This document shows positions 1 to 42,094 of a DNA stretch of 42,094 bases, in pieces. Position numbers and translations under genes: made by a program. Position 1 is the first letter of the stretch; each line of letters starts with the position of its first letter. This DNA is from a virus, in IMG/VR virus record IMGVR_UViG_3300043353_000062, positions 1 to 42,094 of that record. One strand, given 5' to 3'. Below the pieces are notes generated by a model. It searched no databases. It was not told the origin of the DNA and worked only from the letters and a program-made list of their open reading frames with translations.

Positions 1-127
1 ACTCATTTATTACTTTCCCTTCAATGATTGTCGCCGTGTCGCCGTTGTCTTGTGTCGTTTCTTCACCGAAGACTTCGCCTGATGCCCATTGGACGACAAT
101 AGTTCCACCAGCGGCGTTTTTAATATT
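1..127. repeat. 127-bp terminal direct repeat, left copy
   Basis: Bases 1-127 are identical to 41968-42094. This means the sequence is circular or circularly permuted, with 41,967 unique bp. A 127-bp overlap is what a k=127 de Bruijn assembler leaves on a circular contig, so it need not be a physical terminal repeat of the virion DNA. The repeat lies inside the terminase small-subunit gene. Confidence 0.95.
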
Positions 128-499
128 GACACCTCCCGAAGTACCAGTTCCCCAGCCGCGCGCCTTCCCAATATTCGAAAGAACAAATCTCGACATTGTG
201 TCGCGGCGGCTCGGATCCAGTTCGTCAGTGAGTGCATCTTTAACATTGGCTTCTGCTATGTCGACTAGCCTATCAGCTGCTTCGGTCATTTCAGCGGATA
301 GGTAAGGCGACTTTTTAATGAAGTTCCGTAACCGAATGGAGGTCACTTTGAGTAGCTTGGATGCTTCGGTTACGTTCCCAGACGCCATCCAAAGCGCAGT
401 TCTACATTCTTCCACGTCCAGCGGAAGTTCAAGGGGACGCTCGCTGTACGGCATTGTGGGCAGTGCAGCGAGGTCGTTAGGGACATTACTGTCGTCCAT
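1..499 (-). CDS. terS: Terminase small subunit (TerS), crossing the circular join
   Basis: The ATG is at 499 on the minus strand. The frame stays open to base 1 and stops at a TGA formed by base 1 plus the two bases before the right-hand repeat copy (41966-41967), giving 166 aa. Residues about 31-62 form a helix-turn-helix, with a run ALWMASGNVTEASKLL followed by a basic second helix. That is the usual DNA-recognition part of small terminases, which bind the packaging site and hand DNA to TerL. The tail is acidic. Its stop overlaps the start of the next gene (41973 on the right copy) as ATGAGTGA, and TerL lies two genes on. The function rests on the HTH, the size and the position. It is easily missed because it is split by the window ends. 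Confidence 0.72.
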   Translation of the reverse strand, partial: MDDSNVPNDLAALPTMPYSERPLELPLDVEECRTALWMASGNVTEASKLLKVTSIRLRNFIKKSPYLSAEMTEAADRLVDIAEANVKDALTDELDPSRRDTMSRFVLSNIGKARGWGTGTSGGVNIKNAAGGTIVVQWASGEVFGEETTQDNGDTATIIEGKVINE

Positions 500-511
500 T
501 AGTAACCGAAA

Positions 512-1090
512 TTAGGTGGTTACGGGCTGATTGATGACCGGAGCGCCGACGCGGCCTTTGGGTGTGTCGCCCGGTCGTGATCCTTCGGCGGGCGGGTTCC
601 GGGCGAGCATTCCCGCATCCCAAAGGGCGACAGCCGGGTTCATGTATTTCGTGATGGGTGCGCCGCTGGGTGTCACGATATCGTCGAACACCACGGCTGG
701 GTTCCCGTAGACGTCCGCATAAATGTCATCGGGCGAAGGGATTTCCCGAAATGCGGACCCTGACGGGGTGCCATTCTCATCGAGCGAAATGTGGCCAAGC
801 TCGCCGCGCCCGATTTCCCCGGCGAGGCCGTGAATTTCGTCGTGGGTAAAGGATCGCTCTTCTGCCGGTCCGCGACTATCCTGGACAAGTCCAGTCTGGG
901 AATCGAAAGTGGTCATTGCGCCGCCGACGGTTCCACCACCGCGACCATGCTTCGCCGCGTGGTCGGTGTGTCCCGGGTTGGGGTTCTTGTGCGGCTCGGG
1001 ATGCTGGCCTGCCTTCGCCTTGTCAGCAGCCTGCTGCTTCTTCAGTTCTTCTTCGCGCTTGATCTGCTCGGGTGTCTTGTGGTCTACCAT
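512..1090 (-). CDS. Unknown protein upstream of terminase, probable virion accessory
   Basis: 192 aa from the ATG at 1090, chosen because an AGGAGG-like ribosome site sits 6 nt upstream; a longer in-frame extension lacks one. The N-terminus is a charged Lys/Glu/Gln helix, followed by a His/Gly-rich linker. The C-terminal half contains LDENGTPSG and, later, TPSGAP. The preceding gene (1125-1733) has the same pair of motifs as LDESGTPSG and SSGAP, so the two share a module. No known family is recognised. The location just ahead of TerS in the late operon suggests a structural or decoration role, but that is inference. Confidence 0.7.
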   Translation of the reverse strand: MVDHKTPEQIKREEELKKQQAADKAKAGQHPEPHKNPNPGHTDHAAKHGRGGGTVGGAMTTFDSQTGLVQDSRGPAEERSFTHDEIHGLAGEIGRGELGHISLDENGTPSGSAFREIPSPDDIYADVYGNPAVVFDDIVTPSGAPITKYMNPAVALWDAGMLARNPPAEGSRPGDTPKGRVGAPVINQPVTT

Positions 1091-1124
1091 TGCACTTCCT
1101 CCTGTGAGAGCGAAATATAGCCTA

Positions 1125-1733
1125 TTAGTCGTACCGCCTTCTGTTGTCCCTGCCTTGACCTTCTCTACCTTCATTAGTTCCCCGCCCAACCGGGGCTGTC
1201 ACTTCCATTGGCAATTGGTTGGTGTTGCCCGTGGGCGTAACTACCATCACGTTGGCGCTTCCCTCCGCCAGCGAAGTCCCCAGCACTGTCGTGGTAACCG
1301 AAATAGCAGACCCACCGGGGTCTACAGCTGATTGGATTCCATTCACGTCGACGGCTGTCGCTCCGTCGAGGTTCTCCCCTGCGATCGCCAATGCTAGATC
1401 AACGCCCGCTGGGGCGGAAACTGGATTCAGCGAAGTGATAGCTGGGGTGAGTACTTCTGGGGGCGGCGGGTCTCCACCTTCGTTGGGGAAGCGCCTGTCG
1501 ACATTAGATGTCAGAGGCGGAATAAGCGGCGCTCCAGAAGAACTGACAAGAGCGTCGTGCCCGTTGTCCACATCTTCCTGGGTGTTGGCTTTGACAGAAC
1601 ATGCTTTCGCATCAGGCCCCGGAGGAGGCGAAATAGTAGCAGGTCCAGAAGGAGTCCCGGACTCATCCAAAGGGAGCCAACCAGATTGGCCCGGGGTGAG
1701 TTCTCCTACGAGGTCATCGAATTGGCCAGCCAT
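1125..1733 (-). CDS. IPT/TIG-like domain protein, possible capsid decoration
   Basis: 202 aa from the ATG at 1733 (MAGQFDDLV), with an AAGGGGA ribosome site upstream. The N-terminal part has LDESGTPSG and SSGAP motifs shared with the neighbouring 512-1090 gene. The C-terminal 90 residues read like an immunoglobulin-like IPT/TIG domain: ITSLNPVSAPAG, then LAIAGENLDGA, then a late MVVTPTG strand. Such domains often decorate phage capsids or tails. It is the first gene behind the promoter at 1769-1798 and probably leads the terminase operon. The domain call is from pattern only. Confidence 0.68.
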   Translation of the reverse strand: MAGQFDDLVGELTPGQSGWLPLDESGTPSGPATISPPPGPDAKACSVKANTQEDVDNGHDALVSSSGAPLIPPLTSNVDRRFPNEGGDPPPPEVLTPAITSLNPVSAPAGVDLALAIAGENLDGATAVDVNGIQSAVDPGGSAISVTTTVLGTSLAEGSANVMVVTPTGNTNQLPMEVTAPVGRGTNEGREGQGRDNRRRYD

Positions 1734-1768
1734 GCGCGTTGTCCCCTTGCTGTATGCGAAATGCATAT

Positions 1769-1798
1769 AGCATAGCACGCTTAACCGGGGTGTGTCAA
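1769..1798 (-). promoter_or_regulatory. Sigma70-type promoter, late/packaging operon
   Basis: On the minus strand: TTGACA (1798-1793), an 18-bp spacer ending GTGC, then TATGCT (1774-1769). It has the same extended -10 design as the other promoters in this genome. It sits 36 bp before the ATG at 1733 and would drive the two virion-like genes, TerS, TerL and beyond. Confidence 0.7.
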
Positions 1799-1800
1799 GT

Positions 1801-2085
1801 TCACATATGGCGTTCTAAATATTCAGCCAGCGCATCCATAATATTTGCGCGTGCCCTTTTATGCTCCAGCAACGCGCGCTGCACGTGAAAATATAAAGTA
1901 TCGCCTTCGAGGGAAACCGAAATGCCACGTAATTCTATAGCTTTAGCGCGCAATGAACTTGGATCGTCGTCATAGTTGCTTATGATTACGTTACAACTAT
2001 TACACAACGCACCACGATTCTTTCCAGAAACGTGACAATGATCCTTGAACAAAGTCCCAATAAATCCACAAGCCTCGCACGCCAT
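1801..2085 (-). CDS. Recombination endonuclease VII-like HNH nuclease
   Basis: 94 aa. C3 and C6 make one CxxC, followed by LFKDHCHVSGKNRGALC (Asp15-His16 and His18) and a second CxxC (C28, C31) with Asn32. This is the zinc-binding beta-beta-alpha-metal core of the endonuclease VII family, which cuts branched DNA or acts as a mobile homing nuclease. The ATG at 2085 is exactly 7 nt past the -10 box of the promoter at 2092-2120, so the mRNA probably begins at the start codon (leaderless). A longer frame upstream would begin inside the -35 box and is unlikely. It stands alone between divergent modules. Confidence 0.85.
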   Translation of the reverse strand: MACEACGFIGTLFKDHCHVSGKNRGALCNSCNVIISNYDDDPSSLRAKAIELRGISVSLEGDTLYFHVQRALLEHKRARANIMDALAEYLERHM

Positions 2086-2091
2086 GGGTTG

Positions 2092-2120
2092 AGTATAGCA
2101 CGGCGCACGTTGACTGTCAA
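2092..2120 (-). promoter_or_regulatory. Sigma70-type promoter of the endonuclease VII-like gene
   Basis: On the minus strand: TTGACA (2120-2115), a 17-bp spacer ending GTGC, then TATACT (2097-2092). The predicted transcription start falls on the ATG at 2085. The -35 box overlaps a plus-strand TTGACT (2110-2115), making a small palindrome at the divergence point. Confidence 0.82.
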
Positions 2121-2405
2121 GTATGGCTTCGGTGTACACCTATACGCGCACGCTGAAGCGTATAAATTCGAAGCGGGTCCCGCCCGCGACTCATTTCATG
2201 AGTCGCGGGTCGGGGGGAGGTAACGAAACACCGCGTGCAAGGCTCGTGCCATCGGCCCTGCGTCCCACGCATACCAACCATGCGCTCGTGGGGGTGGACG
2301 CCGCGCTCGCCGTGTGGTTTTGTGTTTGGGCGATGGAGGGCGGCGCTGCCTCCACCCGCCCCGAGGCTCCGGCCCGGGCAACCCAGCAGCCGAGGAGACC
2401 ACACT
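2121..2405 (+). other. 285-bp leader/noncoding region between divergent modules
   Basis: No convincing gene lies here. It contains a TATAAA at 2161, a perfect 12-bp hairpin (2183-2209), and a long GC-rich stretch with further self-complementary pieces (for example around 2337-2355) before the ribosome site of the gene at 2406. No promoter of the genome's standard class is visible on the plus strand. TTGACT at 2110 has no good -10 partner at 17 bp. It could be a long structured leader RNA, an origin or a packaging site. Confidence 0.5.
2183..2209. repeat. Perfect 12-bp inverted repeat with 3-nt loop
   Basis: CCCGCGACTCAT (2183-2194) pairs with ATGAGTCGCGGG (2198-2209), with loop TTC. There is no T run after it, so it is not a standard terminator. 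It could be a protein-binding operator or an RNA hairpin near the 5' end of the early transcript. Confidence 0.8.
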
Positions 2406-2864
2406 GTGGCAAAGAAGCAACACACTCCCGCCCTCGAGGCGGAACTCCCCACCCTCGTCGACGTGCTCGACGCCCTGCCGATCGACGCCGAAGTCGCAGA
2501 GGACAACGCCAAGAAGAACAGCGTCGTCAAGACCGCGTACAAGAAGCGCTACGCGCAGCGCGCGGCGGAACAGGGCGGTGGCAAGATCGCCCAGCGCTCC
2601 TGCTGGGACTGGCTCGCTCAGGAACTCGCCGCCGAGTGCCTCGTCGGAACCAAGATCAGCATCGAGCGCTTCCTCGCTCTCCTCGACGCGAACGGCGTCG
2701 ACCACAGCCGCTGGCAGAACCGGGCGAAGGGCTGGGAGGGCAGGCTCCGAATGACAGGCCGCCTCGCACTCCAGCGCGTCGTGGCTGCCCAAGGCGGGTT
2801 GAAGACAGCCGAAGGCGCTCTGATCGACGCCCCCGCCGACTGGATCGCGAAGCACACGCACTAA
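2406..2864 (+). CDS. RMTGR-family paralog 1 (unknown, possibly nucleic-acid binding)
   Basis: 152 aa. The GTG at 2406 is chosen because GAGGAG lies 8 nt upstream; the longer frame is GC-rich noncoding leader. The conserved part starts near residue 38 (NSVVK, then Y-x-x-x-Y), continues with WDWLAQ (67-72), FLALLDANGVDHSRW (89-103) and GWEGRLRMTGR (109-119), and ends in a short Trp-containing tail. The same order of motifs occurs in the genes at 4364-5038, 7162-7695 and 11556-11996. Helical, Arg/Lys-rich and compact, the family looks like a small DNA- or RNA-binding protein, but no known family is recognised. Confidence 0.82.
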   Translation: MAKKQHTPALEAELPTLVDVLDALPIDAEVAEDNAKKNSVVKTAYKKRYAQRAAEQGGGKIAQRSCWDWLAQELAAECLVGTKISIERFLALLDANGVDHSRWQNRAKGWEGRLRMTGRLALQRVVAAQGGLKTAEGALIDAPADWIAKHTH

Positions 2865-2870
2865 GAACAC

Positions 2871-2892
2871 GGGGGCGGCGCAAGTCGCCCCC
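2871..2892 (+). terminator. GC hairpin after paralog 1, weak terminator or attenuator
   Basis: GGGGGCG (2871-2877) pairs with CGCCCCC (2886-2892) across an 8-nt loop. There is no T run, so termination would be partial at best. The next gene begins 30 bp later. Confidence 0.45.
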
Positions 2893-2922
2893 ACCAACAC
2901 TCGAAACACAAAGGAAACCGAA

Positions 2923-2994
2923 ATGAGCGACTTCTTAGCGATGTGCTTTATTACATTCTGCGGCGTTCTCTGCATCGTTGCATTCTGCCTATGA
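2923..2994 (+). CDS. 23-aa hydrophobic peptide
   Basis: ATG at 2923 with AAAGGAAA 6 nt upstream, stop at 2992-2994. The product is almost entirely hydrophobic with four cysteines (MSDFLAMCFITFC, then GVLCIVAFCL), one possible membrane span. The stop overlaps the start of the lipoprotein gene at 2991 (ATGA), which suggests translational coupling. It could be a real membrane microprotein or a leader cistron for the lipoprotein. Confidence 0.55.
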   Translation: MSDFLAMCFITFCGVLCIVAFCL

Positions 2995-3197
2995 CGAAAC
3001 TCACAGCGCTCGTCGTAGCCGCTTCGCTAGGCGGCTGCGTAACCAATGACCCTTGCCATCAAGAATACGTGGCGAAGCGTCCAACACAGCTTACACCAGC
3101 GGAAGTCGACTATTGGAACTACCACTTACGCATGTGCAGAATGATGGACGCTTCTATCAGGTATGGAACTCCAGTTCTACGCGTCGAAGTGCAGTAA
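2991..3197 (+). CDS. Small phage lipoprotein
   Basis: 68 aa from the ATG at 2991. A Lys near the start is followed by a hydrophobic stretch and the lipobox LGGC, so Cys would be acylated and the mature protein anchored in the outer membrane. The mature part is short with three more cysteines and no transmembrane segment. It overlaps the 23-aa membrane peptide upstream. Phage lipoproteins of this size are either outer-membrane spanins (late, next to a holin or Rz-type gene) or early superinfection-exclusion proteins. The early location here favours the second, as inference. Confidence 0.72.
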   Translation: MTKLTALVVAASLGGCVTNDPCHQEYVAKRPTQLTPAEVDYWNYHLRMCRMMDASIRYGTPVLRVEVQ

Positions 3198-3200
3198 GCG

Positions 3201-3231
3201 AAAAGCCCCGGCAAGCGAAAGCGGCCGGGGC
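3201..3231. terminator. Strong GC hairpin with A/T run on one side
   Basis: GCCCCGGC (3205-3212) pairs with GCCGGGGC (3224-3231). AAAA precedes it at 3201-3204, so read on the minus strand it is hairpin plus TTTT. That would stop minus-strand transcripts coming from the promoter at 4005-4034. On the plus strand it closes the lipoprotein operon without a T run. Confidence 0.6.
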
Positions 3232-3292
3232 GAAGCTGCACGTGGAACTCAGTTGGCGAAACGTTTCACTCGCCGAATAGGGGTCCCCCACC

Positions 3293-3321
3293 TTTACAAG
3301 CTGCGCGCGGCGTGCTACGAT
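3293..3321 (+). promoter_or_regulatory. Sigma70-type promoter
   Basis: TTTACA (3293-3298), 17-bp GC-rich spacer ending GTGC, TACGAT (3316-3321). It is the only member of the set with TTTACA instead of TTGAC. It drives the small gene at 3363. Confidence 0.72.
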
Positions 3322-3362
3322 GCGTAGTCGGCAAGCCGCCGATGAACATAAGGAACGAAGCC

Positions 3363-3527
3363 ATGAAAGTGTACATCGAAAACGACGCCGTGACGGTCGA
3401 AACTAACGGTGTGAAGAAGCACTACGCGACTTTCGTCGCAGCAGCCGAAGCGATAGGCGAACCGGGCTTCGACGCGGCCGAAAGAATAGCCGCAGCGGTC
3501 GAAGCGCACGGCGAATACGAAGCGTAA
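3363..3527 (+). CDS. 54-aa protein of unknown function
   Basis: ATG at 3363 with AAGGAA 7 nt upstream; the longer frame would start at the promoter's -10. The product starts MKVYIENDAVTVETNG and ends in an Ala-rich acidic helix. The MKVxxY/E beginning is like the oppositely oriented 53-aa gene at 3813-3974 (MKVTLYRKDEP), so the two may be distantly related small beta proteins. No family is recognised. Confidence 0.7.
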   Translation: MKVYIENDAVTVETNGVKKHYATFVAAAEAIGEPGFDAAERIAAAVEAHGEYEA

Positions 3528-3662
3528 GCTGAGGTGAAGCGCCGCACGCTGTCGAAAGACGGTGGGCGGCTGCCCACTCGCGAAAAGCTTCGCACGCTGT
3601 CAGCGAAAACTAAAGCGAAAGGGGCGAGCGCCGTACGCGGTTCTCTACGTACCTTGACTTCC

Positions 3663-3689
3663 GGCTGCGCCGCAGCGGCCAGCTTTTTT
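3663..3689 (+). terminator. Rho-independent terminator
   Basis: GGCTGC (3663-3668) pairs with GCGGCC (3675-3680) across a 6-nt loop and is followed by AGC and six T (3684-3689). It ends the transcript of the gene at 3363-3527. The 285 bases between 3528 and 3812 hold this terminator and A/T and C runs, but no convincing gene. Confidence 0.65.
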
Positions 3690-3812
3690 CCCGGCGCGCT
3701 GCGGCGGTGCCCTACAACAGTTTATTCTCCGCTTTTTTCCCCCCACGTAAAAAATCACCCCCCTGAAGAGAGAGAAGGGAGGGGACGGAGTGAGTAGCGT
3801 ATGAAACTGACG

Positions 3813-3974
3813 CTATCCTTCCAGATTTCGGTAAGCTATGAACTTACTCGTTTCAAACACCCCTTTCTCGCGCAACGCGCGTTCAACTTCGTCTTTAGGC
3901 GTCGAAGTAACTTGAGAAACATAAGTTTCATCACATTCGATAGGTTCGTCTTTTCGGTAAAGCGTAACTTTCAT
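3813..3974 (-). CDS. 53-aa protein of unknown function, minus strand
   Basis: ATG at 3974 with AAAGGA 6 nt upstream, stop at 3815-3813. The product begins MKVTLYRKDEPIECDE and continues with a charged helix, DEVERALREKGVF. It has its own minus-strand promoter at 4005-4034, against the direction of its plus-strand neighbours. A second possible ATG lies 15 nt upstream in frame. No family is recognised. Confidence 0.75.
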   Translation of the reverse strand: MKVTLYRKDEPIECDETYVSQVTSTPKDEVERALREKGVFETSKFIAYRNLEG

Positions 3975-4004
3975 CGTTCGTCCTTTCATTTTACCCCCGC
4001 CTCC

Positions 4005-4034
4005 ACTTTAGCACACCCCGGCGTTCCTTGTCAA
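4005..4034 (-). promoter_or_regulatory. Sigma70-type promoter, minus strand
   Basis: On the minus strand: TTGACA (4034-4029), an 18-bp spacer ending GTGC, TAAAGT (4010-4005). It drives the 53-aa gene at 3813-3974. Confidence 0.75.
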
Positions 4035-4069
4035 CCCATCTTTCGCTCAACGAACATCATAAGACCCCC

Positions 4070-4098
4070 TTGACAGACCCCGCGCGCCGTGTTATTCT
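4070..4098 (+). promoter_or_regulatory. Sigma70-type promoter, plus strand
   Basis: TTGACA (4070-4075), 17-bp GC-rich spacer ending GTGT, TATTCT (4093-4098). It lies back to back with the minus-strand promoter at 4005-4034 and drives the gene at 4138. Confidence 0.8.
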
Positions 4099-4137
4099 CA
4101 CCACACGCCACGATGGCGCACACACAAGGAGACTGAA

Positions 4138-4311
4138 ATGAACGTGGAACTCACCAAACAAGACACCATCGCGATAATTGATTTCTTGGAGGTTTTCGCT
4201 GACTATGTGGAAGCCGATCCGCATGGGGCGAAGTCGGTCGCCCAGCACGCGCTCGAAATGCGCGTCAAACTCCTCGAAAAGTGCGAAGCCGCGTTTCAAG
4301 CAGACAAATAA
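4138..4311 (+). CDS. 57-aa protein of unknown function
   Basis: ATG at 4138 with AAGGAGA 7 nt upstream. The product is acidic and helical (MNVELTKQDTIAIIDFLEVF at the start) with one cysteine near the end. It is a single-gene transcription unit between the promoter at 4070 and the bidirectional terminator at 4321. No family is recognised. Confidence 0.75.
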   Translation: MNVELTKQDTIAIIDFLEVFADYVEADPHGAKSVAQHALEMRVKLLEKCEAAFQADK

Positions 4312-4320
4312 CAAACACGA

Positions 4321-4356
4321 AAAAGCCCCGGCACCATTTCGGCGACCGGGGCTTTT
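4321..4356. terminator. Bidirectional rho-independent terminator
   Basis: An A run is followed by GCCCCGG (4325-4331), a loop, CCGGGGC (4346-4352) and TTTT. It serves both the plus-strand gene ending at 4311 and the minus-strand gene ending at 4364. Confidence 0.88.
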
Positions 4357-4363
4357 CTGTGTC

Positions 4364-5038
4364 TTACGCTTTGGTTTTGAATCGCTCGCACCACTCAGAA
4401 GGTGCCGGTGTGCTGATTCCCTCAGGCAACTTCAGCATCTCGTTGTTCGCCACCACCTTCTGCAGCGCAACACGCCCCGTCATTCTGAACCGGCCTTCCC
4501 AGCCCCGATTTCGGTTGGTCCACCGCGAATGATCAACGCCATTCGCATCCAGAAGTGCGGTGAAGTCGCTCATTCTGATGCTGTGGTTTTCGTTGAGGCA
4601 GTAACCAGCAATTTGCTGCGCGAGCCAATCCCAGTTCGACCGCTTGGCCGCCTTACCACCGTAACCGCCCGCCCTTGCGTTTTCGATGTACTTCACCTTG
4701 AACTTGTCCTTCACCACCGAATTGCGTTCCTTCTCAGGCTCGATTTCGTCGTCGCTCGGATCGCCTTCCTCCTCATTTTCGGTTTGGTCTTCGAATTCGG
4801 TGACCTGATTGTTCGGGCCAGCCTCGCCTACGTTTTCGGCGATGGCGCGGTGCATAATCTCAATTCCCTCCGGCGTCGGCTCCAGCAGAACCGCCGTGAC
4901 GCCCTCAGGAAGATCAGCCCGCTCCTCGCCGCTCTGAATGCCCATAATCGGATCAGGAAGTTCGCCCGCCTGAAATTTCACTGCCAGTTCGGCTTGACGT
5001 TCTGCATTCGTCTTCTTGTTCGCTGCTCGCTTCGCCAT
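4364..5038 (-). CDS. RMTGR-family paralog 2, with long acidic N-terminus
   Basis: 224 aa from the ATG at 5038 (GGAG 8 nt upstream). The first ~105 residues are extra compared with its paralogs: a basic start, then a long acidic Glu/Asp linker. After that come NSVVK, WDWLAQ, FTALLDANGVDHSRW and GWEGRFRMTGR in the same order as the gene at 2406, to which it is closest. It is the only family member on the minus strand and has its own promoter at 5087-5115. The acidic arm could mimic DNA or contact a partner; that is speculation. Confidence 0.85.
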   Translation of the reverse strand: MAKRAANKKTNAERQAELAVKFQAGELPDPIMGIQSGEERADLPEGVTAVLLEPTPEGIEIMHRAIAENVGEAGPNNQVTEFEDQTENEEEGDPSDDEIEPEKERNSVVKDKFKVKYIENARAGGYGGKAAKRSNWDWLAQQIAGYCLNENHSIRMSDFTALLDANGVDHSRWTNRNRGWEGRFRMTGRVALQKVVANNEMLKLPEGISTPAPSEWCERFKTKA

Positions 5039-5086
5039 GATCAATGCTCCAAAATGTTAAAGGATAGTGCCATCGCTACCAACTAA

Positions 5087-5115
5087 ATTGTATCACACCG
5101 ACGTGGTACTGTCAA
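5087..5115 (-). promoter_or_regulatory. Sigma70-type promoter of paralog 2
   Basis: On the minus strand: TTGACA (5115-5110), a 17-bp spacer ending GTGA, TACAAT (5092-5087). It is 48 bp upstream of the ATG at 5038 and diverges from the plus-strand promoter at 5157. Confidence 0.82.
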
Positions 5116-5156
5116 TCCCCCTTATCATATTCCGACGCTGAAACATGAAAGTATAC

Positions 5157-5185
5157 TTGACAGACCGCCCGCGCTGTGGTACCAT
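5157..5185 (+). promoter_or_regulatory. Sigma70-type promoter of a small-gene operon
   Basis: TTGACA (5157-5162), 17-bp spacer ending GTGG, TACCAT (5180-5185). It drives three overlapping small genes from 5212 to 5668. Confidence 0.83.
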
Positions 5186-5211
5186 GCGTAGCATCAATAG
5201 GAGCATACGTA

Positions 5212-5379
5212 ATGAGGTACTCATTTTCGGCTAAGGTGAACTACCCGGAACAGACCGACGTAGAAACACCGGCATTTGACGACCTGACCCTAAATCAAGT
5301 AAGCAACATGGTTGCGGCGCTGCTGGAAGCAGAACCGGACGCCGTGGCGTACAACATATTCGTGACCACTCACAAATGA
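5212..5379 (+). CDS. 55-aa protein of unknown function
   Basis: ATG at 5212 with AGGAG 8 nt upstream; the longer frame would begin inside the promoter. The product starts MRYSFSAKVNYPEQTDVETP and has a helical middle (NQVSNMVAALLEAEP). It is the first gene of a three-gene run whose starts and stops overlap as ATGA. No family is recognised. Confidence 0.75.
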   Translation: MRYSFSAKVNYPEQTDVETPAFDDLTLNQVSNMVAALLEAEPDAVAYNIFVTTHK

Positions 5380-5510
5380 TCATGGTCTTCATCATCCTGT
5401 CAGTCCTACTGTTTTGGGCTTACATGGTTCACTACTGGACAAGCAAGGCGTTGATCCTCGCTATGGCTGCGTTATACGCACTGCTGGTAATACAGGCAAC
5501 ATTCGGATGA
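5376..5510 (+). CDS. 44-aa protein with two membrane segments
   Basis: ATG at 5376 overlaps the previous stop (ATGA). Two hydrophobic stretches (residues about 2-19 and 26-42) are separated by HYWTSK, a hairpin topology. The stop overlaps the start of the zinc-ribbon gene at 5507. A two-span peptide could be holin-like, but its place among early genes makes a host-membrane effector equally possible. Confidence 0.65.
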   Translation: MIMVFIILSVLLFWAYMVHYWTSKALILAMAALYALLVIQATFG

Positions 5511-5668
5511 AGTTCAAAACCCCAATCTGCGAGAAGTGCAACCGCATCCTGAAAGGGAAAGTCCCGCACGACACAGCAGTAATCTGCTTCTTCTGCAACA
5601 ACCCGCGCTTCGATGACGCGGACGACGCGAATACAGCTTTAAAATCGACCGATGTAAACACAGATTGA
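5507..5668 (+). CDS. 53-aa zinc-ribbon protein
   Basis: ATG at 5507, overlapping the upstream stop. CEKC near residue 8 and CFFC near residue 28 form a four-cysteine zinc ribbon; the tail is acidic. It may bind nucleic acid or a host protein. Its stop codon lies within the -35 box of the next promoter. Confidence 0.75.
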   Translation: MKFKTPICEKCNRILKGKVPHDTAVICFFCNNPRFDDADDANTALKSTDVNTD

Positions 5669-5693
5669 CGGCGCTGCGCGACTGTGATACGAT
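5665..5693 (+). promoter_or_regulatory. Sigma70-type promoter overlapping a stop codon
   Basis: TTGACG (5665-5670), 17-bp spacer ending GTGA, TACGAT (5688-5693). The stop TGA of the upstream gene (5666-5668) is part of the -35 box. It drives the run of genes from 5720. Confidence 0.78.
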
Positions 5694-5719
5694 ACACATA
5701 CTGCAACGAGGAGCAACCG

Positions 5720-5956
5720 ATGGAAAAATACTCAGTGTGTCAATTCTTCGAGGACGGCAGTTATGAGTACGTTCGAAAACACGTCGACGTGCAACAAGCT
5801 GTCGACGCTTTCGCTCACTACACTAACAACGTAGCGAGCAGAATGGGCATCACTAAGCGCGTCATCATAACAGATAGCGGCGATTGCATCGTAGTAGAAT
5901 GGCAACACGAAAAAGGCCTTGTATGGCCAAACACAATGGAGAAAGTCAATGACTGA
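5720..5956 (+). CDS. 78-aa protein of unknown function
   Basis: ATG at 5720 with GAGGAG 7 nt upstream. The product begins MEKYSVCQFFEDGSYEYVRK and ends in a short beta-rich half (RVIITDSGDCIVVEW). It is first in a run of four overlapping genes to 7102. No family is recognised. Confidence 0.78.
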   Translation: MEKYSVCQFFEDGSYEYVRKHVDVQQAVDAFAHYTNNVASRMGITKRVIITDSGDCIVVEWQHEKGLVWPNTMEKVND

Positions 5957-6230
5957 GAGCTTCGAAATCGCACTTATCAAGGAAGTAAAGCGCCTGCGCG
6001 AGATTTTCGCTGAGCGGGACGTGGGTCACATTCGCTTCGTCATCGAATGCGACGGACCAACGATGCGCGATGAAATCCGCATCAAGTTCATCATCGACAG
6101 CGATTACAACACCCGCAGCGTCGAAGGCAACATGATCAACGAGACCGTCGAGGAGTTCTTCCGCCGCAACAAATGGCAGAAGCACCACAACTACCTCGCC
6201 CTTCCCAACGTGTCGAGGGAGGAGGACTAA
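5949..6230 (+). CDS. 93-aa protein of unknown function
   Basis: ATG at 5949 overlaps the previous gene's end by 8 nt. The product alternates helices and strands (ALIKEVKRLREIFAER, then IRFVIECDG and IRIKFIIDSD). It has no recognisable motif. Its last codons carry the strong GGAGGA ribosome site used by the next, ATT-initiated, gene. Confidence 0.78.
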   Translation: MTESFEIALIKEVKRLREIFAERDVGHIRFVIECDGPTMRDEIRIKFIIDSDYNTRSVEGNMINETVEEFFRRNKWQKHHNYLALPNVSREED

Positions 6231-6231
6231 C

Positions 6232-6405
6232 ATTCAAATCAAGGTATTCGTAGTCTGCAAAAACGACTTCCCCGACGCCGCGTTCCCATCGAGGAACGCG
6301 GCAAGTCGTTATATAAGTCGCCAGCCAAAGCGAAGTGACGGCGGTCATTTTATTTATTGGCACATCCACGAACTCAAGATGGAGGAAAAAGATGAACAAG
6401 ATTAG
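6232..6405 (+). CDS. 57-aa conserved-looking phage protein with probable ATT start
   Basis: From ATT at 6232 the frame is open for 57 codons with a clear protein pattern: IQIKVFVVCKNDFPDAAF, then SRNAASRYISRQ, then a WHIHEL motif near the end. This resembles a common small phage protein pattern in which a KVFVV strand is followed by a DYPDA-type turn. GGAGGA lies 6 nt upstream of ATT, and no ATG, GTG or TTG exists in frame upstream. The end overlaps the HTH gene at 6392 by 14 nt. Coding is likely; the start codon is inferred. Confidence 0.62.
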   Translation: MQIKVFVVCKNDFPDAAFPSRNAASRYISRQPKRSDGGHFIYWHIHELKMEEKDEQD

Positions 6406-7102
6406 CGAACTGTTGCCACTTATGAATCCAGAGTACGCGCAAACGATTGAGGTAATGTTCACGCGCGAGGGGTTCACATCGGACGCATCCGTTGACGATG
6501 TACTGAAAATCTTAATACCAGCCACAATGACCCACGAGGAAGGCATAGCCCTGCTTGCTTTCGCTGGCGTCAGGAACAATTTAGGCAAGTTCGCACCCAA
6601 GTTGTCTTTCGGTCAGCGCTGCCAAGCGTTAGCCCTTAGGCGTTTGGGTTTTACTCGCGAAGTTCTGTCCAAGATGTTCAAGGTGGACCGGCGCACGATT
6701 ACGCACATCTACAACGAATCATCCCCCCACTACAAGAATGTGCGCGAAGAGGAGAAGCTGATTGGTACTCCTAATTTCGTGACCAAGTACGTAACCGAAA
6801 GCATACGCAACGAGGCGCTATCCTACACAGAATCGGAGAAGAAGGAGGCTAACAATAAGGCAGCGAACCGAAAGGCAGGTACGCATAACGTGCGCAACGA
6901 CAGGTGCAAATACGACCACCGCGTTACAATCGCGTGGATTAACGCGAACGAACACAAATACGTCGAAGTTAGCGGCTGGTATTATCGCGATTTGGACAGT
7001 CAGTGGCCGGACGACTGGTTCAATTGCGGCGCGGAATCGATGAAGACGAGTCAAGCGGCTTACGACGCCGCGAAGGAAGACATTGACGATGCACTTAGCT
7101 AG
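6392..7102 (+). CDS. Helix-turn-helix protein, possible transcription regulator
   Basis: 236 aa from the ATG at 6392 (GGAGG upstream). Residues about 75-112 form an HTH: QALALRRLGFTREVLSKMF, then KVDRRTITHIYN. A Lys/Asn-rich linker follows, and the C-terminus is aromatic (WYYRDLDSQWPDDWF). The HTH is like those of sigma-4-type or small-terminase-type phage proteins. As the last and largest gene of an early operon it is a candidate regulator of the later promoters. The exact family is unknown. Confidence 0.75.
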   Translation: MNKISELLPLMNPEYAQTIEVMFTREGFTSDASVDDVLKILIPATMTHEEGIALLAFAGVRNNLGKFAPKLSFGQRCQALALRRLGFTREVLSKMFKVDRRTITHIYNESSPHYKNVREEEKLIGTPNFVTKYVTESIRNEALSYTESEKKEANNKAANRKAGTHNVRNDRCKYDHRVTIAWINANEHKYVEVSGWYYRDLDSQWPDDWFNCGAESMKTSQAAYDAAKEDIDDALS

Positions 7103-7110
7103 AAAATAGA

Positions 7111-7139
7111 TTGACAGCACGGGCGGTCCGTGCTATACT
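7111..7139 (+). promoter_or_regulatory. Sigma70-type promoter of paralog 3
   Basis: TTGACA (7111-7116), 17-bp spacer, TATACT (7134-7139). The spacer is itself an inverted repeat (GCACGG, 5 nt, CCGTGC), a possible operator. Confidence 0.85.
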
Positions 7140-7161
7140 TGACATCCACAGGGAGAGTGTT

Positions 7162-7695
7162 ATGATCAACAGAATAAAGGGAGTGCCTACAGACGGAGCA
7201 GTAGCATACAAGGAGGGTAAATTCGCTGGCGAGTGTCCCTACATGGAAGAGGACGACGACTTCGCACGGTGGAATGACGAATGGGACGCCGCAGCCGACG
7301 ACCACGAAGACAAAGCCAATAAAGCACCAAAAGTGGGATCGGTGGTTACCAATCGTTACCGGGCCAAATATTCGGAGTCAGGGCACGCAACGCATTGTGG
7401 GGACGACCTAGCTGTCCTCCTCAATTCGCTGTGCACCAACAAGGCAGGCACCAACCTTGAGATATTCGAGGCGATATGTCAAGTCAACGGGGTGGACCTG
7501 TCCAAATACAACCGCACCAACAAAGGCTGGCAGGGGCGTCTTCGCATGACGGGACGCAACTTGCTGTCCAAACGCGTGGCCGAAAATGGGGGCAAGCTGA
7601 TGCTGCCCGAATGGGTGGGCACCGAACACCAACTCGATCGAGACTGGGTAGAATACACACTGAACAAATACAAACCGAAAAAGGACGTAGCATGA
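7162..7695 (+). CDS. RMTGR-family paralog 3
   Basis: 177 aa from the ATG at 7162 (GGGAGAG upstream). An acidic N-terminal third is followed by GSVVTNRYRAKY, an insert with Cys-His residues, FEAICQVNGVDLSKY and GWQGRLRMTGR, then a C-terminal helix rich in Lys. It keeps the family order seen at 2406 and 4364 but has lost the WDWLAQ motif. It overlaps the next gene (ATGA). Confidence 0.83.
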   Translation: MINRIKGVPTDGAVAYKEGKFAGECPYMEEDDDFARWNDEWDAAADDHEDKANKAPKVGSVVTNRYRAKYSESGHATHCGDDLAVLLNSLCTNKAGTNLEIFEAICQVNGVDLSKYNRTNKGWQGRLRMTGRNLLSKRVAENGGKLMLPEWVGTEHQLDRDWVEYTLNKYKPKKDVA

Positions 7696-8048
7696 ATTGG
7701 GATAGCACAGACCCGCGCATCGAGAACAAAGTGGACACGATGCTGGCCGTGTTGAAAGACGCGGGCGGCGGTGAATATGTTGAAGTTATGGTGGATAGGG
7801 TGTATCGTCAATACATCAGGTGGTTATGCTGCGCCAAGGCTAACCAAATCGACCCGGTGGCAGCGCGTTCCACTGTAATTTCGCTGATGAACGCGATCGT
7901 ATTAGAGACTATGGTCCAAATGTCTAGCCGCGACGACGAGGGCCGAAGAGTTGACCCAAAGATGTGGGTGGAGGAGTTCATCCAAGACCTTGTGATCGAC
8001 ATTGACGATAACCTCGACCGGATAGAACAGGGGGCAGGTCACAACTAG
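7692..8048 (+). CDS. 118-aa helical protein of unknown function
   Basis: ATG at 7692 overlaps the stop of paralog 3, so the two are co-translated. The product is helical throughout, with a Cys-Cys in the middle (WLCCAK) and an acidic end (DLVIDIDDNLDRIEQ). No family is recognised. The tight coupling suggests it works with paralog 3. Confidence 0.78.
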   Translation: MNWDSTDPRIENKVDTMLAVLKDAGGGEYVEVMVDRVYRQYIRWLCCAKANQIDPVAARSTVISLMNAIVLETMVQMSSRDDEGRRVDPKMWVEEFIQDLVIDIDDNLDRIEQGAGHN

Positions 8049-8132
8049 TTCCAGGCCCGGGCGTGCGGGTGGCGGCGTGCTAGTAGCCCCGTGACCGTAC
8101 GCCACGGCCCGGCGTACCGTACGCGTGATCGA

Positions 8133-8176
8133 TGTGACCCATACTGTACCACACGCACCGCCCAGCATGGGTCACA
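8133..8176. repeat. 10-bp inverted repeat in an intergenic region
   Basis: TGTGACCCAT (8133-8142) and ATGGGTCACA (8167-8176) are perfect inverted copies 24 bp apart. They lie in the 149-bp gene-free stretch 8049-8197, just before the gene at 8198. This could be an operator pair or an RNA stem. Confidence 0.7.
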
Positions 8177-8197
8177 CGCACCGGCTAGGAGTTAAAC

Positions 8198-8404
8198 ATG
8201 CCCTACGTTTACTATCCGTTCACCAAGAAAGATAAGCACGGCGATAGCGTGTGGGAATTGCGCAAAATAAAATGCCCCAGCTGCGATGAATATTTCACCA
8301 CGCGCAACCCAGATAAAGTGTACTGTTCTCGTAAGTGCAAACATAGGGAAATCATGAGGAGAAATCGAAATGGTAAGAAGAAAAGCGATAACCCAAGTAA
8401 GTGA
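8198..8404 (+). CDS. 68-aa zinc-finger protein
   Basis: ATG at 8198 with TAGGAG 6 nt upstream. CPSC (about residues 26-29) and YCSRKC (about 42-47) make a treble-clef-like zinc finger, followed by a strongly basic tail. Probably nucleic-acid binding. It overlaps the next gene by 35 nt. No promoter of the standard class is seen just upstream. Confidence 0.78.
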   Translation: MPYVYYPFTKKDKHGDSVWELRKIKCPSCDEYFTTRNPDKVYCSRKCKHREIMRRNRNGKKKSDNPSK

Positions 8405-8609
8405 CAGAATCGTGTCAAACGATGCGGACGATAGAGATGCCATTCTAACATTGCTCCTAAAAAGAATGTGTACGTTCGATGAGGCAGTGGACTATCTTCT
8501 AAGTGCTGTCCCAGAATCAACCAAAGATGATATGTTGGGTGAACTATCAACATGGGATGGAAAACTACGCGAAATGCGAAGGATACGCGACGAAAATAAC
8601 GGTGTATAA
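8370..8609 (+). CDS. 79-aa protein of unknown function
   Basis: ATG at 8370 with GAGGAG 8 nt upstream, inside the end of the zinc-finger gene. It is helical and charged (MVRRKAITQVSDRIV at the start, LREMRRIRDENNG at the end). No family is recognised. Confidence 0.72.
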   Translation: MVRRKAITQVSDRIVSNDADDRDAILTLLLKRMCTFDEAVDYLLSAVPESTKDDMLGELSTWDGKLREMRRIRDENNGV

Positions 8610-8610
8610 C

Positions 8611-8799
8611 GTGAGGCGATTTCTCACTGAAAAGCAACGCAACGAAATAGTACAGATGTATAAGGAGGGGTACAAGTGCGAATACATCGCTGCGTTATAT
8701 GGAGTTCGACGCGAGTACCCAAGCAAGTTATCACTTCGCCGTGGCGCACCGCAACGCATGCCCCAAATGAGCAGGAAGAATACCCTGAACAGTTGTTAA
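8611..8799 (+). CDS. Small HTH protein
   Basis: 62 aa from the GTG at 8611, two bases past the previous stop. LTEKQRNEIVQMYKEG and YIAALYGV form a resolvase/homeodomain-like HTH, followed by a basic tail. No good ribosome site is visible, so it may be reinitiated from the previous gene. An in-frame ATG at 8557 is a less likely start. It could regulate the strong promoter at 8804 directly downstream. Confidence 0.58.
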   Translation: MRRFLTEKQRNEIVQMYKEGYKCEYIAALYGVRREYPSKLSLRRGAPQRMPQMSRKNTLNSC

Positions 8800-8803
8800 A
8801 ATC

Positions 8804-8832
8804 TTGACAGCCGCCCCCGGGCGTGGTACACT
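8804..8832 (+). promoter_or_regulatory. Sigma70-type promoter of the primase-helicase gene
   Basis: TTGACA (8804-8809), 17-bp GC-rich spacer ending GTGG, TACACT (8827-8832). It is followed by a structured leader of about 88 nt. Confidence 0.85.
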
Positions 8833-8860
8833 GCTATCTGCACTCAACCCCCTGTGCAAA

Positions 8861-8902
8861 GTTGTGGCGAGGATAAAGGCAGGCCAGCCTCCTCGCCACA
8901 AC
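8861..8902 (+). promoter_or_regulatory. Leader RNA hairpin upstream of primase-helicase
   Basis: GTTGTGGCGAGGA (8861-8873) pairs perfectly with TCCTCGCCACAAC (8890-8902): 13 bp with a 16-nt loop that itself contains GGC and GCC. There is no T run after it, so it is not a plain terminator. It lies between the promoter and the start codon at 8928, where it could control translation or mRNA stability. Confidence 0.72.
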
Positions 8903-8927
8903 CATTTGGGGGTATTACGGGGGATTA

Positions 8928-11465
8928 ATGGAACAAATAAAAGGTGGGTTCGCGTTGAACAACGCGGACGAACTCCTAGTCAACCAACAGCGCACCATAA
9001 CCGGCCAGATAAATAACAATTTTATCCAAGTCGGCGCTACGTTCTTGCAGATGTCAGGCAAGAATCCATTCACTTCGGACTGGTACAAGAAGAAGTTTAG
9101 AGACACTAACCTGCAGGATTGGGTCGACAATCCCGACATGCGGGTTCTCAATCTGGGGTTCAATCTCCAATTCGGCTGGTTAGACGTCGACATTGACGCA
9201 GAAGACCCCCGCTACAACCATTGCATCATCAAAGCATTCAAATTCCTCGGGATCGACACGCGTTTCGCTTTCGGGCGCGCATCGCGCGGCGTGGCTTCTC
9301 ACATGATGGTTCAGCTGACTGAACCGGACCTAGCCAACTATGACGTAATGAAAGAATTTGAGCCAAAGGAATTCAAGCTCGAAGGTAAGCGGTATAAATG
9401 CGAGCTACGTTCGATGGGTCCGATGTTAGCAGACTCACCAAACATGATAAAGGAATCGCGACAGACTGTAATGCCAGGTTCTATATACATTCACAAGACA
9501 AGACGGGGTGAGCACGATGTATCGGTTTGGTATACCGCAGAAGGCAAAGCGGCCGTTTCGGTGGGCGAAATCGCGGCAACAACGTCGCGCAAGACATCTT
9601 TCGCCAACCTCATCACCGGCATCGCTTTTGGCACTTTTCTCTATGTTGTCCAACCACACTGGATTGAAGGAGGAAGACAGCAACTTGCCACAAAGGTCGC
9701 AGGGTGGCTTGCCCGACTTGTTCGTGAGAGCCAAGGTATAAATGATAACGAGGGGATAAGTCGTGGTACATTCTGTCCGATTGGTACTACGGAAACTGCA
9801 GAATCTATGCTCGATTTCGTCTGCGATCAGTTGGGAGATCGAGAATCGTTCATGCGGAAGCGAGTATTCCGCGACGCGATCAAGAAGCTGGAGAACAACC
9901 CCGATGCCAGAATTCCCGGATGGCCCGCTCTCGAAGGAGACATTGGAACTGAATCCATGTTGGCCCTGCGAACAGTGTTTATGCCAGGGATCGACGTGTC
10001 TCCACTTACCAAAATGGCTGATCGTTACGTCTATGACGAAACCGATGACATGTACATCGATAGAGAAAGATTCTATACCACTTCAGGATTTGTCCACGAT
10101 GGGTCCGCATTGGACCGTCGCCACCGTAATGATCTTATGGAAGTTGCTGGCAAGATGAAGCCAGTGTTCAAGCTGTTTGAGTCAAGCCCACTTAGAAGGC
10201 GAGTAGGAGGCAGGGACTTATACCCCGACTTCCAACCCGGCTCTATATTTCGCTTAACTCGTTCTGGTGGCACAATCCCCGACGACCAAGATAACGAACC
10301 CGGCACGATGACCATGTTCAATACGTGGCGAGGCTGGCCCGTTCTACCGGCGACGCACATCGACGAGAATTTGATCGCCAAGTGCAACTCAATGATGAAT
10401 CAATTGTTTGCCTATCTAAGTCAAGACAACCAAACCCAAATAGATTGGTTAAAACAATGGATTGCATGGACTGTACAACATCCGGGGCAGAAGCAGCAGG
10501 TTTCACCAGTATTTGTGGGTGGGCAGGGTGTCGGCAAGTCCTTTTTTGGAAACATTTTCCTAGAACAGTTATTTCAGAATCAGTGGGGTTCTGCGTCACC
10601 GAGGATTTTGGAAGGGTCGTTCTCTGTCGAGCCTTTCATCAACAAGATGATTGTCTTTATCGACGAGGCCAAATTCCACAGCGAAGCGGCGACGGACGAA
10701 ATCAAGAAACTGATCCGGTCGGACAGGATGGGTGGTGCGGAGAAGTTCCAGTCTGCGCGAACATATCGTATTTTTGCGCGGGTTGTGTTTGCCAGTAACC
10801 GATTTGATATGAATATTGGGCAGGCAAATACACAGGACCGCGCGCTGTTTTATTTGAAGACCTACGATAAAGATCACAAGAGGATGACAGAACATGAGTT
10901 CAGAGTCTGGGCTGTTACCCTCAAGCCGTTCTTTGACGAATTTAACACGTTTATACGAAGAATGGACGTCAAAGAACACTTCATGCACATCTTCAACACA
11001 TTGCCAGTTAGTCGACACGATATTGAGAACGTATCCAATTCGTCTGGAACTGATAAACACATCATCGAATCAAACATGGCTTATCCACGCAGAGTGGCCA
11101 AGCACATCGTGGAAGAAGGGCGAATCTGGGAAGACCTCGATATTTCAGCACCTTTCACCATGGCAGAATTCAATAAACGAGTTGCTGACACGTGCGATTC
11201 AGCCCGCATTCGTTATGTCCAACCGCGACACGTATTTGACGAGTTCATCAGCGCTGGCCTCCTTGAACAGTGGGTCAACAACGGGTCGAAATTCTGGCGA
11301 TTTAAGTACCGGATTGGCACCCTTACCGAAATGATGGGGCTGGCCATCGGGGTGAACTTGGAATCCCGCTTCACCTTTACCGACGAGGATTTCGGCATCA
11401 ACGAATCAGAACTACTAGGAGCGAAGCCGTGGAAGGGAAGCCAGAATAGCCGATTTCGCATGTGA
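8928..11465 (+). CDS. PrimPol-type primase fused to SF3 helicase
   Basis: 845 aa; ATG at 8928 with a GGGGGA ribosome site. The N-terminal part has DVDIDAED (about 85-92), the metal-binding DxD motif of archaeo-eukaryotic primase/PrimPol domains. The C-terminal half is a superfamily 3-type ATPase: Walker A GGQGVGKS (about 530), Walker B IVFIDEAKF (about 575) and the sensor FASNR (about 620). It should prime and unwind DNA at the replication fork. PrimPol-helicases of this kind are known from several phages, including the Z-genome cyanophage S-2L. It is a single-gene transcription unit with its own promoter and hairpin leader. Confidence 0.9.
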   Translation: MEQIKGGFALNNADELLVNQQRTITGQINNNFIQVGATFLQMSGKNPFTSDWYKKKFRDTNLQDWVDNPDMRVLNLGFNLQFGWLDVDIDAEDPRYNHCIIKAFKFLGIDTRFAFGRASRGVASHMMVQLTEPDLANYDVMKEFEPKEFKLEGKRYKCELRSMGPMLADSPNMIKESRQTVMPGSIYIHKTRRGEHDVSVWYTAEGKAAVSVGEIAATTSRKTSFANLITGIAFGTFLYVVQPHWIEGGRQQLATKVAGWLARLVRESQGINDNEGISRGTFCPIGTTETAESMLDFVCDQLGDRESFMRKRVFRDAIKKLENNPDARIPGWPALEGDIGTESMLALRTVFMPGIDVSPLTKMADRYVYDETDDMYIDRERFYTTSGFVHDGSALDRRHRNDLMEVAGKMKPVFKLFESSPLRRRVGGRDLYPDFQPGSIFRLTRSGGTIPDDQDNEPGTMTMFNTWRGWPVLPATHIDENLIAKCNSMMNQLFAYLSQDNQTQIDWLKQWIAWTVQHPGQKQQVSPVFVGGQGVGKSFFGNIFLEQLFQNQWGSASPRILEGSFSVEPFINKMIVFIDEAKFHSEAATDEIKKLIRSDRMGGAEKFQSARTYRIFARVVFASNRFDMNIGQANTQDRALFYLKTYDKDHKRMTEHEFRVWAVTLKPFFDEFNTFIRRMDVKEHFMHIFNTLPVSRHDIENVSNSSGTDKHIIESNMAYPRRVAKHIVEEGRIWEDLDISAPFTMAEFNKRVADTCDSARIRYVQPRHVFDEFISAGLLEQWVNNGSKFWRFKYRIGTLTEMMGLAIGVNLESRFTFTDEDFGINESELLGAKPWKGSQNSRFRM

Positions 11466-11480
11466 TATATTCAAGGGGGG

Positions 11481-11509
11481 TTGACAGCCAGCCGTCGCCG
11501 TGGTATCAT
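11481..11509 (+). promoter_or_regulatory. Sigma70-type promoter of paralog 4
   Basis: TTGACA (11481-11486), 17-bp spacer ending GTGG, TATCAT (11504-11509), 47 bp before the ATG at 11556. Confidence 0.85.
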
Positions 11510-11555
11510 ACGTGAGATTGAGGGATCGCCTCGACACCAACCAAGAGGAAGTAAA

Positions 11556-11996
11556 ATGGAACCCGAAGTAGAGACCACGGAAACCGAACCGAAAACCACC
11601 AAGTCGATCGTGCCGTCGAAGTACAGCGGCCGATACAAGAACGGCGGCGAAGACGAGCTGGCCCAGTTCATCAAGGCCCAGTGCGTCGTTGAGGGCAACT
11701 TCAGCTTCGACAAGTTCTTTGAACTGTGCAGCGCCAACGGCCTGCCGCAGGAGAAGGTCGACCACTACAAGGGACAGGTCGGTGAGAAGCGCCACGGCGC
11801 AGAAGGTCGTGCTCGCATGACCCTTCGCAACATGCTCGCCACCATCGTCCGCAAAAACGGCAAGGCCATCGGCCTCGACGGAAGTGAAGTTCCTGTGAAC
11901 CTCCCGAAACCAGCCCTCACGGGTGCGGCAAAGGCGGCTGCAGAAGGAACCTCCACTAACGGTCAGTCCGAACCTGCCGCTGACGTTGCAGCCTAA
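11556..11996 (+). CDS. RMTGR-family paralog 4, the most divergent
   Basis: 146 aa from the ATG at 11556 (AGAGGAAG upstream). It keeps KSIVPSKYSGRY, FFELCSANG and EGRARMTLRNML, the same order as its three paralogs, but the RMTGR motif is RMTLR and the WDWLAQ box is reduced to ELAQF. The C-terminal 30 residues are a low-complexity Ala/Ser/Thr tail instead of the Trp-containing end. It is a separate unit with its own promoter. Confidence 0.8.
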   Translation: MEPEVETTETEPKTTKSIVPSKYSGRYKNGGEDELAQFIKAQCVVEGNFSFDKFFELCSANGLPQEKVDHYKGQVGEKRHGAEGRARMTLRNMLATIVRKNGKAIGLDGSEVPVNLPKPALTGAAKAAAEGTSTNGQSEPAADVAA

Positions 11997-12041
11997 GCTC
12001 TAACGGCGCCCCCGTTTGGGTGTGTATTAGGTTGTATCGTC

Positions 12042-12081
12042 GAACGCCCCGGTAGAGCCCCCCAGCCCAGCCGGGGCGTTC
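12042..12081 (+). terminator. 11-bp GC hairpin after paralog 4
   Basis: GAACGCCCCGG (12042-12052) pairs perfectly with CCGGGGCGTTC (12071-12081). There is no T run, and the ribosome site of the gene at 12100 follows at once, so it could be a weak terminator or a processing or regulatory stem. Confidence 0.6.
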
Positions 12082-12099
12082 ACGTATTTGGAGTACATT

Positions 12100-12285
12100 A
12101 TGGAACTATTAGTGCAGGAATTGGTCTACGCCATCATGGCTGAATTCGAAGACATGATAAATGGTTATCACAGCGAATTTGGACGGGGACCTTTGCACGT
12201 ATTCAAGCAAGAAGTCCGCAGAGATTTGGAAAATTGTATTATACGCAAGCTTGCTGAATATTTGGAACAACGAATTAAATCTTGA
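12100..12285 (+). CDS. 61-aa helical protein of unknown function
   Basis: ATG at 12100 with TTGGAG 8 nt upstream. It is helical and amphipathic (MELLVQELVYAIMAEFEDMI at the start). Its stop TGA (12283-12285) lies inside the -35 box of the next promoter. No family is recognised. Confidence 0.7.
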   Translation: MELLVQELVYAIMAEFEDMINGYHSEFGRGPLHVFKQEVRRDLENCIIRKLAEYLEQRIKS

Positions 12286-12310
12286 CAGCCGCGCGGCGGC
12301 GTGGTACGCT
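12282..12310 (+). promoter_or_regulatory. Sigma70-type promoter of the replication operon
   Basis: TTGACA (12282-12287), 17-bp spacer ending GTGG, TACGCT (12305-12310). The upstream stop codon overlaps the -35 box. It probably drives the genes from 12356 onward. Confidence 0.84.
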
Positions 12311-12355
12311 ATCTCTACGGCACACATGACGTGGCCGGTTCAATGAGGTAACACC

Positions 12356-12847
12356 ATGAATGGAATGACAGAGATAAATCTAAGAACTGCATGTAACATC
12401 CTGACCCAAATGACGGCGGAAATTCGAGATCAGACCGCCGAAATCGTTAGCACCAACGACCACATCGCCATCATCAAGCATTACGACAGTCTCCGCACCA
12501 TCAACGCTCTTATCAAGGAATCCCGCGAGGCGCTCGACCAAATCGAGACCAAAATGTCGCGTGAGTATGTTCCCGACGCGTTGCGGGCACACCAAATCAG
12601 GACCATTACTGTTGAGGGAGTTGGCCGGGTGTCCCTTGGGACGCGTTGGTCAGCAAGCATGCCTGATAAGGAGGCTGGATTCGAATGGCTGCGCGCCAAC
12701 GACCACGGCGGTGTCATTCAGGAGACGGTGAACGCCCAGACCCTCGGCGCTTTGGCTAAGGAACTGAACAGCGAGGGTGTTGAGTTGCCGCAGCCAACCT
12801 TCACAACGAACATCATGACCTATACTTCGATCACAAAGGTGAAATAA
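12356..12847 (+). CDS. Conserved-looking replication-associated protein, function unknown
   Basis: 163 aa; ATG at 12356 with GAGGT upstream. The N-terminal two thirds are long helices, probably coiled coil, with repeated Ile/Leu heptads (IRDQTAEIVSTNDHIAII). The C-terminal part is compact with RTITVEGVGRVSLG. The coiled-coil region plus small C-terminal domain resembles phage Gp157/Gam-like helper proteins, but I cannot assign it. Its stop shares one base with the next start, so the pair is likely to function together. Confidence 0.72.
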   Translation: MNGMTEINLRTACNILTQMTAEIRDQTAEIVSTNDHIAIIKHYDSLRTINALIKESREALDQIETKMSREYVPDALRAHQIRTITVEGVGRVSLGTRWSASMPDKEAGFEWLRANDHGGVIQETVNAQTLGALAKELNSEGVELPQPTFTTNIMTYTSITKVK

Positions 12848-13674
12848 TGAACGACATCGCAAAGATTAATCAAGGCGTCCCCGCCCATTTGGCGCAGTAC
12901 GCCAAGGCGAAGATCGGTAACATCGACAGCACCGATCGCATTATCCCCCGGATCAAGCTGATGCAGGCTATTTCGCCTGAGTTGCAGGACTTCCCGGAAG
13001 CCAAAGCGGGTCAACTGTGGCATACCATCGCGCAGGAGAATCTTGGGCCGTCGCTCAAGGCTATCCCCATCATCATCCGCAAGTCCTACGTCCTCTGGGC
13101 ACCGCGCAACGATGATCGGGGCATCCTCGCCCGCGCGATGGACGGCGTTCATTGGGACCCGGCCAACGCAGAATTCCGCGTGAAGCCGAAAGGATCACCC
13201 GCCGAAGTTGTATACAACACCAAGAACACGGTGGCGGAATCGAGACTGGATCAATTCGGTACCAGTATTCCGGGTGACCCAAACTCTGCCCCCGCAGCGA
13301 GCCTCACCTATAACATGATGTGGATGTTGGTGGATTATCCCGAACTCAGCCCGTCGGTTATCATCAACACACGGTCCAGCGTCAAGCCGATGCAGCAGCT
13401 GCTGTCGCGGATTGAGTCAAAGCCCGTGCCCCACTTTTGTCAGGTGTACGAGATCAGTTCGGTGCAGCAGAAAGGGGCCGAAGGACCCTACTTCAATTTC
13501 GCCTACACCGGAGCAGGATTCACCACGGCGGAACAGGCTAAAGTCACCGAAGAAATGTACCAGCAATTTGGTGAGACTAGCTGGGTCGCGAATGACGAGC
13601 ACGAAGAGGAACAGGTCACCAACGCCAATCCTCGCGCAGTCGACGAAAAGATGGCTAGCTCGGGTAAGTTCTAG
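12847..13674 (+). CDS. Conserved phage protein next to replication genes, possible ssDNA-binding role
   Basis: 275 aa; ATG at 12847. It has an N-terminal helix (INQGVPAHLAQYAKAK), a beta-rich core with several aromatic residues, and an acidic C-terminal tail (EHEEEQ, then a Lys/Ser end). Acidic tails and a beta core are typical of ssDNA-binding proteins. The coupling to the coiled-coil gene and the position before the polymerase fit a replication or recombination role. That is inference; no specific family is recognised. Confidence 0.7.
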   Translation: MNDIAKINQGVPAHLAQYAKAKIGNIDSTDRIIPRIKLMQAISPELQDFPEAKAGQLWHTIAQENLGPSLKAIPIIIRKSYVLWAPRNDDRGILARAMDGVHWDPANAEFRVKPKGSPAEVVYNTKNTVAESRLDQFGTSIPGDPNSAPAASLTYNMMWMLVDYPELSPSVIINTRSSVKPMQQLLSRIESKPVPHFCQVYEISSVQQKGAEGPYFNFAYTGAGFTTAEQAKVTEEMYQQFGETSWVANDEHEEEQVTNANPRAVDEKMASSGKF

Positions 13675-13726
13675 TCTCCGCACCGTAGTCGCTTAATTAT
13701 TCCGGCGGTCTACACGACGGACAACT

Positions 13727-13755
13727 GCGGGGGACGCCGCGAATGGGTCCCCCGC
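13727..13755 (+). terminator. 9-bp GC hairpin, possible terminator
   Basis: GCGGGGGAC (13727-13735) pairs with GTCCCCCGC (13747-13755), followed by CCCTTT. It ends the two-gene unit at 13674, just before an inserted HNH gene. Confidence 0.58.
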
Positions 13756-13770
13756 CCCTTTGGAGTACCG

Positions 13771-14220
13771 ATGGGTATACTGGAACGACACGAAGACAAG
13801 TGGTGCCCTGAACCAAATACGGGGTGTTATTTGTGGACAGGCTACGTCACTGGTCCTAAAGGACATAAACGCCCTGTTTTTAGGAGTGGTGGCAAATGCT
13901 CTACCGTGAGTAGGGTTGTCTGCGAAGAATATCACGGTCCTCCACCAACCCATAGGCATGAAGCTCTGCACAAATGTGATGTGGGTATGTGCGTAAATCC
14001 CGACCATGTGAGATGGGGCACTAGGGCTGAAAATGAATTAGACAAACGCAGGAAAAACCCAAATTGGGGTTTAAGTAGGAATAGTGATGGGTGGGTATGT
14101 GTTAGAGTAGATGGTACCCACGACGTCAATGGTAAATATATAGGAATGTTTAAGACATGGGAGGATGCCATCCGTGCAAGAGATTTGTATCAATCCAGAA
14201 CTAGCATTAAGAATAGTTAG
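13771..14220 (+). CDS. HNH homing endonuclease, inserted before the DNA polymerase
   Basis: 149 aa; ATG at 13771 with TTGGAG upstream. The core is HxxxxxHKCD, then CVNPDHV and GTRAEN, the HNH zinc/metal motif of group I-type homing nucleases. A C-terminal module (VDGTHDVNGKYIGMF, then ARDLYQS) looks like an AP2/NUMOD-type DNA-recognition element. It is more AT-rich than its neighbours, as expected of a mobile gene. Its 3' end runs 47-56 bp into the polymerase gene. Confidence 0.88.
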   Translation: MGILERHEDKWCPEPNTGCYLWTGYVTGPKGHKRPVFRSGGKCSTVSRVVCEEYHGPPPTHRHEALHKCDVGMCVNPDHVRWGTRAENELDKRRKNPNWGLSRNSDGWVCVRVDGTHDVNGKYIGMFKTWEDAIRARDLYQSRTSIKNS

Positions 14221-15970
14221 ACAAGAATACAAGCCCATAGCGTACGACTGTGAAACTACTGGATTGACGATCCGTGATAAAATCTGTGGTTATGTCATAA
14301 CTAATCAGGAGTATTCCATTTATGTACCTGTTCGCCATGAGGGAGGAGGGAACATTCCTAACGTCGAAGAATTTGAAAAAGAACTTAATTTCGCTTTTGC
14401 TGACCGTAGCCGTTTTCTCTTTAGAACTGTGGGCCACAACATCGGCTTTGACCTACGTATTAGTATGCGTCATGGGGTGGTTATAAAAGGTCCCTTAGAG
14501 GATACAATGGTTAGCGAGGCAATTATTTCTGATATCACTCAAGGGTACGGATTGGATGAGTGTTGTAAGCGACGAGGCGTGGCACCTAAACGAGGAGACC
14601 CACTATACGCCGAACTTGCTAGGCGATTTGGTGGATTGCCCGACCGCAAGCAGATGGGCAAATTCTGGAAACTTGAAGGGGACCATGAATTGGTGGTCGA
14701 TTACTCCGGCGGGGATGGTATCTCAACGTTGGAGTTATGGGGGGCGCAACAGCGCGTACTCGATTCAGATGACTTGCGAAAGCCATGGCAGTTGGAGTGT
14801 GACTTACTCCCCTATGTCGCGCGCATTCATAGTCGTGGGCTTAAGATCGACCCCGAATACGCGGGGCGAGTAGGAGGCGAAGTTGAAGAAGCCATCGCAG
14901 AAAAAAGCAAAGTCTTTGTCCCCGGATTCAACGTCCGTTCGCCGAAAGCGGTTGAAGCGCTATATCGATCAAATGGGTACACCGACGACCGATTTGCCAG
15001 GACAAATGGGGGAGCTTTCTCCTTCACCGAAAAGTGGCTCGAAACAAATGAAATCGGAGGAGCCATCCTTGCAGTTAGACGGCTCGAAAAGGCACGGGAC
15101 AGCTTTATCGCACCCCTTGTTGACACGCACAATGTCAATGGCCGAGTTCATCCGATCCTCAACCAATCGAAATCAGACGACTACGGAGTCGCGGGGGTCA
15201 GATTCTCCTGTAGTGAGCCAAACCTTCAAGCTTTCCCCAAAAGAAACATCGACGTTGGCAGAGTTGTTAGGAGGCTTGTCGTTCCGGACGAGGGATTTGT
15301 CATTGAGGAGGCGGATGCGAAACAGCAAGAACCAAGACTATTCACTCACTATTCGGGTGACCCCGCCCTCGTTGACGGATACCGAAGCGGCACGATGGAC
15401 ATTCACGATAGAGCCAGTGAAGTCCTAGGGTTAGACCGCGACACTGCAAAGAGGCTGGGCATGGGGATGCTCACCATGATGTCCCCGCCGACGCTAGCCG
15501 GTCACATGCGGTGGCCCATCGAGCGAGCGCGTGAGGCGCACCGCGCGTTCCTCACCGACGCGTTCCCAGCAATCAAAACATTCCAGGATACAGCAGTTCA
15601 TGTCTTCAAACGCCGGGGCTATGTTAAAACACTACTTGGACGGCGAGCCTACCTCGACGATTCCCGTTTCGCCTACCGCGCAGTCTCTAGGATTATACAG
15701 AATGGGGGAGGGGAACACCTCAAGTTATGTCTACTTCGAGCCTGCCAGTACGAAGACGCCTATCCCGACCAAATCCAGGTACTTCTTACAATTCACGACA
15801 GCTTACTCTGGCAGCGACGACCAGATCACGACGTTCGTGATTTGATACGCGGCATCGAAAAAGTAGCAGAAGATTTAGAACTTGCAGTCCCTATTCCTTT
15901 CGGTTTAGGGTCTGGCAAAGATTGGGCGAGGGCTTCCTATGGTGACAAACTCGATAAATACGTCGACTAG
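14174..15970 (+). CDS. dpoZ: Family A DNA polymerase with 3'-5' exonuclease, DpoZ-like
   Basis: 598 aa from the GTG at 14174, preferred because GGGAGG is 9 nt upstream; an ATG at 14165 sits directly against that site. Exonuclease motifs: AYDCETTGL (Asp25, Glu27), HNIGFDL (near residue 90) and YSGGD. Polymerase motif A is EADAKQQEPR (Asp near 379), motif B RDTAKRLGMGML (near 421) and motif C TIHDSLLW (Asp near 542). Motif B is odd: the usual aromatic after the Lys is Met, and the later Tyr of the O-helix is Thr. In Z-genome phages a family A enzyme encoded with purZ prefers 2-aminoadenine over adenine, and this gene likely has that role. The Z preference itself is inferred. Confidence 0.85.
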   Translation: MQEICINPELALRIVRQEYKPIAYDCETTGLTIRDKICGYVITNQEYSIYVPVRHEGGGNIPNVEEFEKELNFAFADRSRFLFRTVGHNIGFDLRISMRHGVVIKGPLEDTMVSEAIISDITQGYGLDECCKRRGVAPKRGDPLYAELARRFGGLPDRKQMGKFWKLEGDHELVVDYSGGDGISTLELWGAQQRVLDSDDLRKPWQLECDLLPYVARIHSRGLKIDPEYAGRVGGEVEEAIAEKSKVFVPGFNVRSPKAVEALYRSNGYTDDRFARTNGGAFSFTEKWLETNEIGGAILAVRRLEKARDSFIAPLVDTHNVNGRVHPILNQSKSDDYGVAGVRFSCSEPNLQAFPKRNIDVGRVVRRLVVPDEGFVIEEADAKQQEPRLFTHYSGDPALVDGYRSGTMDIHDRASEVLGLDRDTAKRLGMGMLTMMSPPTLAGHMRWPIERAREAHRAFLTDAFPAIKTFQDTAVHVFKRRGYVKTLLGRRAYLDDSRFAYRAVSRIIQNGGGEHLKLCLLRACQYEDAYPDQIQVLLTIHDSLLWQRRPDHDVRDLIRGIEKVAEDLELAVPIPFGLGSGKDWARASYGDKLDKYVD

Positions 15971-16118
15971 CGACGAAACCATATCGAATCACGAAGCAAA
16001 AAAGTTGCTGCGGCGCGTCCGTGAAATTATGGAAGAAACCGAGGAGCCATTCGGGCCAGCGGTTAACATCTACATCAAAGAGGAATACGGTGATAAAAGA
16101 GGGGGGCACAATGACTAG
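15939..16118 (+). CDS. 59-aa protein overlapping the polymerase end
   Basis: ATG at 15939, 32 bp before the polymerase stop, with GCGAGGG upstream. The product has an Ser/Thr-rich start and a helical middle (HEAKKLLRRVREIMEE), ending GDKRGGHND. The last codons carry the GAGGGGGG ribosome site of the next gene. No family is recognised. Confidence 0.65.
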   Translation: MVTNSINTSTSDETISNHEAKKLLRRVREIMEETEEPFGPAVNIYIKEEYGDKRGGHND

Positions 16119-16452
16119 GGGGTTTGTCGTGGTGTTTGGCGCTACGGCGATGTTCTCGGTGATGATTGCTGTGGCGGCGCGACATGACGTGCCCAAACTG
16201 GCGGCAGACACAAGCGAATTCGCTGATAATTGGCGTGACGCAGCCGTTGCCGTCGCGTTGAAATCAAATAGTTTTATTGACACGTCGCCCAAATCGGTGA
16301 CTACCGAAGTGATACTGCCAGAAATAATCGCGACCAAGGAGGAACTAACACCAAAACTAAAGCGAAAACTAGTGATGACGGAATATAAGGACGTTTGCCA
16401 ACGACACCACATGCGTAAGGTGTATCGTGGGCGAGGATGGAGGTGCAAATGA
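16111..16452 (+). CDS. 113-aa membrane-anchored or exported protein
   Basis: ATG at 16111, GGGGGG upstream, overlapping the previous stop. Residues 3-22 are hydrophobic (FVVVFGATAMFSVMIAVAA), a signal anchor or signal peptide. The C-terminal end is basic with two cysteines and a CQRHHMRKV motif. No enzymatic motif is visible. It may act in the periplasm, but the function is unknown. Confidence 0.7.
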   Translation: MTRGFVVVFGATAMFSVMIAVAARHDVPKLAADTSEFADNWRDAAVAVALKSNSFIDTSPKSVTTEVILPEIIATKEELTPKLKRKLVMTEYKDVCQRHHMRKVYRGRGWRCK

Positions 16453-16853
16453 GCGAATACCCGGAACTGCGGAAGCTGCAAGACATCATCGACAATCAGG
16501 CTGACCGCATTCTCGATCTGGAGGCACAGACGTTGGATTTGCATGGAATCATTGCCGTCTACACACACCACATCGAGGCGCTGGAAGCGGCGCTGCGGGA
16601 GCGGGTGCCATCGCGAGAAGCGATAGTGAAGGCATTGTTGGACAATGCTGTGTTCGCAAATTCATTCGGAACACAGCACACTGCGAAATTACTTGCGGGG
16701 CATTTGGGGGATGTTATCCGCGCCCTCGCACCGGGGCGGCGATGCGCCAGATGTGGCTGCACAACGAAAGGCGAAGAAGCATTGGTTGGCGGCGATATTT
16801 GGTGCCATCCCTGTGCTGACCGCGCCGCCCTCGCACCGGAACAGGACAAATGA
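16449..16853 (+). CDS. Coiled-coil plus zinc-ribbon protein
   Basis: 134 aa from the ATG at 16449 (GGAGG upstream). The first ~50 residues are a coiled coil (IIDNQADRILDLEAQTLDL). The C-terminal 35 hold CARCGC and CHPC, a zinc ribbon. It overlaps the next gene as ATGA. Probable nucleic-acid or protein adaptor; no family is recognised. Confidence 0.72.
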   Translation: MSEYPELRKLQDIIDNQADRILDLEAQTLDLHGIIAVYTHHIEALEAALRERVPSREAIVKALLDNAVFANSFGTQHTAKLLAGHLGDVIRALAPGRRCARCGCTTKGEEALVGGDIWCHPCADRAALAPEQDK

Positions 16854-17068
16854 ACGACCCCGGCTACCATAAACGTTATTACCTTGAGCACAACGTGGAT
16901 GACATGCTCCTCAAGGCCCGCAACCGCGTTGAGGAATTGACTATAATAAAAACCATCGCTGAAATCGACGCCAAACTACGAATCCTAAATACATTCGCCA
17001 AGCTGTATCCACCGCAGAACGCTGCCGTTGAGGAGCCTTCTGCGGTGCATTCCGCACCATCTTCCTAG
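16850..17068 (+). CDS. 72-aa helical protein of unknown function
   Basis: ATG at 16850 overlaps the previous stop (ATGA). It is helical (NVDDMLLKARNRVEELTIIK, then IDAKLRILNTFAKLYPP), with a Pro/Ser tail. No family is recognised. It is the last small gene before the exported PEP-CTERM protein. Confidence 0.7.
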   Translation: MNDPGYHKRYYLEHNVDDMLLKARNRVEELTIIKTIAEIDAKLRILNTFAKLYPPQNAAVEEPSAVHSAPSS

Positions 17069-17081
17069 CTAGGAGCATACT

Positions 17082-17810
17082 ATGAGAAGACTACTTTTGG
17101 CGACCACGGCCTTACTTGCATTGTCGGTAGCACCCGCCAGTGCTTTTACTATCGACATCATTGCGACGTTCAATCAGAACGTCTCGTTCTCCGACCCGGC
17201 TGGTGTCAGCGTCGAAACCTACGCGGGCACCGGCTCCAACCAGCGAATCAACACCGCTGGCGGCAACGGCCTCAACAACTACATCAGTGCTGACGGCCCG
17301 GGAGGCCCGGCAAACAACCCGTCCGGTCTGTTCATTGGTAACATCACCAACGACACCTCGCCGTTCGGCAAACTGAACGACAGCCGCGTCTATCTTTCGG
17401 CTGGCGGCGGCGATGGCGTCAATGGCGGTGTGGTGGCTCTGAGTGGCTTCGCCCCGTCGAACTCGCTGGGCTTGCTTTGGGGTACGGTCGATAGTGGTGA
17501 CTTCCGCAATCGCATCGTGACTGCCGGTCCCGGTGGTTTAGACGTCATCACCGGCTCGATGGTCCTTCAAGCCTGCCACGATCAGGGCTTCACTTGCGGC
17601 GAAGGCGACACCAACGTCTTCCTTCGCATCAACGGCCTTGACACCTTCACGTCCGCGAAGTTCACGGATCGTGACGCGAATTCGTTTGAGTTCGTGCCGC
17701 TCGTAGCGGCGGTGCCGGAAGCTTCCACTTGGGCCATGATGATCCTTGGCTTCATTGGGATGGGCTTTGTTGGAATGCGCAAGAAGCTTGGCGGCGTTCG
17801 TATCGCCTAA
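17082..17810 (+). CDS. Exported PEPxxWA-CTERM-like sorting-signal protein
   Basis: 242 aa; ATG at 17082 with AGGAG 7 nt upstream. Residues 1-21 are a signal peptide with cleavage after ASA. The mature part is small, Gly/Asn/Asp-rich and beta-like, with one probable disulphide (ACHDQGFTC). The C-terminus has the sorting signal: VPEASTWAMM (about 211-220), a hydrophobic helix (ILGFIGMGFVGM) and a basic end (RKK). In bacteria such tails are cut by exosortase and the protein is released or attached at the surface; the PEPxxWA form is typical of alphaproteobacteria. Here the third residue is Ala, not Pro. Finding it in a lytic phage suggests use of the host's own sorting system to change the cell surface. 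Confidence 0.85.
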   Translation: MRRLLLATTALLALSVAPASAFTIDIIATFNQNVSFSDPAGVSVETYAGTGSNQRINTAGGNGLNNYISADGPGGPANNPSGLFIGNITNDTSPFGKLNDSRVYLSAGGGDGVNGGVVALSGFAPSNSLGLLWGTVDSGDFRNRIVTAGPGGLDVITGSMVLQACHDQGFTCGEGDTNVFLRINGLDTFTSAKFTDRDANSFEFVPLVAAVPEASTWAMMILGFIGMGFVGMRKKLGGVRIA

Positions 17811-17825
17811 TAACTAAGTAATAGG

Positions 17826-17864
17826 GGCTCGCGATGGGTACATGGTATTACTTCATCGCGAGCC
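17826..17864 (+). repeat. 11-bp hairpin over the start of a small gene
   Basis: GGCTCGCGATG (17826-17836) pairs perfectly with CATCGCGAGCC (17854-17864), followed by TTATT. It may terminate the PEP-CTERM transcript. It also buries the ATG of the 32-aa peptide at 17834. Confidence 0.72.
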
Positions 17865-17932
17865 TTATTGCTGCCGCTGGGCTTGGGTACATAATAGCTT
17901 GGCTCATTGATGAATATCGAAACATACCTTGA
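17834..17932 (+). CDS. 32-aa single-span membrane peptide
   Basis: ATG at 17834, stop 17930-17932. There is one hydrophobic span (YYFIASLIAAAGLGYIIAWL) and a charged end. The start codon is inside the hairpin stem, and its stop lies in the -35 box of the next promoter. It could be a real peptide or a chance frame in a terminator region. Confidence 0.4.
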   Translation: MGTWYYFIASLIAAAGLGYIIAWLIDEYRNIP

Positions 17933-17957
17933 CAGCAGCCACGGGGAGTGCTAAAAT
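17929..17957 (+). promoter_or_regulatory. Sigma70-type promoter before the Z-nucleotide genes
   Basis: TTGACA (17929-17934), 17-bp spacer ending GTGC, TAAAAT (17952-17957). The -10 box overlaps the ATG of the next gene, so transcripts from here would start just inside that gene and mainly serve the downstream genes, including purZ. Confidence 0.75.
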
Positions 17958-18171
17958 GCCATATCGTCCGGGGGACCCGGTTTACTATTTCGAAGGCAAA
18001 GTCGAAGTGACCACAGCGAAAGCATACTTAGTATATCCTACGATGGGCAACGTCAAGGAGACATGGGTGCCTAAGTCGCAGATCGTGTCGATGAGCGAAC
18101 CAGACGAATACGGCAACCGCATGTTCGAAGTCACCGAATGGTGGTGGGAAAAGTCGGGGATCAAAGAGTGA
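17956..18171 (+). CDS. 71-aa SH3-like small protein
   Basis: The frame from the ATG at 17956 (GGGGAG 7 nt upstream) begins MPYRPGDPVYYFEGK and ends EVTEWWWEKSGI, a compact beta pattern like SH3-type phage proteins. Its start lies in the -10 box of the promoter at 17929, so it must be translated from longer upstream transcripts or from a later start. It overlaps the next gene as GTGA. Confidence 0.72.
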   Translation: MPYRPGDPVYYFEGKVEVTTAKAYLVYPTMGNVKETWVPKSQIVSMSEPDEYGNRMFEVTEWWWEKSGIKE

Positions 18172-18377
18172 AGTGTCGCTTTGAGTTTTATCCGACCTAC
18201 CCAACTCATGGCGGGATTTCGTATAGCAGCGGTCACACGTTGGCGGCGTGCCGTTGCGTTGCCCACGGGTTCGACATGGGACAGATACCGATGACCGCGA
18301 GCACGCTATGCCCTATCGGAATGATTGAAGACGCGTGCGACAAAGCGATAGAACGGATCAGAAATGAAAGAGGCTGA
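18168..18377 (+). CDS. 69-aa cysteine-containing protein of unknown function
   Basis: GTG at 18168, overlapping the previous stop. It begins with a CRFEFYP strand, a central CRC and a Cys near residue 47, then a helix (EDACDKAIERIRNE). Four cysteines could bind metal. No family is recognised. Confidence 0.68.
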   Translation: MKCRFEFYPTYPTHGGISYSSGHTLAACRCVAHGFDMGQIPMTASTLCPIGMIEDACDKAIERIRNERG

Positions 18378-18759
18378 CGTCAAGCGGGACATGGTAAAAT
18401 CCATGCGCGAAGGGGGCGGTTATGCTCGCCGCCTCGAAGATCAATACGCTGTCGGTATTTACGACATGGTGCTGATTCCCCCGGGGCTGCCGGTGTTTAC
18501 CGCCGAAGTGAAGATCATCCGCGCCAATACATTCAGCCCGACGCCAAGGCAGTTCGTGGAGTTGCAGCGCATCCAATTCGTCGCCAAAGATGGCGGCCAC
18601 GTAATCCCCGTCATGATCGGGTTTAAAGACGGGGTGTACTACTTCCACAAACCCAAACCGATTATCGAACGTACGGACTGTTTTTCGGTTACGACGAGCG
18701 ATATACCATTCTACAAGCAACTAGTTCTATACTACTACTCACAAAAGGATACCAAATGA
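18364..18759 (+). CDS. PD-(D/E)XK nuclease, VRR-NUC-like
   Basis: 131 aa; ATG at 18364 overlapping the previous gene. It starts with the helix EADVKRDMVKSM. GIYDMVLI supplies the Asp and AEVKII the Glu-x-Lys of a PD-(D/E)XK active site, followed by FVELQRIQFVA. This is the VRR-NUC/Holliday-junction-type layout of small phage nucleases used in recombination or branch clearing. It lies in the same run as purZ. Confidence 0.78.
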   Translation: MKEADVKRDMVKSMREGGGYARRLEDQYAVGIYDMVLIPPGLPVFTAEVKIIRANTFSPTPRQFVELQRIQFVAKDGGHVIPVMIGFKDGVYYFHKPKPIIERTDCFSVTTSDIPFYKQLVLYYYSQKDTK

Positions 18760-19139
18760 ATTCGAAGCTCCGTAATACCCCGCTGGAAATCGCCGAAGGC
18801 ACCCTCCTTGACGCTGGCGATGCCATTCGTGCCCGTCTCAAGGAACACGGCCACACCGAACGGTCATTCGGCATGGTGGGCGAACTGTGGACAACCTACA
18901 TCACGCACGCTTACACAGCGCGGGATCGGTTGCACTTGCAGCCCCACGACGTCGCCCAAATGATGGCCCTCCTCAAGGTGGCACGGGCTGTCTACGGCTA
19001 CTCCATGGACAATTTCGTGGACGGCGCTGGTTACACCGCCCTCGCGTCAATGCTCACCCCGCAGCCGACGACGAGCAATGCCAAGGTGCAACCTCTTGTG
19101 CAACCCAAAGTAAAAGAAGAATCCAATGGGGCTGTTTAA
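18756..19139 (+). CDS. DUF6378-like protein, upstream of purZ
   Basis: 127 aa; ATG at 18756. The core pattern (EHGHTERSFGMVGELW, then HDVAQMMALLKVARAVYG and DGAGYTAL) matches, from memory, the DUF6378 group of phage proteins, which is often encoded beside MazG-type enzymes. The tail is Gln/Pro-rich. It overlaps purZ by 14 nt, so the two are translated together. A nucleotide-related role is possible; the enzyme activity is unknown. Confidence 0.75.
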   Translation: MNSKLRNTPLEIAEGTLLDAGDAIRARLKEHGHTERSFGMVGELWTTYITHAYTARDRLHLQPHDVAQMMALLKVARAVYGYSMDNFVDGAGYTALASMLTPQPTTSNAKVQPLVQPKVKEESNGAV

Positions 19140-20181
19140 GCACAACGGAGTTCACTGCGTCGTCGACGGCCAATTCGGCTCAACAGGAAAGGGGGCGCTC
19201 AGCGCCTACCTTGCCGAAATAGCGATTAAGGGAGGACACGACAGCAAGTTCAGCGGCACTATTTATAGCGGGGGTCCGAACAGCGGGCACACGTTCTACT
19301 ACCACGATGAAAAGATCGTGCTAAAGCAACTCCCCGTGTTTAGCGCTTACATGAACCGCGCCGGGATACACATTCCGGCATATCTGTCTGCCGGTGCCAT
19401 CATTGATCGCGACATACTGCGAAAGGAGGCCGAGGCTTTCCCCGGCCTTCAAATTTTCGTGCACCCTAACGCGGCCATCGTCACCGACGAGGACAAAAAG
19501 AATGAAGAAAACGGCCCTATAGCGGAAGTAGCCGGGACCCGGAGCGGAACCGGTGAGGCGCTGGTCCGGAAGATACGCCGTATGCCTTCTGTCATCGCTA
19601 GCAATTCACTGGGGCTGATCGCTCACAACGTGTCTATTCTCAACCACCGGATCAAGCCAGAGCGAAATTCATACTTCATGGAGGTATCGCAGGGGTTTAG
19701 CCTTGGAATCAACTCGCATTTCTACCCCAAAGTGACAAGCCGCGAGTGCACGGTGATGCAGGGTTTGGCCGACGCACGAATTTCCCCCAGGCAATTGGCC
19801 CGCGTCTACATGGCTGTCCGAACCTTTCCTATCCGGGTGGGCGATGTTGATGGACATTCTAGCGGTGGTTGGTACCACGACCAACACGAAACCAACTGGG
19901 AAAATCTGGGAGTAACACCAGAGATCACCACGGTGACTAAGCGAATACGTCGCGTGGCGTCATTCTCCATGACCCAATTCATCGAGGCTTGCTGGGCCAA
20001 CGATCCCGACTGTGTGTTCGTAAGCCACATGGATTACCTGGACGAAAATGACCGAGCTAGCCTGATGGAAGACCTAACCGCAGCGAAATATCACATGGGG
20101 AAACACTTTGATTTCCTCGTGGCAAGTGGGCCGAAAGTGGGCGACGTCAAGAGAGAGGAATCCATTTTATGGATGAAATAA
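19126..20181 (+). CDS. purZ: Aminoadenylosuccinate synthetase PurZ (2-aminoadenine DNA pathway)
   Basis: 351 aa; ATG at 19126. It belongs to the PurA family but has the PurZ form of the GTP/ATP loop: DGQFGSTGKG (14-23), where PurA has GDEGKGK. The catalytic Asp of PurA is thus Ser, a known PurZ mark. Other PurZ-type blocks are SGGPNSGHT, EVSQGFSLGIN with YPKVTSRECT, and PEITTVTKRIRRV. It should join aspartate to dGMP to give the precursor that host PurB and kinases turn into dZTP. The next gene is MazZ-like and overlaps it, as in known Z phages. Confidence 0.93.
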   Translation: MGLFKHNGVHCVVDGQFGSTGKGALSAYLAEIAIKGGHDSKFSGTIYSGGPNSGHTFYYHDEKIVLKQLPVFSAYMNRAGIHIPAYLSAGAIIDRDILRKEAEAFPGLQIFVHPNAAIVTDEDKKNEENGPIAEVAGTRSGTGEALVRKIRRMPSVIASNSLGLIAHNVSILNHRIKPERNSYFMEVSQGFSLGINSHFYPKVTSRECTVMQGLADARISPRQLARVYMAVRTFPIRVGDVDGHSSGGWYHDQHETNWENLGVTPEITTVTKRIRRVASFSMTQFIEACWANDPDCVFVSHMDYLDENDRASLMEDLTAAKYHMGKHFDFLVASGPKVGDVKREESILWMK

Positions 20182-20495
20182 CAGTCGACGTACCAGTGTC
20201 GCTGCAGAAGCACGCCCGGCACTTGGCTAAGTTCTTCGAAGGGATGATCCGAAAGCTGGACAAGAACAGCCACAAGGATACCCCGACGATCCACAATATA
20301 CCCACCATCGTTGACTTGTTGGTGGAGGAGGTAGTCGAATTCGAGGACCAGTTCCACACCGACAGGAATAACGAAAACAGCCTAATAGAACTTATGGACG
20401 TGGCCAATTTCGCATTTTTGGCCTACGTCGCGTTGAGAAATCAAGGGGTGGAGCATGCCCAAAAGGCAAGTGGCGCTAACGTTGGACGAATCTGA
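20169..20495 (+). CDS. mazZ: MazG-like nucleotide pyrophosphohydrolase, MazZ-type
   Basis: 108 aa; ATG at 20169 inside the purZ end. EExxE (residues 53-57, EEVVE) and ExxD (74-77, ELMD) are the metal-binding motifs of all-alpha NTP pyrophosphatases. In Z-genome phages this enzyme (MazZ) breaks dGTP or GTP to the monophosphate, feeding PurZ with dGMP. The overlap with purZ makes that role likely here. Confidence 0.85.
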   Translation: MDEITVDVPVSLQKHARHLAKFFEGMIRKLDKNSHKDTPTIHNIPTIVDLLVEEVVEFEDQFHTDRNNENSLIELMDVANFAFLAYVALRNQGVEHAQKASGANVGRI

Positions 20496-20625
20496 CTGCG
20501 CTTGGCTCGAGAAGTTATACGGCTGTACTTGGGTCAAGCGGATGGAACAGCACATCGAAAGCGAAATACACCTTAGGCGACAAGACGCCGATCCGTTGAA
20601 GGAGAAACCACCGTGGTCGTATTAA
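20455..20625 (+). CDS. 56-aa protein of unknown function
   Basis: ATG at 20455 (GGGGTGGAG upstream), 41 bp inside the mazZ end. It begins MPKRQVALTLDESDCAWLEK and has a charged helical middle and a PPWSY end. No family is recognised. It ends inside the start of the HNH gene at 20613. Confidence 0.68.
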   Translation: MPKRQVALTLDESDCAWLEKLYGCTWVKRMEQHIESEIHLRRQDADPLKEKPPWSY

Positions 20626-20981
20626 ATAAAAGCAACCAATTAATAATGCAAGCAATAAAATCTAATGATTTATGGCGTCGTGTTGAACATTGGTCCATAC
20701 CGGAGCCCAACTCTGGGTGTCTATTGTGGTTAGGGGCATTGAGTCGTAAAGGATACGCTGTTATTAACTGTGGGCAAGTGCCGATTAAAGTATCTAGATT
20801 GGTGCTTACAAAATTGTTGGGAAAAATACCACATAGGGCCTTACACACATGTGATATTCATTGTTGCATCGCCGAAAATCATCTATATGAAGGAACTGAT
20901 GTGGACAACGCGCGTGATATGTTTAATCGCGGAAGATTGTCAAGAAACCCAAACGGCACGTTAGCTAGTCCAAAACGTTAG
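20613..20981 (+). CDS. HNH homing endonuclease between mazZ and the helicase
   Basis: 122 aa from the GTG at 20613 (AAGGAG 8 nt upstream); an ATG at 20646 is the alternative. SGCLLWLGALSRKGY and HRALHTCDIHCCIAENHLY, then GTDVDNARDM, are the HNH homing nuclease pattern, related to the gene at 13771. It is AT-rich compared with purZ and the helicase, as for a mobile gene. Like the other copy it sits against genes of the Z replication module. Confidence 0.85.
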   Translation: MVVLNKSNQLIMQAIKSNDLWRRVEHWSIPEPNSGCLLWLGALSRKGYAVINCGQVPIKVSRLVLTKLLGKIPHRALHTCDIHCCIAENHLYEGTDVDNARDMFNRGRLSRNPNGTLASPKR

Positions 20982-20989
20982 GAAATGAC

Positions 20990-22375
20990 ATGCAGTTATT
21001 GAAAGTACAAGAAAATGCATTGGCGTCGGCGAAAGGTCACCCGGGATTTGCCTACTACATGGAAATGGGTTTGGGGAAGACTCTTACCGCTTTGGCGGAG
21101 TTTGTCGCTTTGGTCGACAAAAGAGAAGTAACACGGTTGGTGGTAGTCTGTCCTAATTCGTTTAAGATGGGCTGGAAAGACGAAATCAATAAGCACGGAA
21201 TAAATGTGCACCCGTATGTCTACGAATCCGGGGCGGACTGCGCTAACGAATTTTTCCTTAAGATTGATTACCAACGACCCCCGGCGCTTATCGTCAACTA
21301 CGAGGCAATCCGAAAGGAAGCCACCCAACAATACATATCCAAATTTACCCTTGGACGTAACTGCATGATCGTCCTGGACGAATCGGTACAGATCAAGACG
21401 TACAACAGTCAACAGACCAAAGCCGCGCTGGCGATGGCCCCATGGTTCCACTATAAGCGCATTTTATCCGGGAAGCCGGTTACGCAGGGACCCCACGACC
21501 TCTGGGCACAAATGAGATTTATCGGCGCGAACGTTGGTAATTATTACCCCTTCAAAACCACGTTCTGTCGGATGGGCGGGTTCAAAGCCAAGAAAATAGT
21601 AGGGGCGCAGAACGAAGAATTGCTCGCCGCCAAGATTGATAAGTATATATTCCGAGCCTCCAAGGTGGATTGGACTGACCTGCCACCCAAGCTTTACACT
21701 TCGCGCCAGTATCAGCTTTCGCCTAAGCTGGCAGCGATGTACAAGTCTATGGAGGATGATTTCGTACTTTGGCTAGATGAAACCGAAAACGTAGCCGTGG
21801 ATGCTTTCATAACGAAATACATCAAGCTGGCCCAAATCCAATCCGGATTCATCATCAAGGAAGATGGCACCGTCGAGGAATTGGTGTCCCCGGAGAATAA
21901 CCCACGGTTCAATTTGGTGAAAGACATCCTGGAAGAAACCCCCGGCAAGGTGGTGATACCGTACATTCACAGGTATACTTCGCACTTGCTGCTGCGGAGC
22001 CTCGAAGAATACTACCCCGCGATGATTAAGGGCGGTATGTCGCCGGACGAAATCCAGCTAAACAAGGGTAGGTTCAACGACGACGCAGAGTGCCGAGTTA
22101 TCCTAGTGCAGACCCGCGCCGGGAAATACGGACACACTCTATTGGGCGGCGAAGATGTGCTGGATAAGTGCTCGACGATGGTGTTTGCCGAGAACAGCTA
22201 CTCGCTGGACGACAGAAGCCAAATCGAGGACCGAATCCACCGACACGGGCAAACGGCGGATAGTTGCTTATACATAGATGTTTGGGGTACCGACTTGGAT
22301 CGCCGCATCACGCAAGCGTTGCAGGCGAAAGAGAGCATAGTCCAAGCGGTGTTTCAATACTTCAAGAAAGATTAG
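20990..22375 (+). CDS. SF2/SNF2-type DNA helicase
   Basis: 461 aa; ATG at 20990 with AGGAAA upstream. MEMGLGKT (near 25) is Walker A and VLDES (near 128) is motif II. SGKPVTQGPHDLW follows, and QIEDRIHRHGQ (near 412) is motif VI. This is the compact SNF2/DEAD-like helicase common in phages, probably for replication or recombination. Its stop codon overlaps the stop of the opposite-strand gene at 22372. Confidence 0.88.
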   Translation: MQLLKVQENALASAKGHPGFAYYMEMGLGKTLTALAEFVALVDKREVTRLVVVCPNSFKMGWKDEINKHGINVHPYVYESGADCANEFFLKIDYQRPPALIVNYEAIRKEATQQYISKFTLGRNCMIVLDESVQIKTYNSQQTKAALAMAPWFHYKRILSGKPVTQGPHDLWAQMRFIGANVGNYYPFKTTFCRMGGFKAKKIVGAQNEELLAAKIDKYIFRASKVDWTDLPPKLYTSRQYQLSPKLAAMYKSMEDDFVLWLDETENVAVDAFITKYIKLAQIQSGFIIKEDGTVEELVSPENNPRFNLVKDILEETPGKVVIPYIHRYTSHLLLRSLEEYYPAMIKGGMSPDEIQLNKGRFNDDAECRVILVQTRAGKYGHTLLGGEDVLDKCSTMVFAENSYSLDDRSQIEDRIHRHGQTADSCLYIDVWGTDLDRRITQALQAKESIVQAVFQYFKKD

Positions 22376-22638
22376 AATTGTTGACTATATCGCAACATGG
22401 CTTGCCATTCAGCTGGGGACATAACGTTTGATCTGTTATACTGTCCTTCGGCGCTTAATCCTCCGCCTAAATCCATAGACCCACTGCCACTTACAAGTGC
22501 AGACCCTCCCCCTGAGGATATTTGTGGCAACGCTCCCTGATATCCTTGCGGCTGAGGTGTTTGCATATTGGCCATCAATCGCTTTAATATTTCGGGATCA
22601 ATCACATACGGGTTACTGTTTAAGGATAATCCTGCCAT
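22372..22638 (-). CDS. 88-aa virion-associated protein, end of the structural operon
   Basis: ATG at 22638. It begins MAGLSLNSNPYVIDPEILKR; the middle is Gly/Ser-rich (SSGGGSALVSGSGSMDLGGG). It is the last gene of the minus-strand structural run, 1 bp after the internal-protein gene at 22640. Probably a minor virion protein. Its TAA overlaps the TAG of the convergent helicase gene. Confidence 0.7.
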   Translation of the reverse strand: MAGLSLNSNPYVIDPEILKRLMANMQTPQPQGYQGALPQISSGGGSALVSGSGSMDLGGGLSAEGQYNRSNVMSPAEWQAMLRYSQQF

Positions 22639-22639
22639 G

Positions 22640-23728
22640 TTATTGCCCCAGATAATCTTCCATGCCGGTCATTCCGCCGTAGCCCAAAGCCTGTCCTAAA
22701 GCCCTAACTCGCTCATCCGACAATGGTCCCCGGAATGGTGTCTTCTTGTACACCAATTGGCGGAGCCTGTCCACGGCTTCTTGGGTTCCTTTGGCCGAAT
22801 CAACCGTAAGAGCCTTGCCGCCGCCCAATATACCAGCGGCAGTAGCAAGACTGGCCGTACTTGCTCCTCCACCAGCCACCAATCCACCGGCGAACAATTT
22901 GTTGTTCATGAATTGGCCGATGTTCTTGGACCAATCCGTCCCGGTATCGGGCACAGCAACATCGCGCATTCTATCCAGTTGGGTTTTGGTGAATGTACCC
23001 TTGTTCTTACCGGTCATCAAATCCTTGTAGCCACTGATTTGGGCTGCTTGCGTAGCTTCCGCGCTGGGCTTTAGCTGCGCTCTGGCTTCTACAACGTCGA
23101 CCAAATCCCTCACCGAAGGTGCCTTCCCCTTGGGGAGCGTAGTAATATTGCGAGCAGGTGCCGCGTCGTCGATTCCTTTGGCCCACCGGAGCGCGTTATC
23201 CCCCACCTTGCCAGCTGCTTGTGCGACGCCTTGACCGACCGCGCCTCCAACCGCGCCGCTCAGGATACCCGCTGGAACATCCTGGCCTTGAGTAGCCGCG
23301 TCAACGCCGCCATATGCGGCCTGCTCGCCCGCCGCCGTCCCCGCACCGATCAGCCCCCGGACCATAGGCCCGCCGCCGACCGCCGCGACGGCCCGTGGGG
23401 CGGCAGACGGCAGCGCCATGGCACCACCCGCCCGTGCGATGCCTGTAGCGACAGGTCCCATCCGGTCCGCGCCCGCAGCAGTTGTTGTGGCCGAATCCGC
23501 GCCGGTCGCAGCGTCAAAGCCTTTATCGAACAGCCCCGCTGTCATTCCGTGCACTATTTGATTGAGCGGGTCTTCCAAAAACATGCGAGCCTTGGACAGC
23601 GGCGGAGCTTTCTCTTGCGAGTCTTTGGCCCACTGTTGACGCACTTCCGTGTGCGCCGCCTCAGGATCGTCGGCATAAGACTTGTATTTGCTGCCATCGG
23701 GCATGGTTACTATGAATTCGCCCATCAT
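22640..23728 (-). CDS. Internal virion/ejection-type protein
   Basis: 362 aa; ATG at 23728 (AAGGATA upstream). The N-terminal 50 residues are a small domain (FIVTMPDGSKYKSYADDPE). A long Ala/Gly stretch with likely membrane-inserting helices (about 75-180 and 270-305) follows. Such proteins are packed in the capsid of podoviruses and form a channel for DNA entry. The assignment rests on composition and position. It overlaps the preceding gene as ATGA. Confidence 0.7.
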   Translation of the reverse strand: MMGEFIVTMPDGSKYKSYADDPEAAHTEVRQQWAKDSQEKAPPLSKARMFLEDPLNQIVHGMTAGLFDKGFDAATGADSATTTAAGADRMGPVATGIARAGGAMALPSAAPRAVAAVGGGPMVRGLIGAGTAAGEQAAYGGVDAATQGQDVPAGILSGAVGGAVGQGVAQAAGKVGDNALRWAKGIDDAAPARNITTLPKGKAPSVRDLVDVVEARAQLKPSAEATQAAQISGYKDLMTGKNKGTFTKTQLDRMRDVAVPDTGTDWSKNIGQFMNNKLFAGGLVAGGGASTASLATAAGILGGGKALTVDSAKGTQEAVDRLRQLVYKKTPFRGPLSDERVRALGQALGYGGMTGMEDYLGQ

Positions 23729-25305
23729 TGTATCCTTTCAACACCACGTCTTGTCGGAGTAGCTGACTTATATTCGTTAGATAGTTCGGCTACCCGTTTA
23801 TTTAGAGCTTCCTGGAATCTAGCAGCAGCGCCAGAAGGGTCTGTCTTGCCACCGAAATCATGGAGCGCTAACGTTTCCATACCCGCTTGGATTCGGATAA
23901 GATTCTTCTTCATACTTGCGGCATCGTTTCCGCCGACCGTCAACGGTGCAATAACACTTTGGAGCATTTTATCCTCAAAGTCCGAAACGCTACCCAAAGC
24001 ACCACCAGTAGGCGAAGCTGCCCGCATTTGGGCCAACGTTTGGATAGTTATGTTAGAACCGATGGTCTTCAACGCGCTATCAAATTTGGCGTGAGGTAGA
24101 CCACTTTGCAAGGCCGAAGGTAGACCTCGCAACGCATCCGACCCATACCCAACTACACCTTTAGTATCAACGTGCTCCATCGCGGTCTTGACAGCCTCAC
24201 CGATATTACTACTGGTGAATGCGTCGTGTACTCTGGCGGCTGCTTCCTTTTCGGCGGTGGCATCTGTCTTAATTTTCGCCGCAGCTGCCGCATCTGCTGC
24301 TGGTCCGCCTTCTATTTTATACTGCCTTGGTTTGCCGTCATCCCCAATTTTTACCGTATTATCGGGGTTACGCTCGTAAGCATAACCTTCGGCAGGCTTA
24401 TCAAATACCGCGCCGGATGGGCTAACATTGATTTGAGTAGCCCCCGGATGAACCATCTTGAGGAAGGCCATCTCGTCAATTTTGGGCTGGCCCTTGGCCT
24501 CCAACGAAGCGTTGAACTCATCGAATTGCCGCTTGGTATCGGTAGCCTTGAGGCCAATGCCCTTACCACCGATGGTTTCGCCGGTCCGTGAATTATGCAA
24601 TTCGGGTCCGTTCGGCCCATCCACCCATTGAGTCGGGTCTTCCTTTTCGCTGCCAATAGTGGCGATAATCCTACCGGGCTTGCCACTCTCAACCCTATCG
24701 TCAACCAAATGGGTCTGACCATTTGCATCGGTGACGTGGGCCAAGCTCCGGGTGGCAAGAGAATTCAACACTTCGTCGAGCTTACCGCTGGCTTCCAATG
24801 TTTGGATTTGGGCCGGGGTCATGTTGTATTGTTTCATCAACGCGGGCAATGCTTGTTGACGTATAAGTGCATTGCGTTGCGCGTCGGCTTGCTTCTGGAA
24901 ATTGATCATGTCGTTGGCAGACAAGGACATTCCACCGGAGCCGCCGCCTTGTCCGGAGGCGCTTATCAACGCCGCACGATTGGTGGGGCTATTCGACAGA
25001 CCCGCCGCAATAAGATTGAGGCCAGAATCCAACTGTTGCGCGTTGCGATTTCTATCCATCAGCGTAACGTACATGTTAGCCAAATCAGAAGGGGACTGAA
25101 GGGCCTTGGGCTGAGCAGCGGGCGGTATCGGATTGGTTACCGGTGTCGCTGCGCCTTGAGGCGCAGTCGGCTGCGGAGGCGTCGGAGCCGCCGCTTGCGG
25201 AGCCGGAGCCTGTGGAGGAACCGCACCTTGTGCATCCATAATCGCGGCGTTCGGATTCATTCCGCCCGTCAGTTTCCGGATGATATCCCCGATGTCAAAT
25301 TCCAT
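23725..25305 (-). CDS. Internal virion protein (large)
   Basis: 526 aa; ATG at 25305. The N-terminus is a Pro/Ala/Gln-rich linker (about 25-65), then a helical part. A central polar region precedes a helical C-terminal half with SVSDFEDKMLQS and KKNLIRIQAGMETL, features of podoviral internal/ejection proteins. It is probably part of the DNA-ejection machinery with the 362-aa protein. No enzyme motif is seen. Confidence 0.72.
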   Translation of the reverse strand: MEFDIGDIIRKLTGGMNPNAAIMDAQGAVPPQAPAPQAAAPTPPQPTAPQGAATPVTNPIPPAAQPKALQSPSDLANMYVTLMDRNRNAQQLDSGLNLIAAGLSNSPTNRAALISASGQGGGSGGMSLSANDMINFQKQADAQRNALIRQQALPALMKQYNMTPAQIQTLEASGKLDEVLNSLATRSLAHVTDANGQTHLVDDRVESGKPGRIIATIGSEKEDPTQWVDGPNGPELHNSRTGETIGGKGIGLKATDTKRQFDEFNASLEAKGQPKIDEMAFLKMVHPGATQINVSPSGAVFDKPAEGYAYERNPDNTVKIGDDGKPRQYKIEGGPAADAAAAAKIKTDATAEKEAAARVHDAFTSSNIGEAVKTAMEHVDTKGVVGYGSDALRGLPSALQSGLPHAKFDSALKTIGSNITIQTLAQMRAASPTGGALGSVSDFEDKMLQSVIAPLTVGGNDAASMKKNLIRIQAGMETLALHDFGGKTDPSGAAARFQEALNKRVAELSNEYKSATPTRRGVERIQ

Positions 25306-25308
25306 GGC

Positions 25309-25989
25309 TTATTGTCCTGTCAGAGTAAGCCCGCGCGGACGCTTGTTTTGCATCAAGGCTGCCATAAGCTGCCCAGCCATCGCGTTTGGCTGGTTGGGCT
25401 GTTCAACTGCCATCGTTGGGAACGGATTAGCAGCCGGAGCCTTGGGATGCAGACCCTTCGCAACATCGTCCAGCCCAGACATCAACTTCTCGTAACTTTT
25501 CCCCGCGTCGTACGCTTGGGATGCCTCAGGAGATTGCATTCCTACCGTCCCGGCCCAACCCGGCGCTGGTGTTGCAGCGGGCGTTGAAGTAAGCGAAATA
25601 CCCGGAGGGGCATTAGGAACAGGGTCAGTTCCCTCCACCGGGAAGGGTCTCGATACCGGTGGAGGGGCTGCCCCCGCAACAGCTGGGCTGGGGGCTGTTA
25701 CTGCTGCAGGAGGGGTGATCGGTTGAGCACCACTTCGCCACGCATCCACCGCCGCTTTCGACGGCATGCGAGTAGGCGGAGCACCCGGGTCAGTTGCCGG
25801 TCCCCCCGGAGCGGTAACAATATCGGTGCGAGCAGGCGGAGGGGTGGTAGCAATTGGCACTGTCGGAACCGGTGTTGGTGCATCAAGGCTTCGAATAGTC
25901 GCCGGGTCCGGTATAGGTGTAACAGGAGTACCAGTTAGGGTAATGCCTCTGGTCGCCCTGATTCTCGCTGCAAATTCTTCGGGTGTCAT
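25309..25989 (-). CDS. Proline-rich virion protein
   Basis: 226 aa; ATG at 25989. It is rich in Pro, Thr and Ala over residues 20-145, likely unfolded. The short ends are similar to each other: RGITLTG near residue 14 and RGLTLTG at the end. Overlaps with its neighbours (ATGA) place it in the internal-protein operon. The function is unknown. Confidence 0.7.
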   Translation of the reverse strand: MTPEEFAARIRATRGITLTGTPVTPIPDPATIRSLDAPTPVPTVPIATTPPPARTDIVTAPGGPATDPGAPPTRMPSKAAVDAWRSGAQPITPPAAVTAPSPAVAGAAPPPVSRPFPVEGTDPVPNAPPGISLTSTPAATPAPGWAGTVGMQSPEASQAYDAGKSYEKLMSGLDDVAKGLHPKAPAANPFPTMAVEQPNQPNAMAGQLMAALMQNKRPRGLTLTGQ

Positions 25990-27089
25990 GACAACACCTC
26001 CATTAGGTTGTTGATGTCGATAGTCTTATACCGGCCCACCTTCTTGATGGCTTTGGGGTACTTCTTCTCGATGTCTTGCGCCATCGGCCCAACCACCTTC
26101 GGGTAGGTTTTCGGATCATCCTTGTACCGATAAGAGTACAGCGGAATTTCACCGTCGGTAAGTTTGGTGATGTCGGTCTTAGTGTTTCGATCCGACATGG
26201 CCAACAGACCCAACAGACCAGAACCACCAGCCCCTGCTGTTGCCCCAGTTCCGATTAGTCCGGGCAATGCTTTCAATCCACCCAACCCAACGGTAGCCCA
26301 ATCCACCGGGGTATCCGTGGAGGAAGTGCCGGTACCCGTTGTGGTCTTGCCGTAAGGCGACATGCCCAAAGCGGCCAGCCGCATATTGAGCTGTTCGGTG
26401 GGATAGTTTTGGGCCTCAGCAAACTTACCCATCGCCGCATCGATAACTTTCTGGCGCGCAGCAGTATCCTGTTGACCAGCGGCCAATAGCGAAGTGGCGT
26501 CAGTAATACGCGAACCCTGTTGCCCGCTTGCCGTGCTAAGCAATCCTTGTGCAGCACCGGTCTGACGAGCTTTCTCCGCCTGAGCCAAAGCAGCGGCACT
26601 GTCGAAGCCAGTCTGCCGGATGGTGGCACTAAGATCACCGATATTCTTGACACCTTCGGCCTGCGCAACACCTTGCTGGACACCCATTCGAGTGCCACCA
26701 AACACATTGTTTTGGCTGGCCTTGCCAGCGATGTCATTCAGTTGTTGCGTAAGTGACGTGTTGGCGTTACCAATGGCCCGCTGCTCAACTTCATTGGTGT
26801 ACGGGTTCAAATACTTGCTGATATCCAAATCGCCAGCCGACGACTTGAACAAATTAGCTGCATCGCTATACATCGGGTTTTCTGCCCCGGCACCCGCCGT
26901 CAGCATCCCGTAACCTTGGGTGGTCATATCCGAAGGACCAGCGACACGATCTCCTTCGTACTGCTGCAACGGTCTACCAGACACGTCCTTCGCCATCTGG
27001 TAGTTTTCCTGCGAGGCTTGGTCCACCCAAGCAGGAAGCTCTACCTTTTGCTGCTGCGAAGTATTGGTAGTTGAAGTTGTGCCGCCCAT
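25986..27089 (-). CDS. Virion protein with C-terminal S74 peptidase/chaperone domain
   Basis: 367 aa from the ATG at 27089 (AAGGA upstream); a longer frame lacks a ribosome site. The body is helical and Gln/Ala/Gly-rich, with Gly-rich hydrophobic stretches before the C-terminus. The end has SDRNTKTDI, YSYRYKDD and GPMAQDIEKKYP, the S74 intramolecular chaperone that trimerises and then cuts itself off; its Ser-x4-Lys dyad (S and K of SDRNTK) is present. S74 domains are usual on tail spikes and fibres, so its place among ejection-type genes is notable. Confidence 0.8.
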   Translation of the reverse strand: MGGTTSTTNTSQQQKVELPAWVDQASQENYQMAKDVSGRPLQQYEGDRVAGPSDMTTQGYGMLTAGAGAENPMYSDAANLFKSSAGDLDISKYLNPYTNEVEQRAIGNANTSLTQQLNDIAGKASQNNVFGGTRMGVQQGVAQAEGVKNIGDLSATIRQTGFDSAAALAQAEKARQTGAAQGLLSTASGQQGSRITDATSLLAAGQQDTAARQKVIDAAMGKFAEAQNYPTEQLNMRLAALGMSPYGKTTTGTGTSSTDTPVDWATVGLGGLKALPGLIGTGATAGAGGSGLLGLLAMSDRNTKTDITKLTDGEIPLYSYRYKDDPKTYPKVVGPMAQDIEKKYPKAIKKVGRYKTIDINNLMEVLS

Positions 27090-27090
27090 G

Positions 27091-27447
27091 TCAAATATCC
27101 TTCGAGTAGAGTGTGCCAACCTTTTTCCAATTGGGAAGGCGATATTTCCACCAACCGTCACCGCCAATGGCTGTGATAGTGTCAGCACCAATGCTTTTAG
27201 CCCAAATTGTAATTTTTTCTTCCAACTTTGATGCTTCTTTGATATTTCCAACCGTGTATAATAAATTTACTGATCTTTTGCGCGGCCAGTCATGTATTTG
27301 GGTAATTACCCACGTATCACCTTCCGCATGACTTTGCATTCTACCATCTTTTAAATATTCAAATATATCTTCTATTGAAAACAAATTGCCACCCAAAGCG
27401 ATTGCCTTGTTCATCTTGGCCACCATTTTTGGGTCCGGTATAATCAT
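27091..27447 (-). CDS. GNAT-like phage protein
   Basis: 118 aa; ATG at 27447. MQSHAEGDTWVITQI, then RSVNLLYTVGN and a C-terminal AITAIGGDGWW-type strand and RLPNWKKVGTLYSK resemble the acetyltransferase-like fold of small podoviral proteins found beside internal virion genes (T7 gp13-like). It lacks an obvious acetyl-CoA P-loop, so it may be structural. The assignment is by pattern only. Confidence 0.6.
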   Translation of the reverse strand: MIIPDPKMVAKMNKAIALGGNLFSIEDIFEYLKDGRMQSHAEGDTWVITQIHDWPRKRSVNLLYTVGNIKEASKLEEKITIWAKSIGADTITAIGGDGWWKYRLPNWKKVGTLYSKDI

Positions 27448-27662
27448 ACGGCCCTAATGTTTGTGCTTGGCGCTCCAGTCGACAACACCCCTGTGTCGCT
27501 GACTGTTACTTCAAATGGTTTCAACGAAGGCGAAAGGAGTAGGAGGGACTTGTTGGCAGTGATCTTGCTCAACACTGACTTGTCCTTCCTGTCCAACTCC
27601 AGCAGGAGTTGCTTCAAGAATTTCTCCAATTCTTTATCTTCTAGTGGCGGAACCTTCATCAT
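27444..27662 (-). CDS. 72-aa protein of unknown function
   Basis: ATG ATG at 27662. It is Leu/Lys-rich in the first half (KELEKFLKQLLLELDRKD), with a beta-like second half. Both ends overlap neighbours as ATGA, so it belongs to the tail/internal-protein operon. The function is unknown. Confidence 0.7.
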   Translation of the reverse strand: MMKVPPLEDKELEKFLKQLLLELDRKDKSVLSKITANKSLLLLSPSLKPFEVTVSDTGVLSTGAPSTNIRAV

Positions 27663-29176
27663 TTCTTTTTACCTCGCGGCTTCATATCGAAAATGATAGG
27701 GCCAACTGTGCTCCAGTTGACGTTCTTCACCATTTCGATACGAAGTCTAATGTCACGCGCTGTTTCCCGGATATCGACCCAACCTGTCTTACTATCCACC
27801 GTGCGCTTTTGAGAATATGTCTGCGAAGCATATTCGGTACGATCATTGTTCTTGGCGATCGAAAATGCCAAAGCAGTTCTATCCCCCATAATATCGGGAA
27901 GCAACTTGGATAAGGTGGTCCAATTTTCGCCGTCGTTGGAGTTCAGCGTCTGGGACTCCAAATAAGGCATAAACGCAGCACCGGGATAAACATACCCAGT
28001 CTCGTGCTTCCATACTTTATACCCGTCGCACATAAGCGGAGTGCGATCGTTGCCATACGTAATACCACAAGTACGACTTAGATACCCCGGCATCCATATG
28101 TTGGATCGGAAATCCAACGCGATGTAACGGCTGGTCTGCAACCCCAAGCTGATGTCCACCCAGAACCACCATATTTCGCCGCGATTGGTAATGCTGACGA
28201 TGTGCGATTCTCGGATGGTTCGGGCGAAATCCATCCTTTGAGACACGGAATCCCAAATAGGGCATGGAATAATATCGGCAGTGGTGCCATTCCACAGCCA
28301 GAATCCTTCAACAGATACCCAAAGGATACCCTCTGGAATCGACACCACCGAAGCCGCGCTCATCGGGATAGGAACTTTCCCGACCGGGCGGATGCGGTAC
28401 ACGTAAGGCAGACCGACATAATCCAATGTATGGGTCATCGCCGGAGTAAAAGCCAACACCCCGGCACTGGACAGTTTCACTGCCACGATGGGCGACAACG
28501 GGTCAACTGTATAAGCGCCCGCTGTGTTGGTGATGCTGGCAAAATTCCAATCCGTGATGTTTTCTTGGCTGCACCACCCGATATCGCCGAATTGACCACC
28601 CATACCGAACAACATGACGTGTCGTTCGGGGGTAATCGCGAACTGCCTGTTTGCTACCGGAGCGCCCGTTACGACCACCAGCTTCACGCTTGGCGTCGAG
28701 GGCTGCCATTGATATAGCTTGCCCTCGTAGCTCCACATTACCAACAGACTTTCGCCCCAGTTGTCTACCGACCATGCGAGGGAGAACTTCTGTAGGGTGG
28801 ATATCGCGCCCGGAACATCTACACCGTAGTTGCCGGTGCTGTAGTTAAGCTCACCATAACCGGCAGTATCACCGGATGGTGCAGGAATGCCCGCTGCGGG
28901 CGTAATATCGGTTAGGGCACCGCCCGATTCTACGTAGCAATGCTGTTCACAAACGTAAGCGGTCCAAACGATCCCATTTAGAGCCACCCAACGATGCATC
29001 GCTCTGACGCGGGAAGCGAAAGGCATACCTATAAGGGGGGTCTCTTCCCACCCGCCAACCGGCTTGAGCGTAACTCCGTCATCCCAACGCACAAGGTTGG
29101 TATCCCGCCAGTTTCTTATTTTGGCGGCTCGTGATAGGAGGGTAGTTACACCCGCTGGGAAATTAACAGATTGCAT
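27659..29176 (-). CDS. Beta-propeller tail/DNA-stabilisation protein
   Basis: 505 aa; ATG at 29176. Repeated beta blocks with Trp and Gly (WSYEGKLYQWQP, EGILWVSVEGFWLWNG, GEIWWFWVD) fit the propeller of podoviral packaged-DNA stabilisation proteins such as P22 gp10. The N-terminal stretch with RNWRDTNLVRWDDG is typical of that family. It would close the portal/adaptor after packaging. Confidence 0.78.
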   Translation of the reverse strand: MQSVNFPAGVTTLLSRAAKIRNWRDTNLVRWDDGVTLKPVGGWEETPLIGMPFASRVRAMHRWVALNGIVWTAYVCEQHCYVESGGALTDITPAAGIPAPSGDTAGYGELNYSTGNYGVDVPGAISTLQKFSLAWSVDNWGESLLVMWSYEGKLYQWQPSTPSVKLVVVTGAPVANRQFAITPERHVMLFGMGGQFGDIGWCSQENITDWNFASITNTAGAYTVDPLSPIVAVKLSSAGVLAFTPAMTHTLDYVGLPYVYRIRPVGKVPIPMSAASVVSIPEGILWVSVEGFWLWNGTTADIIPCPIWDSVSQRMDFARTIRESHIVSITNRGEIWWFWVDISLGLQTSRYIALDFRSNIWMPGYLSRTCGITYGNDRTPLMCDGYKVWKHETGYVYPGAAFMPYLESQTLNSNDGENWTTLSKLLPDIMGDRTALAFSIAKNNDRTEYASQTYSQKRTVDSKTGWVDIRETARDIRLRIEMVKNVNWSTVGPIIFDMKPRGKKK

Positions 29177-29177
29177 G

Positions 29178-30137
29178 TTATCCCAACTTTATCTGTGCGT
29201 TGAGAACAATCGTGGGCTGCGCATTGGGGTGCCAGGAATTGCCCAATGAACCACCAACATCGGTATTACCACTCCAACTAAAGTTATGGGTAATAGTTTG
29301 GTTTTCAATACCCGTAGTTGTAGTACCATAAGTTGTTGCGGTGTGCGAATCAAACCAACGAACTCCGGGATTATAATCATACGGGTAGGTATAGTTGTGA
29401 TTGTGATTCTGGTTTTGGCCACCGGTTGTAGCACTGCCCGAATAACCATGCGGATGCTGCGCCATTTGGGCAGCTGTTAGGTAATGATAATCCAAACCGC
29501 CAGCATTGCCAAGCGCATTACCATTAAATGTGGTTATCAATCTATTTGTACCACCGTCAACGTGCGCCACAACACGTCCGCGAATATCGGGAAGTATAAT
29601 AGTCGTAGCATCGCTGCCCCACATCCCAACCGGTATTCTTAACGATAACCCTGGATTAGCCGCGCGCAATACACCTTGTCCGTTGCACAGCGCCCAACCG
29701 AAATCTGCAGTCGCTCCGGGGGTGTAACCCACAGTTCCAGGGGGAACACCTAAATATTGGAAATTTCCGTCCGGACGCATAATACACGGGTTGCCATTAG
29801 CGTCGATGTACACGGTCGCGACACCGGCAGGGGGTGTTGCTGGCGGAGCGCGATAAGGCTGGCTAATTGCCAATATGTTAGCGGCACCGGTTTGACGATT
29901 TATAATGATTGGGTCGTCAATCCGCAGCCCATCGTTACCGTATCGCGTGATTACAAACGGACCGGTTGTGCTGGCCGCTACTTCGTCACCCATCGTGATG
30001 TGCCATTGGATGGTATTGTACACCATCTTGCCATCAACGATGTCCCAATTGCCGTTGGTCTTGGTGCCCCAAGTATTGTTGGACGCACCGACTTCCGGCT
30101 TGGTGAAGCCCAACTTGGGGGTTACTGTATCGGCCAT
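29178..30137 (-). CDS. Tail fibre protein with tail-collar domain
   Basis: 319 aa; ATG at 30137. N-terminal KLGFTKPEVGASNNTWG is a virion-attachment block shared with the 512-aa fibre at 31977-33515. The C-terminal half has FGWALCNGQG, LPDIRGRVVAHVDGG and a His/Asn-rich stretch (NQNHNHNY), the phage tail-collar domain. It likely contributes to host binding. Confidence 0.83.
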   Translation of the reverse strand: MADTVTPKLGFTKPEVGASNNTWGTKTNGNWDIVDGKMVYNTIQWHITMGDEVAASTTGPFVITRYGNDGLRIDDPIIINRQTGAANILAISQPYRAPPATPPAGVATVYIDANGNPCIMRPDGNFQYLGVPPGTVGYTPGATADFGWALCNGQGVLRAANPGLSLRIPVGMWGSDATTIILPDIRGRVVAHVDGGTNRLITTFNGNALGNAGGLDYHYLTAAQMAQHPHGYSGSATTGGQNQNHNHNYTYPYDYNPGVRWFDSHTATTYGTTTTGIENQTITHNFSWSGNTDVGGSLGNSWHPNAQPTIVLNAQIKLG

Positions 30138-30146
30138 GTTGTTTCC

Positions 30147-30323
30147 TTACTTGATACAGCGTTCTAGTATTTTATCACGACGTTCGACGGCGTTGCTTAC
30201 TTCGTGCAGCGTGAACGTAAACCCGCACAGCACCACGACATTGATAACCAGAAGCGCCAGCACGAACGGCGTCGCCTTCATCGTGTCGATGACTTGCTTG
30301 GCGACGTCTGCGGTGACGTTCAT
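30147..30323 (-). CDS. 58-aa single-span membrane protein, holin candidate
   Basis: ATG at 30323, stop at 30149. There is one hydrophobic span (PFVLALLVINVVVLCGF, about 19-35) with charged ends; the C-terminal RRDKILERCIK is basic. Small membrane proteins of this pattern often occur by tail-fibre genes of alphaproteobacterial phages and have been called holin-like. Its topology (one span) would be a class III-type holin. There is no endolysin beside it. Confidence 0.55.
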   Translation of the reverse strand: MNVTADVAKQVIDTMKATPFVLALLVINVVVLCGFTFTLHEVSNAVERRDKILERCIK

Positions 30324-30619
30324 AATTTAGCCTTTTTCAGGAAGTCGGCGATCGAGAGCGGTGGCTGACCTTCGAGGGTCCGAACGCGGTTCTCGTGATC
30401 GAACAGGATCTCTTGCTCAGGGCTCGGTTCTGGCGGCACGGGTTCGGGCGGGACATAGGGATCAGCCACGCCGCCGCCTTCCTTCCATTGGATGTAGCCG
30501 GGACTGAACTGGTCGCCGTTGTAGTCCCGGTTCGCCGTGTCGGGCGGGATGCACGCGCCGTCGCTGGTGCGAATGACGGCGCAGGGTTCTTGTTCTGCGG
30601 TGAGTTGATAGTCTGCCAT
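30320..30619 (-). CDS. 99-aa fibre-associated protein
   Basis: ATG at 30619, overlapping both neighbours. DGACIPPDTANRDYNGD and YIQWKEGGG, then a Pro-rich linker (PPEPVPPEPSPEQ) and a helical end. Small proteins of this type sit between tail fibres and lysis genes in many phages and may be fibre-assembly factors. The function is unproven. Confidence 0.7.
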   Translation of the reverse strand: MADYQLTAEQEPCAVIRTSDGACIPPDTANRDYNGDQFSPGYIQWKEGGGVADPYVPPEPVPPEPSPEQEILFDHENRVRTLEGQPPLSIADFLKKAKL

Positions 30620-31977
30620 TAGAGCCTCGCGTCTGCGGTCCAGTGTAGGCGGATAAGATTTCCGGGTGTCATCGTGCCAGCGCCAAGCGCCTGAAACGTC
30701 TTTTCGCTTACGTTTGCCGCACTAATGGCTCTGTCTGCTACAAAGGTATTCCCAAGGTTGGCTTCAGCGGCCATACCCGATGATCCGGTATTGGGGGAGT
30801 AAAGCGTAACTATGGGGACCGCGCGCTTTTCAGAGCACTGGAAACTTGACGCATTGAGCCAGTAAGGCGTGCCCGCCGTAGAGAACATACTGCCGTTCGC
30901 TGTCACGGAACCCACGGCTACGGCATAGGGGTACGACTTCTCCCAGTACCGCTTGCACGTCACCAGCTCCTGATCGTATGGCCGCATGATCAGCGGCGAG
31001 CGCGCGGCGGATGGCGCTTCGATGCCGGGGAGAACAACGACACCGGTGATACGAAAAATGTCTGACGTTGCGGCGACTGCGTTTACTTGGCCGGGCGCAA
31101 CAATATAGAACCCCCCGGACCACGCATTGGCCGCAGGTGCCGTGTAAGTTGGCCCGCAAGCCATCGCAAACTGGATGAGCATTCCGATATTATTGTTGCT
31201 GGCCCATGTGCCAGTCGTGTCACCCGGAATAGTTACCGTTTTGTATTCCCAAGTGGAACTTGCGTTTTGCGTATATGTCGTAACGTAGGACCGATCATCA
31301 GTCCCATTGCGAACCGCAACGCTATAAGTTCCGGTCCGATTGTGCGCGGTCCAGAAACCGATTGTCATCGGTTGCGCGTTTAGGGTGCCCCACGCCATTC
31401 GGGCAATACGGTAGCCCTCAATAAACTGAAACACCGTAGCGGCTTGCGTCGTCGTGAGGGTCGCCTGCGCCGCACTCACGGGCGAATTTATGAAGTTAGG
31501 TAGCCCCGGATTGGTGCCACCTGGTACTTGCGCCGCAGCTACACTCGCAGTCGTGGAGTTAGTGAAACGCCAACCATCCAAAATATACCCTGTCGATGTT
31601 CTGCCTGCGTTTCCTAATTCCTGGCTAACTTCCATCGACCCGTTGATCTGCATTCCACTATACGCCATCGCGTCGAACGGCGCGGCGTAGATGTTCTTGC
31701 GCCCCTGCGTCTTTTGCCCGACCGTGGTGCCGACATCATCGGTCAGCGTCTGCGGCGTGTCGTAGCGCACCGTCGCATCAATCGGATGAACATGGTCTTC
31801 ACGCGAGTATGGTGTTGCTATACCCGGCGCAACTGGTCCCAATGGTTTCGGATTAACGGTGCTTGGCGGCGCACCAGTTCCCCCGGCCGTCAGCTTCCAC
31901 GCGCCCGTCGCGGCGTCCCAAGTGTAATTGCCGAACACTTGGCCGGGAGTGGGCGCGTCGGGGAAATTGAAACCCAT
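30619..31977 (-). CDS. Tail fibre protein 2
   Basis: 452 aa; ATG at 31977. The N-terminus GFNFPDAPTPGQVF is a typical fibre adaptor. APGIATPYSREDHVHP is a repeat block shared with the 512-aa fibre. The middle is a carbohydrate-binding-like jelly roll (NGSMEVSQELG, then YILDGWRF). It ends TADARL, like TVDARL of the 512-aa protein. It likely recognises a cell-surface glycan. Confidence 0.82.
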   Translation of the reverse strand: MGFNFPDAPTPGQVFGNYTWDAATGAWKLTAGGTGAPPSTVNPKPLGPVAPGIATPYSREDHVHPIDATVRYDTPQTLTDDVGTTVGQKTQGRKNIYAAPFDAMAYSGMQINGSMEVSQELGNAGRTSTGYILDGWRFTNSTTASVAAAQVPGGTNPGLPNFINSPVSAAQATLTTTQAATVFQFIEGYRIARMAWGTLNAQPMTIGFWTAHNRTGTYSVAVRNGTDDRSYVTTYTQNASSTWEYKTVTIPGDTTGTWASNNNIGMLIQFAMACGPTYTAPAANAWSGGFYIVAPGQVNAVAATSDIFRITGVVVLPGIEAPSAARSPLIMRPYDQELVTCKRYWEKSYPYAVAVGSVTANGSMFSTAGTPYWLNASSFQCSEKRAVPIVTLYSPNTGSSGMAAEANLGNTFVADRAISAANVSEKTFQALGAGTMTPGNLIRLHWTADARL

Positions 31978-33515
31978 CAGAGCCTCGCATCGACAGTGAA
32001 GTTGCCACCAGCATTTTGCATGACGAAGTCAGTTCGCCCGACGGTCAAGGTTCCAGCAGATGTGTAACATCCCACTTGCAAGACGGCGGGGGTGGAAAAA
32101 TTATTTTTGACACTTGTAATGGTTACAAAAACATTATTGTCCCAAATCGTTAGTGGGCTTGTTATTGCAATCGATGGCACGGCCCGCATCTGTACTGGGT
32201 GAGGCGCGGTCAAATAATCTGCGACATTCACGGCAGAGGCCATCCCGATCAACGGTGGTATGCCATTGTAAAAATGTCGCTTGCACAACAACAATTCAAC
32301 AGCAAAGGAGCGGACTTCATATCGCGTTGCTATCGAACCTTCCTCTAATTGCACGTCGGTAACGTTGAAATAATCACTTACCGGTGTCGTTTTACTGTCG
32401 CACCAAATCATGACACCTAAATTTGTTGCGCTCGCACTCACAGCACCCGTAACCGCCGCAGGCGTGGGAATAAGATTGCCCGACACCGCCACATAACTCC
32501 AATTTGCCGCAAGCGTCGGATTAGTTCCCGCCGCGCCCCATGCCGAAATCGGATTGGCAATGACATCGGCAGTCCCGGCCCATTGCAGGATCGCCATTTT
32601 CAGATTTGTGATAGACGGCAAATAATTAAACGCCACCGAAAGCGTCACGCTGCGGCCAACCAAATCGATCATGTTGGCTGTTTCGATTGGTTGAAACACA
32701 CCAAACTTTAAGTTGGCTGATCCTGCCTGCACCGTCAGGCACTGGCGCGGACCCATATTTGCAGACTGCGGCCACAGATTTATATTGCCGCTCTCAACCA
32801 TCCCTCGCCACATGTCCGGCCCGTAAACGTAAGAACCGACGGTATAAGTACCAGTCGACATTTGGTTGACAGTAGAACGGCCATTGATAACCCGATTTTT
32901 GCCGGTGAGGCTTGAAGAATTAACGGCGTCGATATTTGCGCGAGCCTGTGTCTGCTGCGCCGCTGTCAGCGTCTGCGCCGCGTCGTAGCGCACCGCCTTG
33001 GCGGCAATCTCCGCGCTAACAGCAGCGGTCGATGCCTTCGACGTATCGCTCGGGTGGACGTGGTCCTCGCGCGAGTATGGCGTGGCAATGCCGGGGGCCG
33101 CGACACCATCCATGATCGGATTGGCGGTGCTTGGCGTGCCGCCGCCTCCACCACCACTGCCGGGCAGAGCCGTAATCGCGACCCACTGCGACGACGTACC
33201 GTCATTAAAGAAAATGTAGAGCAGGCCGGTGTCGCTCTCCCACCAGAGATTGCCCGCCGTGGCACCGGTTGGCGCGGTGTCGCTGACGGTAACCGAAGCG
33301 CCACCGGAACCGCCCGAACCGGGAGGACCAGTGTCGCCTTTATCACCCTTGTCACCCTTGTCACCCTTGTCACCCTTGTCACCCTTCGGCCCTTGAATGC
33401 CTGGGGTTACATCCAATATGTCGAAGTTATGGTTGAGCTTCTCACCCCAAGTGTCATCCGAAAAGCCCACATCAGGCTTGATTAATCCAAGATTTGGGGT
33501 GTATTCGTCAGCCAT
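31977..33515 (-). CDS. Tail fibre protein 1 with collagen-like segment
   Basis: 512 aa; ATG at 33515. N-terminal NLGLIKPDVGFSDDTWG matches the collar fibre, followed by a collagen-like stretch (about 37-60) of GDK/GPK triplets, and a Gly-rich hinge. The same APGIATPYSREDHVHP block as in the 452-aa fibre follows, then a jelly-roll receptor domain and TVDARL at the end. The collagen-like part forms a triple helix, giving a stiff shaft. Confidence 0.85.
   Translation of the reverse strand: MADEYTPNLGLIKPDVGFSDDTWGEKLNHNFDILDVTPGIQGPKGDKGDKGDKGDKGDKGDTGPPGSGGSGGASVTVSDTAPTGATAGNLWWESDTGLLYIFFNDGTSSQWVAITALPGSGGGGGGTPSTANPIMDGVAAPGIATPYSREDHVHPSDTSKASTAAVSAEIAAKAVRYDAAQTLTAAQQTQARANIDAVNSSSLTGKNRVINGRSTVNQMSTGTYTVGSYVYGPDMWRGMVESGNINLWPQSANMGPRQCLTVQAGSANLKFGVFQPIETANMIDLVGRSVTLSVAFNYLPSITNLKMAILQWAGTADVIANPISAWGAAGTNPTLAANWSYVAVSGNLIPTPAAVTGAVSASATNLGVMIWCDSKTTPVSDYFNVTDVQLEEGSIATRYEVRSFAVELLLCKRHFYNGIPPLIGMASAVNVADYLTAPHPVQMRAVPSIAITSPLTIWDNNVFVTITSVKNNFSTPAVLQVGCYTSAGTLTVGRTDFVMQNAGGNFTVDARL
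33337..33389 (-). repeat. 9-bp tandem repeats coding for collagen-like GDK triplets
   Basis: About five or six copies of the 9-mer TCACCCTTG (plus strand) encode GDKGDK in the fibre gene. Tandem coding repeats of this kind can gain or lose copies, changing fibre shaft length. Confidence 0.75.
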
Positions 33516-33786
33516 TCAACACCGGTTTAGTGACTGGAATCCATGTTTCGGGTAGGGTAACGGTTGCACCAGCCCAGTTGTTAGCCACAGGAGCAGTCGG
33601 ATTCCATATGTCGGCAGCGCCACAGTTGAAAGGTGGCGTAACCGAACCCCAGCCATCCGGTGGAAGTCCAGGCGTCGGAACCCAAACATCGACGGGTGGT
33701 TGCGGCGGAATCGGCTTCCATGAAGGCCAAAGATCATAACTATATTTACCGTAAGCAAGCCGCCCATATTTGCGACCGCTAGCCAA
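33508..33786 (-). CDS. 92-aa tail-associated protein with TTG start
   Basis: The frame begins with TTG at 33786 (AAGGAAG about 9 nt upstream) and overlaps the adaptor gene's stop by 8 nt. The product starts MASGRKYGRLAYGKYSYD and has a Pro/Trp-rich body (PPQPPVDVWVPTPGLPP). It overlaps the fibre gene by 8 nt. Proteins like this occur next to tail fibres in alphaproteobacterial phages. The function is unknown. Confidence 0.68.
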   Translation of the reverse strand: MASGRKYGRLAYGKYSYDLWPSWKPIPPQPPVDVWVPTPGLPPDGWGSVTPPFNCGAADIWNPTAPVANNWAGATVTLPETWIPVTKPVLNG

Positions 33787-34411
33787 ACGTCTTCTTCCTT
33801 ACTTGCATCAACACGGAACCGCTCGCCATGTCGATCTTGTGCTGTGCATTCATCCCGTTGACCATCCGCACCACTTCCTTGTCCCAAACGTCTACCCGCT
33901 GATCTTCGATCGCGTACAACGCAGCGGTGTGCAGAATTTTGAGAGTATAGACCGTCTGGTGGTAACAATTCACCCAATTGTTAAGGTCATCGGTAAGCGG
34001 CGGGATATTTTGGTAATACGCCAGTTCCACGTTGACCTGATCGTTCGGCTCGTTGATGACCAAGTAATTGCCAAGGATGGTGTAACGACTGGTTCTGGTG
34101 TCGTAGGGGGATGTCGGGTCTCCAGGAAACTCCGGGTTATAAAATGCATCCGGGGTCTGATACCTACAAACACCGCCCGTGTCCATCCTGCGAACTAGTC
34201 GAATTTCCTGCCAATCCAAAGGAAGAGCGATGCGCTCCGTCATGACCTGATTGGTGTCGATCTGGATCATGTGCTTGACACGAAGCGCAGTCGAAAGGTA
34301 TTCCTCCGACATACGAATCCAGTTGGTGACGACAGCGTTGGAATAAACATCCTCGCCTATCGCCAACCAGCTGCGAATTTCGTTACACTTGTCGGTGAGA
34401 AATGTGCTCAT
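33779..34411 (-). CDS. Head-tail adaptor protein
   Basis: 210 aa; ATG at 34411. The N-terminal helices NAVVTNWIRMSEEYLSTALR and LPLDWQEIRLVRR match the SU10/P22-type phage adaptor family, which sits under the portal. The rest is beta and helical with no enzyme motif. Its position after the capsid genes and before the fibres fits. Confidence 0.78.
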   Translation of the reverse strand: MSTFLTDKCNEIRSWLAIGEDVYSNAVVTNWIRMSEEYLSTALRVKHMIQIDTNQVMTERIALPLDWQEIRLVRRMDTGGVCRYQTPDAFYNPEFPGDPTSPYDTRTSRYTILGNYLVINEPNDQVNVELAYYQNIPPLTDDLNNWVNCYHQTVYTLKILHTAALYAIEDQRVDVWDKEVVRMVNGMNAQHKIDMASGSVLMQVRKKTFG

Positions 34412-34719
34412 TATTTACCAACCCTGCCCCGCCAAACTCGGAATGCCGCATTATCTGGGTCGTCGAGCCAACGAGCCCAGTCTTTGCTGTCCCAACCTTC
34501 GAGGATAGATTTCTCGTAGACTGCGACGGGCACCCCTCGCGCCAACAATTTGTTGGTCGAGCGTCTAGGGTGGAGTTCCCTCATTATCTTATTGTTTTCG
34601 AGGGTCTGCGTTAGGTCCTGTTCTGTGTAGACGTGCACTTTTTCAGGTGCGTCGTCTTCCCAAACCATCGTGCGCTTAACAGCGCCATCATTTTGATACA
34701 CGAACTTTCGTTCAGCCAT
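34411..34719 (-). CDS. 102-aa conserved structural protein of unknown function
   Basis: The frame from the ATG at 34719 begins MAERKFVYQNDGAVKR and ends AFRVWRGRVGK, with DWARWLDDPDN near the end, a pattern I have seen next to capsid genes. The ATG overlaps the -10 box of the promoter at 34718-34746, so it must be translated from longer transcripts, or start later. It overlaps the adaptor gene by one base. Confidence 0.65.
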   Translation of the reverse strand: MAERKFVYQNDGAVKRTMVWEDDAPEKVHVYTEQDLTQTLENNKIMRELHPRRSTNKLLARGVPVAVYEKSILEGWDSKDWARWLDDPDNAAFRVWRGRVGK

Positions 34720-34746
34720 GGTACCACACCGTGAGTTAGCTGTCAA
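34718..34746 (-). promoter_or_regulatory. Sigma70-type promoter of the tail operon
   Basis: On the minus strand: TTGACA (34746-34741), a 17-bp spacer ending GTGG, TACCAT (34723-34718). It probably drives adaptor, fibre and internal-protein genes. Confidence 0.8.
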
Positions 34747-34758
34747 GTATTCTGAACA

Positions 34759-34908
34759 CTATTTCTTTTTAAGGAACTTGCCTTTTTTCTTATCAGCCGA
34801 ATGAAATTCCTTAGCTACCTTCTGAGGAATATCGGCCTTCTTAGCAAATTTCGGATTGTGCGCGGCGGCACTCATGAAATTTGCTTGCTTTTTGGATTTG
34901 CTCGGCAT
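34759..34908 (-). CDS. 49-aa Lys-rich conserved small phage protein
   Basis: ATG at 34908 with GGAGGG upstream, stop at 34761. MPSKSKKQANFMSAAAHNP, then FAKKADIPQKVAKEF, ending in a Lys-rich tail. This pattern is widespread in phages next to the major capsid gene, though its function is unknown. It is highly basic and could bind DNA. Confidence 0.82.
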   Translation of the reverse strand: MPSKSKKQANFMSAAAHNPKFAKKADIPQKVAKEFHSADKKKGKFLKKK

Positions 34909-34930
34909 GCTACCCTCCTATAAATGGGAA

Positions 34931-34952
34931 CCTCCCCCAATTAAGGGGGAGG
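34931..34952. terminator. 8-bp GC hairpin after the capsid gene
   Basis: CCTCCCCC (34931-34938) pairs with GGGGGAGG (34945-34952), loop AATTAA. On the minus strand it lies just after the capsid stop (34971) and may be a weak terminator or a processing stem that keeps capsid mRNA apart from tail mRNA. There is no T run. Confidence 0.6.
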
Positions 34953-34970
34953 GCAACATTCGGGAGGGAA

Positions 34971-36038
34971 CTACTTGCGATCGTCGATCAACATGTCCTT
35001 GGAGTGCGGCTTGGTAGCAGCATCCACCATGTTCTGCGTAACCAACGTCGTGATAACCGCACCCTGCTTCACACCATTGAACAGAATGTGACCAAGCGGG
35101 TTGCGCATTTCAACGCCCCACTCTGCCAGAAGCATACGAGTCTCAGCATCGCCCATCTTGGCGAGCGGCGTCGACTTGAAGTTCCGGTAGAACGCAACGG
35201 CGAGATAGTCCGGATCGAGGATAAAGCTGACGTCAGCAGGAACCCAACGCGACGGAAGCACCTTGATGCGACCGAAATCGGTAGCAATAATGTCCACCGT
35301 TGCGGTGACTTCAGTCTTGCCCACGAGAATCTGCGAACCATTGCGGCCATCGAAAGTCGAAACAGTACGCTTGATCGCCGGGGGAACAACCATCGTGTCC
35401 GGGGATGCGCCGTTGGTGTACGCCTTCTGCATCGCATCACCGACCATAACTTCGGTCATCGGAAGCTGAGAACCGGCAACGACAGCAGCGAAAGGATCGG
35501 TAGCCAGAACCGGAAGACCGGCAGTGACACCGATAACAGCACCGGCAGCAGCACCAAGTTTGTCCTTGGCGCGACCAAGCCAATGAGCGATAGCTTCGGT
35601 CTTCCTCGGAAGGGTGACCGCATCGCCGTCATCACGGGCTTGTCGCGAGCACATGATGGTTTCCATGTCCGACTTGAGGACCTTGGAAGCCATAGCCATC
35701 TGGTGGCCAAGCTCAGATCCTTTACCAGCCGCATCCGCAGCTTCCTGCGAACCGGAAACGGTCGCATCGCGCTTCGAAATCTGCGCGACGTTGGTAAGAC
35801 GAGCAGTCGGGGTACCAGCGGAATTGACGTTCACAAAGCCTTCGAGCTGGGCGTTGTTCGGGTCAACAACCGGGAGGTTCTCGGTCTGCCAATCGAAAGT
35901 GCGATTCTTGGCGTTGCGACGGCGGGCCATCGACATAACAGGCGTATCAAAAGGATCCAAATTATAAATCGAGTTACTCAGGTCTTCTCGGTTTCCTTTT
36001 GCGCCGTAGGTAGTAAACGCACCAGTAGTTACAGGCAT
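34971..36038 (-). CDS. Major capsid protein (SU10-type)
   Basis: 355 aa from the ATG at 36038 (GGAG 8 nt upstream, inside the HNH gene's end). MPVTTGAFTTYGAKG at the start, then DLSNSIYNLDPFDTPVM and a C-terminal FKSTPLAKMGDAETRM stretch match the SU10/DUF5309 capsid family with the HK97 fold. It forms the icosahedral shell. It lies downstream of scaffold, with an HNH nuclease inserted between. Confidence 0.85.
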   Translation of the reverse strand: MPVTTGAFTTYGAKGNREDLSNSIYNLDPFDTPVMSMARRRNAKNRTFDWQTENLPVVDPNNAQLEGFVNVNSAGTPTARLTNVAQISKRDATVSGSQEAADAAGKGSELGHQMAMASKVLKSDMETIMCSRQARDDGDAVTLPRKTEAIAHWLGRAKDKLGAAAGAVIGVTAGLPVLATDPFAAVVAGSQLPMTEVMVGDAMQKAYTNGASPDTMVVPPAIKRTVSTFDGRNGSQILVGKTEVTATVDIIATDFGRIKVLPSRWVPADVSFILDPDYLAVAFYRNFKSTPLAKMGDAETRMLLAEWGVEMRNPLGHILFNGVKQGAVITTLVTQNMVDAATKPHSKDMLIDDRK

Positions 36039-36040
36039 TA

Positions 36041-36553
36041 TTAGTCTCCATCGGTTGACGTTATGATGACGGAAGACCACGTGTCTTCCGGTTCCTTGTT
36101 ACTCTTTAAGGCATTCTCAGCGTGAGTAATGACTCTTAAATTGTAAGGCACGTGGAGCCCGCAACTAAGCCTTCCTTTGATCGGCCAGATGTGGTCCACG
36201 ACATACATAACGCCCGTCTCGATGGTTCGTCTCCGGGCCTCATTGTAGATCGCCTCAGTTTCTTTAATGAACATCCTAGCGATAGGGGTGTCCATTCCGT
36301 CTTCGCGCATTCTTACTCTAGCTATTCGCTTTGGCCTAAGTTCGTCCTTGTTGGCCTGATACCACTCCTTCTGGTATTCTTTAAGATAAACATCGTGTTT
36401 ATCTTTGTGTTTCTTTCTAGAATGTTCCCGTTCTTCGTAAACCTTTTCAGGTTCTCTTAACGCCCGGCGTTGTCGCGCCTCGCGCTGTTGTTTTCGGTGT
36501 GCTTCCAGGTTCTCTGGGCTGCGCTTGTGCCACGGTATAAATTTCTCGTCCAT
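36041..36553 (-). CDS. HNH endonuclease inserted between scaffold and capsid genes
   Basis: 170 aa; ATG at 36553, exactly 7 nt past its -10 box (leaderless). It has a basic, Arg/Lys/Glu-rich N-terminus (about 10-80). The C-terminal core VVDHIWPIKGRLSCGLH, then NLRVITHAENALKSN is the HNH motif (DH, N, H). It interrupts the usual scaffold-capsid order, has its own promoter, and its last bases carry the capsid gene's ribosome site. It is a likely mobile homing gene. Confidence 0.88.
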   Translation of the reverse strand: MDEKFIPWHKRSPENLEAHRKQQREARQRRALREPEKVYEEREHSRKKHKDKHDVYLKEYQKEWYQANKDELRPKRIARVRMREDGMDTPIARMFIKETEAIYNEARRRTIETGVMYVVDHIWPIKGRLSCGLHVPYNLRVITHAENALKSNKEPEDTWSSVIITSTDGD

Positions 36554-36559
36554 GCCGTC

Positions 36560-36588
36560 ATTTTAACACGCCACGCCGCCTCAGTCAA
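36560..36588 (-). promoter_or_regulatory. Sigma70-type promoter of the HNH gene
   Basis: On the minus strand: TTGACT (36588-36583), a 17-bp spacer ending GTGT, TAAAAT (36565-36560). The -10 ends 6 nt before the ATG at 36553. It probably also helps transcribe the capsid gene. Confidence 0.8.
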
Positions 36589-36595
36589 GTACCCT

Positions 36596-37672
36596 TCATG
36601 CCCTTCCCGTTCTCAGCAATTGATCAAACACCTCGGCAGCATCGTTCATGCTGCCAGTCCGGTTCAGCCGTTTCATTGCCGAACTTACCCCCTTCTGAAC
36701 GGTACGCTGTTTCGCGCTACCCGTTCCCGGGGATATTGGTTTTCCCTGTGGCTTTGTTACAGCAGGCTTAGGTTTATTTGCTGTAATTCGATCATATTTA
36801 CTTGCTTTTAGAAGGACTTGAAGCATGCGCGAATCGTATACTTGCGAAAGTTCTTCTTCCGTAAATCCTGCCGACAATCCAGTGCGCCGCATTGATTGTA
36901 AATCTTTAGCTTTCTTGGCTGAATCCGACCACGTTTTGCGATTTGCGGATTCGAACTTGCTGGCTTCTTCCTCAGCGAAAGCAGCCAACTGGGCGCGATT
37001 CGACTCCACCATTTTCTTCTGAGCTTCGCCCATCTGTTGATTCATCTGGGCCTTGAAACTGTTGGCTTTCTCGTAGTAACGCTGAAGTTCCCGCGCCCTC
37101 GCCGGGTCCTTCTGAAATTCCACGTCCCAATCGGGCTCCGCCGGAATCATCGTCTTCATGTGCTCTTCCATCTGTTTCGCAACAGACATGGAGTACTCGT
37201 AATTCTGTACCGCGTCGGCGGCGGCTCGACGGACGATCTTTTTCGCCTCGTCAAGCTGATTCATTCGTCGGTGGAAGGTCTCGGTCCGGACGTAGCCTTC
37301 GAGAGCTTCCTTGATGGTTACCTCTACAGGTTCCCCATCGACGGTGACTTCGACTTTCCGCCCAAGAACGGCGGCTTCTTCTTTATCTTCGGCCCCTTCT
37401 TCTCCAGAATCATCATCCCCGTCGTCGGACTCGTCTTCGTCAGATTCCCCGTCGTCGTCGGCATCGTCGCCGTCGCTATCTGATCCATCTTCTTCGCCAG
37501 GATTCCTTGGATCGGCTTTACCGGTTTTGCCATAGATTACCTCCTCTGGATCGCCCTCGTTGTCGCCACCACCTTCGGCGGGGCTTTCATCGTCTACTTC
37601 AACTTCTCCAACGCTAGGAAACAGCGATTCCATGGCAACCGGCTCGTTAGTTTCGTTCGGTCCGCCGCCCAT
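36596..37672 (-). CDS. Capsid scaffolding protein
   Basis: 358 aa from the ATG at 37672 (AGGAG 7 nt upstream; a GTG one codon earlier is the alternative). The N-terminal third is strongly acidic (DDADDDGESDEDESDDGDDD around residues 66-85). The middle is a long coiled coil (about 150-260), and the C-terminus is basic and helical (SAMKRLNRTGSMNDAAEVF). This acidic-coil-basic layout is that of podoviral scaffolds. It lies between portal and capsid. Confidence 0.82.
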   Translation of the reverse strand: MGGGPNETNEPVAMESLFPSVGEVEVDDESPAEGGGDNEGDPEEVIYGKTGKADPRNPGEEDGSDSDGDDADDDGESDEDESDDGDDDSGEEGAEDKEEAAVLGRKVEVTVDGEPVEVTIKEALEGYVRTETFHRRMNQLDEAKKIVRRAAADAVQNYEYSMSVAKQMEEHMKTMIPAEPDWDVEFQKDPARARELQRYYEKANSFKAQMNQQMGEAQKKMVESNRAQLAAFAEEEASKFESANRKTWSDSAKKAKDLQSMRRTGLSAGFTEEELSQVYDSRMLQVLLKASKYDRITANKPKPAVTKPQGKPISPGTGSAKQRTVQKGVSSAMKRLNRTGSMNDAAEVFDQLLRTGRA

Positions 37673-37941
37673 CACTTATCTCCTTTGTTATACTTCTGTC
37701 GGACCTTGTGGTCGTCGACGTACTGTTCTAATTGGGCTTTGAGTTCGGTAATCGCTTTCAGCATAGCATGGGCGTGCCCGGCTGTCAAGCTACCAACTTC
37801 ATCCGCTATCAGTATTCCCAGCGCCCTGGAATATACATCAGCGAGCGCCCCTTGTAGCACGGGACTAGCCAATAATCCTTCTGCCTCTGCCGCCTTCTCC
37901 TCAGTCTCGTAATTAGTTAGGCGGGGCTTCGGCTCCTCCAT
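37672..37941 (-). CDS. 89-aa protein next to portal
   Basis: ATG at 37941, inside the portal gene's end by 29 bp. It is helical (EEKAAEAEGLLASPVLQGAL, then HAMLKAITELKAQLEQYVDD) with a Lys-rich tail. It overlaps the scaffold gene's start (TGATG). It may be a head assembly helper; the function is unknown. Confidence 0.72.
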   Translation of the reverse strand: MEEPKPRLTNYETEEKAAEAEGLLASPVLQGALADVYSRALGILIADEVGSLTAGHAHAMLKAITELKAQLEQYVDDHKVRQKYNKGDK

Positions 37942-40108
37942 TGGGGACTCCCATCATTTGTCGCGCTTGATCAGGTATTTGAAGCGGCGGAGGCGTTGGC
38001 TGTGATGTTTCGCTCGGCGTATTTTGAGACTCAAACTCAGCTTCGTTGACGTCGACGGCAAATTGGGCTTCGATTTTTGCGGCATCGAGCAACCCCTTTA
38101 CGATCATGTCGTCGCGGCGGAAGTCGTCGTCGACCCGGAGTTTTCGATCGGCGAAATTGGACTTGCTGATCTCCGTGGCCATCTTGACGCGGTTCTTTTC
38201 CATTTCGCTTTGCGCGAGGAGCGTGGCAGCATCCGGTTCCTTCGGCGTAGCAGCGATTTGTTTAACTTGATCATCGCTGATCTCACGATAATACCTACCA
38301 ACATTCTTAACATTAGCGATAGCAAGAATATCCGTAAGAGTATTTCTAAACTCTTGAATGCCACAAAGCGGATTCTCCACACCGAATTGGGTCATGATGG
38401 TCGTCTGTGTCGCCTTCACGTCCTGTAAAATCATCAGCCGCGTCATATCCGAACCCTTGCCCAGGGTTGGATTAACCGAAACGCGCATGGAAGGATCGTA
38501 GAGAGACGGGTTGACATTGGCCCATTTCCCGCGAAGCTTGATGGTTCGCTCCGGATTGGGGTGGTTAACAATCTCGCGGAGAAGCCCACGAAAAAGCTGC
38601 TTCATGCCGGTTTCGGCGAGAATGCGGGCGCACAGTTCGATTCGTTCTTGTGCACCTTGAACGATGGCGTCGATGCCAGTAACGTTGGTGCTCTGCAACG
38701 CCTTAGGATCAACGCCCTTCGACGCATCCGAAATGCCGGTCCTGGATTGGCGCAGCTGCTCCATGATCCCGAACATTTGGAAAACGGGCTGGCCGACGAA
38801 TTGGTGGGCAATTGACATCACCGCCGAATTGGGGTCGCCCATGGTGCGAATGGGAGCGCCAATCTCATCATTCAACACATCGTCGGTGTTCGTGATGGTC
38901 TGGTTGAACACGGTGCGCGGCCAAATGGACTGCGCGAGGGAGTCCAACGAACCCCGAAGCATGTTCGTCTTGATGGTCTGAATATCCTTGACCAGATCAG
39001 CCGGGGTATCGCCCACCAGAGTATGCGGTTCGGGGTCTGGGCACCAAACAGCGAAATTGGTGTACTGAACAACCTCGTCGTAAATAATGTGGTGATTATC
39101 GCCGATGGTATGCACTTCGCGCAGTTCGGCTATTCCGTCGCCGTCCTTGTCCACGCGGATAAAATAGCAGCCGTAACGAACGTCCCACGCATCGGTAAGA
39201 TCACCCTGATCCTGTCCCGGGTTTCTGAACAACCGGTCCGTTGACCAATTATCGGGCTGCTGGTTCAGGTAATCCTCAATATGGGCCATATCGTAGCCCT
39301 TCTTGATCAGTTCCGACACGTTTACGATTTGGTCGTGTCCGATGAGCGGCGCGTTCTCGACGTCCTTCGCCTTGCGCGATATCCTGAATTCGTCCAGTGG
39401 TACCGGAATGATCTTGCAAATTGGCTTCGACTTAATAAAACGAATGCGCAACTCCGCCAGAGCGTCCGGGATTTTCGCATGGGGTGTGCTGCTCACCACT
39501 TCGAGATCGGGCTGTTCGCTGAGGAGGAACTGGAACCCTTCCCGGGTCACGTTGTGGTATACTTGCTCGGTCACTTCCTCGTCGTTGTCGGTCCACCATC
39601 GCATAACGCCCGTCTTGCAGCGCAGCGAATCCTTCATGATGCTGTGCAGGATCAAGAACCCGTCATTGTCCTCCCAAAGAATGTAGTTGAGGTACTCCGT
39701 ACACTCTTTGGCCATTTCTTCTTGGCCTTGGTGATTCGGCGAGCAACTCACAACATTTTCGGTAGAAGTAAAAATACGAATAAGGCTAGGCAGGATAGCC
39801 ATAACAGTATCACGAAAATCAGTAGATACAGCGCTGGATTTACCTTCACCTTCTTGCTCCGGTAAGTCGCCGTAGAAGTACCTAAGATTCTCGTCGCGAG
39901 CAGGTGCCAAAACTGAATCTTCGAAGTCGATAGCGTCGTCGATCATCGCACGAATGGTATAAGGATACACACCTTCGTTCGGATCGTCGCCACCGGCCCG
40001 ATCAGGTGAATCGTATCCCGCACCCAACTGACCGATTACGCCGTTATCGAAGATGCGCTCCAACGGCTGACCGTTGAGAGTTCCCACCGCAGAATCCTGA
40101 TAATTCAT
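37913..40108 (-). CDS. Portal protein (P22-like)
   Basis: 731 aa; ATG at 40108 with GAGGAG upstream. Conserved portal features are the stem region with YTIRAMIDDAIDFEDS, KSSAVSTDFRDTVMAILPSL and a central wing (FRISRKAKDVENAPLIGHD). SLAQSIWPRTVFNQ and GISDASKGVDPKALQ follow, and the C-terminus is a long coiled-coil barrel with a Pro-rich end. The length is that of P22 gp1-type portals. It forms the DNA gate. Confidence 0.9.
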   Translation of the reverse strand: MNYQDSAVGTLNGQPLERIFDNGVIGQLGAGYDSPDRAGGDDPNEGVYPYTIRAMIDDAIDFEDSVLAPARDENLRYFYGDLPEQEGEGKSSAVSTDFRDTVMAILPSLIRIFTSTENVVSCSPNHQGQEEMAKECTEYLNYILWEDNDGFLILHSIMKDSLRCKTGVMRWWTDNDEEVTEQVYHNVTREGFQFLLSEQPDLEVVSSTPHAKIPDALAELRIRFIKSKPICKIIPVPLDEFRISRKAKDVENAPLIGHDQIVNVSELIKKGYDMAHIEDYLNQQPDNWSTDRLFRNPGQDQGDLTDAWDVRYGCYFIRVDKDGDGIAELREVHTIGDNHHIIYDEVVQYTNFAVWCPDPEPHTLVGDTPADLVKDIQTIKTNMLRGSLDSLAQSIWPRTVFNQTITNTDDVLNDEIGAPIRTMGDPNSAVMSIAHQFVGQPVFQMFGIMEQLRQSRTGISDASKGVDPKALQSTNVTGIDAIVQGAQERIELCARILAETGMKQLFRGLLREIVNHPNPERTIKLRGKWANVNPSLYDPSMRVSVNPTLGKGSDMTRLMILQDVKATQTTIMTQFGVENPLCGIQEFRNTLTDILAIANVKNVGRYYREISDDQVKQIAATPKEPDAATLLAQSEMEKNRVKMATEISKSNFADRKLRVDDDFRRDDMIVKGLLDAAKIEAQFAVDVNEAEFESQNTPSETSQPTPPPLQIPDQARQMMGVPNGGAEAPPN

Positions 40109-41427
40109 AGCATTCTCCTCGGGGGACTATTCGACGTGCGCTTCAAATTTCGCCTCAACGCGCCTGAATGCATACCAATAACGTTGCTCCCGCCGATCAT
40201 AAAGCTGATCATGTTAAGCGAAACGGAGCCTATCCGCAGGGCATCGGAAGCGTGGGAAGCCCAGTTATGCAACGGCTTGCCCGTCTTTGATTTGTGGTAG
40301 TTCCGCAGCGCGGAAACACCTGGTTCGGTTCGAACTTTGTCGAACCACATCATTCGAATGGCAGCTCTAGTTGCGCTGATACCGTCTTCAACGGTGTGGT
40401 TAGGGCAGACGAACACGTTGGGCAGCATCGAGTCCAGGACTTCTTTCCGCGATACACCAGTACCAAGTTCTCGCGCTTTGACGTCGTGCGGCAAAACGTG
40501 CACACCATAAGCGTAGGGTTTGGATTTAATTTGTCCGACATAAAATTCTAGCCCCTTGCCGGTATTTTGGATCATGTCGATAACGTGCAGTTCTCTGCCG
40601 CATTGCTGCACGAACCAGATTACCATCTCGTCGTCGATGCCCAAATCCCACCACGTCATTACGAGTGAATTCGGGTCGTACGGAACTCCGGTGATCTGTC
40701 CAGCAATCGAAATGTCATTAAGAACGTCGCCGTAGTAACTACCCTCGATCGGCGCGTCGAAACTGCACATCATTTCGCGGGCGAACTCGTCCGGCGTCAT
40801 GTCCTTGCGCATTTCTGTAACTTCGTCTTCGTCCAGCGCGTCGGTCTCCGTCACGGGTATGCTGAACATGTCCCAGTGGTCGGTTTCTCGTTCGGCCCGC
40901 TTTTTGAGTTCGTGGAAGTGATCGTCGCCGTTAGAAGTTCCAGATATAACCGCCCATCCTTGATAGTCAGCCAAACAGGGGCGAATGACACTCCCAAGCA
41001 TGCTGGGGTTGAGCAACGGGTACTCATCAGCCACCACTCCATCGAAATATAGACCTCTCATTCGTTCGTAAGCTGCACTTCCGCCGTATAGGTTAATCAT
41101 CGCGCCGTTGGGGAGGATGACCTGCAGGTCTCCTTCTACCACTTTGACGCGGGGTAATACGCCTGTGTAGTATTTACAATAACCCCAAACAAGGTCTTTA
41201 GCTTGAGCGAAAGATGGGCCGATATAGGCGTAACGCGGCGGCGGGAATACCCGTGTGTTCTCCAACGCTTTACGTATAATTTGATTTATGAGTGCGACCG
41301 TCTTTCCCGCGCGGCGGTGCGCGACGACGTACTTCCACCTCTTCATCGACTCGTGGAGCGGCCGAAAGTGTACCCTAGGAACGTAGGGTATGGTTATCCT
41401 TGGGGCTTGCTCCGCGAGAACTGTCAT
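40105..41427 (-). CDS. terL: Terminase large subunit (TerL)
   Basis: 440 aa; ATG at 41427. Walker A VVAHRRAGKT (34-43) is followed by Walker B GVVADEY (130-136). The C-terminal nuclease begins at WWDLGIDDE (Asp261), with later acidic sites such as ASHASDALR (the final Asp). It packages DNA into the prohead and cuts it. It overlaps the portal gene (ATGA). Confidence 0.93.
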   Translation of the reverse strand: MTVLAEQAPRITIPYVPRVHFRPLHESMKRWKYVVAHRRAGKTVALINQIIRKALENTRVFPPPRYAYIGPSFAQAKDLVWGYCKYYTGVLPRVKVVEGDLQVILPNGAMINLYGGSAAYERMRGLYFDGVVADEYPLLNPSMLGSVIRPCLADYQGWAVISGTSNGDDHFHELKKRAERETDHWDMFSIPVTETDALDEDEVTEMRKDMTPDEFAREMMCSFDAPIEGSYYGDVLNDISIAGQITGVPYDPNSLVMTWWDLGIDDEMVIWFVQQCGRELHVIDMIQNTGKGLEFYVGQIKSKPYAYGVHVLPHDVKARELGTGVSRKEVLDSMLPNVFVCPNHTVEDGISATRAAIRMMWFDKVRTEPGVSALRNYHKSKTGKPLHNWASHASDALRIGSVSLNMISFMIGGSNVIGMHSGALRRNLKRTSNSPPRRML

Positions 41428-41750
41428 ATTTCGTTGTTCTTACGCTCTTTTTCCAGCCGCTCGAACCGCGCGGCTTCTTCTTTGCGTTCCTGCTCCGCTT
41501 GCACCCGGAGAATTTCGTTCTTATCAAATGTCTCTTTGTCTTTTTTAGCCTGTTCTTCCTGCTTGACAAAATCCGGATTGACTTTCCTGAATTCCGCCAT
41601 ATATACTTCGTTCAGCTGCGAGGATATCTTTTCAACCGAAGCGCACAGCGCGGCCAGTTCTTTTGTTGGAACGTGCTGCATCGCTTCGACGAAATGCACC
41701 GAAATGTTGCGCGCCCGCTCCAACTTGCTCAAGGATGATTCATATTGCAT
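41424..41750 (-). CDS. 108-aa coiled-coil protein beside terminase
   Basis: ATG at 41750 (AGGTGG upstream). It is helical throughout, with a Lys/Glu-rich C-terminal half (QEEQAKKDKETFDKN, QERKEEAARFERLEKE), a likely coiled coil. It overlaps TerL by 4 bp. It may be a packaging accessory; the function is unknown. Confidence 0.72.
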   Translation of the reverse strand: MQYESSLSKLERARNISVHFVEAMQHVPTKELAALCASVEKISSQLNEVYMAEFRKVNPDFVKQEEQAKKDKETFDKNEILRVQAEQERKEEAARFERLEKERKNNEI

Positions 41751-41757
41751 GGCCCAC

Positions 41758-41973
41758 CTATTTCTGCGTTGTCGCCGCTTTGACGGCCCACATCGCCGCC
41801 TCCTCGTAGGCTGTCTGCGCCAAGGAAGCCAGCCTTGGGTCCAAATGTTTCAGGTCCTCGCAGAGATCGATCAGATCAGCGGTGTAACGCTTGATCTTGT
41901 CCACCATGTTGTCCTTGGAGGGGTTGAACGATTCGCGCACGCGTTGCGCGCCGATGGACATGCCTTCACTCAT
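41758..41973 (-). CDS. 71-aa helical protein beside terminase
   Basis: ATG at 41973, overlapping the TerS stop. It begins MSEGMSIGAQRVRESFNPS, then amphipathic helices (KDNMVDKIKRYTADLIDL, RLASLAQTAYEEAAMW). Small helical genes between TerS and TerL are common in phages of this type. The function is unknown. Confidence 0.75.
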   Translation of the reverse strand: MSEGMSIGAQRVRESFNPSKDNMVDKIKRYTADLIDLCEDLKHLDPRLASLAQTAYEEAAMWAVKAATTQK

Positions 41974-42094
41974 TTATTACTTTCCCTTCAATGATTGTCG
42001 CCGTGTCGCCGTTGTCTTGTGTCGTTTCTTCACCGAAGACTTCGCCTGATGCCCATTGGACGACAATAGTTCCACCAGCGGCGTTTTTAATATT
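41968..42094. repeat. 127-bp terminal direct repeat, right copy
   Basis: Identical to 1-127; see the left copy. On the minus strand it and bases 41966-41967 encode the TerS C-terminus and stop. Confidence 0.95.

Follow-up and report, generated by a model that had tools for sequence, protein, structure and literature searches.

How a phage whose genes predict 2-aminoadenine (Z) in its DNA could keep ordinary adenine out without DatZ is the question raised by the locus described here. In studies of Z phages, purZ, mazZ and datZ are known as a co-conserved set, and the exclusion of adenine is credited to DatZ together with the polymerase DpoZ. The window analyzed, 42,094 bases long, is the whole of an IMG/VR record classed as linear.

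Relationship of the window to phage vB_OspP_OH

Proteins of Ochrobactrum phage vB_OspP_OH (OH; Wolominvirus, Z-cluster, MazZ-2) were matched along the window genome, and the gene order from the primase-polymerase through the helicase was the same in both. Among virion proteins, identity to OH was 71% for the major capsid protein and 38% for the portal. On these protein comparisons, the window is a member of the vB_OspP_OH lineage. At the DNA level, a search of phage records with positions 1 to 25000 returned no near neighbor. Scans of viral contigs yielded 74 loci through the polymerase (up to 90% identical) and 70 through PurZ (up to 84%), on partly shared contigs. All close relatives are uncultured contigs, the ends of which may be missing.

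The SU10-like character of the virion genes, noted in an earlier sequence-only reading, was borne out by matches of the major capsid protein to Pfam SU10_MCP (4e-80) and of the portal to SU10_portal (3e-158). The same reading considered an alphaproteobacterial podovirus a less usual setting for Z-DNA. That view does not hold, as such a phage was already known: OH, an isolated podovirus with an alphaproteobacterial host (PMC7139368), is organized alike and already counts as a Z-cluster phage, the 2021 Z-cluster paper mentioning its MazZ-2 by name (PMC8342488).

The replication region of the window comprises the following features:

8928-11465, + strand: primase-polymerase (51% identical to OH gp22; DUF5906 and DNA primase PHROGs)
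14165-15970, + strand: family A DNA polymerase with 3'-5' exonuclease, of the OH type (63% identity to OH), with Thr at the steric gate (Pfam DNA_pol_A and exonuclease matches; motif comparison)
18364-18759, + strand: small gene, putative nuclease by the OH annotation (33% identical to OH gp30; conserved order)
18756-19139, + strand: DUF6378 gene directly upstream of purZ (Pfam DUF6378, 2e-19; next to purZ across most of the clade)
19126-20181, + strand: purZ, 2-aminoadenylosuccinate synthetase (54% identity to OH; top NCBIfam match PurZ, Ser for the catalytic Asp, tree position)
20169-20495, + strand: predicted (d)GTP pyrophosphohydrolase of the MazZ-2 type (30% identical to OH MazZ-2; four carboxylates; MazG-type PDB profile matches)
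20455-20625, + strand: small ORF of 56 codons in the datZ slot (distribution among datZ-minus loci; cassette swap at a shared ATG; codon pattern)
20613-20981, + strand: HNH-like ORF between the small ORF and the helicase (phmmer similarity to the HNH_3 gene family of the window)
20990-22375, + strand: SNF2-type helicase closing the Z interval (Pfam SNF2-rel_dom; 49% identical to OH gp36)

Identity of PurZ and MazZ

The ORF at 19126-20181 starts with ATG, encodes 351 amino acids and contains VVDGQFGSTGKG. It matched PHROG 1211 at 1e-54, and its PDB matches were headed by the PurZ structures of phiVC8 (6fm1) and S-2L (7odx). Among NCBIfam models, PurZ (NF038379) scored highest with 208 bits, followed by archaeal-type PurA with 125 bits and the other PurA models with at most 71 bits. 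The profile comparison thus favored PurZ as the best family, but the score stayed below the 300 bits set as the curated cut-off for PurZ, as did that of OH (241 bits); the reference proteins of phiVC8 and S-2L scored 397 and 350 bits, with Herb within that range. The PurA cut-offs were missed by a far wider margin. It appears that the NCBIfam PurZ model does not cover the OH clade.

The window protein carries GSTGKG where the PurA enzymes of Escherichia coli and P. horikoshii have GDEGKG, and its Ser aligns with the catalytic Asp13 of PurA. A tree was built from 2 PurA, 2 PurZ0, 9 reference PurZ and 20 window-clade sequences. The window grouped with known PurZ, the proteins of phiVC8 and S-2L forming a sister clade; the two PurA sequences, inside which the protein should not fall if it is a PurZ, lay outside with support of 100/99, and PurZ0 likewise (100/99). 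Profile, catalytic residue and phylogeny therefore agree on the PurZ identity originally proposed. In bacterial genomes, the only relative of the window PurZ was a protein in a Terriglobia MAG contig (L147:10001-10816), 30% identical to residues 46 to 309.

The 3' end of purZ shares 13 bases with the ORF at 20169-20495. This gene had been assigned to the MazG/MazZ fold because of EExxE and ExxD motifs, and both were confirmed, as EE(53,54)xxE57 and E74xxD77. E54, E57, E74 and D77 were invariant in 24 homologues including phiVC8 MazZ-2, and correspond to the four metal-binding carboxylates of published MazZ-2 (PMC8342488). The alignment had no invariant Arg column as a counterpart of R83 of S-2L. 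The profile of the window MazZ family reached phiVC8 MazZ-2 at 1e-19, as well as solved MazG-type chains. Motifs, profiles, trees and the position behind purZ support a predicted enzyme of the MazZ-2 type.

Directly upstream of purZ, the DUF6378 gene was considered as a second MazG-type hydrolase and rejected: it had no profile link to MazZ, and its low-confidence structure model had no fold match. Phage records label this gene phosphofructokinase, apparently via PHROG 474. A DUF6378 member is also found close to the Z genes in Burkholderia phage Bm1.

Absence of datZ

The sequence-only reading recognized here the gene set of known Z phages. This description fits purZ, mazZ and the family A polymerase gene, which was indeed found 3.2 kb upstream of purZ; it fails for datZ, which the window does not have, and for the polymerase, which is without the residues and two of the insertions typical of phiVC8 DpoZ. 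The window resembles the purZ-mazZ-datZ clusters of phiVC8 and S-2L in that PurZ is followed by a MazG-fold pyrophosphohydrolase, but differs from them in having no datZ. In OH, datZ sits between mazZ and the helicase, and it lies behind mazZ also in phiVC8, ZP6, S-2L, Bm1, BUCT555, PSA28, Barton and PMBT28. The datZ and gp34 genes that OH has in this interval give way to the small ORF and the HNH-like ORF in the window. With all filters off, no reading frame in the six frames of the window matched the DatZ profile.

We evaluated how common this arrangement is among relatives. The interval from purZ to the helicase was complete in 63 distinct loci of the OH clade, counting the window and OH themselves; datZ was missing from 36 of them and present in 27. 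Mapped on the purZ tree, datZ changed state no fewer than eight times; the DatZ tree, in which the order of gain and loss was sought, was poorly resolved. Whole-record scans of 30 records with the DatZ profile, in which positive controls were matched in 8 of 8 datZ-plus records, found no datZ in the window, in 12 datZ-minus contigs (36.8 to 45.1 kb) whose slot is closed, or in the remaining datZ-minus or truncated records. Relocation of datZ to another place in these records was rejected on the basis of these scans. Replacement by a DUF550, DUF5664, dUTPase-like or YfbR-like gene was also considered, and none was present in the window and 14 related records, while positive controls were matched. 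A search for deoxyribosyltransferases is uninformative, as the Herb control gave no match either.

Estimates of dN/dS for purZ, mazZ and the polymerase gene in datZ-minus pairs were 0.01 to 0.2, values that are rough as dS was often near saturation. In datZ-minus relatives, the three genes are kept together under purifying selection. According to a paper from 2021, mazZ is conserved without exception at a position between datZ and purZ in ten phages (PMC8342488). According to a report from 2026, DatZ is encoded by most purZ phages (PMC12884076); its wording, "mostly," already allows for exceptions. The absence of datZ from much of the OH clade was not noticed in the sequence-only reading, nor were the slot gene and the Thr/Ser gate described below. 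Three OH-clade loci (L046, L047 and L049) have datZ and no mazZ; in the subgroup that they form with L050, datZ lies directly 3' of purZ and mazZ is absent, the reverse of the window.

A small gene in the datZ slot

Comparison of ORF families between near-complete datZ-minus and datZ-plus records singled out a short ORF behind mazZ, that at 20455-20625 in the window. Its profile was found in all 24 datZ-minus loci of the 32-row subclade of the window and in none of 36 datZ-plus loci; it was absent from all 12 datZ-minus loci in other subclades. At the end of mazZ, a shared ATG starts datZ in L036, L042 and L032 and the small ORF in L022, L081 and L101, and either gene extends to the start of the helicase gene. 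The replacement of datZ by the small ORF, or the reverse, is a clean cassette exchange.

Outside the mazZ overlap, the three codon positions of the small ORF differed by 0.32, 0.22 and 0.53, a coding-like pattern. All 21 viral-contig matches of the profile fell on contigs already known to carry purZ. No convincing family was found in Pfam, PHROG or NCBIfam, and the structure model of the protein was a single long helix with no fold match. The mutual exclusion of datZ and the small ORF is suggestive; it comprises four independent pairs (sign test, P = 0.125), and is partly expected since the two genes share one slot. Other genome-wide trackers of datZ absence were discarded: apart from the small ORF and the frame shadowing it on the reverse strand, nothing in the replication region stood out, and the remaining candidates proved to be virion genes or spurious frames on the reverse strand. 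The clustering also placed two datZ-minus genomes in the datZ family, through chance links between unrelated frames.

The HNH-like ORF next to the small ORF (20613-20981) has no Pfam match of its own, and the close relatives L013 to L015 have no such ORF at the datZ slot. It is likely a mobile gene outside the Z module. A second member of the same family lies upstream of the polymerase gene (13771-14220, + strand), and L117 and L126 also carry an HNH-like ORF at the datZ slot.

Altered steric gate in the polymerase

The polymerases of the OH type retain the exonuclease and polymerase catalytic acids. In comparisons with DpoZ models, the window polymerase scored 243 bits with the NCBIfam DpoZ model, short of its cut-off of 500 bits, and did not match a Wayne-like DpoZ model. 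Insertions 2 and 3 of phiVC8 DpoZ are missing from the window and OH polymerases. L455, F459 and G548 of phiVC8 DpoZ are replaced by M, T and S in the window, and L455 and G548 are also missing in OH. With these insertions and residues absent, a preference for Z cannot be assumed.

At the position of E. coli Tyr766 in helix O, 64 of 66 OH-clade polymerases have Thr, as in the window, and 2 have Ser, as in OH. Phe occupies this position in eight phiVC8-like polymerases and one Wayne-like polymerase, whereas Tyr was found in eight others (host Pol I, phage polymerases and the fragment L084). In previous work, Tyr was described as a steric gate and Phe as the only mutation common to both Z-selective groups (PMC8599892). 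A third group of Z-linked polymerases thus changes the helix-O Tyr, to Thr or Ser rather than Phe. The PurZ0 phages Wayne, Ghobes and Herb, which are also without DatZ, have Phe in place of this Tyr; the window differs from them in having neither a dUTPase-like (DutZ) nor a DUF5664 gene, and its PurZ and polymerase belong to other clades. We considered the Tyr-bearing polymerase of L084 as a Z-free sister and set it aside, as L084 is a 4.7-kb fragment without relatives in which absence of purZ is unproven. The literature names phiJL001 as a Z-free relative of DpoZ.

Proposed exclusion of adenine without DatZ

Given the PurZ and MazZ identities, a genome with 2-aminoadenine in place of adenine is the best inference, and synteny with OH, a described Z-cluster phage, argues for it; substitution may be full. 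Our preferred reading, to which we assign a probability of about 70%, is that the window represents a Z-DNA phage in which the polymerase, in the absence of DatZ, does most of the work of excluding adenine. MazZ-2 would convert dGTP to dGMP, PurZ would convert dGMP to the dZMP precursor, and host enzymes would carry this precursor to dZTP for incorporation by the OH-type polymerase. Adenine would be kept out mainly by that polymerase, the Z selectivity of which we infer from its altered steric-gate residue. Consumption of dATP by PurZ may assist: S-2L PurZ accepts dATP besides ATP (PMC8342488), so dATP could fall without DatZ. The small protein of the datZ slot is a possible further helper.

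The main rival is partial substitution, in which DNA of mixed A and Z content, made without DatZ, would contain just enough Z to hamper host nucleases. Both DatZ and the DpoZ hallmarks are missing, and at least eight gains or losses of datZ on the purZ tree are what a dispensable gene would show; yet lineages without datZ have conserved purZ, mazZ and the altered polymerase, and we regard this explanation as unlikely. Somewhat more doubtful is that the product of the small ORF takes over the function of DatZ, perhaps by extending the action of MazZ to dATP or by cutting off the dATP supply from the host. Its exclusion with datZ is perfect, in one slot and from a shared start codon, and in the viral collection it is confined to purZ contigs. 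Against this stand the small number of independent pairs, the 12 datZ-minus loci that have neither gene, and a single-helix model of 40 to 56 residues, which is not enzyme-like. A combined scheme is about as doubtful: a DatZ-independent Z system in which this new-family protein of 40 to 56 residues and a third kind of Z-selective polymerase, with a Thr/Ser gate, jointly exclude adenine.

It is very improbable that the synthetase is a PurA of ordinary purine metabolism in a phage with normal DNA. The score below the curated PurZ cut-off is compatible with that view, as is the interpretation of the gene set as nucleotide salvage by the authors who described OH (PMC7139368). However, the catalytic Asp is replaced by Ser, the gene occurs together with mazZ and an altered polymerase, and both tree and profiles speak against PurA.

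With a small gene in the place of datZ, the phage may reveal another way of keeping ordinary adenine out of Z-DNA. The clade has lost datZ repeatedly, and mazZ in a single group, but has kept purZ and the polymerase, which shows the pool-cleaning enzymes to be exchangeable. It also offers sister pairs from nature, L022 and L036 among them, in which to test what excludes adenine. A different substitution at the residue common to the known Z-selective polymerases makes the role of that residue directly testable.

Other features of the genome

The replication gene cluster contains a signal-peptide protein (17082-17810, + strand) with weak matches to a C-terminal PEP-CTERM/PEPxxWA sorting motif; profile relatives occur at about a dozen related loci. 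From this protein and the kinship with OH, we would guess at an exosortase-bearing host, perhaps a sphingomonad. Relatives of OH gp15/gp23 form a repeated family of small early-region genes (2520-2849, +; 4376-4720, -; 7156-7608, +; 11604-11990, +). Among the virion genes, two stretches (30033-30137, -, and 33411-33515, -) share the N-terminal 35 residues of the fibre-like OH gp45, as if one had been copied and its distal part exchanged.
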